A stretch of 64,000 nt of DNA, taken from positions 62,001 through 126,000 of the forward strand of contig NZ_AADV02000006.1 of assembly GCF_000167195.1 (NCBI RefSeq), written 5' to 3'. The position numbers were made by a program, and so were the translations under genes. Shown one piece after another: positions 1 to 64,000 of this stretch. The stretch is from Crocosphaera watsonii WH 8501 (GTDB lineage: Bacteria; Cyanobacteriota; Cyanobacteriia; Cyanobacteriales; Microcystaceae). Every line of letters begins with the position of its first letter. Position 1 is the stretch's first letter. The notes under the pieces were generated by a model. The model did no database searches. It worked only from the letters and a program-made list of their open reading frames with translations, and had not been told where the DNA came from.

Positions 1-1639
1 ACCAGTCTGTTTCCCCGATTTCTGCATAGAATTCTTGATCATAAGCACGAGTTCTGATAACAACTGGCATCGGCACAGCGTGACCTAAGATTAAAGCTTG
101 TTGTTTAGAATCTAACTTTGCTAACACCGACCTTAAATTTTGTCCCCCAGAAACTCCAGTAAAAATAGCCTCAATATCCTTTTCATCGTTTAGTAAACAA
201 GTAATTCTTGTACCAACTTGTGACATCACTTCATTATCAATTCCCGATGGTCTTTGGTCCACTACTAAGAGTGTAACAAAATATTTTCTCATCTCCCTAG
301 CAATGGTTCCAAAGATGGTTTGATGGACAATTTTCGAGTCTAAAAAACGGTGTGCTTCTTCGATGGTAATCACTAATTGTCGGGGGCGATCGCTCGGACT
401 TTTGGTTTGGAGAAATCGCTCAGCTTTCTTGACATAACTACCGTGAATCCGTCGAGTAATCATATTAGTTGCTAACATATAAGAAAGCATATTAGACTGA
501 GAACCAAATTCAATAACAACGTGCTTTCCAGCGTCCAAAGATTCTAATACCTGATTAATATAATTATGGGGACAAGCGGGGCGTAAATATTTTAAATTAT
601 CTAATCTCATTAACTTACGTTGTAGGGACATAATTGACCCTGCATGACCTTGTTTTTCCTGACAAAACATTTTTATATCTTCATTAGTCATGTTTATTAA
701 CTGCATGATCCATGTCTTACCATATTCTGCTTCTAAAATGTTGGCATTATCCAAACTAGCTTCCGAAATACCTAATTCATGTCCCACTAAACGGATATCT
801 TCGATATCAATTTGATCGTAACTTAAATACAATTCTTGAGCATCATTAACCCCTCTTCTTTTAGTAGACTCAGGATCTAAAGTATAAATTTCTACTTGTC
901 CAGGAAACAGTTGACGTAACCCTTTCACAGTGGAAACTTCTTTCCCTTCTTTCATCGCTTCCCAACCGTATTCTGAGTGCATATCAAACATTAAATTAAC
1001 CGCAGCTTGTTTACGAATAATCCCAGAAATTAATAGGCGAGTTAAAAAAGATTTCCCTGTTCCAGACTTACCAAAAACCCCATTACTACGCTCAACAAAA
1101 CGATCTAAATCAATACAGATTGGCACCTCCATATCTAAGGGTTTCCCTATGGCAAAATTTCGCCGTGTGTGGTCATCTTCCCAACCAAAAACAGCCCTAA
1201 AATCTTGCTCAGAAGCTTCATAAACTTGACTAAAATGGGTGGGAATAGTTTTCACCGGAAGCAATTCTAAATCAGCATTGGTTTGCGCTTGAAACGATCC
1301 TAAAGAAGTATCTTCCGTTTGAGAATTATTATTTTTCTCCCCTTCTGTGGGGGTAAACATTAACATGGGTGCTAATTCTACATTGCCATAAGTAGCACTA
1401 CCGGCTAAGACATCCCTCATAAACGTATCTTGAAAATTGGGAGGGTTGGCTAAAATACGGGGGTTAGCGGTTCCTAGAGAAACATCGGTCAACAAACAGA
1501 AAAACCGCGATCGCACCCCCTGCACCACCAAAAATTTTCCCACTCGCATTTGTTCGACGGAAACATCAGAATGTAAACGAACTTCTAACCCTTGTGAAAG
1601 GGAACCTTGAACAACTGCACCGAGGGGATGATCTGTCAT
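1..1639 (-). CDS. HerA-like ATP-binding protein (DUF87 type), C-terminus beyond window
   Basis: Reading leftwards from an ATG at 1639 the frame is open for 546 codons to the window edge, so the C-terminus is missing. Near residue 195 is a Walker A loop (GVFGKSGTGKS), followed by a DMHSEYGW segment, and near residue 423 a Walker B with a catalytic Glu pair (LVITIEEAHRF). The residues after it (DQRPSGIDNEVMSQ) match the sensor/arginine region of HerA/VirB4-like hexameric translocases. The first 150 residues resemble the HAS-barrel of HerA proteins. Known relatives are ring-shaped DNA pumps or helicases in repair, often with a NurA nuclease; no nurA is visible here. The family call is firm; the exact role is not known. 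Confidence 0.85.
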   Translation of the reverse strand, partial: MTDHPLGAVVQGSLSQGLEVRLHSDVSVEQMRVGKFLVVQGVRSRFFCLLTDVSLGTANPRILANPPNFQDTFMRDVLAGSATYGNVELAPMLMFTPTEGEKNNNSQTEDTSLGSFQAQTNADLELLPVKTIPTHFSQVYEASEQDFRAVFGWEDDHTRRNFAIGKPLDMEVPICIDLDRFVERSNGVFGKSGTGKSFLTRLLISGIIRKQAAVNLMFDMHSEYGWEAMKEGKEVSTVKGLRQLFPGQVEIYTLDPESTKRRGVNDAQELYLSYDQIDIEDIRLVGHELGISEASLDNANILEAEYGKTWIMQLINMTNEDIKMFCQEKQGHAGSIMSLQRKLMRLDNLKYLRPACPHNYINQVLESLDAGKHVVIEFGSQSNMLSYMLATNMITRRIHGSYVKKAERFLQTKSPSDRPRQLVITIEEAHRFLDSKIVHQTIFGTIAREMRKYFVTLLVVDQRPSGIDNEVMSQVGTRITCLLNDEKDIEAIFTGVSGGQNLRSVLAKLDSKQQALILGHAVPMPVVIRTRAYDQEFYAEIGETDW

Positions 1640-1856
1640 TTTACAGGGATTGATACACTACATATAGGGTTATGATCTACAACGCAACCCTATGGGTATT
1701 GTATCGCAGGGAACAATATTATTACTTAGACTTGATCCGTGGTTAGAAGAAATAAGGCCAAGGAAAACACTCATTTTCGGATTTTTTGTCTTTTAGAAAA
1801 AGCTCAAGGAATGGGTAATTTTTCTATTTCTTCCTCTTTGTTGATTGATTTGGTCT

Positions 1857-2024
1857 TCAAGGCAAATTTTTATTTTGACTATTTAAAGATCCTAAAACTA
1901 CGGTTCCTAGCAGAAATGTTACCATGAGGTTGAAAAACATTGTATTAGCAGCAATTCCTAGAAAAATCAAGCTAAAGTTGAGAAAAACTTTCTGAAACGG
2001 ATGAATAGTGTTATTTGTAACCAT
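1857..2024 (-). CDS. small hydrophobic membrane protein, hypothetical
   Basis: A 55-codon frame starting at ATG 2024, with an AAGG Shine-Dalgarno-like box just upstream. Most of the product is hydrophobic: two likely membrane helices (VFLNFSLIFLGIAANTMFF and LMVTFLLGTVVLGSL) with a short polar N-terminus and a charged tail. An in-frame upstream start at 2045 exists but lacks a comparable ribosome site. It lies alone between the HerA-like gene and tyrA. Small membrane proteins of this build are common in cyanobacteria, but I do not recognise a family, so this is called on composition and start context only. Confidence 0.42.
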   Translation of the reverse strand: MVTNNTIHPFQKVFLNFSLIFLGIAANTMFFNLMVTFLLGTVVLGSLNSQNKNLP

Positions 2025-2100
2025 TGACCTTAAAACCTTGTACAAAGTTTATGTATGATTTCTACGATTATATACGCAATTAAGTATTTGTGCGGAAAAA

Positions 2101-2955
2101 TTACGAATTTTTTTCTATTCCTATAAATGGCGATCGCTCCTGTTGTGTGATCATCAGTAATTTTTGAAGGGAGTCCCATTGTTCGGTCTTGATGTATTCC
2201 GTAATCTCATCCAGTTGCTGACTATAACCCTGTAAAGTGTGTAACAAAGCAGTTTTATTATATTGAGCCATCATCACCCCTAACTCGGGGTTTCCTCCTC
2301 CAACGCGACTGGTATCTCTGAAACCGGAACTAGCTAATTGTTGAGCTAATTTTAAAATACTTTTATCTTTTTCTTCTGAACAAGCAGCGATTAAACTGGC
2401 ACTAATCATTACAGGTAAATGGGAAATCCAGGCAACGGATTGATCGTGTATTTCGGGAGAACAAGTGTAAACAAGCGATCCTAAAGATTGGGCTAATTCT
2501 TCTAAAATTTTCATGCTATTCTCTGGAGTCTTTTCTGTTGGAGTGATGACGTAAGGGGCATTTTTAAATAAGTTTTTCTGTGCCGCTTCGATTCCTTGTT
2601 CAGCCGTTCCAGCCATAGGATGACCCCCAACAAAATTAGTCCACAATGATTCACATTCTTTAACGATGCAAGTTTTAACCGATCCCACATCAGTAATAAT
2701 CACCTCTTTGCTTAAATGAGGAATTAATTGTTTTAAAGTTTGAGAAATTAAGCCAATAGGTGTACAAATAAAAATAATGTCAACTGTTGATAGGGACTTT
2801 AAATTAATATCTGCATAGTCTACAACTTCTTTCTTTAATGCTCTATTACAGGTGCTTTCTTTACGAGAAACACCATAAATAATATGTCCACAGTTACGCA
2901 AATCTAATCCTAATGAACCGCCAATTAATCCTAAACCAATGATTCCAACTTTCAT
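2101..2955 (-). CDS. tyrA: prephenate/arogenate dehydrogenase TyrA
   Basis: A 284-residue protein with a Rossmann nucleotide-binding start (GIIGLGLIGGSLG, residues 4-16), the conserved VGGHPMAGTAEQG segment near residue 110 that carries the catalytic His, and SHLPVMISASL in the helical C-terminal dimer domain. It oxidatively decarboxylates arogenate (or prephenate) in tyrosine synthesis in the cytoplasm. Cyanobacterial homologues of this compact type, with no ACT or chorismate mutase part, are known as NADP-dependent arogenate dehydrogenases; the substrate here is inferred from that. The gene ends the transcription unit that starts with the small membrane protein at 2958-3233, only 2 bp upstream. 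Length fits the family. Confidence 0.93.
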   Translation of the reverse strand: MKVGIIGLGLIGGSLGLDLRNCGHIIYGVSRKESTCNRALKKEVVDYADINLKSLSTVDIIFICTPIGLISQTLKQLIPHLSKEVIITDVGSVKTCIVKECESLWTNFVGGHPMAGTAEQGIEAAQKNLFKNAPYVITPTEKTPENSMKILEELAQSLGSLVYTCSPEIHDQSVAWISHLPVMISASLIAACSEEKDKSILKLAQQLASSGFRDTSRVGGGNPELGVMMAQYNKTALLHTLQGYSQQLDEITEYIKTEQWDSLQKLLMITQQERSPFIGIEKNS

Positions 2956-2957
2956 GC

Positions 2958-3233
2958 TTAATTTTTTCCTATATGATAATCTCTACAATCAATGGCTGCT
3001 TCTGTAGTAGCTTTAAACGGATTAACAGGACACTTTAAACGGTAATCATTAGTAAAATATTGACAATCACTACAGGGAATATTGTGCATTTTTTTTGCTT
3101 GCTTAATAACATCCACTATCATTGCTATCACACTACTACCTAACATTAATATAAATACCCAGGCTGTTATCAAACAGAGGGGAACCATTAAAGGTTGTAT
3201 CCTATCTATGAAGCAGGTTATTAACATTAACAA
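2958..3233 (-). CDS. small membrane protein with Cys motif, conserved hypothetical
   Basis: A 91-residue product with two hydrophobic segments in the first 55 residues, followed by a soluble tail with CSDCQYF and later single Cys residues (KCPVN, DCRDYH). Four cysteines spaced this way could bind a metal or form a small zinc- or iron-binding knuckle. It sits 2 bp upstream of tyrA on the same strand and is probably co-transcribed with it. I do not recognise a named family; the function is unknown. The first residues (MLMLI) offer two start choices 6 bp apart. Confidence 0.62.
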   Translation of the reverse strand: MLMLITCFIDRIQPLMVPLCLITAWVFILMLGSSVIAMIVDVIKQAKKMHNIPCSDCQYFTNDYRLKCPVNPFKATTEAAIDCRDYHIGKN

Positions 3234-3406
3234 TTGAAATTATTTAATTTTTCTCACCTAAAATAATAACATTTTTTGATAGAGAATTAGCTTAAGAAAA
3301 TCTTGAGAGTTTTTATTACACCGTTTTCTGGTAAGGATAAGATTCTTATTGAAATTCATTTTTCTTAACCTTACCAGTGGTAACGATTGAGGGTTTTAAT
3401 ATCTTT

Positions 3407-3970
3407 TTATCTTTCTCTTTGAGTTAGGTTATAGCTTTGGGATAGTTCCTCACTTAGTTGCTTAGAAACATCGGTTAATGCTGCAAATTCTAACTCATTT
3501 CTCTTGATAGTTTCATATTTTAATTTAGCAATTAAGGGATAGATAACCCTATACAAATTATCCCAAGAAAGCTTCTGATAATCACCCAGAATCCCCTGTC
3601 TTTTGAAAAGAGTTTCTAATTTGTCTAATGATTCTTTTGCCAAGTCATGCTCAACATAACTCTCTGGACGGATAGGAACTGTTTTTTTGATTGGATCTCT
3701 TTCAATAGCAGCTAAAGATCGACGAACAGCTAAAGTTATTTGTGATTTATATTTTTGCATTCCTGTCCGTTTTTGATGTTCTTTCCCTATTAAACTAGAG
3801 GCATAAAGGGGAGGTAAGCGATTCAGGGCATAAGTGGCAACTTCAACTTTATTGATATAATCTCTGATTTTTTTGGGATAAAGTCTCAGTTGTTTATCAA
3901 TTTCATTCTGGACTAATAATTCCATGATGTTTACATGGACCTTAGCTCCACTATCTATAGAATAGTTCAT
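3407..3970 (-). CDS. ComFB-domain protein
   Basis: A 187-residue protein with the ComFB signature: VNIMELLVQNEI at residues 13-24, then EVATYALNRLPPLYASS at 43-59 followed by a basic stretch (GKEHQKRTGMQKYK). The late-competence family protein ComFB is widespread in cyanobacteria, and work on Synechocystis relatives has linked the fold to cyclic dinucleotide binding and natural competence/motility. The C-terminal half (about residues 100-187) is helical and charged and is not part of the core domain. It is monocistronic, with 173 bp to the next gene and a 356-bp upstream gap. The domain call is confident; the ligand and process are inferred. Confidence 0.8.
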   Translation of the reverse strand: MNYSIDSGAKVHVNIMELLVQNEIDKQLRLYPKKIRDYINKVEVATYALNRLPPLYASSLIGKEHQKRTGMQKYKSQITLAVRRSLAAIERDPIKKTVPIRPESYVEHDLAKESLDKLETLFKRQGILGDYQKLSWDNLYRVIYPLIAKLKYETIKRNELEFAALTDVSKQLSEELSQSYNLTQRER

Positions 3971-4326
3971 ACATTAATCCTCAAAACAAAATATATTGAA
4001 CTACCAGCTATCTTTCTAAATGGAAAACTAGACTGATAATAAATTTAGCACTCTTGAAGAAAGCGAGAAAATACCGATTCTGGCTTTTTTGTGATTCTGC
4101 ACTTTCCATAATTATACGCAAAATTATCAAGATTGTCGAACATTTTTAAAGATAATTAACTTTATTTATATTTTATAAAAAAAGGAACCAGCTTCATCAA
4201 ATATTTATAAAAGATAAGAGTTTTTACTGAATAATTAGCCACGAATAGGAGATAATTCTTAACAAGTTGGTAGAAACCCCCAAAAAATGCGATAATGACT
4301 ATCTGATAATTGCGAGGAAACCCTGA
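3971..4326. other. 356-bp intergenic region between divergent comFB-type gene and proS
   Basis: No coding frame of note is visible. The stretch is AT-rich and separates two outward-pointing genes, so it must hold both promoters. A candidate proS promoter is listed separately at 4267-4296. Nothing else stands out. Confidence 0.6.
4267..4296 (+). promoter_or_regulatory. candidate sigma-70 promoter of proS
   Basis: TTGGTA at 4267-4272 and GATAAT at 4291-4296 are separated by 18 bp and lie about 30 bp upstream of the proS ATG. The match to the consensus is good at -10 and moderate at -35. It would give a very short leader. No experimental support is visible. Confidence 0.35.
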
Positions 4327-6135
4327 ATGCGACTCTCTCAGATGCTTTTTGTCACCCTACGCGAAGATCCCGCCGAAGCAGAAATTCCTAGTCATAAACT
4401 GCTTTTGAGAGCGGGTTATATCCGTCGGATTGGTAGCGGTATTTATGCTTATTTGCCTCTAATGTGGCGTGTATTACAAAAGGTTTCGCAAATAGTACGA
4501 GAAGAAATGAACGCAGCGGGGGCCCAAGAATGTCTTTTACCCCAGTTGCAACCCTCGGAGTTGTGGAAAGAGTCGGGAAGATGGGAAACTTATACCAAAG
4601 CAGAAGGGATCATGTTTTCCTTAATTGATAGACAAGAGAGGGAGTTAGGGTTAGGCCCCACCCACGAAGAGGTAATTACAACTGTTGCCAAAGATATGAT
4701 CCGTTCCTATCGACAATTACCCGTTAATTTGTATCAGATTCAAACAAAATTTAGGGATGAAATCCGCCCTCGTTTTGGCTTAATGCGAGGAAGAGAATTT
4801 ATTATGAAAGATGCTTATTCTTTCAACGAAGATGAGGCCAGTTTACAAAAAAGTTACGAGGCAATGGATCGAGCTTACCGTAATATTATTAGCCGTTGTG
4901 GGTTAGCATATAGAGCCGTAGAAGCAGATTCTGGAGCAATTGGTGGCTCAGCTTCTCAAGAATTTATGATCCTCGCAGAAGCAGGGGAAGATGAAGTTTT
5001 ATACACAGAAGATGGTAAGTATGCAGCCAATATAGAAAAGGCAGTTTCTTTGCCTAAAGATCTAGAAATATCACCCTTTACGGCCTACGAGAAAAAAGAG
5101 ACACCCGATTCTAATACTATCGAAAAAGTGTGCCAATCTTTGCAATGTTCTCCTACTAATATTGTTAAAAACGTGCTTTACGAAGCAGTTTATGATAATG
5201 GTAAAACCGTTTTGATTTTAGTTAGTATTCGAGGGGATCAAGAAGTTAATGAAGTTAAATTAAACAACGAATTAGTTAAACTAGCACCCCAATATCAAGC
5301 AAGTACCCTATTAGCTTTGAGCGTTCCCGATGAAAATGCTCAGAAAAAATGGGCTAATAAACCTTTACCTCTCGGTTATATTTCCCCTAGTCTAGAAGAT
5401 GATTATATTGCTTCTGGAGAATCTATAGAAGGTCAGTTTTTAAGAATAGTGGATCAAACGGCTGTTGACTTAGAAAACTTTGTTACAGGAGCCAATGAAA
5501 CTAATTATCATGTAATAGGAGCTAACTGGGGTCAAGAGTTTCAATTACCTAAATTAGTGTCTGATATTAGAACAGCTATGGTAGGCGATCGCTCCGTTCA
5601 TGATCCTAGTCAAATATTAGCCAGTGCGAGAGGTATTGAAGTAGGACATATTTTCCAGTTAGGAACGAAATATTCCCAGGCAATGGGGGCAACCTTTACC
5701 GATGAAAATGGCGCAGAAAAGCCGATTGTAATGGGGTGTTATGGGGTGGGAGTTTCACGTTTGGCGCAAGCTTCCGTAGAACAATCCTATGATAAAGATG
5801 GCATTATTTGGCCAGTAGCGATCACCCCTTATCATGCGATTATTATTGTGCCGAATATTAAAGATAAAAATCAAATGGAAGTGGCGCAAAATCTATATAA
5901 TCAATTGAATAAGATCGGGGTAGAAACCCTATTAGATGATCGTGATGAAAGAGCAGGGGTTAAGTTTAAAGATGCTGACTTAATCGGTATTCCTTACCGT
6001 GTGGTGACAGGGCGATCGTTAAAAGCAGGTAAAGTTGAAGTGGTTACTCGACAAACAAAAGAGTCCCAAGAAATTGAAGTGACAAACCTCGTAGAAACCT
6101 TAAAAAATTGGTTAAAAAATATTAAAAGTTCATAA
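4327..6135 (+). CDS. proS: prolyl-tRNA synthetase, bacterial type
   Basis: A 602-residue class II aminoacyl-tRNA synthetase that charges tRNA-Pro in the cytoplasm. The N-terminus ([15 protein letters not shown], then the [17 protein letters not shown] motif 1 region) and motif 2 ([18 protein letters not shown], about residues 140-157) are typical. Residues about 230-400 form the editing INS domain found in the long bacterial type. Motif 3 lies near [10 protein letters not shown] (about residue 475), and the anticodon-binding domain ends the protein. Length fits bacterial-type ProRS. The ATG start follows GAGGAAACCCTGA, which contains a usable GAGG ribosome site. It is alone on its strand; the next gene is a secreted protein 97 bp on. 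Confidence 0.96.
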
Positions 6136-6142
6136 AAATTTT

Positions 6143-6169
6143 CTGAGAAAAACTTTATGATTTTCTCAG
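6143..6169 (+). terminator. hairpin after proS, possible terminator
   Basis: CTGAGAAAA at 6143-6151 pairs perfectly with TTTTCTCAG at 6161-6169 over a 9-nt loop, 8 bp after the proS stop. It lacks a clean T tract directly after the stem, so it may be an mRNA 3'-end stabiliser rather than a strong intrinsic terminator. Confidence 0.45.
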
Positions 6170-6232
6170 GTAATTCTCAGATAGTCTTATTAACGTAATC
6201 AAAAGATTATCGACTAAATTGTGAATTCTGCC

Positions 6233-7138
6233 ATGATCAACTTATTGAAAAATAGTAAAGCTTTATTAACGGTTGCAACCGTCGCTTCTGTTGTAACCAC
6301 AGCATCTACTGCCCAAGCATTAACCCTAAAAGTAGAAGTAGAAAGTCTGGCCCCCGATGGTGGTGTGGCCTTGACCCCTGTTTGGGTGGGATTTCATGAC
6401 GGTAGCTTTGATGTCTATAACGGGGGACAGGCTTCTCCAGAGGGGTTAGAGCGAATCGCCGAAGATGGCAATCCTATGGTGATTTCCGCAGACTTTCTCG
6501 CCAATCGAACCTATGTTCAAGGTGGTGTGAGTGGGGTTTTCGCCTCAAGCCAAATGGGAACCCGTGTTGATGGTGCTGTTGGTGGGGCCCCCATCACAGC
6601 AGGAACTATGGCTATGAGTACATTTGAAGTAACCCCCGATGTTTCTAATCTTTACTTCTCCTACACATCGATGATTCTTCCCTCCAATGATTACTTTCTT
6701 GCCAATGGCGATCCCTTGGCTCATAGTTTAAGCACTTTATTTTCAGGTGCAGATACGTCCATTTCTTTTGAAATTGGACTCCCAGGAAGTTTTAGGGATG
6801 CAGGAACCGAAGTCAATGACTTTAACACTTCTGCTGGTAACGGTTTATTCCCAGGATTACCAGGTGGACAAACAGGACCCAATCAAGGGGCTGATGAAAA
6901 CGGAGTCATCACCAGTGTTACCGATTCTTTTGCCAATTTCCAAAACAGACCAACAGATTTTGATACTGATTTTGCTAATCTAAATTTTAACAACCAGACT
7001 CTCTATCCCAATGGTATTGCCCGTGTCACCATCACTGTTGAGTCCGTTCCCGAATCATCTACCACTGTTGGTTTAATGGCCATAGCTGGATTATTCGTCT
7101 TTGGTAGTTTGCGTCGTCGCAATAATGACTTTAGTTAA
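6233..7138 (+). CDS. secreted spondin-domain protein with PEP-CTERM anchor
   Basis: From the ATG at 6233 the protein has 301 residues; an in-frame GTG at 6221 is less likely because the signal peptide then begins late. Residues 1-29 form a signal peptide ending at STAQA. The central part (LKVEVESLAPDGGVALTPV, WVGFHDGSFDVYNGG, ASEGLERIAEDG-like segments) fits the Spondin_N domain. The end (VPESSTTVGLMAIAGLFVFGS then RRR) is a PEP-CTERM-type sorting tag: a short motif, a membrane helix and a basic tail. PEP-CTERM proteins are processed by an exosortase and go to the cell surface or extracellular matrix; no exosortase gene is in the window. It follows proS but is probably transcribed separately. 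Confidence 0.82.
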   Translation: MINLLKNSKALLTVATVASVVTTASTAQALTLKVEVESLAPDGGVALTPVWVGFHDGSFDVYNGGQASPEGLERIAEDGNPMVISADFLANRTYVQGGVSGVFASSQMGTRVDGAVGGAPITAGTMAMSTFEVTPDVSNLYFSYTSMILPSNDYFLANGDPLAHSLSTLFSGADTSISFEIGLPGSFRDAGTEVNDFNTSAGNGLFPGLPGGQTGPNQGADENGVITSVTDSFANFQNRPTDFDTDFANLNFNNQTLYPNGIARVTITVESVPESSTTVGLMAIAGLFVFGSLRRRNNDFS

Positions 7139-7169
7139 GGGAGTGAGGAACTTCTGAGTTCGTTAATGT

Positions 7170-7193
7170 AGGGGTCAACGGCCGTTGATCCCT
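7170..7193. repeat. 24-bp near-perfect palindrome after the spondin gene
   Basis: AGGGGTCAACGG at 7170-7181 is mirrored by CCGTTGATCCCT at 7182-7193 with one mismatch that would be a G-U pair in RNA. It lies 31 bp after the stop codon. It resembles the short dispersed palindromes of cyanobacterial genomes and could fold as an mRNA 3' hairpin. Confidence 0.6.
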
Positions 7194-7219
7194 AAACCGG
7201 ATTTAACAATTAATAATTA

Positions 7220-8910
7220 GGGTTTGCTGAAAAAGTTTCTCCAAAATTTATGCCACTTTTGACCAAGAATTTTCTGACAAATCAATAAGTTTTAGTACAT
7301 AAAAATTGTTTAAAGTATAATCAAAATTAATGAAAAGCGGTTTGATGAGTTCCCCTGTTCTATTATTAGTAAATAAGGACAAAAAAAGCGACAAAAACTG
7401 CCTCAGAAGTTTAGAAAGATTGACAACTAAAAATGTAATAGCAATAGATGTAATGGAGGTTTCAGGGAGTTTTGTCATCACGAGATTTAGGCTAAATCTT
7501 CGTTTAGCTTGTCCAAACTTTCCCTCAATAGCATTACGGAAGCATTCATCGGAGTGGGCTTGTTTCTTTTCTTCTTCACTGACATTTTTCGGAGGTCTTC
7601 CTAACTTCGGACCACTGATTCTTATCCCTCTTTCCTTACACCAATTTCTGTTTTCCCTAGTTCGATAAATTTTATCTACATGGACGGATTCGGGATAATA
7701 GCCAAACGTTTCTTTATACTTTTCTACTTGTTCTTTTAAATGACAAGATTCATTGAAGTTTTCCCAACTTATTTTTTCTAGAAACACATAGTTATCTACA
7801 CAGCTTACTGAGAGTTTAGCTCCAAACTCTATTGGTTTTCCTGCTTTTCCCCTCACTATTGGACGAATATGCGGTTGAGTTAAACTTACAATTCTTTGAG
7901 GAACACTCTGGGTCTTATTCTCCCACATTGACTGTTGTTGTTCATAAACTTTTTTGATAGTCTCTAGACAATTTTTCTGTCTTTTACTCAGATTTTCCAG
8001 GGAAGCCCCAGCTTGAATTAAGTCTTCTATATTTCCTAAATTTTTCTTAAGGTATTTTAACTGTTTCCCGATAGCTTTTCTTCTTTCTTGATAAGATACT
8101 TTTCGTTTTTTAGCTACTTTTAAGTATTCCTTTCTAGCAATTTTTCTAGAAGTTCTCGGCTTTTTTCTCAATTTTACTCTTAATGGTTTATAAAGATTAT
8201 CTATTATTCTTTCTGTCTCAATTCTGGCTTGATTTAATATGCCTAAATCCGTTGGGTATTTGATGTCTGCTGGCGCACAAGTCGCATCTAAAATTAGTTT
8301 ACCTTTATTTTTTATTTTTTCTCCTTTTTCTTGGAGACAATCCTTTTTTTTTACTTCTTTATCACTCTTGTCTATTTCTCTTTTTACTATTTTTTTATTG
8401 ATTTTGTTTATCAATTCTCCATCAATTCTTTTCCTAAAATGAACTAGCATTGAAGATTCCAGTGGTGGCTCTTGTTGATAACAATTTAAACCTATAAAGT
8501 ATTGTAGATAGGGATTTTCTCTAATCTGTTCTATAGTTTCTCTATCACTTGTTCCTAATTTTTCCTTAATAATTAATGTCCCTAATGCCATTCTAAATAG
8601 TTTGGCTGGCGCACCTTTTTCTGCTGAAAAAAGTTTAGCATATTCTTCCTCAAAATCATCCCAAGGTATCAACTCTGCCATGATTACCCAACGATTATTG
8701 GGGGACAATTTGCCCTCGAAAGGTAATTCAAATTTTTCTGGGGGCGGTAAAGGTTGCTCCTCTTTTCGATACATTTGTTCTTGACCAACAACTGGGAGGT
8801 GTTTCTACCAATTATAGCAGTTTGTAGCCGACAAAGCTGATCTTTTTTTCGATCGCGAATATGGGTGTAACCTTTTAAAGAATAGGGTTTTGCTTTTATT
8901 CAGCAAACCC
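7220..8910 (-). mobile_element. IS-A copy 1, IS5/IS1182-like insertion sequence (1691 bp)
   Basis: The element is bounded by inverted repeats beginning GGGTTTGCTGAA (7220) and ending TTCAGCAAACCC (8910). The flanks show TAATTA on both sides; other copies in this window share only TA, so the target duplication is probably TA. The same element occurs at 37312-39002, 45578-47267 and 58033-59723, and as a miniature at 30317-30610. This copy lies between host genes and breaks none. Its single transposase frame (7248-8774) is intact, so it could be active. Confidence 0.93.
7248..8774 (-). CDS. IS-A transposase, copy 1 (intact)
   Basis: A 508-residue transposase. Residues about 20-110 look like a DUF772-type N-terminal domain (MAELIPWDDFEEEYAKLF, then LVHFRKRIDGEL). 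The catalytic core shows ILDATCAPADIKYPTD (first Asp, near residue 169), VHVDKIYRTRENR (second Asp, near 370) and RNAIEGKFGQAKRRFSL (Glu, near 430). This DDE arrangement belongs to the IS5/IS1182 group. A Lys/Arg-rich stretch between residues 120 and 230 separates the domains. Compared with the other copies it has only a few substitutions (for example an E where others read D or Y in the FLxKISWENF segment). It has no frameshift or stop and is therefore the likely source of active enzyme together with the copy at 37340. Confidence 0.93.
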   Translation of the reverse strand: MYRKEEQPLPPPEKFELPFEGKLSPNNRWVIMAELIPWDDFEEEYAKLFSAEKGAPAKLFRMALGTLIIKEKLGTSDRETIEQIRENPYLQYFIGLNCYQQEPPLESSMLVHFRKRIDGELINKINKKIVKREIDKSDKEVKKKDCLQEKGEKIKNKGKLILDATCAPADIKYPTDLGILNQARIETERIIDNLYKPLRVKLRKKPRTSRKIARKEYLKVAKKRKVSYQERRKAIGKQLKYLKKNLGNIEDLIQAGASLENLSKRQKNCLETIKKVYEQQQSMWENKTQSVPQRIVSLTQPHIRPIVRGKAGKPIEFGAKLSVSCVDNYVFLEKISWENFNESCHLKEQVEKYKETFGYYPESVHVDKIYRTRENRNWCKERGIRISGPKLGRPPKNVSEEEKKQAHSDECFRNAIEGKFGQAKRRFSLNLVMTKLPETSITSIAITFLVVNLSKLLRQFLSLFLSLFTNNRTGELIKPLFINFDYTLNNFYVLKLIDLSENSWSKVA

Positions 8911-9013
8911 TAATTATCATTATTGTTTATTCTCAATAAGCCCTCTAGTTTTTGACAATTTATAGAGCGATCGCCACGGCTGAAACCCTCTTTCAATAAG
9001 GGTTTTAACGGGC

Positions 9014-9266
9014 TTGTCACCCCGTGAGGACAAAGATGCTTTGTTAGGACGCTTACGCATAAATAGTAAACTGCGCTGTGCTCCACCTCCACGTCCATCC
9101 CAACCAGGGCCAGGTCGCCCCAGAAAACATGGGGAGATTCTTCATCCAGGATGGGACAGTCCAGAAATCCCCCCAGATGAGGATATTACAGCCATGCACC
9201 TTAAAGGAGAACTCCGTTTGAGACGATGGCAACAGCTACACTTTGAGGATGTTGCTGATACAGTAT
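9014..9266 (+). pseudogene. remnant of an older transposase (same superfamily as IS-B)
   Basis: The frame has a run typical of the inner part of a cyanobacterial DDE transposase: LLGRLRINSKLRCAPPP, GRPRKHGEIL, then LKGELRLRRWQQLHFED. There is no beginning, no catalytic triad and no end. It stops exactly where IS-B begins (9267), and its continuation is not found on the other side of IS-B (12823 onward is a hydrolase gene). It therefore records an earlier insertion later cut and rearranged by IS-B. Confidence 0.6.
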
Positions 9267-9291
9267 TTGGACTTTGGATAAAAAACAATTG

Positions 9292-9312
9292 TTAGCGTAA
9301 ATTTTACGCTAA
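9292..9312. promoter_or_regulatory. IS-B palindrome 1 (left end)
   Basis: A perfect inverted repeat: arms TTAGCGTAAA and TTTACGCTAA around one central T. It lies 25 bp inside the left end of IS-B and downstream of the passenger gene. The copy in the fragment at 30035 keeps it with one change (TTAGCTTAAA in the left arm). Confidence 0.65.
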
Positions 9313-9400
9313 ACATATCTCCAGAGCTAAAATAGAGAATTAAGGTGATTTTAAAAACTCTCTTTCCATCTTTTTAGGGGATTTTAAATATTAAATAGCT

Positions 9401-9796
9401 TCATTCAGTTTCGGTTCCAATATAGATATCTAAGTAGCTTTCCGTTAGAGATTGAATGACTCGTTCTAATTCATCAATGAGATTTCTTCTAGTGAGTTTT
9501 TCTACAGCATCAATATGAGCAGAACTTCCGGCTCGTCCTAAATATTTATATTTGGTTTTTTTCTCATTATTAGTGGCCATAGGAAAAATTGATTCAGCAG
9601 CCTGTAGTTTATAATACCAGTAGATTGTTCCCTTTCCATTAACCTGATAACGAATAATATGACAATTAGCTGGTGCTACTTCCCCTTCCCGTTCAATTTT
9701 CTTTATTTTCTGTTTAAGAGAGCGAATTAGACTCTTAATTTGTTTGGCTCTCAGGTGGACATCTTGACTGGTCTTAAGTTCGGAATGTGATGACAT
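9401..9796 (-). CDS. IS-B passenger protein, unknown function
   Basis: From the ATG at 9796, preceded by AAGG, the product has 131 residues; an upstream in-frame TTG at 9814 would add six. Residues about 15-40 form a basic coiled-coil-like helix (RAKQIKSLIRSLKQKIKKIE). The middle holds CHIIRYQVNGKGTIYWYYKLQ and KYKYLGRAGSSAH, and the end is helical and acidic. The mix of a basic helix and a compact beta part would suit a DNA- or RNA-binding regulator, but I do not recognise the family. It is transcribed away from the transposase, and the 80-bp gap between the two genes holds one of the IS-B palindromes. The last 49 residues are also present, nearly identical, at 30169-30316. Confidence 0.65.
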   Translation of the reverse strand: MSSHSELKTSQDVHLRAKQIKSLIRSLKQKIKKIEREGEVAPANCHIIRYQVNGKGTIYWYYKLQAAESIFPMATNNEKKTKYKYLGRAGSSAHIDAVEKLTRRNLIDELERVIQSLTESYLDIYIGTETE

Positions 9797-9830
9797 TAGC
9801 CTTAACTGTAACAAACAACCTCTTTTGATG

Positions 9831-9851
9831 TTAGCGTATATATTCCGCTAA
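9831..9851. promoter_or_regulatory. IS-B palindrome 2 (between divergent genes)
   Basis: TTAGCG at 9831-9836 and CGCTAA at 9846-9851 form an imperfect 21-bp palindrome of the same length and outer arms as the copies at the IS-B ends. It sits 34 bp before the passenger start and 24 bp before the transposase start, the usual place for an operator that controls both. Confidence 0.6.
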
Positions 9852-11135
9852 TTTATAAGGTAATAAATTTTAAAAATGACCAAAAATGAAACGGCTACTT
9901 CTGTCGAGGAATTCCTGGTGTGGAGGTCTAACCTCTTCCAAGGACTAAAAGCTAGAAAAGAAACTATTATAGAATTACTCGATGCCCTCTCCAGTAACCA
10001 ACAAGCTCACTCAGTCGTTGAATTGTCTCTCAATCCTTTATTTAGAAGAGATTATAACAGTTTATATAGAGGAATTCAAGAGTTTTTACCCACTCAAACT
10101 GACCCTAATTATGAACAGAGAATTGAGACTTTATTTTCAGCGGTATCGAGAACAATTCCTCCCACTTCAAAACATTATAACTTATTTGGTATTGACACAA
10201 CTCCCTGTCCACGACCGTTTGCCGAAACGTTAGCGGATAAAACCTTTATTCATTACCCCAATCCAATTAAGGGAAATAAACCCATTAATATTGGACATTG
10301 TTATTCCGTTGTCTGCGCTTTACCTGACCAAATAGACACAGAAAAGTCCCTTGGGCTGTCCCCTTATCAGGAGAGCGAGTCCCCTCTAAACATAAAGGAG
10401 TAAATCAAGGCAATCAACAACTAAAAAAAATCTGGCAAAGTTCTTTATTTTCTGATAAATTATCTGTCTTAGTGGCTGATAGTGACTACAGCCAAAAGGA
10501 TTTTATTGGGGAACAAGTTAAGCATGAAGACGTAGTTACTATTACAATAGTTAGAAGTGACCGAGTTTTTTATCGTCAATTTATTCGGGACCCAAATCAA
10601 GCCAAAACTTCGGGACATCCCCGTTGGTATGGGGATAAATTTGACCTTAAAGATGACCAAACTTGGACTGAACCTGATGAAGTTCATCATGTTCCCTTTA
10701 CAACGAAAAAAGGTCGTCAATTAACAGTGACTATTTCGGGATGGAAACAGATGTTAATGAGAGGAACTAAAAACTATAAAATGAACAATCACCCCTTTAC
10801 TTTACTCCAGATTGTTGTCAGAGATCAAGAAAGAAATAGTATTTGGAAACCTATGTGGCTTATTGTTATTGGTTCTCGGCGCGATGAGTTAAGTTTAGTT
10901 GATTGTTATCAGTGTTATCGACAACGTTATGACATGGAACATCTTTTTCGATTTGGTAAACAAAGATTATTGATGACATCTTATTTAACTCCCGATGTAC
11001 ATCATGAAGAAAATTGGTTTAAACTAACACTTCTTTCTTCTGTAAATTTGTGGGCTGCCAGAAAATTAGCTGTGGTTTTACCCCGTGATTGGGAACAGTA
11101 TTTGAAGACTAATAAATCCATCAAAATCACCCCTA

Positions 11136-12513
11136 GTGCAGCTTAGCAAAAATAATCCACCAGTCACTTATGATCTTTAAAGCCCTTAAATTTCCAAACG
11201 AACGGCTTAGCAAAATGTTGATTAAAGTAATCAATAAAATTGAGAATTTTTTGGGATAGTTCTTCAGTTGAACGGACAGTAATTCTTTTGAGTAAACGCC
11301 TGACTAAGATCGAAAACCAACACTCAATTTGATTAAGCCACGATGTATGTTTGGGAATATAAACAAAGCGAATTCGATGAGATTCATCTGATAAAAAATC
11401 TGCTCTGCTGTCCATAGATTGCAAAATCCCCTCCTTTCCTTTTCTCCCCAAATCAATAGTAATTCTACAGCTTTCTGCTACTAATTTGACTAAGCTTTCC
11501 GATTTATGAGTGTTGAGTTGATCTACAATAAAAATCCATTCTGCTTTTTCATCAATCTTAATCGTTCTCTGGATATGTTCAGAAAAATCTTGTTCTGTTC
11601 TTGTCGGTCCAATAGAGGGACTAACGACTTTTCCTCTTGCCACATCCCAGTTCGCAATCAAGCTTAAAGTTCCGTGTCTTTCATATTCAAATTCGATTTT
11701 TTCTACTTGTTTAGGCTTGATTCTTTTGTTCGGAAATAATCTCTCAAGAGCTTGAATCCCTGTCATTTCATCTGTACTAATTAAATGAATTCCTTGTTCT
11801 AACAAAGTTTTAGCTTCTTGATGAAGTTCACAGATATATTTGACTTGCTTTTTAAATTTTAAGGGATCATCAATTTTGGCATTTAACCAGTAACGAACGA
11901 GATGTGGTTGTAATGTCGCTTCTTTTTAAAAAACGCCCCACACTACGGGGGGAAATCTTTTCGACAATTCCTCTTTTTATGGCTTCATCCGCCAACTCTG
12001 AAGGTGTCCAATGGCTCACTGGTCTGTCTGATTTTTCACATTCTTCACAAGAGATCGCTACAATCTGGACTACTTGTTCGACCGTAAAGGATTTTGTTGT
12101 TCCAGGTCTTGGGCGATCGCTTAAAATTCCTTTGATCAAGACCATTAATGCTTTCTCCGTTACCTGTTGTTCTTCGGCGGCACTCAGTTTTTCTCTCTCC
12201 TCAAACCATCGCGATCGCCACTGACGCACTTGTACTCGGTCTAATTCTAATCTTCGACTAATCGAACTATTGCTCTCTCCTGATGCTGCGGCTAAGATTA
12301 GCTTGGCTCGTCTAACAAGGCGATAGGGGTTTGTTGTCCCTCTCACTATTTGTTGGAGTACTGTTTTCTGTAGGTTGGAGAGGTTAATTGGCAATGCTTT
12401 TATCATGGACATCAACTTCGAGATTCTTCCGTTAGTTTCATTGAAACACATTGTCGTGGCTAGTCACGAAAGTTTCTGTAAAAATCTGGTGGATTACTTT
12501 CGCCAAGCTGCAC
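11136..12513 (-). mobile_element. IS630-type element, copy 1 (1378 bp), nested in IS-B
   Basis: Inverted ends begin GTGCAGCTTAGCAAAAATAA at 11136 and, read inward from 12513, GTGCAGCTTGGCGAAAGTAA. Both sides carry a TA dinucleotide, the known target duplication of IS630/Tc1-mariner elements. Excision to a single TA restores the reading frame of the IS-B transposase. The second copy at 28134-29511 has the same length and differs at only a few bases. Confidence 0.95.
11164..12451 (-). CDS. IS630-type transposase, two overlapping frames joined by +1 shift (copy 1)
   Basis: Frame A (11870-12451) encodes a helix-turn-helix region (SNSSISRRLELDRVQVRQW, residues 58-76). Frame B continues as L-Q-P-H-L-V-R-Y-W-L-N-A-K into a DDE domain whose independent start is 11805. 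Catalytic residues in B are STDEMTGIQ (Asp), FIVDQLNTHK (Asp) and SWLNQIECWF (Glu), the DD34E layout of IS630. The frames meet at a T6A5 run (TTTTTTAAAAAG on the coding strand): reading FLK and then skipping one base gives E-A-T-L-Q-P-H. Both copies in the window share this arrangement, so it is likely programmed slippage and not decay. Insertion is at TA sites. Confidence 0.85.
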
Positions 12514-12776
12514 TAGTCTAGTTCAAAGAGACTTTTCAAGAATAATTACGACCTTGGGGACTTTCGCCAAATTTCCCAAACGTCGAGGTTTTTCTTCCGG
12601 ACGTATTAAAGGTTACAAAAAAGCCCCACGAACTCGTCATGATGTTATCAAGAAAGGGAGCAAAAAATCAACTAAAAACTTAAAAGCTCCTTAGTTTTCC
12701 TCAGAATCTATAGATTAGCCCTATTTGTCAGCCAATTTTATTGACTGATACAGAGCCGATATTTTGGGATTTTAGT

Positions 12777-12797
12777 TTAGCGTAAAATATACGCCAA
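12777..12797. promoter_or_regulatory. IS-B palindrome 3 (right end)
   Basis: Arms TTAGCGTAAA and TATACGCCAA around one A make a near-perfect 21-bp palindrome 25 bp inside the right end, the mirror position of palindrome 1. The equal spacing at both ends suggests a role in transposase binding, regulation, or both. Confidence 0.62.
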
Positions 12798-12807
12798 CAA
12801 ACTTTTT

Positions 12808-14670
12808 TTGTCCAAAGTCCAATCACAAGTTCGTTATTTACTTCACTATTTAGTGATCCCCTTATTTATTGTTGTTGCTATTGAGTTAGCTTATCGTTCC
12901 CAGGCAAAGTGGGCGACAAAATGGGTTAGAGTATTTTCTTGGTTACTAGCTTTTGGATTAAGTGCATTTGATGTTATCAGGAATTTTATTGGTTTAACTT
13001 TAAAACCTGAAATATTTGCTAATGTTTTACGCTACGTTTCTGTAGAACCTCAAATACCAATCATGACAATTATTGTTAATTTATTTGTGTTAGCGGTTGG
13101 TATTGGTATTTGGGTGATAACCAAGAATTGGCGATGGTTATTTATAGGATCTGTAGTTGCTTTAATTGGTAATGCCTTACCTTCTTCTCAATTTGGCACT
13201 CTTCCTGGAAGCGCATCTGAAGCTGTTTTAGCCTTAAGTTTATTATTAACTCAATACAACTTTGAAGACGTTGAAGGATTTGAAAAAGAAGAACAATTAC
13301 AAGACCTTACTGGTTCTTTTGCCTCTATAACTGCTCCTGAAGGATGGGAAGAAACCAATTATTCAGGTTACCAAATCTTCGTAAAAGAGGAAGAAGAATA
13401 CACAATTTATCAGACAGGAACTCATCAAAAAGGGGACTTTGTGAGAATCTATGTTCCTGAAAAACCCTATGAAGAAAATGGCAAGGTTAAAGTAATTACA
13501 TACTTGCATGGTTTTGCCCTTTGTATGCCTAAATTTTACGAAAGACATTTAGAAGAATTGGCAAAACAAGGATATTATATCTTTTTCCCTGACTACCAAA
13601 AAAGTGATTATCCAAACTTTCCAAAAGATACAGAAACTTATTCAGATAATAGAACTCTTCGGGCAACCTTTCGCTATTGGTTATTTGATGTTGGTGTCTT
13701 ATTAATTACATTAATCTTGCGACAAAAAATTAATACCAAGGAGTTGAAAAAATTAATTGAAGATGGAATATTAGTCGCCTTAAGGTTTATACTTGGTACC
13801 TTATTTTTTGTGGTAGTTATTAATATTGTTTTCTTGTTTAATCGTGAGTACGGGAAGAACTTGATTAGTATGATTACCACTGTTATTGCTAGTTTAAGAA
13901 GTGCGCCCATAGAATGGCTTAAACAGTCAGTAGAAACTACAGAAATAGGATGGGAAAAGTTATGCGAATATAGTAAGCAAGTTGACAAAGATGATTTAAA
14001 CTTATCTAAAAAAGAAGTTGATTTCTATGTTTTTGGACATTCTTTAGGAGGACTTTTAGCCTTAAGTTGGCCTTACTATTTACAACAAAATAAAGATCCA
14101 AAACTAGAGAAATTTTATCCCAAACAGATTATGACGGCTGATCCTGCTCCTAATACAATTATGGGAATTCCTACTATCGCTGTCTGGGTTTTAGGGATTT
14201 TTCGCTTTCCCTTTGCAACTCAACCTCTGAAAATTGAAGAGACAGGAAAATCTCTCAATGTTCCAGTGGCAATTTTACATGGAAATAGTGATAAAATTGT
14301 CAAGCCAACTGAATGGGTTAAACCACCTTTTTCTCAGGAAAAAGGCGCGTTTTTTAATATTATTTCAACGGACAAGAAAATATATTTTTCTTTATCTAAT
14401 AAAGAAGAGAAGCTAACAGCTGATCATAATCAATCTGTGACGAATACAACCTATTATGGAGATGGTTTTATGGAGAACTTTGGAGGGGATAAAGATGGAC
14501 CTAATGCTTACAATTTTGAATATATTTGGCCTGCTTTAAAAGCAGTTATTAACCGCAATGTACAACCGCATCAATTGGAGGTAGACGGTTTTGAACTTAA
14601 GGAGTTGGAAGTGGTAGAAAATGAACCGATTGTTTCTAAGAGTTTTTGGAGTTTTCTTAATTTTGGTTAG
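12808..14670 (+). CDS. membrane-associated alpha/beta hydrolase, 5' end replaced by IS-B
   Basis: The frame opens with a TTG inside the IS-B right end, so the first five residues are IS sequence and the native start is lost or unknown. Four hydrophobic segments fill about residues 12-125, and another two lie near 290-345. A hydrolase domain surrounds them: ITYLHGFALCMP (oxyanion region, about 230), FGHSLGGLLAL (nucleophile elbow Ser, about 412), VAILHGNSDKIVKP (likely acidic residue) and a DHNQSVTNTTYYGD stretch near 550. It looks like an esterase/lipase-like enzyme tied to the membrane; the substrate is unknown. A remnant of a second copy is at 15939. Expression now depends on a promoter in or beyond IS-B. 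Confidence 0.65.
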   Translation: MSKVQSQVRYLLHYLVIPLFIVVAIELAYRSQAKWATKWVRVFSWLLAFGLSAFDVIRNFIGLTLKPEIFANVLRYVSVEPQIPIMTIIVNLFVLAVGIGIWVITKNWRWLFIGSVVALIGNALPSSQFGTLPGSASEAVLALSLLLTQYNFEDVEGFEKEEQLQDLTGSFASITAPEGWEETNYSGYQIFVKEEEEYTIYQTGTHQKGDFVRIYVPEKPYEENGKVKVITYLHGFALCMPKFYERHLEELAKQGYYIFFPDYQKSDYPNFPKDTETYSDNRTLRATFRYWLFDVGVLLITLILRQKINTKELKKLIEDGILVALRFILGTLFFVVVINIVFLFNREYGKNLISMITTVIASLRSAPIEWLKQSVETTEIGWEKLCEYSKQVDKDDLNLSKKEVDFYVFGHSLGGLLALSWPYYLQQNKDPKLEKFYPKQIMTADPAPNTIMGIPTIAVWVLGIFRFPFATQPLKIEETGKSLNVPVAILHGNSDKIVKPTEWVKPPFSQEKGAFFNIISTDKKIYFSLSNKEEKLTADHNQSVTNTTYYGDGFMENFGGDKDGPNAYNFEYIWPALKAVINRNVQPHQLEVDGFELKELEVVENEPIVSKSFWSFLNFG

Positions 14671-14684
14671 GAAATTTTTTATCA

Positions 14685-14707
14685 ATGGATAATTCACAAT
14701 TATCCAT
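14685..14707. repeat. 23-bp palindrome after the hydrolase gene
   Basis: Arms ATGGATAATT and AATTATCCAT around CAC. It follows the hydrolase stop by 14 bp. The same palindrome, with GAC in the loop, follows the hydrolase remnant at 16111, so it was probably duplicated with the gene or acts as its 3' hairpin. Confidence 0.6.
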
Positions 14708-14745
14708 TATCCATTTTCTATTGTCCATTATTGAACCCCTTAATA

Positions 14746-15851
14746 TCATGATTTAGTTTTTTTATAAATAAAACTTCTGACTGCTAAAGATAACCCATAA
14801 ATGCGAATGCGAGCAGCATTGATCGAATTGGGATCTTGGGTAGAATATCCTTCCACCGCCCCCAAAGAGTCCGGTTGCCGACCAATATTAAAAGACAGTT
14901 TTTCGGTTTCTTCAAAAGAGAGCGCACGATCAATGGTAACTGTTGCTAAATCCAGCCAAGGAGACGTTTCTTTGTTCTACTCTCGTTCCTGGGTAAAAAT
15001 CTCGGTTTTATCCCCTTCCATATCCTGGTGCAAGCGCAATTGAAGATGATAAATAACGGGTTTTTGGGAAAGTCTTTCAATATATTCCTGGCACAGATAA
15101 TCTATAGGTCTTGTTTCCTCGGGACGACGCTTTTGTTGCCAAGGTTTTTCCCAATCTTCCCCTGATACTAACCCAGAATCTACCCCCCGATCTTCAGGAA
15201 TCAAACGGTATTTAACATACCTAAGTTTCCCATCTTTAGCTTTAAAATAGTTGACCAACTTAGAGTAATAATACATTTGACCAAAAGAGTCCGGGGCCCG
15301 TCGCATGGTTTCAGCGAAAATGTCTTTAAAGAACAGATAATCGTTTGATTTTTCAGGCTATATTTGATGGAATGAACCTTTAGAGTACTACCTTCCAGGA
15401 CAAAGCGAGCTTCGCTATACTCCGGGAGCAAACCCCCTGGTTCGGCTTTATAACGTCCAGTCTGGTAATTAACGGCATATTGCCATTCTTGATCTTTCAC
15501 CCGGTTCAATTTTCCTGGATTAAATCCATTCAAACGCCGTTCCACAAAATATTCATCGCTGAATTTATCGCGGTGCAGCCGACTTAAGTTGGCTGGCATC
15601 CACGTTTGTAAGTTTGGCCCCGCCATGCTGCGGAAGCCAAATCGTTTGGCTAACCCTGAAAATAATCCCCAATTTAAGGGGGGAATTAAAGGCAAGGTGG
15701 GGAAAACCTGCAAACCAAGATGAGCTTCATATCTGGGGGTTGGTTGAACTTCTTCGGGTAAGTCACTATTAACATCAAATCGCGCAAAGTCTTTTCCTGG
15801 TGTACCGTAGTATTTGAATCGTTGTTTAGGATCACTGGATGATTTGTTCAT
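14746..15851 (-). pseudogene. oxylipin/catalase-like enzyme gene, frameshifted and with an in-frame stop
   Basis: The intact gene would encode about 367 residues. The first part (15851 to about 15358) reads DEYFVERRLNGFNPGKLNRV, which recalls lipoxygenase N-termini. The second part, in another frame, reads RRAPDSFGQMYYYSKLV, YFKAKDGKLRYVKYRLIP and PVIYHLQLRLHQD, which resembles the catalase/allene oxide synthase-like group. A TAG near 14980 interrupts ...FTQERE-stop-NKETSPW in the same frame (probably TGG to TAG), and the frame then runs to a TGA at 14746 through DPNSINAARIRIYG. One frameshift near 15357 and one nonsense change make a full product impossible. The family is not certain; lipid peroxide metabolism is my best guess. 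Confidence 0.65.
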
Positions 15852-15938
15852 GATTCATTATTCAGGTTTATTGGTTTTTTTATGGACTATTCTTTCATAT
15901 TCTCAGTATAGCTCAGTATAGAAGATAACTGCTCCTAA

Positions 15939-16040
15939 TCTAATGAAGAAGACGAATTAACAGCTAATCATAATGAATCTGTAACGAATACCACCTCTAG
16001 CACTACCCATTATGATGAGGACATGGAGAAAATCACAAAA
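15939..16040 (+). pseudogene. remnant of a second alpha/beta hydrolase gene
   Basis: The frame at 15942 reads NEEDELTANHNESVTNTT and then HYDEDMEK, which matches the C-terminal NKEEKLTADHNQSVTNTT stretch of the hydrolase at 12808-14670. Only about 33 codons survive. The same palindrome that follows the intact gene follows this remnant. The rest of 15852-16212 shows no gene. Confidence 0.65.
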
Positions 16041-16110
16041 CACCGTAGGGTGGCTTACAGTAATGCCCTAACCAATTTTTGTAGTGCTATAGTTAGGACA
16101 TTTTTTATCA

Positions 16111-16133
16111 ATGGATAATTGACAATTATCCAT
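16111..16133. repeat. 23-bp palindrome after the hydrolase remnant
   Basis: Arms ATGGATAATT and AATTATCCAT around GAC, preceded by TTTTTTATCA as at 14675-14684. It is the second copy of the palindrome at 14685 and could also act as the 3' hairpin of the sigma factor gene on the other strand. Confidence 0.6.
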
Positions 16134-16212
16134 TATCCATACTTAAGATAGGAGTCGGTAGAACAGAACCGCAAATTCCGATCTTCCGACTCCATAGCAA
16201 TACTACTCGAAT

Positions 16213-17169
16213 TTAACTAGCTAGATATTCTTGAATATTAGCTTTGCGTTTTCTCAGTTTAGATAAAGCCTCTCTTTCAATTTGTCTAACCCTCTCCCGA
16301 CTAATATTAAGACGAGAACCGATCTTAGCTAGGGTTAAGGGTTGTCCATCCATGAGTCCAAAACGCAAGGCAATGACTTGTTTTTGTTGAATGGTTAAGT
16401 CTTCCATCAACTTTTCTAAGTCAAACTGCAAGGAGGAATGGGTGGCAAAGTCTTCGGGGGACTGTCCCTCATCCTCGAGAAGATCCCCTAATTCTGTATC
16501 TTGATTATCCCCCACCCGTAAATCTAAGGAAAGGGGCTGACGAGATCTTTCTAGATAATCTCTGACTTGTTTGGGGGTTAAGTCTAGTTCTTCGGCCAGT
16601 TCGCTGATGGTGGCTGCCCTGCCTTTCTGTTGAGAGAGTTCCCGTTGTGCTTTCTTGATTTTATTGAGTTTTTCAGTGATGTGAATGGGAAGGCGAATGG
16701 TTCGGCTTTTTTCGGCGATCGCCCGTGTAATAGCCTGACGTATCCACCAATAAGCGTAGGTTGAGAAACGATAACCTTTGGTGGGGTCAAATTTTTCTAC
16801 TCCCCGCTGCATCCCAATGGTTCCTTCTTGGATCAGATCCAAGAGATCCAAGTTTCGCTTGAGATACTTTTTAGCCACAGATACCACTAGGCGAAGGTTG
16901 GCCTCTACCATTTTTCGCTTGGCCGCCTCTCCGGCCTCTACCACAGAACAGAATTCTTTTCTTGAGAGTTTAGCTGCCTTAGCCCACTGACTGTTAGTGG
17001 GTTCTTTTCCCGTTTCTTGAATTATCTCCTCTCGTAGCTTCTCTAAATTGATCAATCGTTGAACTCGCTTGGCATAAAGAATCTCCTCTTCATGGCTTAG
17101 CAAGGGAACACGACCAATTTCTTTGAGATAAGCCCGAACTGGGTCAGGATTACTTTTAGTTAGCTTCAT
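16213..17169 (-). CDS. group 2 RNA polymerase sigma-70 factor (SigB/SigD type)
   Basis: A 318-residue sigma factor without region 1.1. The N-terminus ([21 protein letters not shown]) is the sigma 1.2 segment of cyanobacterial primary-like factors. Region 2 holds [25 protein letters not shown] and [18 protein letters not shown] (about residues 88-152; -10 recognition). Region 4 ends with [14 protein letters not shown] (about 285-300), the helix-turn-helix for the -35 box. Group 2 factors adjust transcription to light, nutrients and stress and are not essential. Length and N-terminus fit the SigD or SigB class; I cannot decide between them from sequence alone. It is monocistronic with a 312-bp upstream gap. 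Confidence 0.92.
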
Positions 17170-17481
17170 AAGAAATTTTTTATCTGGTAGTTTAGTTTCG
17201 GATAATGAAGAGTAAGTAATAGTGATATATAAAAGGAAAAGCTTATAATAACAAAATTTTGATAGTGGTTGCTGTTTCTTTAGATTTTTGTTAGAAGATC
17301 ATAGCTTTGTCTTTTCAACAGGGAAGTCATTTGAGAATACATCTTTGTCTAGGTATGATTCCTTAGCTCTTTAGTTAGTTCCTTAATAATAATACATCAT
17401 TATGTTAATTTTTGTAAAGTTTCTAAACATAGCCAATTCCCTTCCCAACAGAATATACGTTACTTTTCAAGAAAAGCTAGG
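17170..17481. other. 312-bp gap upstream of the sigma factor gene
   Basis: AT-rich and without a convincing frame. It must contain the sigma gene promoter on the minus strand and probably the eroded left part of the tnpB element on the plus strand, but I see no intact IS200/IS605 left end. Confidence 0.5.
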
Positions 17482-18567
17482 AATATATGCCTATTGCAAT
17501 GGCTAAAGGAATGTTATTCCCAGGTCTTGCAGTCAACTACCCTCAACTTAACTAAAGCTTTCAAGAATTTTTTTGACAAAGTAGCTCAATACCCTAGATT
17601 CAAGTCTTATCATGGCAAGCCATCCTGTCAATATCCTCAAAACTGTGAGGTGGTAGATAAGGGAGTTAAAGTGCCTCAAATTGGTGTGATTAAAGCCTCT
17701 ATTCATAGGTTGTTTGACGGCCAATTAAAAACTGTAACTATTACTAAAACACCAACTCAGAAATATTATGCTTCATTGTTGTTTGACACTGAACAAGAGA
17801 CTCCTGAAGTAGTTCCAAGGGTCAAAGTTACAGGAGTTGATTTAGGACTTAAAGACTTCTGTATTACCCATGATGGCGTAAAAACATCTAAGTATGCTAA
17901 CCCTAGACATCTAAAAAAACATGAAAAAAACTTAGCTAGAAAACAAGCCAAATTAGCCCGTAAGAAGAAGGGTGCGGAATGCACCGCCGCTTCCGACCTG
18001 CCGTTCAACGGCAGGTCGGTCGGCGGAAGTAAATCAAGAGAAAAAGCACGAAAGCTATTAGCTAGAGTTCACGAACGTATTAGCAATGCCCGTCAAGACT
18101 TTCTACACAAGTTATCAAGAAAAATTGTTGATGATAATCAGGTAGTAGTCGTTGAGAATTTGAACGTCAAGGGTATGGTTCGTAATCATAACTTAGCTAA
18201 GGCTATCTCTGATGTCGGATGGGGAATGTTTGTCAATTTCCTCGCTTATAAACTAGAGCAAAAAGGTGGTTTATTAGTTGAGATTGATAGATGGTTTCCT
18301 AGTAGTAAAACTTGTTCTAATTGCCTACATCCAATGTCAGAAATGCCATTAGATGTTAGAGAATGGACTTGCCCCAGTTGCGGTACACACCATGATAGGG
18401 ATGAGAACGCCAGCAAGAACATTAGAGCAGAGGGGATCAGGCAATTATCGGTCTTGGGAACCAGGACTGCTGCTGAAGGAGGAGAAGTCAGACCAAAAGG
18501 TGGGCGCAAGTCTGTCTTGAGGCATTCTCCTGTGAATTCAGAAGCCCCAACTATACCGATAGGTTAG
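17482..18567 (+). pseudogene. IS200/IS605-type TnpB nuclease, 5'-truncated
   Basis: The frame is open from 17482 (stop at 17479) with only a TTG at 17494 as possible start, and about 50-60 N-terminal residues expected in the family are missing. The RuvC-like catalytic residues are all present: GVDLGLKDF (Asp), VVVENLNVKGM (Glu) and DRDENASKNI (Asp). A four-Cys zinc finger (CSNC, later CPSCG) lies between the last two. An 18-20 residue insertion (about residues 160-178) is encoded by a GC-rich double hairpin. TnpB proteins are RNA-guided nucleases that help the element persist; the missing N-terminus makes activity doubtful. No tnpA is nearby. The stop codon lies inside the right-end hairpin. 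Confidence 0.8.
17971..18028. repeat. GC-rich double hairpin inserted in frame in tnpB
   Basis: GGTGC/GCACC (17971-17985) forms a small hairpin. It is followed by a perfect 13-bp palindrome (CCGACCTGCCGTT, one C, AACGGCAGGTCGG; 17993-18019) with flanking CCGCC/GGCGG. The block is far more GC-rich than the gene around it and keeps the frame open, adding residues that other TnpB proteins lack. Confidence 0.7.
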
Positions 18568-18581
18568 TTGGGGTAGTTCAC
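18541..18581 (+). other. right end of the IS200/IS605-type element, candidate 3' end of guide RNA scaffold
   Basis: CCCCAACTA (18545-18553) pairs with TAGTTGGGG (18565-18573), and the end follows as GTAGTTCAC (18581). Such a subterminal hairpin plus a short cleavage motif is typical of IS200/IS605 right ends. In TnpB systems the right end is transcribed as the omega RNA, and the guide is the flanking DNA, here from 18582 on. Confidence 0.5.
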
Positions 18582-18695
18582 TTACCCCCAATGATTGGGA
18601 TAGAAAACTTTATAATCTTGCTTGCAACCATCTATGGTTGGCAAAGCATCCAGTAACTTCTTAACTTCCCTCTTGGGTAGATTGATTTCTGGGAA

Positions 18696-18782
18696 CGGAG
18701 AGGGAGGGATTCGAACCCTCGTTAGACTTACGCCTAAACAGCATTTCCAGTGCTGCGCCTTCAACCACTCGGCCACCTCTCC
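18696..18782 (-). tRNA. tRNA-Ser (anticodon GGA)
   Basis: On the minus strand the acceptor stem GGAGAGG pairs with CCTCTCC, the D-arm starts GGCCGAGTGG, and the anticodon arm is CAGCA-CTGGAAA-TGCTG with GGA in the loop. A long variable arm (TTTAGGCGTAAGTCTAAC) follows, then the T-arm GAGGGTTCGAATCCCTC. The long variable arm and the anticodon identify serine, reading UCC and UCU codons. The discriminator is G and the CCA end is not encoded. Confidence 0.95.
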
Positions 18783-18827
18783 TTTTTGGGGTCACAATTA
18801 GTCATTATACACCATCGATAAACTTTT

Positions 18828-19914
18828 TTAACCATCGCCCAAATAAATTCCTAGCGATCGCGCTGTCTTAACCATACAATCGTATTTTTCCACAGGAGAG
18901 GTACATATTTTTTGCTGATGACGCTCCTTAATGGTAGCAGTGACGGTTGATAAAGGTTCACTACTCACCTGGCCTTTTTGCCACACCACTAAATGATCGT
19001 AGTTTTCTGCCTGAATCAGTTCAACCGCTTTAATGCCGAAAGCAGTCGATAATAGGCGATCCCAAGCAACCGGGGGATGACTACGTTGCAGATGTCCTAA
19101 AACTGTTGTACGCATATCGATATCTTTTAACAGACAAAAATCTTCGTGTTTCTCATGACAAAGAATTTGACTGTATTCTTTAATCTGTCTGAGGAGATAA
19201 TCAGCAATATGGGGATCTTTTTCTTTGTTTTGAGTTTTAACCCCTTCTGCAATAACCAACAAACCAAAATGACGGCCTAACTTTTGTAACCTTAATAGTT
19301 GATGACAGCAACCGTCCAACACATCTAAACTTAGATAGGGTGTCAATTCAGGAATAAGGATTACATCAGCCCCTCCGGCGATCCCTCCTCGTAAGGCTAA
19401 ATGCCCTGCATCTCGCCCCATAACTTGCACGATCATAATCCTGTTATGACTAGCTGCAGTAAAAGTTAGATCGTATAAAGCTTGGGTAACAATTTCAACT
19501 GCTGTAGAAAAACCTACAGAAAACTCTGTAAAGGGAACATCATTATCGATAGTTTTGGGAATAGCAATGATCTTCCAATGACCTTCTTGAGCAAGATTAT
19601 AGATAATATCTAGACTCCCATCTCCGCCAACAACGATTAAAGCATCTAATAGATCCTAAGACACTGCCACTGAAAAACTGTAAAACATCTAACCCTCTAA
19701 TTCTTCCGGGCAGTTGATAACATTTTCCTGTTAACAACAAATCCTCGGGACAACATTTTTCCTCAGCAATATCCCGAAAACCGTCGGTTCCGTAGGGAAG
19801 CCCATAAACCACCCAGTTATTGAGTTCCGAAGCTTTAACCACTGCACGAATTACAGCATTTAACCCCGGACAGTCTCCCCCACTCGTCAGGATACCAATA
19901 CGTTTACCACTCAT
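18828..19914 (-). pseudogene. pfkA: 6-phosphofructokinase gene with internal deletion and frameshift
   Basis: The first part (from ATG 19914) reads [21 protein letters not shown] and continues to FFSGSVLGS. The second part, in another frame from about 19652 to 18828, reads [27 protein letters not shown] (catalytic TIDND), SVGFSTAVE and [13 protein letters not shown]. In intact enzymes about 25-35 residues lie between LGS and the DALIV segment; here they are missing and the frame is shifted, so a small deletion inactivated the gene. The enzyme makes fructose 1,6-bisphosphate in glycolysis. Cyanobacteria often carry a second pfkA, so loss need not block the step; no second copy is in this window. 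The C-terminal half is otherwise well kept, which suggests recent loss. Confidence 0.85.
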
Positions 19915-19980
19915 ATTCCCCTCTCCTATGAGTTATCAGTTATCAGTTATTTCCTCATCCCAGTCACCCCACACTCTCCA

Positions 19981-21018
19981 TCATTTACGAGATGTAGCAC
20001 TAGCTTCTTTTCGAGATCGCCAAATAGGTGCGTAGGTTTGTAAAGCTTTCATATACTGCGATCGCTCAAAGGCCGTGGGATCGGGACAATTAAGTTGAGA
20101 AAGACTGCCTTGCATTTGTTGAATGGACTCGTACTCGTTTTCTTCCATCCATTTTTGTATCGCTTCTTCTAGAGTGGCTAAATAATGGATACCATGACGC
20201 AACAAAGCACTAACTACCTGGGTAATTTTTGCTCCAGCCATGACCATCTTAATCACATCAGAAGCATGATGAATACCACTGGTAGAAGCGAGATCAGCCT
20301 CAATTTTTCCGTACAAAATAGCAATCCAACGCATTGGAAGGCGCAGGGACTGAGGGGTACTCAACAGGACGTTAGGATATACTTCTAAGTTGTTTAAATC
20401 GATATCAGGCTGATAGAAACGATTAAACAAAACTAAGCCATCAGCCCCGGCTTCTCCTAACCGTTTGGTCATGTTTGCTATGTTACTGAAATAGGGACTT
20501 AATTTGATGGCTACAGGGATATTAATTTCTGATTTAACCGCTTTCAAAATATCTAAATAATTCTGTTCAATTTCTCCCCCAGGAATGTCTAAATCTGTAG
20601 GAACGTAATAAATATTCAGTTCTAGAGCATCGGCCCCTGCTTGTTCTATTTGTTGGGAATAATCTAACCATCCCCCCAAAGTTGAGCCATTAAGACTGGC
20701 AATAACGGGAATATCTAACTCTTCTTTGCTGATACGAATATGCTCTAAATATTCTTCAGAACCAATGTGAAAAATTTCTGGTTCTGGGAAATAACTTAAA
20801 GCTTCAGCAAAGCTTTCTGTTCCATAGGTTAAATGATGGTGTAATTCCAGTTGTTCTCGTCGTAATTGTTCTTCAAAAAACGAGTGTAAAACCACTGCCG
20901 CAGCCCCAGCATCTTCCATCCGTTTAATGTTATCTATGTCTTCTGTTAATGGGGCGCAAGAACCTACGACTAATGGAGATTTTAAGGTCATTCCCAGATA
21001 GGTAGTTGTTAAATCCAT
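19981..21018 (-). CDS. dihydroorotate dehydrogenase-like protein
   Basis: A 345-residue FMN-type TIM barrel. The start (MDLTTTYLGMTLKSPLVVGS) and the segments VIASLNGSTLGGW, ALELNIYY, VAIKLSPYFSN and GLVLFNRFYQPD correspond to the barrel strands of class 1/2 PyrD proteins. In cyanobacteria this lineage is separate from the true pyrD gene and is often found near pyruvate:ferredoxin oxidoreductase; its substrate is not settled. No partner gene is adjacent: downstream is the broken pfkA gene, upstream argF. The ATG at 21018 matches the usual start. Confidence 0.85.
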   Translation of the reverse strand: MDLTTTYLGMTLKSPLVVGSCAPLTEDIDNIKRMEDAGAAAVVLHSFFEEQLRREQLELHHHLTYGTESFAEALSYFPEPEIFHIGSEEYLEHIRISKEELDIPVIASLNGSTLGGWLDYSQQIEQAGADALELNIYYVPTDLDIPGGEIEQNYLDILKAVKSEINIPVAIKLSPYFSNIANMTKRLGEAGADGLVLFNRFYQPDIDLNNLEVYPNVLLSTPQSLRLPMRWIAILYGKIEADLASTSGIHHASDVIKMVMAGAKITQVVSALLRHGIHYLATLEEAIQKWMEENEYESIQQMQGSLSQLNCPDPTAFERSQYMKALQTYAPIWRSRKEASATSRK

Positions 21019-21214
21019 CCCTGACTCCTAATTAATCATTTAAGTTTAGTTTTATGCAGCTTGTTTAACAGTATTTTTCAACTGTTATGATGGCTTTTAT
21101 TCCTTTTTAAAGGTATTTTTGCCATTAAACTTACACTTTCATTGTATCAGGTTTTCCAGAGGTTATTTTTTTTGCGACTTATTTGTAAAATTTAGTTACA
21201 AATATTATTCTTAC

Positions 21215-22141
21215 TCAATTTTCAATTCCTAATAAGCTAACCATTAAAGCTTTTTGAGCGTGCATTCTATTTTCAGCTTGGTCCCAAACTTTGGACTGTT
21301 TTCCTTCTATCACACTATTGGTTATTTCTTCTCCACGATGAGCCGGTAAACAGTGTAAAACAATTGCATCTTGCTCGGCTTTACTTAATAGTTCATCGTT
21401 AATCTGATAATCTTGAAAAATAGGAATTCTTGATTGAGCTAAATCTTCTTGCCCCATACTTGCCCAAACATCGGTATAAAGTACATTAGAATCTTTAACA
21501 GCAGCAACTGGATCATCAGTTATAATAATCTCAAAACCAGGTTTAGCTAACTTGTGAGCTTGCTCAATAATCATCGGTAAAGGTTGATAATCTTTTGGGG
21601 TTGCTACTCTAATTTTCATACCCATTAATGCCCCCCCTAAAATCAGAGAGTGGGCTACATTATTACCATCTCCTAAATAAGTTACTGTACTGCCTTTCAA
21701 TTTACCAAAACATTCTTTAATAGTCATAAAATCTGCTATAATTTGACAAGGATGTTCTAAATCTGTGAGAGCGTTAATAACAGGAATTTGGGCATATTTT
21801 GCAAAGGTTTCTAATTTAGATTGTTCAAAGGTACGTATAGCTAAAATATCCAGATAACGATCCAACACCCTTGCCGTATCTTTGGCTGGTTCTCCCCTGC
21901 CCACCTGAGTTACACTAGGGTTGAGATCCAATACCTGTCCCCCCAGTTGATAAATAGCAGCACTAAAGGAGACACGGGTACGGGTAGACGCTTTATCGAA
22001 CAAAAGTCCTAATATTTTTTGACAACGGGGCGATGGCTGACCACTTTTGAGCTTCGCACCCAAATCTAACACTGCGGTCATTTCCTCTGCACTGAGATCA
22101 CCAATTCCTAAGATATCTCTTCCTTGGAGGGTTGTCGTCAT
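21215..22141 (-). CDS. argF: ornithine carbamoyltransferase
   Basis: From ATG 22141 (M-T-T-T-L-Q-G-R-D) the protein has 308 residues; an upstream ATG at 22159 would add six and is less likely. STRTRVSFSAAI (carbamoyl phosphate binding), HPCQIIADFMTI (the HPCQ motif) and HCLPAHRGEE (the HCLP ornithine site) are all present. It forms citrulline from ornithine and carbamoyl phosphate in arginine synthesis in the cytoplasm, normally as a trimer. Length and motifs are typical. It is monocistronic, with a 1-kb non-coding stretch upstream. Confidence 0.96.
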   Translation of the reverse strand: MTTTLQGRDILGIGDLSAEEMTAVLDLGAKLKSGQPSPRCQKILGLLFDKASTRTRVSFSAAIYQLGGQVLDLNPSVTQVGRGEPAKDTARVLDRYLDILAIRTFEQSKLETFAKYAQIPVINALTDLEHPCQIIADFMTIKECFGKLKGSTVTYLGDGNNVAHSLILGGALMGMKIRVATPKDYQPLPMIIEQAHKLAKPGFEIIITDDPVAAVKDSNVLYTDVWASMGQEDLAQSRIPIFQDYQINDELLSKAEQDAIVLHCLPAHRGEEITNSVIEGKQSKVWDQAENRMHAQKALMVSLLGIEN

Positions 22142-22265
22142 AATGATTGTTATCCTCATCTGTTAAGGACTTTATTATAGCGACGGTGTTTTGAGTCACT
22201 GAAGAATCATAATTGAGATTTTAGAATTGTTTTACAGTGCTAACTGCTAAGGTAGGGACAAGAAA

Positions 22266-22470
22266 TTAAATGGCGATCGCCCAAACACTATGAGTTAATT
22301 AAACAAGCATTGAGGGCGAAATTTCAACAAAATTCTCTCACTTACGAGCAATTAATGGCAACAGGTGGTTTACGATACAGGGAAAGAAGAAAAACTCAAT
22401 ACTTCCTTACCTGCTTCTGAATTTACCCGTATTTTGACGGAGTTACGAGAGGAGTTGCGCTTATCGTGAC
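22266..22470 (+). pseudogene. short gene remnant, unrecognised
   Basis: Two overlapping frames give KHYELIKQALRAKFQQNSLT, then YEQLMATGG, and after a frame change near 22370 GKEEKLNTSLPASEF, then TRILTELREELRLS before a stop at 22468. The codon-like composition and helical character suggest the end of a former gene. I cannot assign a family. Confidence 0.35.
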
Positions 22471-22541
22471 TTGAAAAATTAATTTTCCAGGAAGTGATAG
22501 GAAACGTTTCATTTTTGGGCAGACTAGGTATAGATAAAAAC

Positions 22542-22675
22542 AAGTCACTCTTAAATAAAGATTTGCTGTTTTGAAAACCCTTTAATTTAATATTTATTGT
22601 CTTACTCTGTCTCTTCTTTGTGTCACTTTACTCATGATTCTTCTAGAAATACCTCAGTCTATCTGAGGTTTTTTT
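22542..22675 (+). ncRNA. candidate small RNA, repeat unit 1
   Basis: A TATAGAT -10-like box (22529-22535) is followed by a predicted RNA of about 134 nt. The 5' end can fold as CAAGTC (22541) with GATTTG (22560), and the RNA ends in a perfect intrinsic terminator. The -35 region is weak. No coding frame is kept between the two units. The family is unknown to me, and transcription is inferred. Confidence 0.4.
22651..22675 (+). terminator. intrinsic terminator, repeat unit 1
   Basis: ACCTCAG pairs with CTGAGGT over a TCTAT loop, and a run of seven T follows directly. It is the clearest intrinsic terminator in the window. Confidence 0.8.
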
Positions 22676-22748
22676 ATTGAAAAAATTAATTTTCTGGTAA
22701 GTGATAGGAAACGGTTCATTTTTGGGCAGACTAGGTATAGATAAAAAC

Positions 22749-22882
22749 AAGTCACTGTTTAAATAAAGACTTGCTGTTTAAACACCCCTTTAATTTAATA
22801 TTTATTTTCTTACTCTGTCTCTTCTTTATGTCACTTTACTCATGATTCTTCTAGAAATACCTCAGTCTATCTGAGGTTTTTT
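22749..22882 (+). ncRNA. candidate small RNA, repeat unit 2
   Basis: Same layout as unit 1: TATAGAT at 22736-22742, 5' stem CAAGTC (22748) with GACTTG (22768), and the terminator at 22859-22882. In unit 1 one base of this stem is changed, but the pair remains possible as G-U (CAAGTC with GATTTG), which suggests selection on the fold. It lies about 295 bp upstream of the malic enzyme start. Confidence 0.42.
22859..22882 (+). terminator. intrinsic terminator, repeat unit 2
   Basis: ACCTCAG, loop TCTAT, CTGAGGT and six T, identical to the hairpin of unit 1 apart from a T-run one base shorter. Confidence 0.8.
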
Positions 22883-23177
22883 ATTGAAAAATTAATTTTC
22901 TGGTAAGTGATAGGAAACGGTTCTTTTTTTGGAACACTACCTATAAGATTAAAAAACATCCCTTGATATTATAGCTGATACCCAACCCAAGCAAGAAATT
23001 AAACTATTATTCAAAGAATTAGGATAACCGAATTTAGGGGATAAACTGAAAGGGACACAAGAGAAATCCTAGTCAAGCGATCGCATCAATTTTAGACCAA
23101 TGACTATCTGTGTCAGGATAAACATCAACATGAAGGGAGAAAGTGTCAATCTCTCTTGATATGATTTAAGGAGTTAC

Positions 23178-24569
23178 ATGGCAAACCTCAACCCAACCGC
23201 AAGTTATAGCCTTGCATTGACCATCGAATTACCCAATATTGCAGGAACCCTCGCCAACGTTACCCAGGCTATTGCAGGGGCCCAAGGGAGTTTTGGACAG
23301 ATTTCCTTAATTGAGCATAACCTAAAAATCACGCAACGAGAAATTACAGTAGAAGCATCAAGCGAGGAACACGCCGAACAAATAGTTTCTGCTGTCAGAG
23401 AAATTCCCAACGTTAAAATATTAAAAGTTTCCGATCGCACCTTTGAACTACATCGTAAGGGTAAAATTACCATAGAAAGTCGCCTACCTCTTCATTCCCA
23501 AGGAGACTTGGCTATGGCCTATACCCCAGGGGTTGGTCGCATCTGTAAGGCGATCGCCACTGATCCCTCTGAAGTGTATAACCTCACCATCAAAAATAAC
23601 ACAGTGGCAGTGGTCACCGATGGTAGTGCGGTGTTAGGCTTAGGAAACCTCGGTCCTGAGGCCGCTTTACCCGTGATGGAGGGAAAAGCCATGTTATTTA
23701 AGGAATTTGCCAAAGTAGATGCCTTTCCCATCTGTTTAGCCACCCAAGACACAGAAGAAATTATCGAAACCGTTAAACGCATCGCCCCGGTGTTTGGAGG
23801 CATTAATTTAGAAGATATTGCTGCCCCCCGTTGCTTTGAAATTGAAAAACGATTGCGTCAAGAATTGGATATTCCTGTGTTTCACGACGATCAACACGGG
23901 ACAGCCATCGTCACCCTAGCAGCCTTATTTAATGCTCTGAAATTAGTCCATAAGACCTTAGAAGGGGTACGAATCGTTATAAATGGGGCCGGGGCTGCTG
24001 GTGTTGCGATCGCCTCCCTATTGCGGGCTGCCGGAGCTACCACTATTTGGTTATGCGACTCCAAGGGTTTAATTTCCCACAATAGAGAGGATCTCAACCC
24101 CCAAAAAAAAGCTTATGCTGTCAGTGCCAGTGGTACCCTAGCGGATGCTATGCAAGGAGCCGATGTCTTTTTAGGAGTGAGTGCGCCGGGGGTGGTAACG
24201 CCGGAAATGGTGCGATCGATGAATAAAGATCCCATTGTTTTTGCTATGGCTAACCCTATTCCTGAAATTCAACCAGAGTTAGTTACTAATGATGTAGCAG
24301 TCATGGCCACGGGACGGAGCGACTATCCTAACCAAATTAACAACGTTTTGGCCTTTCCTGGGGTGTTCCGAGGGGCCTTAGACTGTCGTGCCAAAAATAT
24401 CACCGAGCGTATGTATCTAGAAGCAGCTAAGGCCATCGCTTCTTTGGTTCATTCCAATCAGTTAAATGCAGAACATATTGTCCCTTCGGTGTTTGATGAG
24501 CGTGTCTCTCATGCTGTGGCCAGTGCTGTAGAATTAGCTGCTCGTCAAGATGGTGTCGCTAATCAGTAA
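23178..24569 (+). CDS. NAD(P)-dependent malic enzyme with N-terminal ACT domain
   Basis: A 463-residue enzyme. Residues about 10-85 form an ACT-type regulatory domain (SLALTIELPNIAGTLANVTQ). The malic N domain holds AYTPGVGRICKAI and VTDGSAVLGLGNLGPEAALP, and HDDQHGTAIV carries metal-binding residues. The cofactor domain starts with VINGAGAAGVAIASLL (about 268-283). It decarboxylates malate to pyruvate and CO2 with NAD(P) in the cytoplasm; the ACT part probably senses an amino acid, which is inferred. This ACT-fused form is known from cyanobacteria. AAGGAG lies just before the ATG. A hairpin follows the stop. Confidence 0.94.
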   Translation: MANLNPTASYSLALTIELPNIAGTLANVTQAIAGAQGSFGQISLIEHNLKITQREITVEASSEEHAEQIVSAVREIPNVKILKVSDRTFELHRKGKITIESRLPLHSQGDLAMAYTPGVGRICKAIATDPSEVYNLTIKNNTVAVVTDGSAVLGLGNLGPEAALPVMEGKAMLFKEFAKVDAFPICLATQDTEEIIETVKRIAPVFGGINLEDIAAPRCFEIEKRLRQELDIPVFHDDQHGTAIVTLAALFNALKLVHKTLEGVRIVINGAGAAGVAIASLLRAAGATTIWLCDSKGLISHNREDLNPQKKAYAVSASGTLADAMQGADVFLGVSAPGVVTPEMVRSMNKDPIVFAMANPIPEIQPELVTNDVAVMATGRSDYPNQINNVLAFPGVFRGALDCRAKNITERMYLEAAKAIASLVHSNQLNAEHIVPSVFDERVSHAVASAVELAARQDGVANQ

Positions 24570-24580
24570 TTACCGTTGAT

Positions 24581-24608
24581 AATCCCTGCCATTCTCAGGC
24601 CAGGGATT
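24581..24608 (+). terminator. hairpin after the malic enzyme gene
   Basis: AATCCCTG (24581-24588) pairs with CAGGGATT (24601-24608); the inner CC/GG pair extends it with one bulge. No long T run follows, so terminator strength is uncertain. Confidence 0.45.
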
Positions 24609-24619
24609 GTTTACCGTTA

Positions 24620-24655
24620 TTGACAACACCGCTATTAATTGCATATAATAGCGGT
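24620..24655 (+). promoter_or_regulatory. purA promoter with overlapping inverted repeat
   Basis: TTGACA (24620-24625) and TATAAT (24644-24649) both match the sigma-70 consensus exactly, with an 18-bp spacer, about 37 bp before the purA start. A 9-bp inverted repeat, ACCGCTATT (24628-24636) and AATAGCGGT (24647-24655), overlaps the spacer and the -10 box, as an operator would. Confidence 0.7.
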
Positions 24656-24670
24656 TTGTGTGAACTCTAG

Positions 24671-26026
<1,356 letters not shown>

Positions 26027-26059
26027 ACCTTATTAACACGAAAAAAGTGAGTAATTGTT

Positions 26060-26371
26060 ATGTCTTTATCTATTGAATGTCAAAAACGCCCCGAAAACAT
26101 CAAACCTAACGCTTTACGTCGTGAAGGGTTAGTTCCTGCTACTTTATATGGCCATGATGGCACAGAATCTCTGCAATTAGCGGTTAATACAAAGGAAGTC
26201 GCTTTAATGCTTAGAGGGGTAACAGTGAATGAAACGGTGATCGATCTTAATATTCCTGATCTATCTTGGAATGGTCAGGCGGTGATCAAGGAAATACAAG
26301 CACATCCTTGGAAACGGAATCTTATCCATCTTAGCTTCTGTTATGTTAAACCAGAAGGTGCGATTCGTTGA
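26060..26371 (+). CDS. rplY: ribosomal protein L25, 3' end altered by group II intron
   Basis: 103 codons. MSLSIECQKRPENIKPNALR, then REGLVPATLYGH, and later the VIKEIQAHPWKRNLIHLSF segment are typical of the short L25 form that binds 5S rRNA. The intron-like GTGCG starts at 26358, so the last codons (G-A-I-R-stop) would come from the intron. The core fold is complete to the last strand, so the protein may still work. It is co-directional with purA, 33 bp downstream. Confidence 0.88.
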   Translation: MSLSIECQKRPENIKPNALRREGLVPATLYGHDGTESLQLAVNTKEVALMLRGVTVNETVIDLNIPDLSWNGQAVIKEIQAHPWKRNLIHLSFCYVKPEGAIR

Positions 26372-28133
26372 GCTAGAAAGCTAATATCCAGTCTCAGACA
26401 AGGATTTAGCGTGTAGCCCGTTCAAGAACCTCCAAAGAGGTTCTTGAATAACTGTTGGTTTGTTGGCTAAAAGGAGCCAAACTCGGAATCAAAGGAGAAA
26501 TCCCAAGAGTGACGACATAACCCTCCGTTTTGGACTTAGTAAACCCAGGATGGGAGCAGGGTTAAAAGGGGAAATCGTTATGAAACAGCATAATAAGGCG
26601 TTCCCCAAGTCAATTGGTCATGGTTAAACATTACGTTGAATCATTGACTTGAACCCTCAAAATTTGCAAGTAGCCAAAACTGTTTGATAGGCTGCGTTCA
26701 AAAAGAACAAGGTGAAAAGTGGAGTTTTATTCTGCACATCCACACAGATTCCTAAAAGTAACCTGGGGGAGAGATGAAACCTAAAACCAATACACCCAAA
26801 TCAACGGAACGAATTAAGTCCATGATTGCTCTTATCACTGGTCGGTAGATAAGCAGGGACAAACTTAACCGCAAGGGTCATGGATGTGAGAAGCAATTAA
26901 GTTGCTAATGCCTACTTGTAATGAGTACGGATAAGCTGACGTATTGCTGGTTAATTAGAAGAAATAGTCTCTACTAGAGGTAGTTAAATGTCGAATGCGA
27001 GTATAACCAAGACTACGCCAGAATGGAACACTATCAATTGGGCAAAAGTCCAGAGAAAAGTGTTCAAGCTCCAAAAAAGAATATTTCAAGCTGTACGGTC
27101 AGGTAATAAAGTCAAAGCTAAAAAGCTTCAAAAGTTACTGTTAAAGTCACATTACGCAAAGCTCTTAGCCACACGAAAAGTGACCCAAGACAATCAAGGT
27201 AAGAAAACTGCTGGCGTTGATGGGAAAAAGGCATTACGCCCTAACCAAAGATTAAAGCTAGTTGACGAACTAAGATTAGAGGGTTACAAAGCAAAGGCAC
27301 TCAGACGAGTTTGGATACCCAAACCGGGAAGAGACGAAAAACGTGGTCTGGGAATACCCACCATAAAAGATAGAGCAATGCAAGCCTTGGTTAAATCAGC
27401 CTTAGAGCCATACTGGGAAGCTCAATTTGAAGGAACCAGTTATGGTTTTCGTCCAGGCAGAAGCGCACACGACGCAATCGGTAGAATATACACGGTCATT
27501 ATTAGAAAAGCCAAATATGTTCTAGATGCCGATATCGCCAAATGCTTTGACAAGATTAACCATGATTACCTACTGTCCAAAGTAGATTGTCCACAGGTCG
27601 TTAAAAGAACCATTAAACAGTGGTTGGAATGTGGCGTTATGGATAATGGCATATTTGAGGAAACCGAAACAGGCACACCTCAAGGTGGTGTAATAAGTCC
27701 TTTGCTGGCTAATATTGCACTACACGGAATGATAAACGACGTAGAAAACCACTTCCCAAATACAAAAAGAAGGGAAGATGGAAGTCAAAAGCAAGGTTAT
27801 AAACCTAAAATCATCCGTTACGCTGATGATTTCGTAGTCTTACATGAAGACTATGAGGTTATTCTACAATGTAAAAATCTAATTGCACAATGGTTAAGAA
27901 AAATCGGACTTGAAATCAAATCATCTAAAACCAGAATTTGCCACACCTTAAAGGATGTAGAAATTGATGGAAGGATGGAAAAAGCAGGATTCGATTTTCT
28001 TGGATTCAATATACGGTCATACCCTGTTGGCAAATATCATTCTGGTAAAACAGGTGGTAATCCAAATAAGGGACAAAAATCAAGACTAATAGGATTCAAA
28101 ACATTAATCAAACCTAGCAAGAAGAAAATCCTA
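26358..28133 (+). mobile_element. group II intron, 3' part missing (cut by IS630 copy 2)
   Basis: The 5' boundary is set at GTGCG (26358-26362), the common group II start. The following 630 bp have no gene and contain structured RNA such as a 12-bp hairpin, TTCAAGAACCTC with GAGGTTCTTGAA (26422-26449). The intron-encoded reverse transcriptase starts at 26988. At 28134 the IS630 element begins, and on its far side the sequence is a different gene, so domains V and VI and the 3' splice site are absent. It cannot splice. Confidence 0.72.
26988..28133 (+). pseudogene. group II intron reverse transcriptase/maturase, C-terminally truncated
   Basis: About 380 residues of intron sequence remain; the last 18 codons of the open frame (to 28187) come from IS630. 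RT motifs are in order: RRVWIPKPGRDEKRGLGIPT, SYGFRPGRSAHDAI, LDADIAKCFDKINH (first catalytic Asp), TPQGGVISPLLANI and IIRYADDFVVL (YADD box). The sequence stops at LIKPSKKKIL, before the maturase X and endonuclease domains. RT activity is not excluded, but splicing help and mobility are unlikely. Confidence 0.9.
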
Positions 28134-29511
28134 GTGCAGCTTGGCGAAAGTAATCCACCAGATTTTTACAGAAAGTTTCGTGACTAGCCACGACAATGTG
28201 TTTCAATGAAACTAACGGAAGAATCTCGAAGTTGATGTCCATGATAAAAGCATTGCCAATTAACCTCTCCAACCTACAGAAAACAGTACTCCAACAAATA
28301 GTGAGAGGGACAACAAACCCCTATCGCCTTGTTAGACGAGCCAAGCTAATCTTAGCCGCAGCATCAGGAGAGAGCAATAGTTCGATTAGTCGAAGATTAG
28401 AATTAGACCGAGTACAAGTGCGTCAGTGGCGATCGCGATGGTTTGAGGAGAGAGAAAAACTGAGTGCCGCCGAAGAACAACAGGTAACGGAGAAAGCATT
28501 AATGGTCTTGATCAAAGGAATTTTAAGCGATCGCCCAAGACCTGGAACAACAAAATCCTTTACGGTCGAACAAGTAGTCCAGATTGTAGAGATCGCTTGT
28601 GAAGAATGTGAAAAATCAGACAGACCAGTGAGCCATTGGACACCTTCAGAGTTGGCGGATGAAGCCATAAAAAGAGGAATTGTCGAAAAGATTTCCCCCC
28701 GTAGTGTGGGGCGTTTTTTAAAAAGAAGCGACATTACAACCACATCTCGTTCGTTACTGGTTAAATGCCAAAATTGATGATCCCTTAAAATTTAAAAAGC
28801 AAGTCAAATATATCTGTGAACTTCATCAAGAAGCTAAAACTTTGTTAGAACAAGGAATTCATTTAATTAGTACAGATGAAATGACAGGGATTCAAGCTCT
28901 TGAGAGATTATTTCCGAACAAAAGAATCAAGCCTAAACAAGTAGAAAAAATCGAATTTGAATATGAAAGACACGGAACTTTAAGCTTGATTGCGAACTGG
29001 GATGTGGCAAGAGGAAAAGTTGTTAGTCCCTCTATTGGACCGACAAGAACAGAACAAGATTTTTCTGAACATATCCAGAGAACGATTAAGATTGATGAAA
29101 AAGCAGAATGGATTTTTATTGTAGATAAACTCAACACTCATAAATCGGAAAGCTTAGTCAAATTAGTAGCAGAAAGCTGTGAAATTACTATTGATTTGGG
29201 GAGAAAAGGAAAGGAGGGGATTTTGCAATCTATGGACAGCAGAGCAGATTTTTTATCAGATGAATCTCATCGAATTCGCTTTGTTTATATTCCCAAACAT
29301 ACATCGTGGCTTAATCAAATTGAGTGTTGGTTTTCGATCTTAGTCAGGCGTTTACTCAAAAGAATTACTGTCCGTTCAACTGAAGAACTATCCCAAAAAA
29401 TTCTCAATTTTATTGATTACTTTAATCAACATTTTGCTAAGCCGTTCGTTTGGAAATTTAAGGGCTTTAAAGATCATAAGTGACTGGTGGATTATTTTTG
29501 CTAAGCTGCAC
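28134..29511 (+). mobile_element. IS630-type element, copy 2 (1378 bp)
   Basis: Ends GTGCAGCTTGGCGAAAGTAA (28134) and the reverse complement beginning GTGCAGCTTAGCAAAAATAA (29511), with TA on both sides. It is the inverse orientation of copy 1 at 11136-12513. The left flank is a group II intron reverse transcriptase and the right flank a polysaccharide export gene in the opposite direction. A simple insertion would have one gene on both sides, so recombination between copies is likely. Confidence 0.95.
28196..29483 (+). CDS. IS630-type transposase, two frames joined by +1 shift (copy 2)
   Basis: Frame A is 28196-28777 and the independent start of frame B is 28842 (to 29483). It is nearly identical to copy 1; the differences seen are IVEIACEEC for IVAISCEEC in frame A, and DKLNTH for DQLNTH and SCEITID for SCRITID in frame B. 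The slippery T6A5 run and the +1 relation of the frames are the same. The catalytic residues (Asp in STDEMTG, Asp in FIVDKLNTH, Glu in NQIECWF) are intact, so this copy may be as active as the first. Confidence 0.85.
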
Positions 29512-30034
29512 TACCATTAGGCAGTGTTAAGTTACGAATAGCTAAACCAATGGGGGCAGTTGGTATCAGAACCCGCACAGTAATGGTTGGTTGTGCTAGG
29601 TTAGTTTGAGCAATCAGGTTGCGATCGTAGTCTTTTTGTGTGGGATCTAACTTAGAAACAATCACCGTATCTCCACCCTGTAAGCGCAGTTGGGGTAAGT
29701 GAGTTCCTTCGATTAAAGGAGTATATAAATCAACCCTTTCTTCGAGTACAGTGCCATCCACCAAGGGGCGACGAATAATAATAGAGCGTAAGTCAGCTTG
29801 GGGGGTGCTGCCTCCTACCCCCCTAATAACGTTATTTAGGGTAATTCCTGGTCCAAAAAAGTAATAACCGGGACGAGTGACTTCCCCCAAAATAGTTAAC
29901 TGTACCGGGCGAGGTTGCGAGAGAACAGCAATGAGATCTGGGGGTTCTTGCAGGAAACGTTGTCCCAATTCATAAGCGACTTTTGTTTCCACTTCATCGA
30001 GAGTTAATCCCACAATAGAGATTTCCCCTAAAAA
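29512..30034 (-). pseudogene. polysaccharide export (Wza-type) protein, internal fragment
   Basis: About 170 residues without start or end: LGEISIVGLTLDEVETKVAY, then AVLSQPRPVQLTILGEVTRPGYY and GPGITLNNVIRGVGGSTPQA. These match the Poly_export and SLBB-type soluble-ligand domains of periplasmic/outer-membrane export proteins. The 5' side ends at IS-B sequence (30035) and the 3' side at IS630 (29511). An ATG-like start inside the fragment at 30013 is not the native one. The gene is dead. Confidence 0.82.
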
Positions 30035-30316
30035 TTGGACTTTGGATAAAAAACAATTGTTAGCTTAAATTTTACGCTAAACATATCTCCAGAGCTAAAA
30101 TAGAGAATTAAGGTGATTTTAAAAACTCTCTTTCCATCTTTTTAGGGGATTTTAAATATTAAATAGCTTCATTCAGTTTCGGTTCCAATATAGATATCTA
30201 AGTAGCTTTCAGTTAGAGATTGAATGACTCGTTCTAATTCATCAATGAGATTTCTTCTAGTGAGTTTTTCTACAGCATCAATATGAGCAGAACTTCCGGC
30301 TCGTCCTAAATATTTA
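30035..30316. mobile_element. IS-B left-end fragment with passenger gene 3' part
   Basis: 282 bp that match 9267-9548 base for base apart from a few changes, including one in palindrome 1 (TTAGCTTAAA) and one in the passenger gene. It contains the terminal repeat and the last 49 codons of the passenger gene (30169-30316, minus strand). It ends where the miniature IS-A starts. Confidence 0.9.
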
Positions 30317-30610
30317 GGGTTTGCTGAAAAAAGTTTAGCATATTCTTCCTCAAAATCATCCCAAGGTATCAACTCTGCCATGATTACCCAACGATTATTG
30401 GGGGACAATTTGCCCTCGAAAGGTAATTCAAATTTTTCTGGGGGCGGTAAAGGTTGCTCCTCTTTTCGATACATTTGTTCTTGACCAACAACTGGGAGGT
30501 GTTTCTACCAATTATAGCGGTTTGTAGCCGACAAAGCTGATCTTTTTTGCGATCGCGAATATGGGTGTAACCTTTTAAAGAATAGGGTTTTGCTTTTATT
30601 CAGCAAACCC
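30317..30610 (-). mobile_element. miniature IS-A (294 bp, internal deletion)
   Basis: Both terminal repeats are present (GGGTTTGCTGAA at 30317, TTCAGCAAACCC at 30610). The first 15 bp belong to the left end and the rest to the transposase-start end of IS-A, joined at the shared word TGCTGAAAAA. It keeps the first about 48 codons of the transposase. Read through the left end, these fuse in frame to the 49 passenger codons, giving a 101-codon hybrid frame (30169-30474). The right flank is a patA/pixG-type gene and the left flank is IS-B. Confidence 0.9.
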
Positions 30611-31004
30611 TAATTACCGAACGAATCATTCTGGCGGCTTGTTCTCGACTAATCTTTTGTTGTTCCACCCACAAACACAGCAGTTGATATTCCCAACATA
30701 AACGGAAGTCTTGATTGCCTAGACTGGCTAAGTCTAGTTGTAAAGAGGATAATTGATTAGCTATTTCGGGCAAATAACGGGCGATATGTCTTCGCCACCG
30801 TCTCACGGGATGTGTTCCCCCGGTAGCATACATAATTCGCCCTAAATACAAATAAAAGAACCATGTTTCCTGTCTACTATTGGTTAAAACCAGTTGACCA
30901 CTAAATCTAGGTTGTTTGAGGCTATCAAAAAACCCTGCTTGTCTTGAGGCTGTAAATTCTGGTATGGAAATTGGGGTTTGATGAGGATAGGCAGCTGTCA
31001 TCAT
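30611..31004 (-). pseudogene. PatA/PixG-type response regulator, N-terminal half only
   Basis: The surviving protein reads FTASRQAGFFDSLKQPRFSG, FYLYLGRIMYATGGTHPVRR and LCLWVEQQKISREQAARMI. This is the N-terminal domain of cyanobacterial PatA/PixG-like regulators (phototaxis, cell pattern), which in full proteins is followed by a receiver domain. Here the receiver part is lost where the miniature IS-A begins. I take the ATG at 31004 (or 31001) as start; a longer frame to a GTG at 31196 would include the low-complexity repeat and is doubtful. No partner che/pil gene is nearby. Confidence 0.75.
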
Positions 31005-31080
31005 TACATCTTGAATAAGGTGAGTAATCACACTGTTACAGTTATAGAGTTCCCTCAATTTCCGAAAAAATAACATCCAG

Positions 31081-31190
31081 GGGAGTGGGGAGACTGGGAG
31101 ACTGGGTGACTGGGAGACTGGGTGACTGGGAGATGGGGAGACTGGGAGATGGGGAGATTGGGAGATGGGGAGATTGGGAGACTGGGCATT
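31081..31190. repeat. low-complexity minisatellite
   Basis: About 13 units of 7-9 bases of the type GGGAGACT, GGGTGACT, GGGAGATG in tandem, just upstream of the patA/pixG fragment on the minus strand. Translated, it gives Ser-Pro-rich repeats. Such runs are common between cyanobacterial genes and vary by slippage. Confidence 0.85.
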
Positions 31191-31196
31191 ACCCAC

Positions 31197-31395
31197 CTTA
31201 CGGAAACAGCCGGTAAATTATGGAAAACTTTATCAGAAATTTTAGGGTAAGACGTTAATAAGTCTAATTTGAAATCAAGTATTAAAGGATGGGTGATTGT
31301 ATTCGAGATTTAGAAATTATTGCCAAAGCCGCATCTGGGGAAGAATTGCCTAATCGTATTCAATATTTACCCTTATGATCAACAACATTCAAATT
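31197..31395. other. gene debris
   Basis: Two short plus-strand frames end in normal stops: E-T-A-G-K-L-W-K-T-L-S-E-I-L-G (stop near 31248) and a 29-codon frame reading GDCIRDLEIIAKAASGEELP (stop near 31378). Both look like C-terminal leftovers; no family is recognised. Confidence 0.35.
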
Positions 31396-32469
31396 TTAAC
31401 TATTTTCTTTTTCTGCTTCTAATTTAGGTATTAAATAAAGATTTTGTAATAATACTCCTGCCCCTGCAACCCACGGAGGAAGAATTAAAGCACCTAAAAT
31501 TCCTAATAGCTGAACCCCACTTAAAACTGCTAATAATTGATATAAGGGAGGTACATTAACCGAAGAACCCACTAACAAGGGATCAAGGACATAAGTTTCT
31601 AAGTTTTGGATAATTAGAAAGAGTAATAGTACCCAAAGAAATAACCATCCTCCTTGAGCAACGGCTACAATTAAAGCAGGAATTGAACCTAAGACGGGAC
31701 CAAAGAAAGGGATTAAATTGGTAATTCCGGCAATAGTTCCTAACCCTAAAGCAAACTCACCTATTCCTAAAAATTTTAACCCTAAACTAACTGCTAAACC
31801 GAGAATAAAAGAAACTAATAATCTTCCTTGAATATAGCCTCCCATTCTTTGACTAACTGGTATTACTTGCGCTTTTAATTGATCATTCCAACGAACAGGA
31901 AATAAACTAACAATCCCATTAATTAATTTTTGGGAACCTGATAACATATAGCCCGATAATAGGATAGCCAAAAAGACGTTTAAAACTCCTCCTACAATAC
32001 CCCTTGTTATATCACTGACCCCAATTAATAATTTTTGACTTGATTTGAATGTCCAAGAAATAACTGATTGTAAATTGAATTGTTGATTAATAAAGTCAAG
32101 TATGTCTGGTTCTGTAAAACCCTTTTCTGTCATAAACAATTGAATCTGTTTATTCAAAGTTTCTATATAGAGTGGGAGTTTTTCTAACAAAAGTTGAAGC
32201 TGTGCTACTATAGTTGGTCCCAATAATAAACCTATTCCTGTTAATACTAATATCAACATCAAATAAACAGAAATAACAGAAAACCAACGAGGAACTCCAA
32301 TATTTTCAACACTTTTAACTAAAGGACTCAAAGTAGATGCAATCACAATGGCAATCATCAAAATAATAATTAATCCTTTAAGTTGCCATAATAATAATAG
32401 CAAAAAGGCAGCACTGCCAATGATTAATAAATTAGATAAAGAGAGGGATATTTTTTGTCTAGGAATCAT
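31396..32469 (-). CDS. AI-2E family transporter
   Basis: A 357-residue membrane protein with about eight helices. The N-terminal helices (LLIIGSAAFLLLLLWQL, then LIIILMIAIVIASTLSPLV), a cytoplasmic/periplasmic loop of about 100 residues, and C-terminal motifs (GRLLVSFILGL, NLIPFFGPVLGSIPA, LDPLLVGSSVNVPPL) are those of the AI-2E/PerM family. Members have been linked to export of small molecules or to Na+/H+ exchange; the cargo here is unknown. Its start overlaps the end of the S9 peptidase gene by 11 bp, so the two are translated from one message. Confidence 0.92.
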   Translation of the reverse strand: MIPRQKISLSLSNLLIIGSAAFLLLLLWQLKGLIIILMIAIVIASTLSPLVKSVENIGVPRWFSVISVYLMLILVLTGIGLLLGPTIVAQLQLLLEKLPLYIETLNKQIQLFMTEKGFTEPDILDFINQQFNLQSVISWTFKSSQKLLIGVSDITRGIVGGVLNVFLAILLSGYMLSGSQKLINGIVSLFPVRWNDQLKAQVIPVSQRMGGYIQGRLLVSFILGLAVSLGLKFLGIGEFALGLGTIAGITNLIPFFGPVLGSIPALIVAVAQGGWLFLWVLLLFLIIQNLETYVLDPLLVGSSVNVPPLYQLLAVLSGVQLLGILGALILPPWVAGAGVLLQNLYLIPKLEAEKENS

Positions 32470-34396
32470 AATTTAAAATGCTAATAGGTTGTAAACTTTC
32501 AGCAGGGGTGAAGTTGAAAATGCGAGAATAAAAATAGAACTCGCCATCTAAAGCATACTTGATGTTATCAGCTTGTCGAAACCCATGTTGTTCCCCTTCA
32601 AAGGGAACATAAGCAACAGGAATTCCCTTGTTTTTAAGAGTATAAAGCATCATTTCTGCTTGGTTGGGAGGGACTACTTTATCCTCTAAACCTTGGAAAA
32701 ATATAACAGGACAACTTAATTTATCTGTATAATTAATAGGCGATCGCTGTTCATAAATTTCTTTTTCTTCGGGATATTTACCAATTAACCTATCTAAGTA
32801 ACGGGATTCAAATTTATGGGTATCTTTTGCCAATGATTCTAAGTCACTGACACCATAATAACTGGCTCCTGCTTTAAAAGTATCATCAAAAGTTAAGGCA
32901 GCTAAAGTAGTATAACCACCCGCACTTCCCCCAGAAATAGCTAAGCGATCTCCGTCTACTTTACCTTGAGCCGCTAAATATTTTGCCCCATTAATACAAT
33001 CATTAACATCAACAACACCCCAATTTTTATCTAACCGTTGACGGTATGCTTTGCCAAACCCTGTACTTCCCCCATAGTTAACATCAAGATAACCAAAACC
33101 TCGACTGGTCCAATATTGAATTTTTAAGCTAAAACTAGGAGTAGCTGCTGCGGTGGGACCCCCATGACTTTTAACTAATAAAGGGGGCAACTCTCCATTA
33201 GAAAAACTATAATCTTTATTCTTCGGAGCATAATACCAAGCATAAGCTGTTAATCCCTTCTCTGTGGGAAATTCAATGAACTCTGGTTCTGAGAAATAGC
33301 CACTATCAACATCAATATTACTAGAAGTCTTTAATACTTTAGTTTGACTTAAATTCAAATCTAAATAAACAACCGATGTAGGTTCTATTGTCGATGAACC
33401 AAGGAATACAACGTTTTTATCTTGACTACGAAGAGAAGCTATATTACTGTAAGGAAGTTCTAAAATACTCAGTTGTTTATCAGGTATATTTAAAGTGCCT
33501 AAATACCAACGTCCATCTTGAGTATAAGTACAAAGAATTTCTTGCTCTGATGTAAAGGTATAAGTGGATAATCCAAACACCCAATGAGGGTAAGAGAATT
33601 CAGCAGTCAGAGGAAAAATAGGTGCGTTATTAGCATTAGATTGGTAACAGTAAAGATTAGCCCAACCAGATTGATCACTGACGTAATATAATTGGCCACC
33701 TGGTGACCATTTCGGTTCATTAATAGACTCATCTATATACCCTGCGATACATTGTATATCCTTTAATGAGCCATTACTTTCGATATTACCTAACCATAAT
33801 TTTGTTCCATCCCAAGGCATATTAGGATGATTCCAACTAATCCAAGCGAGTTGTTTTCCATCGGGACTTAAACGGGGAGAAGAATAAAAATCATCTCCTT
33901 CTATTAGAGGTGTGATTGCTCCTGTATTGATATCAATAGCAACAATTTTGTTTTCACATTCTTGATCAGCGTGACTATGATCTTCACACACACTAATTAG
34001 GCGATTATTAGCGACATCCAAGACAAAATCAGCGTAACGAAGTTGATTCTCAGGGGTTAAAGCTTTGGGATCTTCATTAGGTAACTTTTGATAAAGACGT
34101 TGATCTTGAAAATTAACAAAATAAACAACCCCATCATTAACTAAAAAAGAACCTCCCCCATATTCATGAACACGAGTACGAACATTAAAGGGTTGAGGAG
34201 TAATCTCTGTTATTTGACCATCAGGACTATATTTAACTAAGACACTTCGTCCCTTTTCTTGGGGTCTTCCTTCCAACCAATAAATATCATTATTGTCAAA
34301 AACTACACCTCCTAATCCAATACTTTGAGCAACAATTAAATCAGAGGTGATCGGTGATTTCCAAGAACCAAAGGGAGCTATTGTAGGTGATGGCAT
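32459..34396 (-). CDS. S9 family prolyl oligopeptidase-like peptidase
   Basis: A 645-residue protein. The first 390 residues contain WD/beta-propeller-like repeats (for example SPRLSPDGKQLAWISWNHP), which gate access. The C-terminal alpha/beta hydrolase domain holds ISGGSAGGYTTLA (Ser near 489), FFQGLEDKVVPPNQ (Asp near 571) and FEGEQHGFRQ (His near 601), a full catalytic triad. The family cuts small peptides (acylaminoacyl- or dipeptidyl-type); the exact specificity is not clear. No signal peptide is seen, so it is probably cytoplasmic. Operon with the AI-2E gene, 11-bp overlap. Confidence 0.92.
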   Translation of the reverse strand: MPSPTIAPFGSWKSPITSDLIVAQSIGLGGVVFDNNDIYWLEGRPQEKGRSVLVKYSPDGQITEITPQPFNVRTRVHEYGGGSFLVNDGVVYFVNFQDQRLYQKLPNEDPKALTPENQLRYADFVLDVANNRLISVCEDHSHADQECENKIVAIDINTGAITPLIEGDDFYSSPRLSPDGKQLAWISWNHPNMPWDGTKLWLGNIESNGSLKDIQCIAGYIDESINEPKWSPGGQLYYVSDQSGWANLYCYQSNANNAPIFPLTAEFSYPHWVFGLSTYTFTSEQEILCTYTQDGRWYLGTLNIPDKQLSILELPYSNIASLRSQDKNVVFLGSSTIEPTSVVYLDLNLSQTKVLKTSSNIDVDSGYFSEPEFIEFPTEKGLTAYAWYYAPKNKDYSFSNGELPPLLVKSHGGPTAAATPSFSLKIQYWTSRGFGYLDVNYGGSTGFGKAYRQRLDKNWGVVDVNDCINGAKYLAAQGKVDGDRLAISGGSAGGYTTLAALTFDDTFKAGASYYGVSDLESLAKDTHKFESRYLDRLIGKYPEEKEIYEQRSPINYTDKLSCPVIFFQGLEDKVVPPNQAEMMLYTLKNKGIPVAYVPFEGEQHGFRQADNIKYALDGEFYFYSRIFNFTPAESLQPISILNYDS

Positions 34397-34531
34397 AATA
34401 AGAGTTTTAAGGATTCAAAATTTACAATACTTTACCCTAGTTAAAGAGTAGATTAATTTTAGGGAACGTCAAGCTAATAACAAGGGTCAATTATAACGAT
34501 AATTAACAACAAAAGCACGGGAGTAGTGGCA

Positions 34532-35581
34532 ATGGCTAAAATACGGATAGGATTGTTATTCGGTGGAAGATCAGGAGAACACGAGGTTTCTATTAATTCG
34601 GCACAAGCCATTGCCCAAGCTTTGCAAACAGGAGAAAATGACCATAAATACGATGTTATTCCGGTGTACATCCAAAAAAATGGCGTTTGGATCGCAGGAG
34701 AAACAGCCGATGAAGTCCTAGAAAGTAAAACTCCTCTTTCTCCGGAAGACACAAACCCTTATCAATTATGGCAGTTTCCTCCAGAACTTCAAGAGGTAGA
34801 GGTGTGGTTTCCCGTGTTACATGGCCCCAATGGGGAAGATGGCACCATTCAAGGGTTATTAACCTTAATGCAGGTTCCTTTTGTGGGCAGTGGGGTGTTA
34901 GGATCGGCCGTAGGCATGGACAAAATTGCCATGAAAATGGCCTTTGCTCAAGCCGGACTCCCCCAAGTTAAGTATAAGGCCGTTGAGCGATCGCAAATCT
35001 GGTCTAACCCCTGTATTTTTCCTAAACTTTGTGACGACATCGAAGCAGGGTTAGGCTATCCTTGCTTTGTCAAACCAGCTAATCTGGGATCGTCGGTGGG
35101 TATTGCTAAAGCGCGATCGCATTCTGAGTTAGAAGCAGCTTTAGATAGTGCGGCCAGTTATGATCGACGTATTGTTATCGAAGCAGGAGTTACGGCCAGA
35201 GAGTTGGAATGTGCTGTGTTAGGCAATGATAACCCCAAAGCTTCTGTGGTAGGAGAAATTACTTTTGATAGCGATTTTTATGACTACGAAACTAAGTATA
35301 CAGAAGGTCGTTCTCAGATACATATTCCTGCTAGTTTACCAGAAAAAGTCATCAAACAAATTCAAGAAATGGCCATACAAGCTTTCAAAACAGTCGACGC
35401 TTCTGGTTTAGCGAGAGTGGACTTTTTCTATGTAGAAGAAACCCAAGCAATTTATCTCAATGAAATTAATACCTTACCAGGGTTTACTAAATTTAGTATG
35501 TATCCTCAACTGTGGCAAGCAACAGGCATCAGTTTTGAACAATTAGTGGATAAATTAATACAATTAGCCTTAGAAAAATAA
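34532..35581 (+). CDS. ddl: D-alanine--D-alanine ligase
   Basis: From ATG 34532 the protein has 349 residues; a GTG two codons upstream is less likely. [20 protein letters not shown] is the canonical start, and [32 protein letters not shown] and [12 protein letters not shown] belong to the ATP-grasp core and metal site. It joins two D-alanines for peptidoglycan precursors in the cytoplasm. The D-alanine is made by alanine racemase, whose gene (39031-40248) lies 3.5 kb away on the other strand. It is divergent from the S9/AI-2E operon. Confidence 0.96.
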
Positions 35582-35601
35582 TAGATAAACGGGGGAGTAT
35601 G

Positions 35602-35979
35602 TCAACCTGCCCATGTTTTTAATAGCCATCCGATTACAACCCCTAACCCACCAAAGCGAACAATTTGCCAAAATACCTCCCCTAATAATCCTTGACGAAT
35701 TCCTTGCCAAAATAGAGTATTGAGGTCTTGATCGGTTAATAAATTAGTTTCTAGCTCAAGGGTTAACTGTTGCAATTCTTCGTTAATTTTCTCTACTTCT
35801 GCGGTGTCTTCTTTAGCAATAGTATTTAATCTGTCTTCTAGGTCTAATTTTTGCTTTTGTGACTGTTGAACCTGTTTATGACGTTCTTTGAGTTTGAGCA
35901 GCGATCGCTCTACTTCCATCAAAGCGGTTTCAAATTCTTCGTCAGGGTTTGGGGACTGATTAGATTCAATAGAAGACAT
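35602..35979 (-). CDS. coiled-coil protein with C-terminal membrane helix, conserved hypothetical
   Basis: 125 residues. Residues about 15-80 form a charged coiled coil (ERSLLKLKERHKQVQQSQ, EKINEELQQLTLELE). The tail (FWQIVRFGGLGVVIGWLLKTW) is a membrane helix or amphipathic anchor. It points toward ddl, 20 bp after its stop, and starts 74 bp from the divergent gene at 36054. I do not recognise a named domain; a membrane-tethered structural role is only a guess. Confidence 0.65.
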   Translation of the reverse strand: MSSIESNQSPNPDEEFETALMEVERSLLKLKERHKQVQQSQKQKLDLEDRLNTIAKEDTAEVEKINEELQQLTLELETNLLTDQDLNTLFWQGIRQGLLGEVFWQIVRFGGLGVVIGWLLKTWAG

Positions 35980-36053
35980 TCTCGCTACAGTTATTCGCTA
36001 AACTTAAGGTAGAGCAGTGTTCAAGTTGCTCTATTTCTATCTTAAACTTAACC

Positions 36054-36335
36054 ATGTCCCCTATGTCCCAAGTTTCTCCAGCCGAGTCACTACAGTCCGC
36101 TTCTTCCCTAGAATTAGCGCAAGTTTTAGCACAACAGTTAAGTATTACCCCCAGTGATTGGCACCGTCTTAAAGGCAATCGTCAAGCACAAGCTCAACAG
36201 CAACTAGCCACAGCTTTAGTATTTTTACTCAACAATCAACCCGATGAGGCGTTAGCTCACATTAATCAGGCCGCTGGATGGTTAGATCGTTCCATTTCCC
36301 CCCTTCCTTGTCCTGGCCATGGCCCGAAAAATTAG
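36054..36335 (+). CDS. DUF6439-type small cyanobacterial protein
   Basis: 93 residues. The core SLELAQVLAQQLSITPSDWHR, then LKGNRQAQAQQQLATALVFLL and INQAAGWLDRSISPLPCPGH match a short helical family found across cyanobacteria (DUF6439 as I recall it). The C-terminal Cys/His end could hold a metal. It overlaps the end of the TIGR03790 pseudogene by 4 bp on the opposite strand. Function unknown. Confidence 0.72.
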   Translation: MSPMSQVSPAESLQSASSLELAQVLAQQLSITPSDWHRLKGNRQAQAQQQLATALVFLLNNQPDEALAHINQAAGWLDRSISPLPCPGHGPKN

Positions 36336-37311
36336 TCAACCTGATCATCCTTTGCAAAAGGACGGGCTAAGGGTTCTCCGATAAAGATTCCTTGCCCAAC
36401 CCAAGCCACACTTTTCCAGTAAGCGTGTAATAGGTTATCTCCCTGCAAATAATAATACATAGCTACCCCAGGATGAGGAAATTTCTGGGGAAAGTTACAG
36501 GGTTCAATCACCGTTCCATAACTACCCGTGGCACCAGCTTTTAACCACTCAACACTACTCATTTGTCCACTATCGGTAAGTTTTCCGCCAAAAGATGTCA
36601 AATGATCAGCCATCGCCCCTGGAATAAACCGATTAGTATCTAATTCTCTTACTTTAGTTACCCCTGTAAAGTAAAATAAAACATCGTTTTTATCTTTTAA
36701 AACGTTACCTTGAATCACTTCAATAGGAATTTTATCTGATAATTTTTTAATAATAATTTCGTAAAAATTAGACCGCACATTACGGGCTTTGTCTTTGGTA
36801 TTCATTAAATATGCAGTTCCTTGAGGATGACTATTATCGGAGGCAATACCCCGATCAATTAACGCTTTTGCCTCTTCAAAACTGCTCCCAGTAATGGCCA
36901 TAGTGGGACGAATTCTGAAATCAATAAAAGGTTGAGAACGATTACTATTAAAGTAAGGGTTAGGGGCGATCGCTTTACATCCCTTGGCGCAGTGACGAGG
37001 ATCAAATCCTAGAGCAAAAGCACTGGTAATGGACATACAATCAACTCTGTAGGGTTTTGTCCAAGTTAAGGCATATCCTTGCACATCAGGAGGGGTTAGA
37101 GCATCTACTTCTTGTTTAATACGTTTAAAGTCTTCACGGGACAAACTGGTTTCACTGGGGTCGAAAATAACTTCTATTACATGGTTAGCAGGAATATTCC
37201 GTTTTTGACGATAATATTGACCGATCTGAACACTTAAAGGATCAGCATGGTTAAAAATAATCGCTAATTCCCTATTTTGCTCTTTTAGTGGCCACCCTTG
37301 GCAACTACTTA
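36332..37311 (-). pseudogene. TIGR03790-type protein, N-terminus lost at IS-A copy 2
   Basis: About 325 residues remain. REAIIFNHADPLSVQIGQYY-like start (ELAIIFNHADP), QKRNIPANHVIEV, PYRVDCMSITSAFALGF and TGSYGTVIEPCNFPQKFPHP are typical of TIGR03790, a family of secreted proteins of unknown role. The signal peptide and first residues are missing: the frame enters IS-A at 37312, and the only upstream start is a TTG in the IS end (giving M-E-K-L-F-Q-Q-T). The missing part is not on the other side of IS-A (alr follows), so a deletion accompanied the insertion. Some expression from the IS end is possible. Confidence 0.78.
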
Positions 37312-39002
37312 GGGTTTGCTGAAAAAGTTTCTCCAAAATTTATGCCACTTTTGACCAAGAATTTTCTGACAAATCAATAAGTTTTAGTACATAAAAATTG
37401 TTTAAAGTATAATCAAAATTAATGAAAGGCGGTTCAATGAGTTCCCCTGTTCTATTATTAGTAAATAAGGACAAAAAAAGCGACAAAAACTGCCTCAGAA
37501 GTTTAGAAAGATTGACAACTAAAAATGTAATAGCAATAGATGTAATGGAGGTTTCAGGGAGTTTTGTTATCACGAGATTTAGGCTAAATCTTCGTTTAGC
37601 TTGTCCAAACTTTCCCTCAATAGCATTACGGAAGCATTCATCGGAGTGGGCTTGTTTCTTTTCTTCTTTACTGACATTTTTCGGAGGTCTTCCTAACTTC
37701 GGACCACTGATTCTTATCGCTCTTTCCTTACACCAATTTCTGTTTTCCCTAGTTCGATAAATTTTATCTACATGGACGGATTCGGGATAATAGCCAAACG
37801 TTTCTTTATACTTTTCTACTTGTTCTTTTAAATGACAAGATTCATTGAAGTTTTCCCAACTTATTTTGTATAGAAACACATAGTTATCTACACAGCTTAC
37901 TGAGAGTTTAGCTCCAAACTCTATTGGTTTTCCTGCTTTTCCCCTCACTATTGGACGAATATGCCGTTGAGTTAAACTTACAATTCTTTGAGGAACACTC
38001 TGGGTCTTATTCTCCCACATTGGCTGTTGTTGTTCATAAACTTTTTTGATAGTCTCTAGACAATTTTTCTGTCTTTTACTCAGATTTTCCAGGGAAGCCC
38101 CAGCTTGAATTAAGTCTTCTATATTTCCTAAATTTTTCTTAAAGTATTTTAACTGTTTCCCGATAGCTTTTCTTCTTTCTTGATAAGATACTTTTCGTTT
38201 TTTAGCTACTTTTAAGTATTCCTTTCTAGCAATTATTCTAGAAGTTCTCGGCTTTTTTCTCAATTTTACTCTTAATGGTTTATAAAGATTATCTATTATT
38301 CTTTCTGTCTCAATTCTGGCTTGATTTAATATGCCTAAATCCGTTGGGTATTTGATGTCTGCTGGCGCACAAGTCGCATCTAAAATTAGTTTACCTTTAT
38401 TTTTTATTTTTTCTCCTTTTTCTTGGAGACAATCCTTTTTTTTTACTTCTTTATCACTCTTGTCTATTTCTCTTTTTACTATTTTTTTATTGATTTTGTT
38501 TATCAATTCTCCATCAATTCTTTTCCTAAAATGAACTAGCATTGAAGATTCCAGTGGTGGCTCTTGTTGATAACAATTTAAACCTATAAAGTATTGTAGA
38601 TAGGGATTTTCTCTAATCTGTTCTATAGTTTCTCTATCACTTGTTCCTAATTTTTCCTTAATAATTAATGTCCCTAATGCCATTCTAAATAGTTTGGCTG
38701 GCGCACCTTTTTCTGCTGAAAAAAGTTTAGCATATTCTTCCTCAAAATCATCCCAAGGTATCAACTCTGCCATGATTACCCAACGATTATTGGGGGACAA
38801 TTTGCCCTCGAAAGGTAATTCAAATTTTTCTGGGGGCGGTAAAGGTTGCTCCTCTTTTCGATACATTTGTTCTTGACCAACAACTGGGAGGTGTTTCTAC
38901 CAATTATAGCGGTTTGTAGCCGACAAAGCTGATCTTTTTTGCGATCGCGAATATGGGTGTAACCTTTTAAAGAATAGGGTTTTGCTTTTATTCAGCAAAC
39001 CC
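37312..39002 (-). mobile_element. IS-A copy 2 (1691 bp)
   Basis: Ends GGGTTTGCTGAA (37312) and TTCAGCAAACCC (39002); flanks ...CTTA and TATATT share only TA. It separates the truncated TIGR03790 gene from alr. It is near-identical to copy 1 with about a dozen base changes, and its transposase gene is open. Confidence 0.93.
37340..38866 (-). CDS. IS-A transposase, copy 2 (intact frame)
   Basis: 508 codons without interruption. Differences from copy 1 include I for K in the TSRxIARKEY stretch, F for L in KYxKKNLGN, P for S in QQQxMWEN, R for P in TQxHIRP, Y for E in FLxKISW, A for G in KERxIRIS, K for E in NVSxEEK and I for M in LVxTKLP. These are scattered and leave the three catalytic acids unchanged. 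This copy has the most amino-acid changes of the four, so it is either older or under weak selection. Confidence 0.92.
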   Translation of the reverse strand: MYRKEEQPLPPPEKFELPFEGKLSPNNRWVIMAELIPWDDFEEEYAKLFSAEKGAPAKLFRMALGTLIIKEKLGTSDRETIEQIRENPYLQYFIGLNCYQQEPPLESSMLVHFRKRIDGELINKINKKIVKREIDKSDKEVKKKDCLQEKGEKIKNKGKLILDATCAPADIKYPTDLGILNQARIETERIIDNLYKPLRVKLRKKPRTSRIIARKEYLKVAKKRKVSYQERRKAIGKQLKYFKKNLGNIEDLIQAGASLENLSKRQKNCLETIKKVYEQQQPMWENKTQSVPQRIVSLTQRHIRPIVRGKAGKPIEFGAKLSVSCVDNYVFLYKISWENFNESCHLKEQVEKYKETFGYYPESVHVDKIYRTRENRNWCKERAIRISGPKLGRPPKNVSKEEKKQAHSDECFRNAIEGKFGQAKRRFSLNLVITKLPETSITSIAITFLVVNLSKLLRQFLSLFLSLFTNNRTGELIEPPFINFDYTLNNFYVLKLIDLSENSWSKVA

Positions 39003-39030
39003 TATATTAGTGTTAGGTCAAAATCTCCCA

Positions 39031-40248
39031 CTAAATTTTAACTTCTGATGTCAGCTGGGCTGACTTTTTCTTAATCCTTGGCAGTCGATGTTTGAACCCA
39101 CAAAGAATCTCCCAAGAAATCGTTCCTAGCATGGTTGCCCAGTGATTGGCGGTAATTTCCTGGTTTCCATCTTGACCGATTAAAGTCACAGTATCTCCCA
39201 CTTTAAGATGACGAAGGTGACTTACATCTAACATTAACTGATCCATTGTAATTGCTCCGATTTGACAAGCTCGCTGACCTTTAATTAATACTTGTAAACG
39301 ATTAGATAATTGGCGAGGAACTCCATCGGCATAACCAATACCAACCACTGCTATTTTCATCGGGCGATCGCTAACGAATTGATAACCATAACTAACCCCT
39401 GTATTAGCAGGGATAGTCTTGATTTGAGTAATTTTGGCCTTAACTTGTAAAACAGGCTTTAAAGAGACAATAGAGCGCAAATGAGGAGCAGGATAGAGAC
39501 CATATAAACCTAGTCCCACCCTAACTAAATCGTAGTGTAACTGGGGAGCAATGAGAGTGGCCGCAGAATTTGCAAAATGAAGACGAGGGGGTTTAACTCC
39601 TTGGGCTTTTAACTGGGAGATGGCCGTTTTGAACCGTTTGTGTTGTAGATACATATTGGTGCGATCGGGATCATCGGCGGTAGCTAAATGGGAATAGACA
39701 CTATTTAACTTTAAGTAGGGCAACTTTTTAACTAAACTGGCAAATTCTGTTCCCTGATGCCAAGGCATTCCCAAGCGAGACATTCCCGTATCTAATTTTA
39801 GATGAACCGATAAAGGTTTTTCCCACTGGGATAAGGTTTGAGAAAAAATTATGGCCTGTTGAGGATCACAGAGAGTAGGTTCTATATTCCAATGGGCGAT
39901 CGCTGCAATTTCTTCAGGGGTGTTGATTGCCCCTAAAATCAAGATCGGTGCAGTTATACCGGCCTCTCGTAGCTCGATCCCTTCTCCTAAAGTCGCCACC
40001 GCCAAAGCATTAGCCCCTGCTTCAAGGACAGTTTGCGCAACGGCGATCGCCCCATGACCATAAGCATCTGCTTTTACCACAGCCATTAATGCGGTTTTTG
40101 GAGACAATAGTTGCTTAATTTGAACAACATTATGACTTAATGCCGATAAATCAATTTCTACCCAAGCCCGTTGGCGAATAACCTCAGAAAGATGATAACT
40201 ATAGCGATTACGCTCAATAACCCCACTTAAAGACTCTTGACTTACCAC
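39031..40248 (-). CDS. alr: alanine racemase
   Basis: A 405-residue PLP enzyme. VVKADAYGHGAIAVA carries the PLP lysine (about residue 59), GVSYGYQF (about 285) the second catalytic Tyr, and GIGYADGVPRQLS and ITMDQLMLDV the rest of the active site and dimer contact. It converts L- to D-alanine for peptidoglycan in the cytoplasm and supplies Ddl. The first 25 residues precede the usual RAWVEIDLSAL start and may be an extension or a start mis-set by one ATG. Its 3' end is 28 bp from IS-A copy 2, and the gene is not damaged. Confidence 0.95.
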   Translation of the reverse strand: MVSQESLSGVIERNRYSYHLSEVIRQRAWVEIDLSALSHNVVQIKQLLSPKTALMAVVKADAYGHGAIAVAQTVLEAGANALAVATLGEGIELREAGITAPILILGAINTPEEIAAIAHWNIEPTLCDPQQAIIFSQTLSQWEKPLSVHLKLDTGMSRLGMPWHQGTEFASLVKKLPYLKLNSVYSHLATADDPDRTNMYLQHKRFKTAISQLKAQGVKPPRLHFANSAATLIAPQLHYDLVRVGLGLYGLYPAPHLRSIVSLKPVLQVKAKITQIKTIPANTGVSYGYQFVSDRPMKIAVVGIGYADGVPRQLSNRLQVLIKGQRACQIGAITMDQLMLDVSHLRHLKVGDTVTLIGQDGNQEITANHWATMLGTISWEILCGFKHRLPRIKKKSAQLTSEVKI

Positions 40249-40456
40249 TTTTTTTCACTCCGACACACTCACCCATCATTCTAGACGATTGATGTTATGG
40301 TAGCAGACGTAGAAATTGAGATCGATGATTCCAGGAAAATCAGAAAATCAACTATAATATGTCAAGTGGAATATTTGACTCCGTTTTTATTTAGACTATA
40401 AGGAAAAAAGTTTTTGAGAACCATTACCCCAAAAGTTGTTTGCCATCAATAAGCCT

Positions 40457-42415
40457 ATGGAAGCATCCTTTGAAATTACTCTGCAAATTGTGATGGCTGT
40501 TCTCGCAGGCATCAGCGCACAAGTCATTGCTGAATTTTTTAAGGTTCCTAGCATTGTCTTCTTGCTTCTATTCGGCATTATACTCGGAGCCGATGGCCTA
40601 AATATTCTTAACCCCCAGGAGTTAGGAATAGGTTTGGAGGTATTAGTGGCTCTTTCTGTCGCCATTATTCTGTTTGAAGGGGGCTTAAACCTAGAATTAA
40701 AAGATTTAGGACGAGTCTCAGGTAGTCTTCGTAATTTGGTTACTTTTGGAACTTTAATTACCCTGGTGGGTGGTGGTATGGCTGCCCACTGGTTAGCAGA
40801 ATTTCCTTGGTCCATCGCCTTTCTCTATGCGGCTTTGGTAGTAGTTACTGGACCGACGGTTATTGGCCCCCTTCTCAAACAAGTAGAAGTCGAACGGAAA
40901 GTGGCTACCCTCTTGGAAAGCGAGGGGGTTCTCATTGACCCTGTGGGGGCTATTTTAGCCGTAGTGGTTCTCGATACAATTCTTAATAGTAATGCCACAC
41001 CTGTAGAAATTTTTAGTGGTTTACTGCTAAGATTCACCATTGGTGCCATTATTGGGGGCATTAGTGGATTTTTATTGGGTTTTCTGCTGAAAAATACTCT
41101 TTTCCTCTCAGAAGAATTGAGAAATTTAGTGGTATTGGCCGGGGTTTGGGGATTGTTTGGTTTATCCCAACTAACCCTGAGTGAATCGGGGTTAATGGCT
41201 ACTGTGGTGGCAGGAATTGTTCTGAGGGCTTCATCTATACCCGATGAACGGTTATTAAGACGTTTTAAGGGACAGTTGACAGTTTTATGTGTCTCAGTCC
41301 TATTTATTCTCTTGGCGGCGGATCTTTCTATTGACAGTATTTTTGCTTTGGGATGGGGTAGCGTTTTAGCGGTTTTGGCTTTGATGTGGCTGGTACGCCC
41401 CATTAGTATTGCTTTGTGTACCATCAATAGCGATCTCAATTGGCGAGAAAAGTTTTTTTTAGGCTGGATTGCTCCACGGGGAATTGTTTCTGCTTCGGTT
41501 GCTTCTCTATTCGCCATCTTACTAACTGAAAAAGGCATTAATGGCGGTGACTCTATTAAAGCCCTAGTCTTCTTGACTATTATGATGACGGTATTTATTC
41601 AGGGTTTATCAGCCCGTTGGGTGGCCAAAGGACTAAGAATTACGGCAGTGGAAGCGACAGGAGCAGTAATTGTGGGCTGTAATGCCCTGGGACGATTACT
41701 AGGACGATTATTTGAGCAGCAGGGAGAATCGGTGGTATTAATCGACACAGATCCCGAAGCCTGCTCCCAGGCCGAAGCTCAAGGTTTATCGGTGTTTCAA
41801 AGTAGTGCGCTTGATCCTGATGTCCTGGAAGAAGCCGGCATAGAATCTATGGGAACTTTCATGGCCTTGACTAGCAACGGCCAAGTTAACATAGTGCTAG
41901 CTCAAAGGGCCACAGAAGAATTTAAACCCCCCAGAGTCTTCGCTATCTTTCCTAGTAATGCCCCTCAAGACAACAACGCCAATAAAACTGGGAACACTAA
42001 TAAAACTAATATTAGTCCGGCCTTTGTGGATCAACAATTAATTAAAATGTGGAATCAATACCTAACAGAAGATCAATTCAAGTTAGGTATCACGAATTTT
42101 CAAGAACAGGGATTCTCTTTTAAACAAGCCCATTTTCAAGCTTTGATTCGTGAAGGAGAGGTATTACCCCTTTTGATTAAGCGACAAGGCAGTTTACAAG
42201 TTGTTCAAGCTGCTCAAACTTGGCAAGCTGGAGACGAAGTTACTTACCTCTTACACGATCCTCGTCCAAAACTGCTCAAACGTCTCTCAGGAGGAAATAA
42301 AACCTCTAAAGAATTAACGGCAGAACGCTTATCTGAAGTAGAAGAAGTTCCTCTAGCTGATCCCGTTGATAATTCTCTGTCTGAGTCTGCCGGGTTAAAA
42401 AGTCAAAATAGTTAG
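40457..42415 (+). CDS. CPA1-type Na+(K+)/H+ antiporter with C-terminal TrkA-N domain
   Basis: From ATG 40457 the protein has 652 residues; a TTG at 40436 would add seven. Residues 1-395 form about 12 helices with PSIVFLLLFGIILGADGL, VTGPTVIGPLL, ESEGVLIDPVGAILAVVVL (the acidic ion site) and GWIAPRGIVSASVAS. Residues about 400-500 are a nucleotide-binding TrkA-N fold (AVIVGCNALGRLLGRLFEQQ). The tail about 520-620 resembles a TrkA-C part. It exchanges monovalent cations for protons in the plasma or thylakoid membrane; NAD(H) or a nucleotide likely controls it. Divergent from alr, with 208 bp between. Confidence 0.9.
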   Translation: MEASFEITLQIVMAVLAGISAQVIAEFFKVPSIVFLLLFGIILGADGLNILNPQELGIGLEVLVALSVAIILFEGGLNLELKDLGRVSGSLRNLVTFGTLITLVGGGMAAHWLAEFPWSIAFLYAALVVVTGPTVIGPLLKQVEVERKVATLLESEGVLIDPVGAILAVVVLDTILNSNATPVEIFSGLLLRFTIGAIIGGISGFLLGFLLKNTLFLSEELRNLVVLAGVWGLFGLSQLTLSESGLMATVVAGIVLRASSIPDERLLRRFKGQLTVLCVSVLFILLAADLSIDSIFALGWGSVLAVLALMWLVRPISIALCTINSDLNWREKFFLGWIAPRGIVSASVASLFAILLTEKGINGGDSIKALVFLTIMMTVFIQGLSARWVAKGLRITAVEATGAVIVGCNALGRLLGRLFEQQGESVVLIDTDPEACSQAEAQGLSVFQSSALDPDVLEEAGIESMGTFMALTSNGQVNIVLAQRATEEFKPPRVFAIFPSNAPQDNNANKTGNTNKTNISPAFVDQQLIKMWNQYLTEDQFKLGITNFQEQGFSFKQAHFQALIREGEVLPLLIKRQGSLQVVQAAQTWQAGDEVTYLLHDPRPKLLKRLSGGNKTSKELTAERLSEVEEVPLADPVDNSLSESAGLKSQNS

Positions 42416-42459
42416 AATCTGGAATTTATATATTAAAACTCAATTTTAAAGGGACAGGT

Positions 42460-43110
42460 CTATTCAAGTTCTTTCCATGTATTTAATATCGTTTGATAAC
42501 AAACTAGGCAAAAATAAAGAGTAAAATTAATCATTCCCAATAGCTTAGGGACACCTTCAATTAACAAAGACTTCATAGGAAAATAGGAATAAAAAGAATC
42601 GATTAATACTGCTATAATAATCAATGAAAATGCAGTTATCATAATTCCTAATGGTGTCTCTCTCAAAGTTTTCCAAAACAACGATAAATAAACAATTAGA
42701 ATAACGCCGTAAACACGAATGGTGGTTAATTTAGCAATATCAAAATATTGTAGAATAATATGAGTACGATAAATTTCGTTGAAAAAAAATCCCGTGGTTA
42801 AAATGGTAGAACCTAATAAGAAAAAGTTATTACTATTGTTAGGATTGATCCGTCTAATAATAAAAAAAGTAAACCCACATATTACAGGAGGGATAGAACA
42901 CAATACCTCAAACGTATGGGTTAATAAACCGGCCGTTGGATAACGAGGTGTTGCAGGAGGAATAAATAAACCATCTACAGGTGGAGCAAATTTTTGAGCA
43001 TAAATTATTACCAAAATTAATAACAGAATACTAATACTATTGCAAATTATAAATGGAGTGGGAATTTTTTTGAGTAGCATTAATATTCTATTTTTTATTC
43101 TTGTCAACAA
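42460..43110 (-). CDS. six- to seven-helix membrane protein, hypothetical
   Basis: 216 residues with hydrophobic segments at about 20-38, 67-85, 95-110, 130-146, 153-170 and 188-205. There is no recognisable catalytic motif. A Pro-rich loop (PPVDGLFIPPATPRYPT) lies after the first helix. It converges with the antiporter gene 44 bp away. I recognise no family; a small integral membrane protein of unknown function. Confidence 0.62.
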   Translation of the reverse strand: MLTRIKNRILMLLKKIPTPFIICNSISILLLILVIIYAQKFAPPVDGLFIPPATPRYPTAGLLTHTFEVLCSIPPVICGFTFFIIRRINPNNSNNFFLLGSTILTTGFFFNEIYRTHIILQYFDIAKLTTIRVYGVILIVYLSLFWKTLRETPLGIMITAFSLIIIAVLIDSFYSYFPMKSLLIEGVPKLLGMINFTLYFCLVCYQTILNTWKELE

Positions 43111-43158
43111 AACCCATTTCCTCCATAATAGATAATGGCACAGTATTAGAGATAAAAC

Positions 43159-43443
43159 ATGGCAAAAGCAATCTGGAATGATGTTATTTTAGCAGACAGT
43201 CAACAATGCGAAATGGTAGAAGGAAATTACTATTTTCCTCCTGATTCCATTAACAAAGAATATTTTAAGGAAAGTAGTACCCGTACTAATTGTTTCTGGA
43301 AAGGAGAAGCAACTTACTACACAATTGAAGTCAATGGACAAGAAAATAAGGATGCTGCTTGGTACTATCCAACCCCTAAAGAAAAAGCCCAAAATATTAA
43401 AAATTATGTGGCTTTTTGGAAGGGAGTAAAAGTTGAAAAATAA
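43159..43443 (+). CDS. DUF427 domain protein
   Basis: 94 residues. AKAIWNDVILADSQQCEMVE, YYFPPDSI, TNCFWKGEATYYTIEVNG and AWYYPTPKEKAQNI are the standard DUF427 strands; the whole protein is one domain. The family is common in bacteria and plants and has no settled function, though a ligand-binding role has been suggested. Single gene between two membrane-protein genes on the other strand. Confidence 0.9.
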   Translation: MAKAIWNDVILADSQQCEMVEGNYYFPPDSINKEYFKESSTRTNCFWKGEATYYTIEVNGQENKDAAWYYPTPKEKAQNIKNYVAFWKGVKVEK

Positions 43444-43498
43444 AAATTGTTTGCTAAATTACAGTAGGGCGGGCATTGCCCACCTTGCTAATCTGAGT

Positions 43499-44041
43499 TT
43501 AGATATTCATTGCAGTCCAAATTGTCCAGCTATCCATTAACAGTAAAAATAGAGTACAGACTAATAAAATTAAATACATCCAAGGTTGGGAAAGAGGGCG
43601 AACATCAGTGGTATCAATCCCTGTTTTTTCAGTAACAATATTGACTAAATAGGAAAATCCCGCAATACGCATAGGAAGTAAATAAGCTTGCTGAGAATTT
43701 TCACTAACAAAATAATAAACTAAACCTCCTTGTCCCGTAGTTCGTAATTTTAAATCCTTAATCTCTGACCAATTTAATGACCATCCTTTGCGGAAAAAAG
43801 AAGAAAACCAAACAGGATAAACTACTTTAATTTGACTTTCGTTAACAATAACCCGTTCGCTCAACGCCCCCACCAAAACCAATAAACCCAAAAATATCCC
43901 TATCCATAATACATTAGAAGGAACAGGAGCATTAGTTACCTCAGCTAAAAACGGTAAAGGAACGGTCAAGGAAATATATAAACTAACTAAGGTGATACGA
44001 ATTAAAGGAGAAATGCGAAAGATAGAGCGATTGATAACCAT
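43499..44041 (-). CDS. membrane protein with PH-like (bPH) domain, conserved hypothetical
   Basis: 180 residues. Two helices at about 15-34 and 43-61 precede a beta-rich part (SERVIVNESQIKVVYPVWF, LNWSEIKDLKLRTTGQGG) with the look of a bacterial PH domain, and a third helix (WMYLILLVCTLFLLLMDSWT) ends the protein. Its size resembles the photosystem I assembly factor Ycf4, but the sequence does not match that family. Monocistronic, function unknown. Confidence 0.68.
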   Translation of the reverse strand: MVINRSIFRISPLIRITLVSLYISLTVPLPFLAEVTNAPVPSNVLWIGIFLGLLVLVGALSERVIVNESQIKVVYPVWFSSFFRKGWSLNWSEIKDLKLRTTGQGGLVYYFVSENSQQAYLLPMRIAGFSYLVNIVTEKTGIDTTDVRPLSQPWMYLILLVCTLFLLLMDSWTIWTAMNI

Positions 44042-44214
44042 GATTTTTTAAGTATTTAAAAAGTGTCAGGAGTTAGAAGTTATTTTTGAGACGGAGATTT
44101 ATGCTCAGTCTCAAAAAAATGTTCGCTTCAGGCAACTAGGTTTTAGACCCTATTATCTTAATAACCGAATAATTAACAATCAATAATTGTTAATTGTTAA
44201 TTGCTGAATTGGTC

Positions 44215-45027
44215 TTATTTTAAATTAAGGAACTTATCCAAAGCGGCAACCATTTGCGGTGGCCAACGACGGATATTTTTTACCCAGTCGAGATCCTGAT
44301 AACGGTTATCCATGCCAACAGCAGCCACCCAATGGCTTTCGGCTTCTCCTTGTTGTCCAATATTCCATAAAACCGCCGTTAAAGCCGCCCTCACATCGGG
44401 AAACATAGGATATTTACGCACTAAATTACGCATTTCTTTGACAGCCTCGCCAGTTTTTCCAATTTGATAATAAACTAGGGCCGCATTAGCTCTGGCAAAG
44501 GCAAAATTGGGGGCTATTTCTGAGGCTTTGCGATAATCAGTTAAAGCTTGTTCCCACTCACCTTCTCCACTTTTGGCATTACCCCGATTATTATATGCCA
44601 TAGCATCATCAGGGTTAAGTTCTAAGACACGATTATAATCAGCGATCGCCTCATCATATTTTCCTTGAGCTTCCAGGGCAGTTCCTCGGTTGAGATAAGG
44701 ATCGGCGGCCTCTGGGGCAAGTTCAATGGCTTGGTTAAAATCAGCGATGGCGGCTTCTAATTTATTTTGACTTACACGAGCATTGCCTCGGTTACTCCAA
44801 GCAGCCGGGTTGCTGGGAAATGTCTCAACTAACTGAGTCCAATAAGTCTCTGCTTGGGCAAAATTTCCATTTTCTGTAGCTGCTATAGCTTTTTTGGCAA
44901 TGGATTGACCTTCTTCTAGTTGTTCTTCTGTCAGAGGAGGATTATCTTGAGTTTGCGCTAATCCCGTGCCTGTTACACTTGTCCAGGTTAATAAAATAAT
45001 CAGTAAACTTAAAATCCAACGAATCAT
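44215..45027 (-). CDS. secreted/periplasmic TPR protein
   Basis: 270 residues. A signal peptide covers residues 1-24 (SLLIILLTWTSVTG). From residue 40 to about 220 there are at least five tetratricopeptide repeats (for example AAWSNRGNARVSQNKLEAAI, then AYNNRGNAKSGEGEWEQAL), which make a helical scaffold for protein contacts. The last 50 residues (RRWPPQMVAALDKFLNLK) are outside the repeats. Close relatives in cyanobacteria are annotated as TPR proteins of the thylakoid lumen or periplasm; the partner is unknown. It lies 44 bp upstream of the prepilin fragment end in the same direction. Confidence 0.82.
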   Translation of the reverse strand: MIRWILSLLIILLTWTSVTGTGLAQTQDNPPLTEEQLEEGQSIAKKAIAATENGNFAQAETYWTQLVETFPSNPAAWSNRGNARVSQNKLEAAIADFNQAIELAPEAADPYLNRGTALEAQGKYDEAIADYNRVLELNPDDAMAYNNRGNAKSGEGEWEQALTDYRKASEIAPNFAFARANAALVYYQIGKTGEAVKEMRNLVRKYPMFPDVRAALTAVLWNIGQQGEAESHWVAAVGMDNRYQDLDWVKNIRRWPPQMVAALDKFLNLK

Positions 45028-45071
45028 TCTAGTCTTTAGTTCTGGTATCTTTTACTTGATTATAACCACTC

Positions 45072-45577
45072 TTACTGTTCACAAACCTCTGAGGGTTGCA
45101 ATCCTAAACTTAAATACAAATCATCACTATCTCTATCTCTCTCTCTGTCATTGTAAAATCCTGCTTGTTGGTGAAAACTGAGACTTGTGGCATTTACACT
45201 GGAGTTTCTTCGTTTATCTTTGCCAAAAAAAGTGATTTTGATGACACAAGCTCCATTCGTTGACCAATTTTCATAGTCGTACAGGGAATCATAAGGAGTT
45301 AGGTTGGTCTCTCTTCTCATAAAACATTCTATTCCCACTGGTACTCTATTAGGATTAACATCGTCAGGAAAATAGCCTCTTTCCATTCTAAAAACCTCTA
45401 ATTCTCGCTTAACACAACTCATCTGTATTTTAGCTTCTGCATAGTGAAATTTATCAACAGTTGCCACATAAGCAGGTATAGCAAGGGTAGATAAAATGCC
45501 AACAATGATGCCAGAAATTAATAATTCTAGTAAAGTAAACCCTTGATCACTTTTGTTATCTTTTCGGTGCCTAATTA
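45072..45577 (-). pseudogene. type IV prepilin-like protein, leader cut by IS-A copy 3
   Basis: The class III leader is still visible: KSDQGFTLLELLISGIIVG, with Gly before Phe-Thr-Leu-x-Glu-Leu, followed by a hydrophobic helix ending TLAIPAYVATVDKFHYAEAK. The mature part is about 150 residues with paired Cys. The native start is gone: IS-A begins 12 codons before the processing site, and the frame continues into its end (M-E-K-L-F-Q-Q-T from TTG 45602). If the hybrid leader is translated, the pilin could still be processed, since PilD accepts varied leaders; expression is doubtful. Confidence 0.78.
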
Positions 45578-47267
45578 GGGTTTGCTGAAAAAGTTTCTCC
45601 AAAATTTATGCCACCTTTGACCAAGAATTTTCTGACAAATCAATAAGTTTTAGTACATAAAAATTGTTTAAAGTATAATCAAAATTAATGAAAGGCGGTT
45701 TGATGAGTTCCCCTGTTCTATTGTTAGTAAATAAGGACAAAAAAAGCGACAAAAACTGCCTCAGAAGTTTAGAAAGATTGACAACTAAAAATGTAATAGC
45801 AATAGATGTAATGGAGGTTTCAGGGAGTTTTGTCATCACGAGATTTAGGCTAAATCTTCGTTTAGCTTGTCCAAACTTTCCCTCAATAGCATTACGGAAG
45901 CATTCATCGGAGTGGGCTTGTTTCTTTTCTTCTTCACTGACATTTTTCGGAGGTCTTCCTAACTTCGGACCACTGATTCTTATCCCTCTTTCCTTACACC
46001 AATTTCTGTTTTCCCTAGTTCGATAAATTTTATCTACATGGACGGATTCGGGATAATAGCCAAACGTTTCTTTATACTTTTCTACTTGTTCTTTAAAATG
46101 ACAAGATTCATTGAAGTTTTCCCAACTTATTTTGTCTAGAAACACATAGTTATCTACACAGCTTACTGAGAGTTTAGCTCCAAACTCTATTGGTTTTCCT
46201 GCTTTTCCCCTCACTATTGGACGAATATGCGGTTGAGTTAAACTTACAATTCTTTGAGGAACACTCTGGGTCTTATTCTCCCACATTGACTGTTGTTGTT
46301 CATAAACTTTTTTGATAGTCTCTAGACAATTTTTCTGTCTTTTACTCAGATTTTCCAGGGAAGCCCCAGCTTGAATTAAGTCTTCTATATTTCCTAAATT
46401 TTTCTTAAGGTATTTTAACTGTTTCCCGATAGCTTTTCTTCTTTCTTGATAAGATACTTTTCGTTTTTTAGCTACTTTTAAGTATTCCTTTCTAGCAATT
46501 ATTCTAGAAGTTCTCGGCTTTTTTCTCAATTTTACTCTTAATGGTTTATAAAGATTATCTATTATTCTTTCTGTCTCAATTCTGGCTTGATTTAATATGC
46601 CGAAATCCGTTGGGTATTTGATGTCTGCTGGCGCACAAGTCGCATCTAAAATTAGTTTACCTTTATTTTTTATTTTTTCTCCTTTTTCTTGGAGACAATC
46701 CTTTTTTTTTACTTCTTTATCACTCTTGTCTATTTCTCTTTTTACTATTTTTTTATTGATTTTGTTTATCAATTCTCCATCAATTCTTTTCCTAAAATGA
46801 ACTAGCATTGAAGATTCCAGTGGTGGCTCTTGTTGATAACAATTTAAACCTATAAAGTATTGTAGATAGGGATTTTCTCTAATCTGTTCTATAGTTTCTC
46901 TATCACTTGTTCCTAATTTTTCCTTAATAATTAATGTCCCTAATGCCATTCTAAATAGTTTGGCTGGCGCACCTTTTTCTGCTGAAAAAGTTTAGCATAT
47001 TCTTCCTCAAAATCATCCCAAGGTATCAACTCTGCCATGATTACCCAACGATTATTGGGGGACAATTTGCCCTCGAAAGGTAATTCAAATTTTTCTGGGG
47101 GCGGTAAAGGTTGCTCCTCTTTTCGATACATTTGTTCTTGACCAACAACTGGGAGGTGTTTCTACCAATTATAGCGGTTTGTAGCCGACAAAGCTGATCT
47201 TTTTTGCGATCGCGAATATGGGTGTAACCTTTTAAAGAATAGGGTTTTGCTTTTATTCAGCAAACCC
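45578..47267 (-). mobile_element. IS-A copy 3 (1690 bp)
   Basis: Ends GGGTTTGCTGAA (45578) and TTCAGCAAACCC (47267); TAATTA flanks both sides. One A is missing in a run near 46985-46989 compared with the other copies, which makes the element 1 bp shorter and breaks the transposase frame. Inserted in the leader of the prepilin-like gene. Confidence 0.93.
45606..47131 (-). pseudogene. IS-A transposase, copy 3 (frameshift)
   Basis: The N-terminal 51 codons (47131 to about 46985) are in one frame. After a run of five A instead of six the frame changes, so the product would end as a short peptide (FQQKKVRQPNYLEWH). The rest (447 codons from ATG 46949) is open and keeps all catalytic residues. Without frame recovery no full transposase is made. 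Confidence 0.9.
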
Positions 47268-47284
47268 TAATTATTCCCTCTTAA

Positions 47285-47533
47285 ACTCAATTTTTGGATA
47301 ATCAAAGTCAATTTTTTTATTCATCTATATTCAAAATTTCTATTAGTCCTAAAAATCATCATTTTTCATCTCTGGATTGGGCTTTCAAATTAATTTGTGA
47401 GAAATCCGGGATTAGCAAAGACTTGTTTTGTCCTTCTTTACAAAATATCACAAACTTAGAAAAATGGGTAAATATTTTTTATCAGAGCCTCTGTACCACA
47501 AAATTTCTGGGGGATGCCAAGTCGTTAGCTTAG
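47285..47533 (+). pseudogene. C-terminal gene fragment next to IS-A copy 3
   Basis: An 83-codon frame without a proper start (TTG at 47294 only) runs SSLDWAFKLICEKSGISKDL, then LEKWVNIFYQSLCTTKFLGD to a TAG at 47533. Composition is protein-like but no family is recognised. It overlaps the next minus-strand gene by 4 bp. Confidence 0.3.
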
Positions 47534-47814
47534 AATAAGTTTTCCATTTTTTCCCAGGTTAATCCTTTTTCAATATATTTAGGCTCTTGCGGGTTATAAG
47601 GACTTTGAAGGCGATCAATACTAATAATTTCTGCTGTTTCTGAAATCAGGGGAATCTCGGCATTGAATTCTGTCGAACCCATTAAAGAACTAGAAAATCC
47701 TTTAAAAATCATTACTTTATCCTTTTCTTCCTCAATAACAACTGTTATTAATAATACTTCTTGAGGATGTTTAATTGTGTACTTTTCTAGTTGTTGTATT
47801 TTTGATAATGACAT
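47530..47814 (-). CDS. small conserved hypothetical protein
   Basis: 94 residues: HPQEVLLITVVIEEEKDKVM, IFKGFSSSLMGSTEFN, and a C-terminal IDRLQSPYNPQEPKYIEKGL stretch. It resembles a short cyanobacterial/plastid family of unknown function. It is 30 bp downstream of ruvA on the same strand and is probably co-transcribed with it. No catalytic residues stand out. Confidence 0.65.
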   Translation of the reverse strand: MSLSKIQQLEKYTIKHPQEVLLITVVIEEEKDKVMIFKGFSSSLMGSTEFNAEIPLISETAEIISIDRLQSPYNPQEPKYIEKGLTWEKMENLF

Positions 47815-47844
47815 GGTTGATAATGGTTTATAATCGATAGTTTT

Positions 47845-48477
47845 TTACTGACTTAACCAAGCGATCACTTCTTTTATCCATTCTTCTGTACTGGTATTTT
47901 TGAGCATCAGATTATCTTGACTTAAGGTAGAAACAGCTTTGTTTATCTCTTCATTAGTATACCCTAAAGCTAACAAGGTCATCTCAATATCTTCTAAAAT
48001 ATCCAAAGATGGCATGGCAGAAGAAGAAGCAACGGTTCCCCCTACCAGTTTTCGCCATTGTGATAGTTTTGTTCTCAATTCTAAAGCAATTCTCTCTGCG
48101 GTTTTTTTACCCACTCCTGGGGTTTGAGATAATGTTCTAATATTTCCAGTGACGATAGCTTGTACTAATTCTTCTAACCCTAGAGTATCTATTAAGGCAA
48201 TGGCTGATTGTGCGCCAATACCACTAACACTTATCAGTTGACGGAATAATTCCCGTTCGGCAGTAGTAGAAAACCCGTATAAAATTTGCTGATCCTCTTT
48301 TATTTGTAAATAAGTAAAAACCTGAATATTTTCTAAATCATATTGAGAAATATCTCGCGCTAATTTTGAGGGTATTTGCAATTCATAGCCGATTTTATTC
48401 ACTTCTAAGACCAATATTATCCGATTATTGGTATTTTTGATAACTTCGATAGGAATGCCTTTTAAGTAGCTAATCAC
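47845..48477 (-). CDS. ruvA: Holliday junction DNA helicase subunit RuvA
   Basis: 210 residues. The N-terminal OB fold reads ISYLKGIPIEVI and VEVNKIGYELQIPS-like (LEVNKIGYELQIP). The two helix-hairpin-helix motifs are ISVSGIGAQSAIALIDTLG and LSQTPGVGKKTAERIALELR (about 70-130). The C-terminal domain (MTLLALGYTNEEINKAVSTL) contacts RuvB. RuvA binds Holliday junctions as a tetramer and guides RuvB in branch migration during recombination repair. ruvB and ruvC are not adjacent, as is usual in cyanobacteria. Confidence 0.95.
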   Translation of the reverse strand: MISYLKGIPIEVIKNTNNRIILVLEVNKIGYELQIPSKLARDISQYDLENIQVFTYLQIKEDQQILYGFSTTAERELFRQLISVSGIGAQSAIALIDTLGLEELVQAIVTGNIRTLSQTPGVGKKTAERIALELRTKLSQWRKLVGGTVASSSAMPSLDILEDIEMTLLALGYTNEEINKAVSTLSQDNLMLKNTSTEEWIKEVIAWLSQ

Positions 48478-48619
48478 AGGGGTTTAAGTTAATAATGGGT
48501 TTCAATAAATACAAAACAATTCAAATAGATTATACCATTAATTAACTCTTTTGTTAAGAATAAGTTAAGAGAAACAGAGCAACTATTCTGAGTATTACTA
48601 CCTTTCTTTGATGAGATAA

Positions 48620-48727
48620 TTACATGGAGAAGAACCTAAACAATTATTACAAAATGCTGACTTAGCTTTATATAAAACTAAACAAGAAGGACGCGATCTC
48701 GTAATTTCTTTTGATTTAATCTCGTAG
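48620..48727 (+). pseudogene. GGDEF domain remnant (C-terminal end)
   Basis: About 36 codons reading LHGEEPKQLLQNADLALYKT, then KQEGRDLVISFDLIS before TAG at 48727. This is the end of a GGDEF (diguanylate cyclase) domain, with the usual ADxALYxAKxxGR pattern. The catalytic part is absent. It is the only recognisable content of the 313-bp gap between ruvA and tatC. Confidence 0.65.
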
Positions 48728-48790
48728 TGGTTACAGAAACTGACCATTTTTTTCTACAATAGGTAATGATCAAACCACCCTAGCCAAGTT

Positions 48791-49555
48791 ATGACCCAAA
48801 CCAATAGTCAACCCCGTACCGATGTTGAAAAGGAAGCCTATCTCAACGAAATACCCAATGAGGTAGAAATGTCTTTGTTTGACCATCTCGAAGAACTGCG
48901 GATGCGTATTTTTTACTCTTTAATTGCAGTGGCGGTGGGTATGGTTGGTTGTTTCCTGGTGGTTAAACCCTTGGTCCGATGGTTAGAAGTTCCGGCTCAA
49001 GGAGTCAAGTTTTTACAGTTAGCCCCTGGTGAGTTCTTTTTTGTCTCGATTAAAGTGGCTGGTTATAGCGGTTTATTGGTGGCGAGTCCTTTTATTCTTT
49101 ATCAGATTATTCAGTTTGTTTTACCAGGGTTAACCCGTGGGGAACGTCTTCTATTGGGCCCTGTGATTTTAGGATCGAGTGTCTTATTTTTTGCGGGAAT
49201 TGGTTTTTCTTATTGGGCTTTAATTCCGGCTGCGTTAAACTTTTTTATCACCTACGGGGGCGATGTTGTTGAACAATCTTGGTCCATTGATCGCTATTTT
49301 GAGTTTGTTCTATTATTAATGTTTAGTACGGGTATTGCTTTCCAAATTCCTGTGATTCAATTAATTTTAGGACAGTTGGGTATTGTCTCTTCAAATCAGA
49401 TGTTAAAGGGATGGCGTGTGATTGTTTTAGGCTCGGTTATTTTGGGTGCAATTTTAACTCCTTCTACCGATCCCTTAACTCAATCTTTATTAGCAGGGGC
49501 TGTTTTAGGATTATATTTTGGTGGTATCGGCCTTGTTAAATTAACTGGAAAATAG
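48791..49555 (+). CDS. tatC: Sec-independent protein translocase TatC
   Basis: 254 residues with six helices. The N-terminal [20 protein letters not shown] is the cytoplasmic signature that binds twin-arginine signal peptides. Further conserved parts are [27 protein letters not shown]-like ([16 protein letters not shown]) and [18 protein letters not shown]. TatC is the receptor of the Tat pathway, which moves folded proteins across the plasma and thylakoid membranes. tatA is not in the window. It is monocistronic and converges with the mannosidase gene. Confidence 0.96.
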
Positions 49556-49610
49556 ACTAACTATTATAACATAAGTTGGACTCATTTGGTTTTTATTTTA
49601 CTAGCGATCG

Positions 49611-52600
49611 CTATTCTTTTTTTAGGTCAAAAGTTACAATTTTCCAGGGTTGAATTTTCTGCTCATCATTCGTTGCTTCTTCTAATAAGTTTCTTCCTTG
49701 ACCTAATTTTAGGTTTAAATCACTTTCTATTTCCATTGTAGCTGCTTTTCCTTCACATTCATAACAGCGTAGAATATAGTTATCTTTTCCCTCTTCTTCT
49801 GCTGGTTTCAATGCAGAGATAATTAAGTTTTCTGCTGGTATATTTAACCCTGAAAATACAGGGGGCAATGTTCCTTTATTATTTTTTTTATTATCAGTAA
49901 TTACTACCTGTAAGGGAATATTCAACTCACGGGCTTTTTGTACTGTTTTTGCTTCTTGCCAACTTCCTTGATGGGGATAGATAGCATAGGTAAATTCCTG
50001 TTTTCCAATGTCACAAGTTGGATCAGGCCATCGGGGACTTTTTAATAGGGTAAGTCTTAGGCGATCGCTTTGACTATCATAGCCATATTTACAGTCATTT
50101 AATAAGCTAACTCCATAGTTTTTACTATTATCGGTTAAATCTGCCCATCGTAATGCTGGTACTTCCCATTTAGCTTTTTGATATGGTGTTTTTGGACAGT
50201 TTGACCGTTGAATAGTTCCAAAAGGAATTTCATAGCTACTATATTCTGCTGTTAAATTAAATGGAAATGCTGCTTTAACTAAAACATATTTTTCTTGCCA
50301 GTCAACTTTAGTTTTTATTTGCAAAATTGCTGATTTTTTCTGCAATACATAATCTTGAGTAAACTCGGAGTCACCCATTTTTCTGATAACTCTCACTTTC
50401 CATTGTATAGGACCCACTTCTAAGGTTTCTATAGATATTAACTTAGGACATGGTAAGGGATAACTATTATAATTTGGATCAATATTCCACGCATCCCAAT
50501 ATTGTCCTTTATCCTGAAAGCTTTGTAATTTATTTCCTTCTCTTTTTAAAATCTCTAATTGATTATTTTTATCATAGATACTATCAATATTTCCAGTCTT
50601 AGCATTGATTATTACTTTCAGATATTCATTCTCTAAAATAGTTTCATTTTGTTGTAATATTTCTTCTTTCTCTCTTTCTTTATCATTAGGGACTAGATAA
50701 AAAACACCATAACCAATAGAAGGGATATTCTCAGCCACAAATAGAAGCTTATTATCATGGGACACTTGAGTAACTAACTTATTCTCTTCTAAGTCATAAA
50801 TTTCATAATTATTATCCATATAATCAATTTCTACTATTTCCGAACGCTCCCAGTTAAGAGAGTTAAAAATAATAATCGGTTTCGCCTTAAGTTTAGATAT
50901 AGAAGGAATTACAATCCAAGACATTATTTTTTTAAAAGCAGATTTTAAGATATTATTTCCTATAATTTGCACTTCTTCCCAGTCTTGGTTAGCTTGTATA
51001 AAAACATCGGTAATAGAGGTTCCAGGCAAGATGTCATGAAATTGATTAAATAAGACTTTTTTCCAAGCAAACTCTATGTTACTTTTGACTTCATCATCCA
51101 TAGGTTTACTTTCAATCATGGCCGCTAAACATGACCATAACTCTGCTTGATATAATAAGTCTTCACTACGACGATTATAATATTTTTGGTCAGCGTGGGT
51201 AGTATAACATCCCCGATGTAAATCTAAATAGAGTTCATCATCCCATACAGGAATTTTTAACCCATTTTCAACAGTATGTTTAACCTTATCAAGATAATTT
51301 TTAGCAGTTGTAAAATTAACTTGAGGGAAAAAAGGAGACTGTTTCCACCGTTGACTAACTTCTATCATGTCACGGGTGGGACCACCACCATGATCTCCAA
51401 CTCCTGGTATCCATAATATTTCTTGTAACCCCGTTTGTTGTTCCCATTTCACACTATAGTTTGTCATAGGAATAGGATGGGTTGTCATCACACCCTCTAC
51501 ATTTGGGGGAGACATTACGGTTAATAATTCTGTGCCATCAAGAGATCGCCACCAAAAGGCACCATAGGGAAATTCTACAGTATTGTTCCAGTGTAGTTTA
51601 CCTGTAACAAAATAGTTAATGCCACTTTGTTTGAAAATTTGCGGTAACTGTAAACAAAATCCAAAACTGTCAGGTAGCCAAGCAACTTCTGTGATAGTGC
51701 CAAATTTTTCTTGGATATATTTTTGTCCATATAGAAGCTGTCTAACCAAAGATTCTCCTGATACTAAATTAACCTCTGGTTCTACCCACATCCCTCCTAA
51801 AATTTCCCATGTACCTACTTTATATGAGTCTTGAATCTGTTTAAAAAGCTCTGGACGATTTTTTTCTACCCATTCGTAAAGAACAGGGGTTGTATGGCAA
51901 AATGTCAGGGAATTAAATTCCTGTTGTAAGTTGATAACTGAGCTAAAAGTTCGTTCTGCTACTTCCCAAGTTTCGTCTACTTTCCATAACCAAGCCATGT
52001 CTAAATGAGCGTGACCAACAATATTAAATTTTCGTTGTTTGATGAGATAACTGAAAGGTTGTAACTGTTTCCTGAGTTGTATTAGTTCCTCATTAAACTT
52101 GTCAGCAAGATCCACATAATTCCAATTAAGATTATTAACTGTTTCTTCTAGAAACTCTAAATTTTCAGGGTAAAATGTCGATAAATAGTTAAATAAAACA
52201 GCAAGCTCATCAGCAATGAATCCAGGATCAATAGCATTATAATCACTTTCATATATTAACTGTGACTTCATTAACGCCCCAATATCATGACTAGGACTGA
52301 CTAACCGTAAACATACTAAAAATTCTTGTCCTATCTGAGCAGAAGAGGTTAATAAAACTCTAGCTAAACAGTCAAATAAGTCTCCCTCTTGTACCAACTT
52401 ACCATTGACAAAAATTTGTGCTATTTCTGCCCACCAAACCAGAGATAATCTTAAAGATAGTTTTTCTAAAGGATAACCGTTTAATTGTTCAGGAATAACG
52501 ATTTTTTGAACTAACCATTTAACCTGACTTCCTGCTTCCCAGGTTAAATATCCTTTCTCATTAGCTGTAATTGATTGTAAGTTATCAAAACGAATATCAT

Positions 52601-52694
52601 TAATGTCTATTTCTTCAGAAGTCCCTAACCAGTTATGTTGTACAGTAACTTGTGTTAGTTGACGTAACCTATCAATAATTTCAGTAATATTCAT
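49611..52694 (-). CDS. alpha-mannosidase (glycoside hydrolase 38)
   Basis: 1027 residues. GHAHLDMAWLWKVDETWEVA (about 225-244) holds the zinc-binding His-x-Asp, GGMWVEPEVNLVSGESLVRQ the substrate pocket, and VAWLPDSFGFCLQLPQI (Asp near 340) the catalytic nucleophile; LYLDLHRGCYTTHADQ holds another zinc His. The C-terminal 450 residues form the beta-sandwich domains. It cleaves alpha-linked mannose; no signal peptide is seen, so intracellular glycan recycling is likely. The upstream gene, a small membrane protein, overlaps its start by 4 bp (ATGA), so the two are translationally coupled. Confidence 0.93.
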   Translation of the reverse strand: MNITEIIDRLRQLTQVTVQHNWLGTSEEIDINDIRFDNLQSITANEKGYLTWEAGSQVKWLVQKIVIPEQLNGYPLEKLSLRLSLVWWAEIAQIFVNGKLVQEGDLFDCLARVLLTSSAQIGQEFLVCLRLVSPSHDIGALMKSQLIYESDYNAIDPGFIADELAVLFNYLSTFYPENLEFLEETVNNLNWNYVDLADKFNEELIQLRKQLQPFSYLIKQRKFNIVGHAHLDMAWLWKVDETWEVAERTFSSVINLQQEFNSLTFCHTTPVLYEWVEKNRPELFKQIQDSYKVGTWEILGGMWVEPEVNLVSGESLVRQLLYGQKYIQEKFGTITEVAWLPDSFGFCLQLPQIFKQSGINYFVTGKLHWNNTVEFPYGAFWWRSLDGTELLTVMSPPNVEGVMTTHPIPMTNYSVKWEQQTGLQEILWIPGVGDHGGGPTRDMIEVSQRWKQSPFFPQVNFTTAKNYLDKVKHTVENGLKIPVWDDELYLDLHRGCYTTHADQKYYNRRSEDLLYQAELWSCLAAMIESKPMDDEVKSNIEFAWKKVLFNQFHDILPGTSITDVFIQANQDWEEVQIIGNNILKSAFKKIMSWIVIPSISKLKAKPIIIFNSLNWERSEIVEIDYMDNNYEIYDLEENKLVTQVSHDNKLLFVAENIPSIGYGVFYLVPNDKEREKEEILQQNETILENEYLKVIINAKTGNIDSIYDKNNQLEILKREGNKLQSFQDKGQYWDAWNIDPNYNSYPLPCPKLISIETLEVGPIQWKVRVIRKMGDSEFTQDYVLQKKSAILQIKTKVDWQEKYVLVKAAFPFNLTAEYSSYEIPFGTIQRSNCPKTPYQKAKWEVPALRWADLTDNSKNYGVSLLNDCKYGYDSQSDRLRLTLLKSPRWPDPTCDIGKQEFTYAIYPHQGSWQEAKTVQKARELNIPLQVVITDNKKNNKGTLPPVFSGLNIPAENLIISALKPAEEEGKDNYILRCYECEGKAATMEIESDLNLKLGQGRNLLEEATNDEQKIQPWKIVTFDLKKE

Positions 52695-53092
52695 TTTCTA
52701 GTCACAATTAAAATAATTAACACTGTCATCAAAAGTATTTCAGTACCCACTAAACCATTTAAAGTTTCTATGTCCTCTGGTTTAGTGATAAAATACTGAC
52801 GAAATAGGGTATAAGGAATAATTTGTAAAAGAATAATGCCAACGAAAAAAGCAATGATTCCAGAAAAAGAGTAAAACCAAAGACTAATGGCAATAATGAC
52901 ATCAAAAATTAGTAAAATAATATCCATTATTCGCCAATGAAGCGGTGTTTCCCACCAAGAAACATCACCATTACTTAAAATGTTGCTACAATGTACCAAG
53001 GCACCATAAACTAAATAAATAGACAAAAATCTCAGAAAAATTCCCGTCCAATATTGAGGAAAAGACTTTTGTAAATCATCAAACATTTTCAA
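52691..53092 (-). CDS. small membrane protein coupled to alpha-mannosidase
   Basis: 133 residues with about four hydrophobic segments (IFLRFLSIYLVYGALVHC, IMDIILLIFDVIIAISLWFY, IIAFFVGIILLQIIPYTLF, EILLMTVLIILIV). The stop overlaps the mannosidase start by 4 bp. No motif is recognised; shared translation suggests a role linked to the mannosidase or its substrate, but this is inference. It is divergent from the isopentenyl-diphosphate isomerase gene. Confidence 0.65.
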   Translation of the reverse strand: MKMFDDLQKSFPQYWTGIFLRFLSIYLVYGALVHCSNILSNGDVSWWETPLHWRIMDIILLIFDVIIAISLWFYSFSGIIAFFVGIILLQIIPYTLFRQYFITKPEDIETLNGLVGTEILLMTVLIILIVTRK

Positions 53093-53156
53093 TCTCTACT
53101 CAATAGCTCTTTTTTGCTAAGATAACCTAAGAACCCGATCTACCCTACTTTAACCC

Positions 53157-54227
53157 ATGTCTCACCCTGTTAACGAATCTCCTACTTTAATCGAAAACAG
53201 AAAAGCGGATCATATCAACATTGTTCTAGAAAAAGATGTGACAGGTAAAGGCATCACCACAGGGTTTGAACAATTTTTCATGGAACATGATGCCCTTCCT
53301 GACGTGGATCTCGATGAAGTTGACCTCAGCTTACAAGTTTGGGGCAAAACTCTACAAGCTCCTTTACTCATCAGTAGCATGACAGGAGGCACAGATAATG
53401 CCCATTTTATCAACTTAAATTTAGCAGAAACAGCACAAGCTTTGGGTATTGCTATGGGGGTAGGTTCCCAACGTGCAGGGATTGAACAGCCAAACTTAGG
53501 TAAAACTTATCAAATACGAGGAGTTGCACCCGATATTTTATTGTTTGCTAACTTAGGGGCAGTACAGCTTAATTATGGTTATGGTATCGATGAAGCCAAA
53601 AAAGCCGTAGACATGATCGAGGCCGATGCTTTGATCCTCCATCTCAACCCCCTACAAGAAGCTGTCCAAGCAGAAGGCGATCGCAACTGGAAAGGACTCT
53701 ACAACAAGATCGCAACCCTGGCTACTAAATTAGATGTCCCCATCATCGCTAAAGAAGTAGGTAATGGCATCAGTGGCAAAATAGCCCGTCGTTTAGCTGA
53801 CTGTGGAGTGTCTGCCATCGATATTGCCGGTGCTGGAGGTACCAGTTGGAGTGAGGTTGAGGCATACCGAGAAAGCGATCCCCGTCGTCGTCAGATCGCC
53901 CATTGTTTCGCCGGTTGGGGTATTCCTACGGCAGTTTCCTTGATGCAAGTGCGTAAAGCTGTCCCAGAGTTACCAGTCTTTGCTAGTGGGGGTATTCGTA
54001 GCGGTATCGATGTTGCTAAAGCCATCGCCCTTGGAGCAACTTTAGTGGGCAGTGCGGCCCCCCTATTAGACGCTGCTACCTATCAATCTCAAGCGGTTTA
54101 TGATAAGTTCTCAATCTTATTAGAAACCCTGAAAATTGCTACTTTTTGCGCCGGATCTTCTAATTTAAGCCAGTTAAAACAAGTTCAGTTACATCATCAA
54201 AATAGTTGGTCTTACCCTATGGAGTAG
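53157..54227 (+). CDS. fni: type 2 isopentenyl-diphosphate delta-isomerase
   Basis: 356 residues, FMN-dependent TIM barrel. RKADHINIVLEKDVTGKGI, APLLISSMTGGT, GVGSQRAGIEQP, LHLNPLQEAVQAEGDRNW and SASGGIRSG-like (FASGGIRSGIDVAKAIALGA) are family signatures; the HLNPLQE segment holds the Gln and Glu that bind substrate and Mg. It interconverts IPP and DMAPP, balancing precursors for carotenoids, phytol and quinones in the cytoplasm. This enzyme type is usual in cyanobacteria, which lack type 1. Single gene. Confidence 0.95.
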   Translation: MSHPVNESPTLIENRKADHINIVLEKDVTGKGITTGFEQFFMEHDALPDVDLDEVDLSLQVWGKTLQAPLLISSMTGGTDNAHFINLNLAETAQALGIAMGVGSQRAGIEQPNLGKTYQIRGVAPDILLFANLGAVQLNYGYGIDEAKKAVDMIEADALILHLNPLQEAVQAEGDRNWKGLYNKIATLATKLDVPIIAKEVGNGISGKIARRLADCGVSAIDIAGAGGTSWSEVEAYRESDPRRRQIAHCFAGWGIPTAVSLMQVRKAVPELPVFASGGIRSGIDVAKAIALGATLVGSAAPLLDAATYQSQAVYDKFSILLETLKIATFCAGSSNLSQLKQVQLHHQNSWSYPME

Positions 54228-54823
54228 GAAGCCAATCTTCATCTAACAATTGCTCCTTTTTATCGAAAAATGAACTTTATCATCTTATCCCCTCATCCCC
54301 TAAATCCCACCACTATAACCTCATCCTGAAAATCCTATCATCCACAAAATCCTGATACTGACAATGTAGGGGGTGTTGGGTTTCACTGGTAAATCACATC
54401 AATCTGTTGTATCAATGATAATTTATTTGCAACGCCCCAACCGAAGAAGGCGATGCGATCGCACGAAATCTAACTCATCAAACCTTTGCGCTATAAAGAT
54501 AGGTAAACTGTCTAATCCACCTGAAAAGACCCTATAGGCAGACATATTTTTTACTCATACACCTAACACGGTCCATTATTATATAAAAAAGTAGTATGGT
54601 CTGTCAACCCCATTGTCTCGTTTATTATTGAGAAAGATTATCAATAATTCTGTGGTAGTATTGAACAGTTTGTGATGGGTTTTGTAATCTATGTTACCGT
54701 TTTTTGGGAAATGGCGAGAAAAACGTTATATAAAAAATACAAATATAATACATTGAAAATATAGCAGTCAGGTTGTACTTCTGAATTCTTGATAAAATAC
54801 AAGGAAAGTAAACAATTATTTTT
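54228..54823. other. 596-bp region without an intact gene
   Basis: Apart from the short cutA-like remnant (54430-54496) I see no coding frame. The stretch 54600-54820 is very AT-rich and should contain the gloB promoter; no consensus pair is convincing. Confidence 0.5.
54430..54496 (+). pseudogene. possible CutA1-type remnant
   Basis: About 22 codons reading N-A-P-T-E-E-G-D-A-I-A-R-N-L-T-H-Q-T-F-A-L before TAA. This resembles the first helix of CutA1 proteins (TxPTEEEAxxIAxxLVExxLAAC). It is too short to be sure. Confidence 0.3.
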
Positions 54824-55597
54824 ATGGAAATTAAACGCTTACCTGCTTTATCTGATAATTACATTTTCCTGTTACATGATCCCCATAATAACACGGCTGC
54901 TGTGGTCGATCCGGCGGAGGCGAAACCAGTGTTAAAGTGCTTAGATGAATTAGGGGCAAAATTGGTGGCTATTTTGAACACCCATCACCACGCCGATCAT
55001 GTTGGGGCTAATAAAAAACTCATGAAAAAGTTCCCCGATGTTTGTATTTATGGAGGCAAAGAAGATCAAGGAAGAATCCCAGGACAACAAGTTTTTTTAG
55101 AAGAAGGAGATACGGTAAAATTTGCCGAAAAAATGGCTAAAGTATATTTTGTTCCTGGCCATACTCGAGGACATATTGCCTATTATTTTCCGCCTCATGA
55201 TTCAGAAGGAAAAGGTGATTTATTTTGTGGGGATACTATTTTTGCTGGAGGGTGTGGCCGTCTATTTGAAGGGACACCGGCACAGATGGTTAACTCCTTA
55301 ACTAAACTGAGAAACTTACCCGATAATACCCGTGTTTGGTGCGCCCACGAATATACCCTAAGTAATCTTAAATTTGCTGTCACCGTTGAGCAGGATAATA
55401 ACGAGTTACAAAACCGTTATCAAGCGATAATCAAAGCTCGTAAAAATCAGCAAGCAACGGTTCCTTCATTATTAGGGGAAGAAAAGAAAACTAATCCATT
55501 TTTACGATGGGATCAACCCGCTTTACAAAGTTTAACGGGAATGAATGATCCTGCTAGGGTATTTGGTCAAATTAGGGGAATGAAAGATAATTTTTAA
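54824..55597 (+). CDS. gloB: hydroxyacylglutathione hydrolase (glyoxalase II)
   Basis: 257 residues, metallo-beta-lactamase fold. The metal motif THHHADH is at residues 53-59, followed by VPGHTRGHIAYYF, GDTIFAGGCGRLFEG and WCAHEYTLSNLKFA, which supply the remaining ligands; the C-terminal helices (NPFLRWD) bind glutathione. It hydrolyses S-lactoylglutathione to lactate and glutathione, the last step of methylglyoxal detoxification. Length is typical. The potassium channel gene follows 10 bp later, so they are probably co-transcribed. Confidence 0.94.
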   Translation: MEIKRLPALSDNYIFLLHDPHNNTAAVVDPAEAKPVLKCLDELGAKLVAILNTHHHADHVGANKKLMKKFPDVCIYGGKEDQGRIPGQQVFLEEGDTVKFAEKMAKVYFVPGHTRGHIAYYFPPHDSEGKGDLFCGDTIFAGGCGRLFEGTPAQMVNSLTKLRNLPDNTRVWCAHEYTLSNLKFAVTVEQDNNELQNRYQAIIKARKNQQATVPSLLGEEKKTNPFLRWDQPALQSLTGMNDPARVFGQIRGMKDNF

Positions 55598-55607
55598 CTA
55601 ACAGACA

Positions 55608-56393
55608 ATGGAAGCCCAAAACTTCACATTTAAAGAAAAAATATCCCACTATTTAGATGATTTTAATAGCCCCATTGGAGTTATAGTAAATTTAATTATT
55701 CTGGGGTTTATTTTATTATCTTCTGGGATTTTTGTTATAGAAACTTATCCTTTATATGATACTACTTTAAAAGTATTAGGGAAAATAGATGGAGTAATTT
55801 TAAGCTTATTTACTATTGAATATTTAATCCGTTTTTGGTGTGCAGAATCAAAGGTTAAATTCATTTTCAGTATTTTTTCTTTTATCGATTTACTGTCTAT
55901 TTTACCTTTATTTGTAGGTTTTATTGATATTCGTTTCATTCGTATTCTGCGTTGGTTTCGAATCTTAAGACTATTGAGATTAATCAAATTTGAAACATCT
56001 TTGTTTAAAATAAAATCAGAAGACGGTATTATATTAGTCAGAATATTTTTGATTATATTTTCCTTAGTTTTTATCTATTCTGGAGCTATTTATCAAGTAG
56101 AGCATTATAGTAATCCAGAAGTTTTTAAAACATTTTTTGACGCTTTATATTTTTCTGTGTTTACTATGACAACTGTTGGTTTTGGCGATGTTATACCACT
56201 GTCAGAAGCAGGGAAGATTTTAACTGTAATTATGATTTTTTCTGGTATTCTTTTAATACCTTGGCAACTTAGTATATTAACCCAAAAATCCTTACAAAAT
56301 ACTCAACAAGGCAATCAAGTTTGTTCCCATTGTGGCTTAAAATTTCATGATCGAGATGCTAATAATTGTAAGATTTGTGGAACCAAGTTATAA
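55608..56393 (+). CDS. voltage-gated potassium channel with C-terminal zinc ribbon
   Basis: 261 residues. S1-S3 helices fill about 25-110, and S4 is RFIRILRWFRILRLLRLIK (about 108-126) with the regular Arg spacing of a voltage sensor. The pore helix and filter are YFSVFTMTTVGFGDVIP (TVGFGD near 188-193), the K+ signature. After S6 comes a short tail with CSHC and CKIC pairs, a rubredoxin-like zinc ribbon that most Kv-type bacterial channels lack. It should form tetramers in the plasma membrane. It follows gloB by 10 bp; glutathione adducts gate some bacterial K+ systems (KefC), but that link here is only speculation. Confidence 0.88.
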   Translation: MEAQNFTFKEKISHYLDDFNSPIGVIVNLIILGFILLSSGIFVIETYPLYDTTLKVLGKIDGVILSLFTIEYLIRFWCAESKVKFIFSIFSFIDLLSILPLFVGFIDIRFIRILRWFRILRLLRLIKFETSLFKIKSEDGIILVRIFLIIFSLVFIYSGAIYQVEHYSNPEVFKTFFDALYFSVFTMTTVGFGDVIPLSEAGKILTVIMIFSGILLIPWQLSILTQKSLQNTQQGNQVCSHCGLKFHDRDANNCKICGTKL

Positions 56394-56593
56394 TCAATAA
56401 TTAGTAGGAGCTTAATATTATATTGACGCTTTAGTTATTAAAGAATGATTTTTGGTCATTGTTATTGAAGCAAAAAACCTGAGTTCGATATAAGGAAATT
56501 TGCAGAAAACTAACTCAAATCAGAAGTCCCAAACTCTCATTCTCTCGTTTAAAAAATCATAACTCCTAACTCCGAACTCCTAACTCCGAACTC

Positions 56594-56844
56594 ACGTAAA
56601 AAGGTATGGTTTCAATGTTTCCTTAGCTATTCCTCAAGCTTTAACTTATATGATGGCTAATACTGAGCAAAAAAGCCCTATTTTTGGTTTGGTAACCAAC
56701 GGAGAAGATTATATTTTTATCAAAGTCAGTCATCAAGATAAACAATACGACCTTTCCGATAAATTAACCTTAGCAAAAAGAAACAATCAAGAATTTTATC
56801 AAGTTTTTCAAATAATCAAAAATATTAAACAATTCTTACTATAA
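56594..56844 (+). pseudogene. C-terminal fragment of a type I restriction R-like protein
   Basis: The open frame upstream of the ATG at 56650 reads R-Y-G-F-N-V-S-L-A-I-P-Q-A-L-T-Y-M-M, so the visible start is internal. PIFGLVTNGEDYIFIKVSHQ and YQVFQIIKNIKQFLL follow and end at 56844. This fits the end of the HsdR_N-like proteins common in cyanobacteria, whose nuclease part lies further upstream and is absent here. Upstream sequence (56540-56590) is a short TAACTCCGAACTCC-type repeat. Confidence 0.5.
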
Positions 56845-56908
56845 TTTCTGAACTCAACTTAGTATGATATGATTCAACAGGAAAATAGATTCTAGGGAAA
56901 ATTAATCA

Positions 56909-57952
56909 ATGCACAAGATCCCCGTTACAGTAATTACAGGCTTTTTAGGCGCAGGAAAAACTACATTAGTTCGTCATCTGTTACAAAATAATCAAAAGCG
57001 ACGCATTGCCGTATTAGTTAATGAGTTTGGAGAAGTAGGTATCGACGGAGAATTACTCAAAGATTGTCAAATTTGCGACGAAGAAGATAACCCCAACGAA
57101 AACATTATAGAACTCAATAATGGCTGTCTTTGTTGCACAGTTCAAGAAGAATTTTATCCCACCATGCAGCAACTTCTAGAACGAAGAGACTCCCTCGACT
57201 GTATGTTAATAGAAACCTCCGGTTTAGCTCTCCCCAAACCCTTAATACAACCCTTTCGTTGGCCAGATATTCGTAACAGTGCTACAGTTGATGGTGTGGT
57301 TACAGTAGTTGATTGTCAGGCGTTAGCTTCCGGTACCTTAGTAGGAGACTTAGAGGCATTAGAGGCACAAAGAGAAGCAGATCCCAACCTCGAACACGAA
57401 ACCCCCATCGAAGAATTATTCGAGGATCAATTAGCTTGTGCTGACTTAGTATTACTAACAAAAAGCGACTTAGTTGAAGAGACAGAATTAAACAAAATTA
57501 AAACCTGGTTATCTCAAGAATTACGTCCCGGTGTTAAAATTGTTTCCTGTGATCACGGTCAAATTAGTCCTGACATTTTACTCGGGTTTAATGCTGCTGT
57601 AGAAGATAATTTAGAAACCCGTCCTTCTCATCACGATCACGAAGAAGAACACGATCACGACGATGATATTAACTCGGTACAAATAACCCTCGAACAAGCT
57701 TATGATCCCAAAAAATTAGTGACAACCTTAACAAAAATAGTAGAAGATAACGAGATTTATCGTATTAAAGGCTTTGTTAATGTTCCTAATAAACCCATGC
57801 GGTTAGTCTTACAAGGAGTAGGCGATCGCTTCGATTATTTTTACGATCGCCCCTGGCGCAAAGATGAACTAAAACAAACCCGTTTAGTCTTCATTGGTAA
57901 AGAATTAAGGCAAGAAGCGATCGAAGAATCAATTAATAACGTAAGTTTGTAG
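56909..57952 (+). CDS. CobW/COG0523 family GTPase, putative metal chaperone
   Basis: 347 residues. Walker A GFLGAGKTTLV (11-21), a metal-binding NNGCLCCTV (about 69-77) with Cys-x-Cys-Cys, ETSGLALPKPL, and the LLTKSDLVE guanine motif (about 192-200). A His/Asp-rich stretch (SHHDHEEEHDHDDD, about 233-246) precedes the CobW C-terminal domain (YRIKGFVNVPNKPMRLVLQG). Such proteins load or insert metals (zinc, cobalt, iron) into target enzymes with GTP. The His-rich loop favours zinc or cobalt. The substrate is not known; no zinc-box site was found upstream. Monocistronic. Confidence 0.9.
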   Translation: MHKIPVTVITGFLGAGKTTLVRHLLQNNQKRRIAVLVNEFGEVGIDGELLKDCQICDEEDNPNENIIELNNGCLCCTVQEEFYPTMQQLLERRDSLDCMLIETSGLALPKPLIQPFRWPDIRNSATVDGVVTVVDCQALASGTLVGDLEALEAQREADPNLEHETPIEELFEDQLACADLVLLTKSDLVEETELNKIKTWLSQELRPGVKIVSCDHGQISPDILLGFNAAVEDNLETRPSHHDHEEEHDHDDDINSVQITLEQAYDPKKLVTTLTKIVEDNEIYRIKGFVNVPNKPMRLVLQGVGDRFDYFYDRPWRKDELKQTRLVFIGKELRQEAIEESINNVSL

Positions 57953-57983
57953 TTAGTCCTAACAGACGAAAAACATAGTCATC

Positions 57984-58003
57984 ATGAAGGCTTTAGCCTT
58001 CAT
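57984..58003 (+). terminator. hairpin after the CobW gene
   Basis: ATGAAGG pairs with CCTTCAT around CTTTAG, 31 bp after the stop codon. A weak T-rich stretch follows about 8 bases later. Confidence 0.4.
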
Positions 58004-58032
58004 TACGAACTTTTCTATTTTATCTTTAATTA

Positions 58033-59723
58033 GGGTTTGCTGAATAAAAGCAAAACCCTATTCTTTAAAAGGTTACACCCATATTCGCGATCGCAAAAAA
58101 GATCAGCTTTGTCGGCTACAAACCGCTATAATTGGTAGAAACACCTCCCAGTTGTTGGTCAAGAACAAATGTATCGAAAAGAGGAGCAACCTTTACCGCC
58201 CCCAGAAAAATTTGAATTACCTTTCGAGGGTAAATTGTCCCCCAATAATCGTTGGGTAATCATGGCAGAGTTGATACCTTGGGATGATTTTGAGGAAGAA
58301 TATGCTAAACTTTTTTCAGCAGAAAAAGGTGCGCCAGCCAAACTATTTAGAATGGCATTAGGGACATGAATTATTAAGGAAAAATTAGGAACAAGTGATA
58401 AAGAAACTATAGAACAGATTAGAGAAAATCCCTATCTACAATACTTTATAGGTTTAAATTGTTATCAACAAGAGCCACCACTGGAATCTTCAATGCTAGT
58501 TCATTTTAGGAAAAGAATTGATGGAGAATTGATAAACAAAATCAATAAAAAAATAGTAAAAAGAGAAATAGACAAGAGTGATAAAGAAGTAAAAAAAAAG
58601 GATTGTCTCCAAGAAAAAGGAGAAAAAATAAAAAATAAAGGTAAACTAATTTTAGATGCGACTTGTGCGCCAGCAGACATCAAATACCCAACGGATTTAG
58701 GCATATTAAATCAAGCCAGAATTGAGACAGAAAGAATAATAGATAATCTTTATAAACCATTAAGAGTAAAATTGAGAAAAAAGCCGAGAACTTCTAGAAA
58801 AATTGCTAGAAAGGAATACTTAAAAGTAGCTAAAAAACGAAAAGTATCTTATCAAGAAAGAAGAAAAGCTATCGGGAAACAGTTAAAATACCTTAAGAAA
58901 AATTTAGGAAATATAGAAGACTTAATTCAAGCTGGGGCTTCCTTGGAAAATCTGAGTAAAAGACAGAAAAATTGTCTAGAGACTATCAAAAAATTTTATG
59001 AACAACAACAGTCAATGTGGGAGAATAAGACCCAGAGTGTTCCTCAAAGAATTGTAAGTTTAACTCAACCGCATATTCGTCCAATAGTGAGGGGAAAAGT
59101 AGGAAAACCAATAGAGTTTGGAGCTAAACTCTCAGTAAGCTGTGTAGATAACTATGTGTTTCTAGACAAAATAAGTTGGGAAAACTTCAATGAATCTTGT
59201 CATTTAAAAGAACAAGTAGAAAAGTATAAAGAAACGTTTGGCTATTATCCCGAATCCGTCCATGTAGATAAAATTTATCGAACTAGGGAAAACAGAAATT
59301 GGTGTAAGGAAAGAGGGATAAGAATCAGTGGTCCGAAGTTAGGAAGACCTCCGAAAAATGTCAGTGAAGAAGAAAAGAAACAAGCCCACTCCGATGAATG
59401 CTTCCGTAATGCTATTGAGGGAAAGTTTGGACAAGCTAAACGAAGATTTAGCCTAAATCTCGTGATGACAAAACTCCCTGAAACCTCCATTACATCTATT
59501 GCTATTACATTTTTAGTTGTCAATCTTTCTAAACTTCTGAGGCAGTTTTTGTCGCTTTTTTTGTCCTTATTTACTAATAATAGAACAGGGGAACTCATCA
59601 AACCGCCTTTCATTAATTTTGATTATACTTTAAACAATTTTTATGTACTAAAACTTATTGATTTGTCAGAAAATTCTTGGTCAAAAGTGGCATAAATTTT
59701 GGAGAAACTTTTTCAGCAAACCC
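58033..59723 (+). mobile_element. IS-A copy 4 (1691 bp)
   Basis: Ends GGGTTTGCTGAA (58033) and TTCAGCAAACCC (59723), the only copy in plus orientation. Flanks share TA only. Length equals copies 1 and 2. The transposase gene carries a stop. Right of it lies a gene fragment whose beginning is not seen on the left. Confidence 0.93.
58169..59695 (+). pseudogene. IS-A transposase, copy 4 (nonsense codon)
   Basis: Codon 67 is TGA (58367-58369) where copies 1-3 have TTA (Leu). The rest is open to the normal end, and the next in-frame ATG (58493) would give a 400-residue protein lacking the N-terminal domain but with the three catalytic acids. Another change is DKETIEQ for DRETIEQ just downstream of the stop. 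Confidence 0.9.
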
Positions 59724-59877
59724 TAAATTAGATGAGGATTTTCTAGAGAGTTTTACAGAACTGAAAAAACAACTGCCTCCCCTTGAACAAGAAAACTCTC
59801 ACATTCTTGCTTGGGTGATTTCCAAGAAAAAGTTTCCCACCCATTCTCAGAATCTGTTTGTAGAACATCTCAAATAA
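59724..59877 (+). pseudogene. C-terminal gene fragment beside IS-A copy 4
   Basis: About 50 codons: LDEDFLESFTELKKQLPPLE, then NSHILAWVISKKKFPTHSQN, to a TAA at 59877. The frame continues into IS-A without a native start. No family is recognised. Confidence 0.4.
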
Positions 59878-59901
59878 GCGAAAAGGGAAAAATAAAAAGT
59901 T

Positions 59902-61347
59902 GTTCGCGGATACTTTCCGCGAACAAAAACCTCCCTATCTAAAAGAAAGAAATACGCTAACTTTTAAATTAGCTTTGACTATTTTTAAAAAGGAAATTCA
60001 CTTAATTTTACACTCTTATTAACTTTTTAGACTAACTGGGTCTAATCAAAATATCCCATTTAGGTAAGTGAGGATTACGTTCTAAACGTTTCTCAATTTC
60101 CTTCATCTCTTTTTTCGTTAAAGAAATGCCTTTTTGATAAACTTTTTTACTTAACTTAACTATCGGATTTAAGCCTTTCCATGTCATAGTTTTTACCCAA
60201 GCTAACATCGTTTGAGCATTTCTCAGAAGTGTTCCGTTCCAATGCCTCTCTAAAATTCCCCAACATCTTTCTATGGGATTATATTTACTGTGATAAGGAG
60301 GAAAATATAGTAATTGAATAGATTTCTTAGTTTGGTCGGCAAACTCTACCATTCTCTTCAAAAATTGCCTTCTTATTCCACTATTTTCTGGTCCATTATC
60401 AACTTTAATTTGGATGTTCTCTAGTTGCTGCTTTTCATTTATACTCAGACTTGTCCACCATTGCTCCAAGTTATCTACCATGAAATCACTCGTTTTATAA
60501 GAACTTCCAAAAGTTACATAAAGTTGCCCTGTATCTTCATCTACAATCCCACAAGGAACGTATTTTTCTTTAGTTCCCATATCATGATCTTGAGCTTGAT
60601 TATAACCTCTGGTTTGTCCGCCACGTGAATATTCTCCTATTTCCACAGTTGCTTTACAATCCATACTTAAACGTTTCACAGAAGGGTCTTTTTTTCTATC
60701 TTTTTTCTCTATATTCTCGAAGATAGCGTCCGTCTCCGAGATTTTTTTTTAGGTTTAGCTTTTACCACTTTTCTTAATCGATAGCCCAAACGATTTAAAA
60801 TATCTGCCATTGTCGAAGCAGCAGGAACCTCCTCTCCATTATATCCTAGATTTCTTAATTGTTTAATGGCTTCAGCCGCCGTTAATCTTGTATAGGCAAT
60901 GGGGTTATTAAATGTGGGGTTTTGTTGTGCGTGAGCTTCGGCTATTTCTTTCAATGATTGGGCAACTATTGGGTATCTTTCCTCCCATTTTTTACATCCA
61001 CTATTGACTGATTGTAATCCTAAACACACTATCCCAGTTCGTTTTTCATGTAATCCAAGTTGAACATTTTTTCTCCCCCAACCAAACACGATTTCGGTTT
61101 GTCTGGCACTTCCTCCACAATACTTGAGACACATTTCAGCTTGAAATGAACGACGCTCTGCTCCCGTCATTTTTGAGGCTGCTAAACGTAAATCATCGAC
61201 CATCGACGGGGTTAAGGGATGATTTGTCTGTTTTAGCTTCAATTTACTCTCTCTAATCTTTTTACCTCTTCATTTTAATCTATTTCTTCTGTTTTTTCAG
61301 ACAAGCCAATTATGAAATTTTAAAGTTGTGTACCAAGATCCGCTAAC
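59902..61347 (-). mobile_element. ISAzo13-type insertion sequence
   Basis: Left end GTTCGCGGATACTT (59902), itself part of a perfect hairpin (GTTCGCGGA, TACTT, TCCGCGAAC). The right end, read inward from 61347, is GTTAGCGGATCTTG. The likeness of the two is the basis for the borders, which are approximate; no clear target duplication was seen. It carries one transposase gene in two frames. Confidence 0.6.
60032..61242 (-). CDS. ISAzo13-type transposase in two frames (probable -1 shift)
   Basis: Frame A (61242-60709) begins MKLKQTNHPLTPSMVDDLRL and contains AYTRLTAAEAIKQLRNLGY and a basic linker (PKKKSRRR). At a run of nine A on the coding strand (60742-60750) a -1 shift leads to E-T-D-A-I-F-E-N-I-E-K-K-D-R-K-K-D-P-S-V-K-R-L-S-M-D-C-K, and frame B then continues to 60032. 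B shows SMDCKATVEIGEYSRGG, IQIKVDNGPENSGIRRQ and YHSKYNPIERCWGILERHW, the DDE elements of ISAzo13. The A9 run is a known type of slippery site, so the split is more likely programmed than a defect, but with one copy this is not proven. Confidence 0.82.
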
Positions 61348-61424
61348 TCTCTGTTCCTTTTATTTCTTGAAAGCCTTTAGTCCAAGCGATTACCCCCTAT
61401 GGGAAAAGCTTTCTCGGAAATCAC

Positions 61425-61907
61425 CTAAAACGCCCGATCCATGACGTGGGAAAAATGCTCTCCGCGATCTGTGGGGATAGCTTGAATTTCAGGTGCTGTA
61501 TTTTGATAAGCTGGGGAACCCAGATTCCTCGCTTCGAGTAAACGCCGCTCTAACTGCTCCATACAAGCATTTAAACCTGCGGCAAACTCATTCCGAGTCA
61601 GGGCGAGATCGCCCCGATAAGTGCGATCGGGATAACCGACAATACAGCCATAATTTTCCACTAAACTTCTCAAAGCTTGATAAGACCAATCTGTAGGAGA
61701 AACATCCCTTAATTGTTGAATACTACTAAGTTGTTGCAGTATAGTCTGATAATCGTAAGCTTGAGCCGGAACGTTATTATTTGGTGACAATTCCTGGGTT
61801 TGTTGAGCCGTCTGTGAAGGGTAAGAGTTAGGAACAGGTTCGGCGTAGCTAACATTACTAACTAAGGCAGAACCCACTATCAAAGCAGGTAACAAAGATT
61901 TGTACAC
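61425..61907 (-). pseudogene. SLH-domain porin (iron-uptake-porin type), C-terminal part lost
   Basis: 160 codons. A signal peptide (SLLPALIVGSALVSNVSYA, residues 4-22) precedes an SLH domain: LRDVSPTDWSYQALRSLVEN, then YPDRTYRGDLALTRNEFAAGL (about 66-115). In cyanobacterial outer-membrane porins of this type a coiled coil and an OprB beta barrel of 300-400 residues follow. Here the frame ends shortly after ERRLLEARN in an unrelated tail, and the ISAzo13 element lies just downstream. A small secreted SLH protein could still be made but not a porin. It is divergent from pyrE. Confidence 0.75.
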
Positions 61908-62062
61908 TTTTGTTTCATCTCCTCACAATCAATTTAACTAAAAGATAGGTCAGGGTAACTAACCACCCGTATTTTAGCTAATTTTTCTGTTGGGGTCTGA
62001 AGATTGCCCGATTCAGTTAATTAAGTTTTATCATTGTTAATGTCACCTGTGGTACTTTTTCT

Positions 62063-62641
62063 ATGATTTCCGTTGCAACTGCCGATTTATCAGAGTTACG
62101 CACCTATCTTTTAGATTTATTCGTTAAGTTAGCTTACAAAGAAGGGGACTTTACCCTGTCTTCCGGTCAGAAAAGTAGTTACTATATCAATGGAAAACAG
62201 GTGACACTGAGGGCTGATGGGGCTTTGGCTATTGGACGCTTATTATTATCCATGTTGCCCCCCAACACTCAAGGAGTGGCCGGGTTAACCTTGGGGGCTG
62301 ATCCTATTGTTAGTGCGGTCAGTGTGGTGTCTGCTTATGAAAACTGCCCCATTCCTGCCTTAATTATTCGCAAAGAAGCTAAAGGACACGGAACCCAAGC
62401 TTATATCGAAGGGCCAACTCTTTCCCCAGGGGCGACGGTGGTTGTCTTAGAAGATGTAGTCACAACTGGTAAGTCAGCTATGTTGGCCGTTGAAAGATTA
62501 CGGGCCGTTGGCTACACCGTTAATACAATTCTTGCTTTGGTGGATCGAGAACAAGGAGGGTCCGCTTTTTATGACAGTCAAGGGTTAACTTTTCAAGCCT
62601 TATTCTCCATTAGCGACATACAAAGGTACTATCAAAATTAA
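62063..62641 (+). CDS. pyrE: orotate phosphoribosyltransferase
   Basis: 192 residues. FTLSSGQKSSYYINGKQVTL and IIRKEAKGHGTQAYIEG form the substrate and flexible loops, and VVVLEDVVTTGKSAMLAVE (about 130-148) is the PRPP-binding motif. It converts orotate and PRPP to OMP in pyrimidine synthesis in the cytoplasm. Length is typical of the short bacterial type. Single gene. Confidence 0.95.
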   Translation: MISVATADLSELRTYLLDLFVKLAYKEGDFTLSSGQKSSYYINGKQVTLRADGALAIGRLLLSMLPPNTQGVAGLTLGADPIVSAVSVVSAYENCPIPALIIRKEAKGHGTQAYIEGPTLSPGATVVVLEDVVTTGKSAMLAVERLRAVGYTVNTILALVDREQGGSAFYDSQGLTFQALFSISDIQRYYQN

Positions 62642-63060
62642 AATTATCCCTCTCTTCTTAACCAAAATTTTCATTCTTGATTTCCAAAATTTTTTTCACA
62701 CCCTCATGAGGATTTTCCACAGATTCCACTAAATTTTCCCCAGCCTTTTCTAACTTTTCAACAATAAAAAACCAAATAATAGACTTTTGGGAATTCATGG
62801 GGAAAAGTATTCGGTTAATTCTTGTTTAAAAACTTATAATCACTTTTTTTGTATCCTATGTTAATATACATAAGTCGGAGGTAATCTCTAGGAAAATAAA
62901 CGTATCTATTTATAATTAGTGCGTCTTTTTATTACTTGGTTCTTCTCAAGAATAAATAATTCAGTATATCTCAATAATGTAGCTTGTTTAAAACTATGCT
63001 CTATATAATAAAATGATACCAAGTTTATCCATTATATTGTTATCTTTGTGAGGAAAAGAC
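62642..63060. other. 419-bp AT-rich intergenic region
   Basis: No frame or repeat of note. It must hold the promoter of the small-gene cluster beginning at 63061; GTGAGGAAAAGAC just before that ATG contains a good ribosome site. Confidence 0.5.
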
Positions 63061-63273
63061 ATGAAAACTACTATCGCTCTTGAAGTCGAAATACCAGAAG
63101 AAACCTATGTTTTACTCACGAACTTTATTGAAAATCATGCCCCGTTAGGATTTAATGAAGTTATTTCCTTAGCCGTTTCTAACTTTTTAACTAACCAAAA
63201 AAGTCCCTTGAATTCTTATCTATCTGGTTTATACGACTGCACCAACAATTCACAGAAGATGTTAGACCAATGA
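63061..63273 (+). CDS. DUF2811-type small protein
   Basis: 70 residues. MKTTIALEVEIPEETYVLLT and FNEVISLAVSNFLTNQ fit a short cyanobacterial family (DUF2811 as I recall it), which has a ribbon-helix-helix-like look. GAGGAAAAGAC lies before the ATG. Its stop overlaps the next start by 4 bp (ATGA), so it is the first gene of a four-gene cluster. Function unknown. Confidence 0.75.
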   Translation: MKTTIALEVEIPEETYVLLTNFIENHAPLGFNEVISLAVSNFLTNQKSPLNSYLSGLYDCTNNSQKMLDQ

Positions 63274-63485
63274 AAACAAAAAAATTAATTCCGTTACCCT
63301 GGAAAACTAGAGAAAGAATTAAAGCTTTTTCTCAAGTTTTTCCCGAGGTTCCTTTGCTAGAAAGTCCAACCACTGGGGATCAACTATCCAAGGTGATAGA
63401 TCGACTTCAACCTATTGCTAAGTCAGAAAGTGCTGCATTTTCTTTATTACGAGAATTAGATTCTTATCGGTGTTACGGTGAATAA
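63270..63485 (+). CDS. small conserved hypothetical protein
   Basis: 71 residues, no helix long enough for a membrane. IPLPWKTRERIKAFSQVFPE and SKVIDRLQPIAKSESAAFSL suggest a small helical protein. It overlaps both neighbours (4 bp upstream, 8 bp downstream), so it is translated with them. Not recognised. Confidence 0.6.
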   Translation: MKTKKLIPLPWKTRERIKAFSQVFPEVPLLESPTTGDQLSKVIDRLQPIAKSESAAFSLLRELDSYRCYGE

Positions 63486-63804
63486 CTCAAAGGAAAATCA
63501 ACCGTCTTTCTTTGATCCGGTTAACCTTTTAATTGCGGTGATAATAATCGCCGTAATTCTGATCATTTCTGTTTCTAACCTCTTAGAAAACCCAGAAAGT
63601 CGTCAAATTCGACAAACCGCTGAGAAAAAACTGAGATTATTTGCCAGAGGTTATAGTCTCAATGCCATTGAATGCGAAGGGGTTGATAGCAATAATAACG
63701 GGTGGCTTAACTGTCGGGCTGACGATCGCAAAGGAAAAATGCTTTACCTAGAATGTCCGTATAATTTTCCTGAACCCGAATGTCGTTATAGAGAAAAAAA
63801 TTAA
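63478..63804 (+). CDS. single-pass membrane protein, hypothetical
   Basis: 108 residues starting at GTG 63478, overlapping the previous gene by 8 bp. One helix (LLIAVIIIAVILIISVSNLL, about 18-37) is followed by a soluble part with four Cys (AIECEG, LNCRAD, LECPY, PECRY) that could form disulphides in the periplasm or lumen. No family recognised. Confidence 0.6.
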   Translation: MNNSKENQPSFFDPVNLLIAVIIIAVILIISVSNLLENPESRQIRQTAEKKLRLFARGYSLNAIECEGVDSNNNGWLNCRADDRKGKMLYLECPYNFPEPECRYREKN

Positions 63805-63819
63805 GGATAGTAAAAAACT

Positions 63820-64000
63820 ATGGAAACAACAGCAGACTATACTTGTGCTTTTTGTGGAGAATCTAGTACAACTTTTATAGATATTAGTTCCGGCAACTAT
63901 CAATCTTATATTGAGGACTGTCAGGTATGTTGTCGCCCTAATGTTATTTATATAGAAGTAGATGAAAATACCCTCGAAGTAACTATTAATACTGATTATC
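63820..64000 (+). CDS. CPXCG-type cysteine-rich protein (partial)
   Basis: 60 codons to the window edge. YTCAFCGESS and YIEDCQVCCRPNVIYIEVDE match the two Cys pairs of the CPXCG small zinc-ribbon family. AAGGATAG precedes the ATG at a suitable distance. The family has no settled function. It closes the four-gene cluster seen here, 15 bp after the previous stop. Confidence 0.82.
   Translation, partial: METTADYTCAFCGESSTTFIDISSGNYQSYIEDCQVCCRPNVIYIEVDENTLEVTINTDY

Follow-up and report, generated by a model that had tools for sequence, protein, structure and literature searches.

A tandem pair of putative PsrR1-related small RNA genes beside argF in Crocosphaera watsonii

Between argF (ornithine carbamoyltransferase) and a gene for an ACT-domain malic enzyme, Crocosphaera watsonii WH 8501 carries a tandem repeat that is probably a pair of trans-acting small RNA (sRNA) genes, belonging to a subfamily of PsrR1-related paralogues found at argF in Crocosphaera. 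The repeat lies in a 64,000-nt stretch of contig NZ_AADV02000006.1 (positions 62,001 to 126,000; "the window"), and coordinates below are positions in that stretch unless another contig or locus is named. Its units are homologous to units at the same place in related genomes, stand in tandem, share a conserved promoter block in which no HLR1-like box was found, and end in a terminator with compensatory base changes. We propose that each unit, having its own promoter and terminator, would give rise to an RNA of about 137 nt, and that the CU-rich, largely single-stranded 3' half of this RNA would pair with the ribosome-binding regions of mRNAs and block their translation. In the related species the likeliest target would be cpcA (phycocyanin alpha); since the pairing region is changed in the species of the window, the target set of the window copies has probably been weakened or shifted.

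Architecture of the repeat

Both full units are on the + strand, divergent from argF and pointing towards the malic enzyme gene, and each comprises a promoter region, the predicted sRNA and a terminator. Repeat comparison placed unit 1 (207 bases) at 22474-22680 and unit 2 (206 bases) at 22681-22886, with 93% identity between them. A third, partial copy (22887-22954, +), delimited by repeat and promoter alignment, consists only of the promoter region with a decayed box, its similarity being confined to the first 67-68 bases of the unit. These spacings of 207 and then 206 bases agree with the tandem 207-bp repeat and partial third copy described in the initial annotation, and the TATAGAT boxes, CAAGTC arms, CU-rich middle and terminators that it reported were likewise recovered in place in both units. 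The conserved promoter block, from GTGATA to TATAGAT, spans 22494-22535 in unit 1 (-10-like box at 22529-22535) and 22701-22742 in unit 2 (-10-like box at 22736-22742). The predicted RNAs, both of about 137 nt on the + strand, would run from 22539 to 22675, with the start placed from the -10-like box, and from 22746 to 22882; both positions are supported by matches to a covariance model of the relatives' units (R2, see below). The two units differ in 18 alignment columns, 12 of them in columns 1-127, one in columns 128-202 and five in the T-run end.

The intrinsic terminators lie at 22651-22675 and 22859-22882 (+), and their stem-loops with T-runs (22651-22669 and 22859-22877) are identical to each other. 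Taken alone, the terminator scan is weak, since it found two sites on the repeat against a mean of 1.0 (sd 1.1) in shuffled sequences; better support comes from conservation of the terminator and from compensatory changes at three of its seven pairs across 11 units. Overall folding of the two units was unremarkable to modest (z -0.61 and -2.21). The 5' stem occupies 22541-22565 in unit 1 (arms 22541-22546 and 22560-22565, from the sequence) and 22748-22773 in unit 2 (arms 22748-22753 and 22768-22773, from sequence and folding), pairing CAAGTC with GATTTG and GACTTG, respectively. The initial annotation took it for a structural element, which the comparison does not show: over the 11 aligned units there were no compensatory pairs, three of the six pairs were invariant, two had changed one-sidedly, one departed by mismatches only (in two units), and the stem was missing or cut in two units. 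A covarying 5' stem is thus unsupported, and the element may be of importance at the DNA or the RNA level.

Nearby in the window, the stretch from argF to unit 1 (22260-22470) resembles decayed coding sequence and has a counterpart at the equivalent place in strain MO_202.B2 (locus L044). Further upstream, a 6-phosphofructokinase (PFK) gene on the - strand is split between two frames (18828-19436 and 19597-19914); since PFK families match the C-terminal as well as the N-terminal part, the gene is frameshifted, a pseudogene or the result of a sequencing error.

Orthologous units and their relation to PsrR1

Six other Crocosphaera genomes have orthologous units upstream of argF, in divergent orientation to it. 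MO_202.B2 has two, of which the first is truncated at a contig end; MO_167.B6 also has two; MO_188.B44, SU3 and MO_133.B10 each have a unit; and BG0011 has one together with a promoter remnant. Three species, that of the window included, thus have tandem copies, and two have promoter remnants. In MO_192.B18 (L072) the promoter and first stem arm are followed by unrelated DNA, and no unit was found within the 700 bases examined in MO_199.B6 (L071). Beyond the argF sites there are a dispersed copy in MO_167.B6 and a unit in G016, a genome from another genus of the family. A DNA search with unit 2 matched five of 59 genomes, the window's own included, all within the genus, and a model that contains the window units (R1), run with strict filters, matched two of 148 genomes of the order, namely the window's own and G016. 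Two of the loci compared lie near Cyano-1 RNA (RF01701) matches above the cut-off (L049:770-832, - strand; L045:2412-2482, + strand). In the interval that separates the units from the malic enzyme gene (22955-23177 in the window), MO_167.B6 (L038) has an opposite-strand acyl-CoA dehydrogenase-like gene that the window is without.

We built R2 from nine relative units, leaving out both the window units and canonical PsrR1. In 1.98 Mb, R2 found sRNA 1 (22539-22673; 73.2 bits, E 4.1e-9) and sRNA 2 (22746-22881; 71.3 bits, E 9e-9) as the only significant matches, the next reaching 27.2 bits (E 0.75). It also matched the cut first unit of MO_202.B2, which is outside its training set (51.4 bits, E 1.1e-5). 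Six of 80 argF loci were matched, all six from Crocosphaera, and since most of these matches are training sequences, the 74 negative loci are the more informative result. Of 32 loci selected for their PsrR1-like sites, R2 matched 20 with E no higher than 1, in every case at the PsrR1 site and in ten cases with E <0.01.

The initial annotation knew of no named cyanobacterial RNA with this layout, a view that is not supported, since the PsrR1 family (RF02701) matched eight of the nine relative units and was the only family to do so at an E of 1 or less. The Rfam gathering score of 42 bits was reached by one of the nine, the G016 unit (G016:C5, 42.7 bits), and seven scored 30.0-37.4 bits: SU3 37.4, MO_167.B6 36.9 and 30.0, MO_133.B10 34.5, MO_188.B44 32.1, BG0011 31.5 and the dispersed MO_167.B6 copy 30.5. 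The second unit of MO_202.B2 had no RF02701 match at E 1. For the window units RF02701 was the top Rfam match, at 19.7 and 19.2 bits, far under the cut-off; six of 14 control genomes also match at this level in a comparable setting, so these scores taken alone are at chance level, and the link to PsrR1 comes from the relatives. At the gathering score, Rfam found only a tRNA in the window, and the rimP leader, snoRNAs and other Rfam names that appeared on the window units were far under their cut-offs and were taken as chance.

The UUCUCCUA motif, our reading of the RF02701 consensus, stands before the terminator in six of the nine relative units and in all eight canonical loci shown, from the genus and G016. 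It is absent from both window copies, which have UUCUUCUAG at its position (22638-22646 and 22846-22854, +). The ACCUC(A/G)G terminator arm of PsrR1 is present in the window units. Among the literature matches listed, none concerned PsrR1 copies in Crocosphaera, and PMC8670252 was the only one listed with both names.

Promoters and the canonical PsrR1 gene

The GTGATA-to-TATAGA block is kept across the aligned upstream regions (13 rows, including the decayed third copy), and elsewhere in 2.06 Mb of the window's genome its 23-base core occurs only with four mismatches, at five places. We compared these promoters with canonical PsrR1 promoters for HLR1, the RpaB box, using the consensus quoted in an excerpt of PMC13421787. 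By sequence match to this quoted consensus, six of eight canonical promoters had a box within two mismatches and the other two within three, and none of nine unit promoters had one within three, the scanned regions being slightly shorter for the units (100-112 bases) than for the canonical genes (130 bases); random 120-mers matched in nine of 2000 cases within two mismatches and in 146 of 2000 within three. From this difference we infer that the argF-linked units would answer to a regulator other than RpaB.

The genus has canonical PsrR1 as a gene of its own, with RpoC1 encoded beside it in six of the seven genus loci read (L013-L017 and L019; the exception, L012, is a short piece). RF02701 matched in eight of nine genus genomes, the window's own being the exception under strict filters. 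In that genome RF02701 gave nothing above 30.8 bits and a DNA search nothing at low E, and the RND-type neighbour of canonical PsrR1 appeared only at 24% identity. The N-terminal 369 residues of RpoC1 were also not found in this assembly, which is listed as 99.95% complete, so the absence of a gene from it should be read cautiously; the region of canonical PsrR1 is probably missing from the assembly. Three other PsrR1-like sites were seen: one in G016 directly after psb34 and convergent with csaB (L048:1930-2002), one in genome G001 after a Psb34-like end (L040:2001-2067), and one in the window's genome that is convergent with csaB and scores 28.4 bits (C45:1965-2042; about 1501-1578 of locus L033).

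Predicted pairing and alternative readings

PsrR1, the transcript of which is induced by high light, has cpcA and psaL as known targets. We scored nine RNAs against 13 photosynthesis genes and a background of 532 starts in a duplex screen, the energies of which disregard accessibility. The cpcA percentile was 0.0 for both canonical RNAs, 0.8 for the SU3 unit, 1.3 for G016:C5, 2.4 for BG0011 and 3.9 for the first unit of MO_167.B6; the two window units stood at 11.5 and 22.0, and the PsrR1-like copy of the same genome on contig C45 at 18.2. Median percentiles across the 13 photosynthesis genes were 37-52, indicating no general preference for such genes, and psaL percentiles were 70-96 for the nine RNAs, canonical ones included.

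A second comparison set each RNA against the cpcA leader of its own genome and counted how many of 300 shuffled sRNAs paired as well. None did for canonical PsrR1 in six of six genomes. For single or first units of the relatives the counts were 0 (BG0011), 1 (MO_188.B44), 2 (SU3), 2 (MO_133.B10) and 6 (MO_167.B6), although these five tests are not independent, as the cpcA leader hardly varies from species to species. In the relatives, second or dispersed copies were unconvincing (74, 197 and 16 of 300), and for the window units (28 and 46 of 300) pairing with cpcA was not clear. The predicted pairing in SU3 and BG0011 joins UUGUUUUGCU with AGCAAAACAA in the cpcA leader, with variants in other relatives, and the UUGUUUUGCU stretch differs from that used by canonical PsrR1. 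The window copies are without the UUGUUUUGCU stretch; the cpcA leader of their genome retains the site. A wider screen of 1533 starts (2.09 Mb) gave no convincing target for the window units, with cpcA at rank 319 and the top 25 starts not annotated by family search. When canonical PsrR1 of SU3 was searched as DNA against the window's genome, the best hit was weak and fell on the strand complementary to the cpcB-cpcA spacer (C293:27304-27341, E 0.22). The same genome has a phycobilisome alpha-type gene with one in-frame TGA (G000:C289:13584-14045; L159).

These pairing results could also be read as decay. The window copies would then be relics, PsrR1-like genes that lost their pairing motif and persist only through recent duplication or gene conversion, which we consider unlikely, if well short of negligible. 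The change from UUCUCCUA to UUCUUCUAG in both copies, their weak cpcA pairing, the drift of the relatives' second copies, the remnant state of the third copy and the unconvincing screen of 1533 starts all fit such a history. Against it, both copies retain promoter block and terminator, and the 75 columns at 128-202 have a single difference compared with 12 in the 127 before them, although gene conversion could give the same pattern. It is very unlikely that the units are a cis-acting leader or attenuator of the malic enzyme gene. That gene is indeed on the same strand, about 300 bases downstream, but each unit ends in its own terminator, and the units of MO_167.B6 and MO_133.B10 are followed by an opposite-strand gene (acyl-CoA dehydrogenase-like and DHH family, respectively). 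Least probable of all is a small-protein gene or a mobile repeat: short frames of at least 20 aa do start inside the two transcripts (27 aa, 22597-22680; 24 aa, 22771-22845; +), but they are mutually dissimilar, as the initial annotation had noted in finding no conserved frame, and the ATG before UUCU(C/U)CU opens different short frames in the window and in relatives, and, notwithstanding the dispersed copy in MO_167.B6 and the unit in G016, a search of the window's own 6.24-Mb genome gave three matches, all at this locus, so the unit is not a dispersed repeat there.

We therefore retain duplicated, PsrR1-related sRNA genes as the preferred reading. In this respect the initial annotation, which had proposed duplicated small-RNA genes, is supported by syntenic orthologues, promoter block, compensatory terminator pairs and tandem copies in two further species, and needs revision in its 5' stem and its lack of a named relative. 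More tentatively, it is possible, though we would not favour it, that a PsrR1 paralogue took up a place next to argF under a new, RpaB-free promoter and with a new 5' half, and was then duplicated, with its pairing region rewritten towards new targets, in the lineage that comprises C. watsonii and MO_202.B2; the new promoter and 5' half would allow phycocyanin to be turned down by a second signal, and an sRNA family would have been caught changing both its input and its output. Our results suggest a small PsrR1 family, instead of one RNA, in these nitrogen-fixing cyanobacteria, its members being unlike in promoter and pairing region and including copies that a search at the Rfam cut-off misses. 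They also make it possible to test, in a marine group of importance, how the inputs and targets of sRNAs evolve.

Comparison with known RNAs places the units close to PsrR1 (SyR1), which in Synechocystis acts as a repressor of photosystem I and antenna mRNAs according to excerpts of PMC6202907, PMC8136909 and PMC12850537. Like PsrR1, these units have a CU-rich single-stranded 3' half with, at its end, a C/U-rich motif that immediately precedes an intrinsic terminator of the ACCUC(A/G)G type, their predicted length of about 137 nt is similar to the 131 nt given for Synechocystis and S. elongatus in excerpts of PMC6202907 and PMC6091082, and the relatives' units share the predicted pairing with the cpcA leader. 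The window copies differ in 5' half, in promoter block, in locus (argF rather than rpoC1) and in tandem arrangement; because they also score far under the RF02701 cut-off, have UUCUUCUAG in place of UUCUCCUA and are without an HLR1-like box, we class them as PsrR1-related rather than as PsrR1. For the tandem arrangement alone, and not for homology, there is a precedent in NsiR1 of Nostoc, a heterocyst-related RNA of filamentous cyanobacteria that an excerpt of PMC12157317 describes as a tandemly repeated sRNA cluster. Most likely, the argF units are known in kind and new in detail: a diverged, tandem, PsrR1-related sRNA subfamily.
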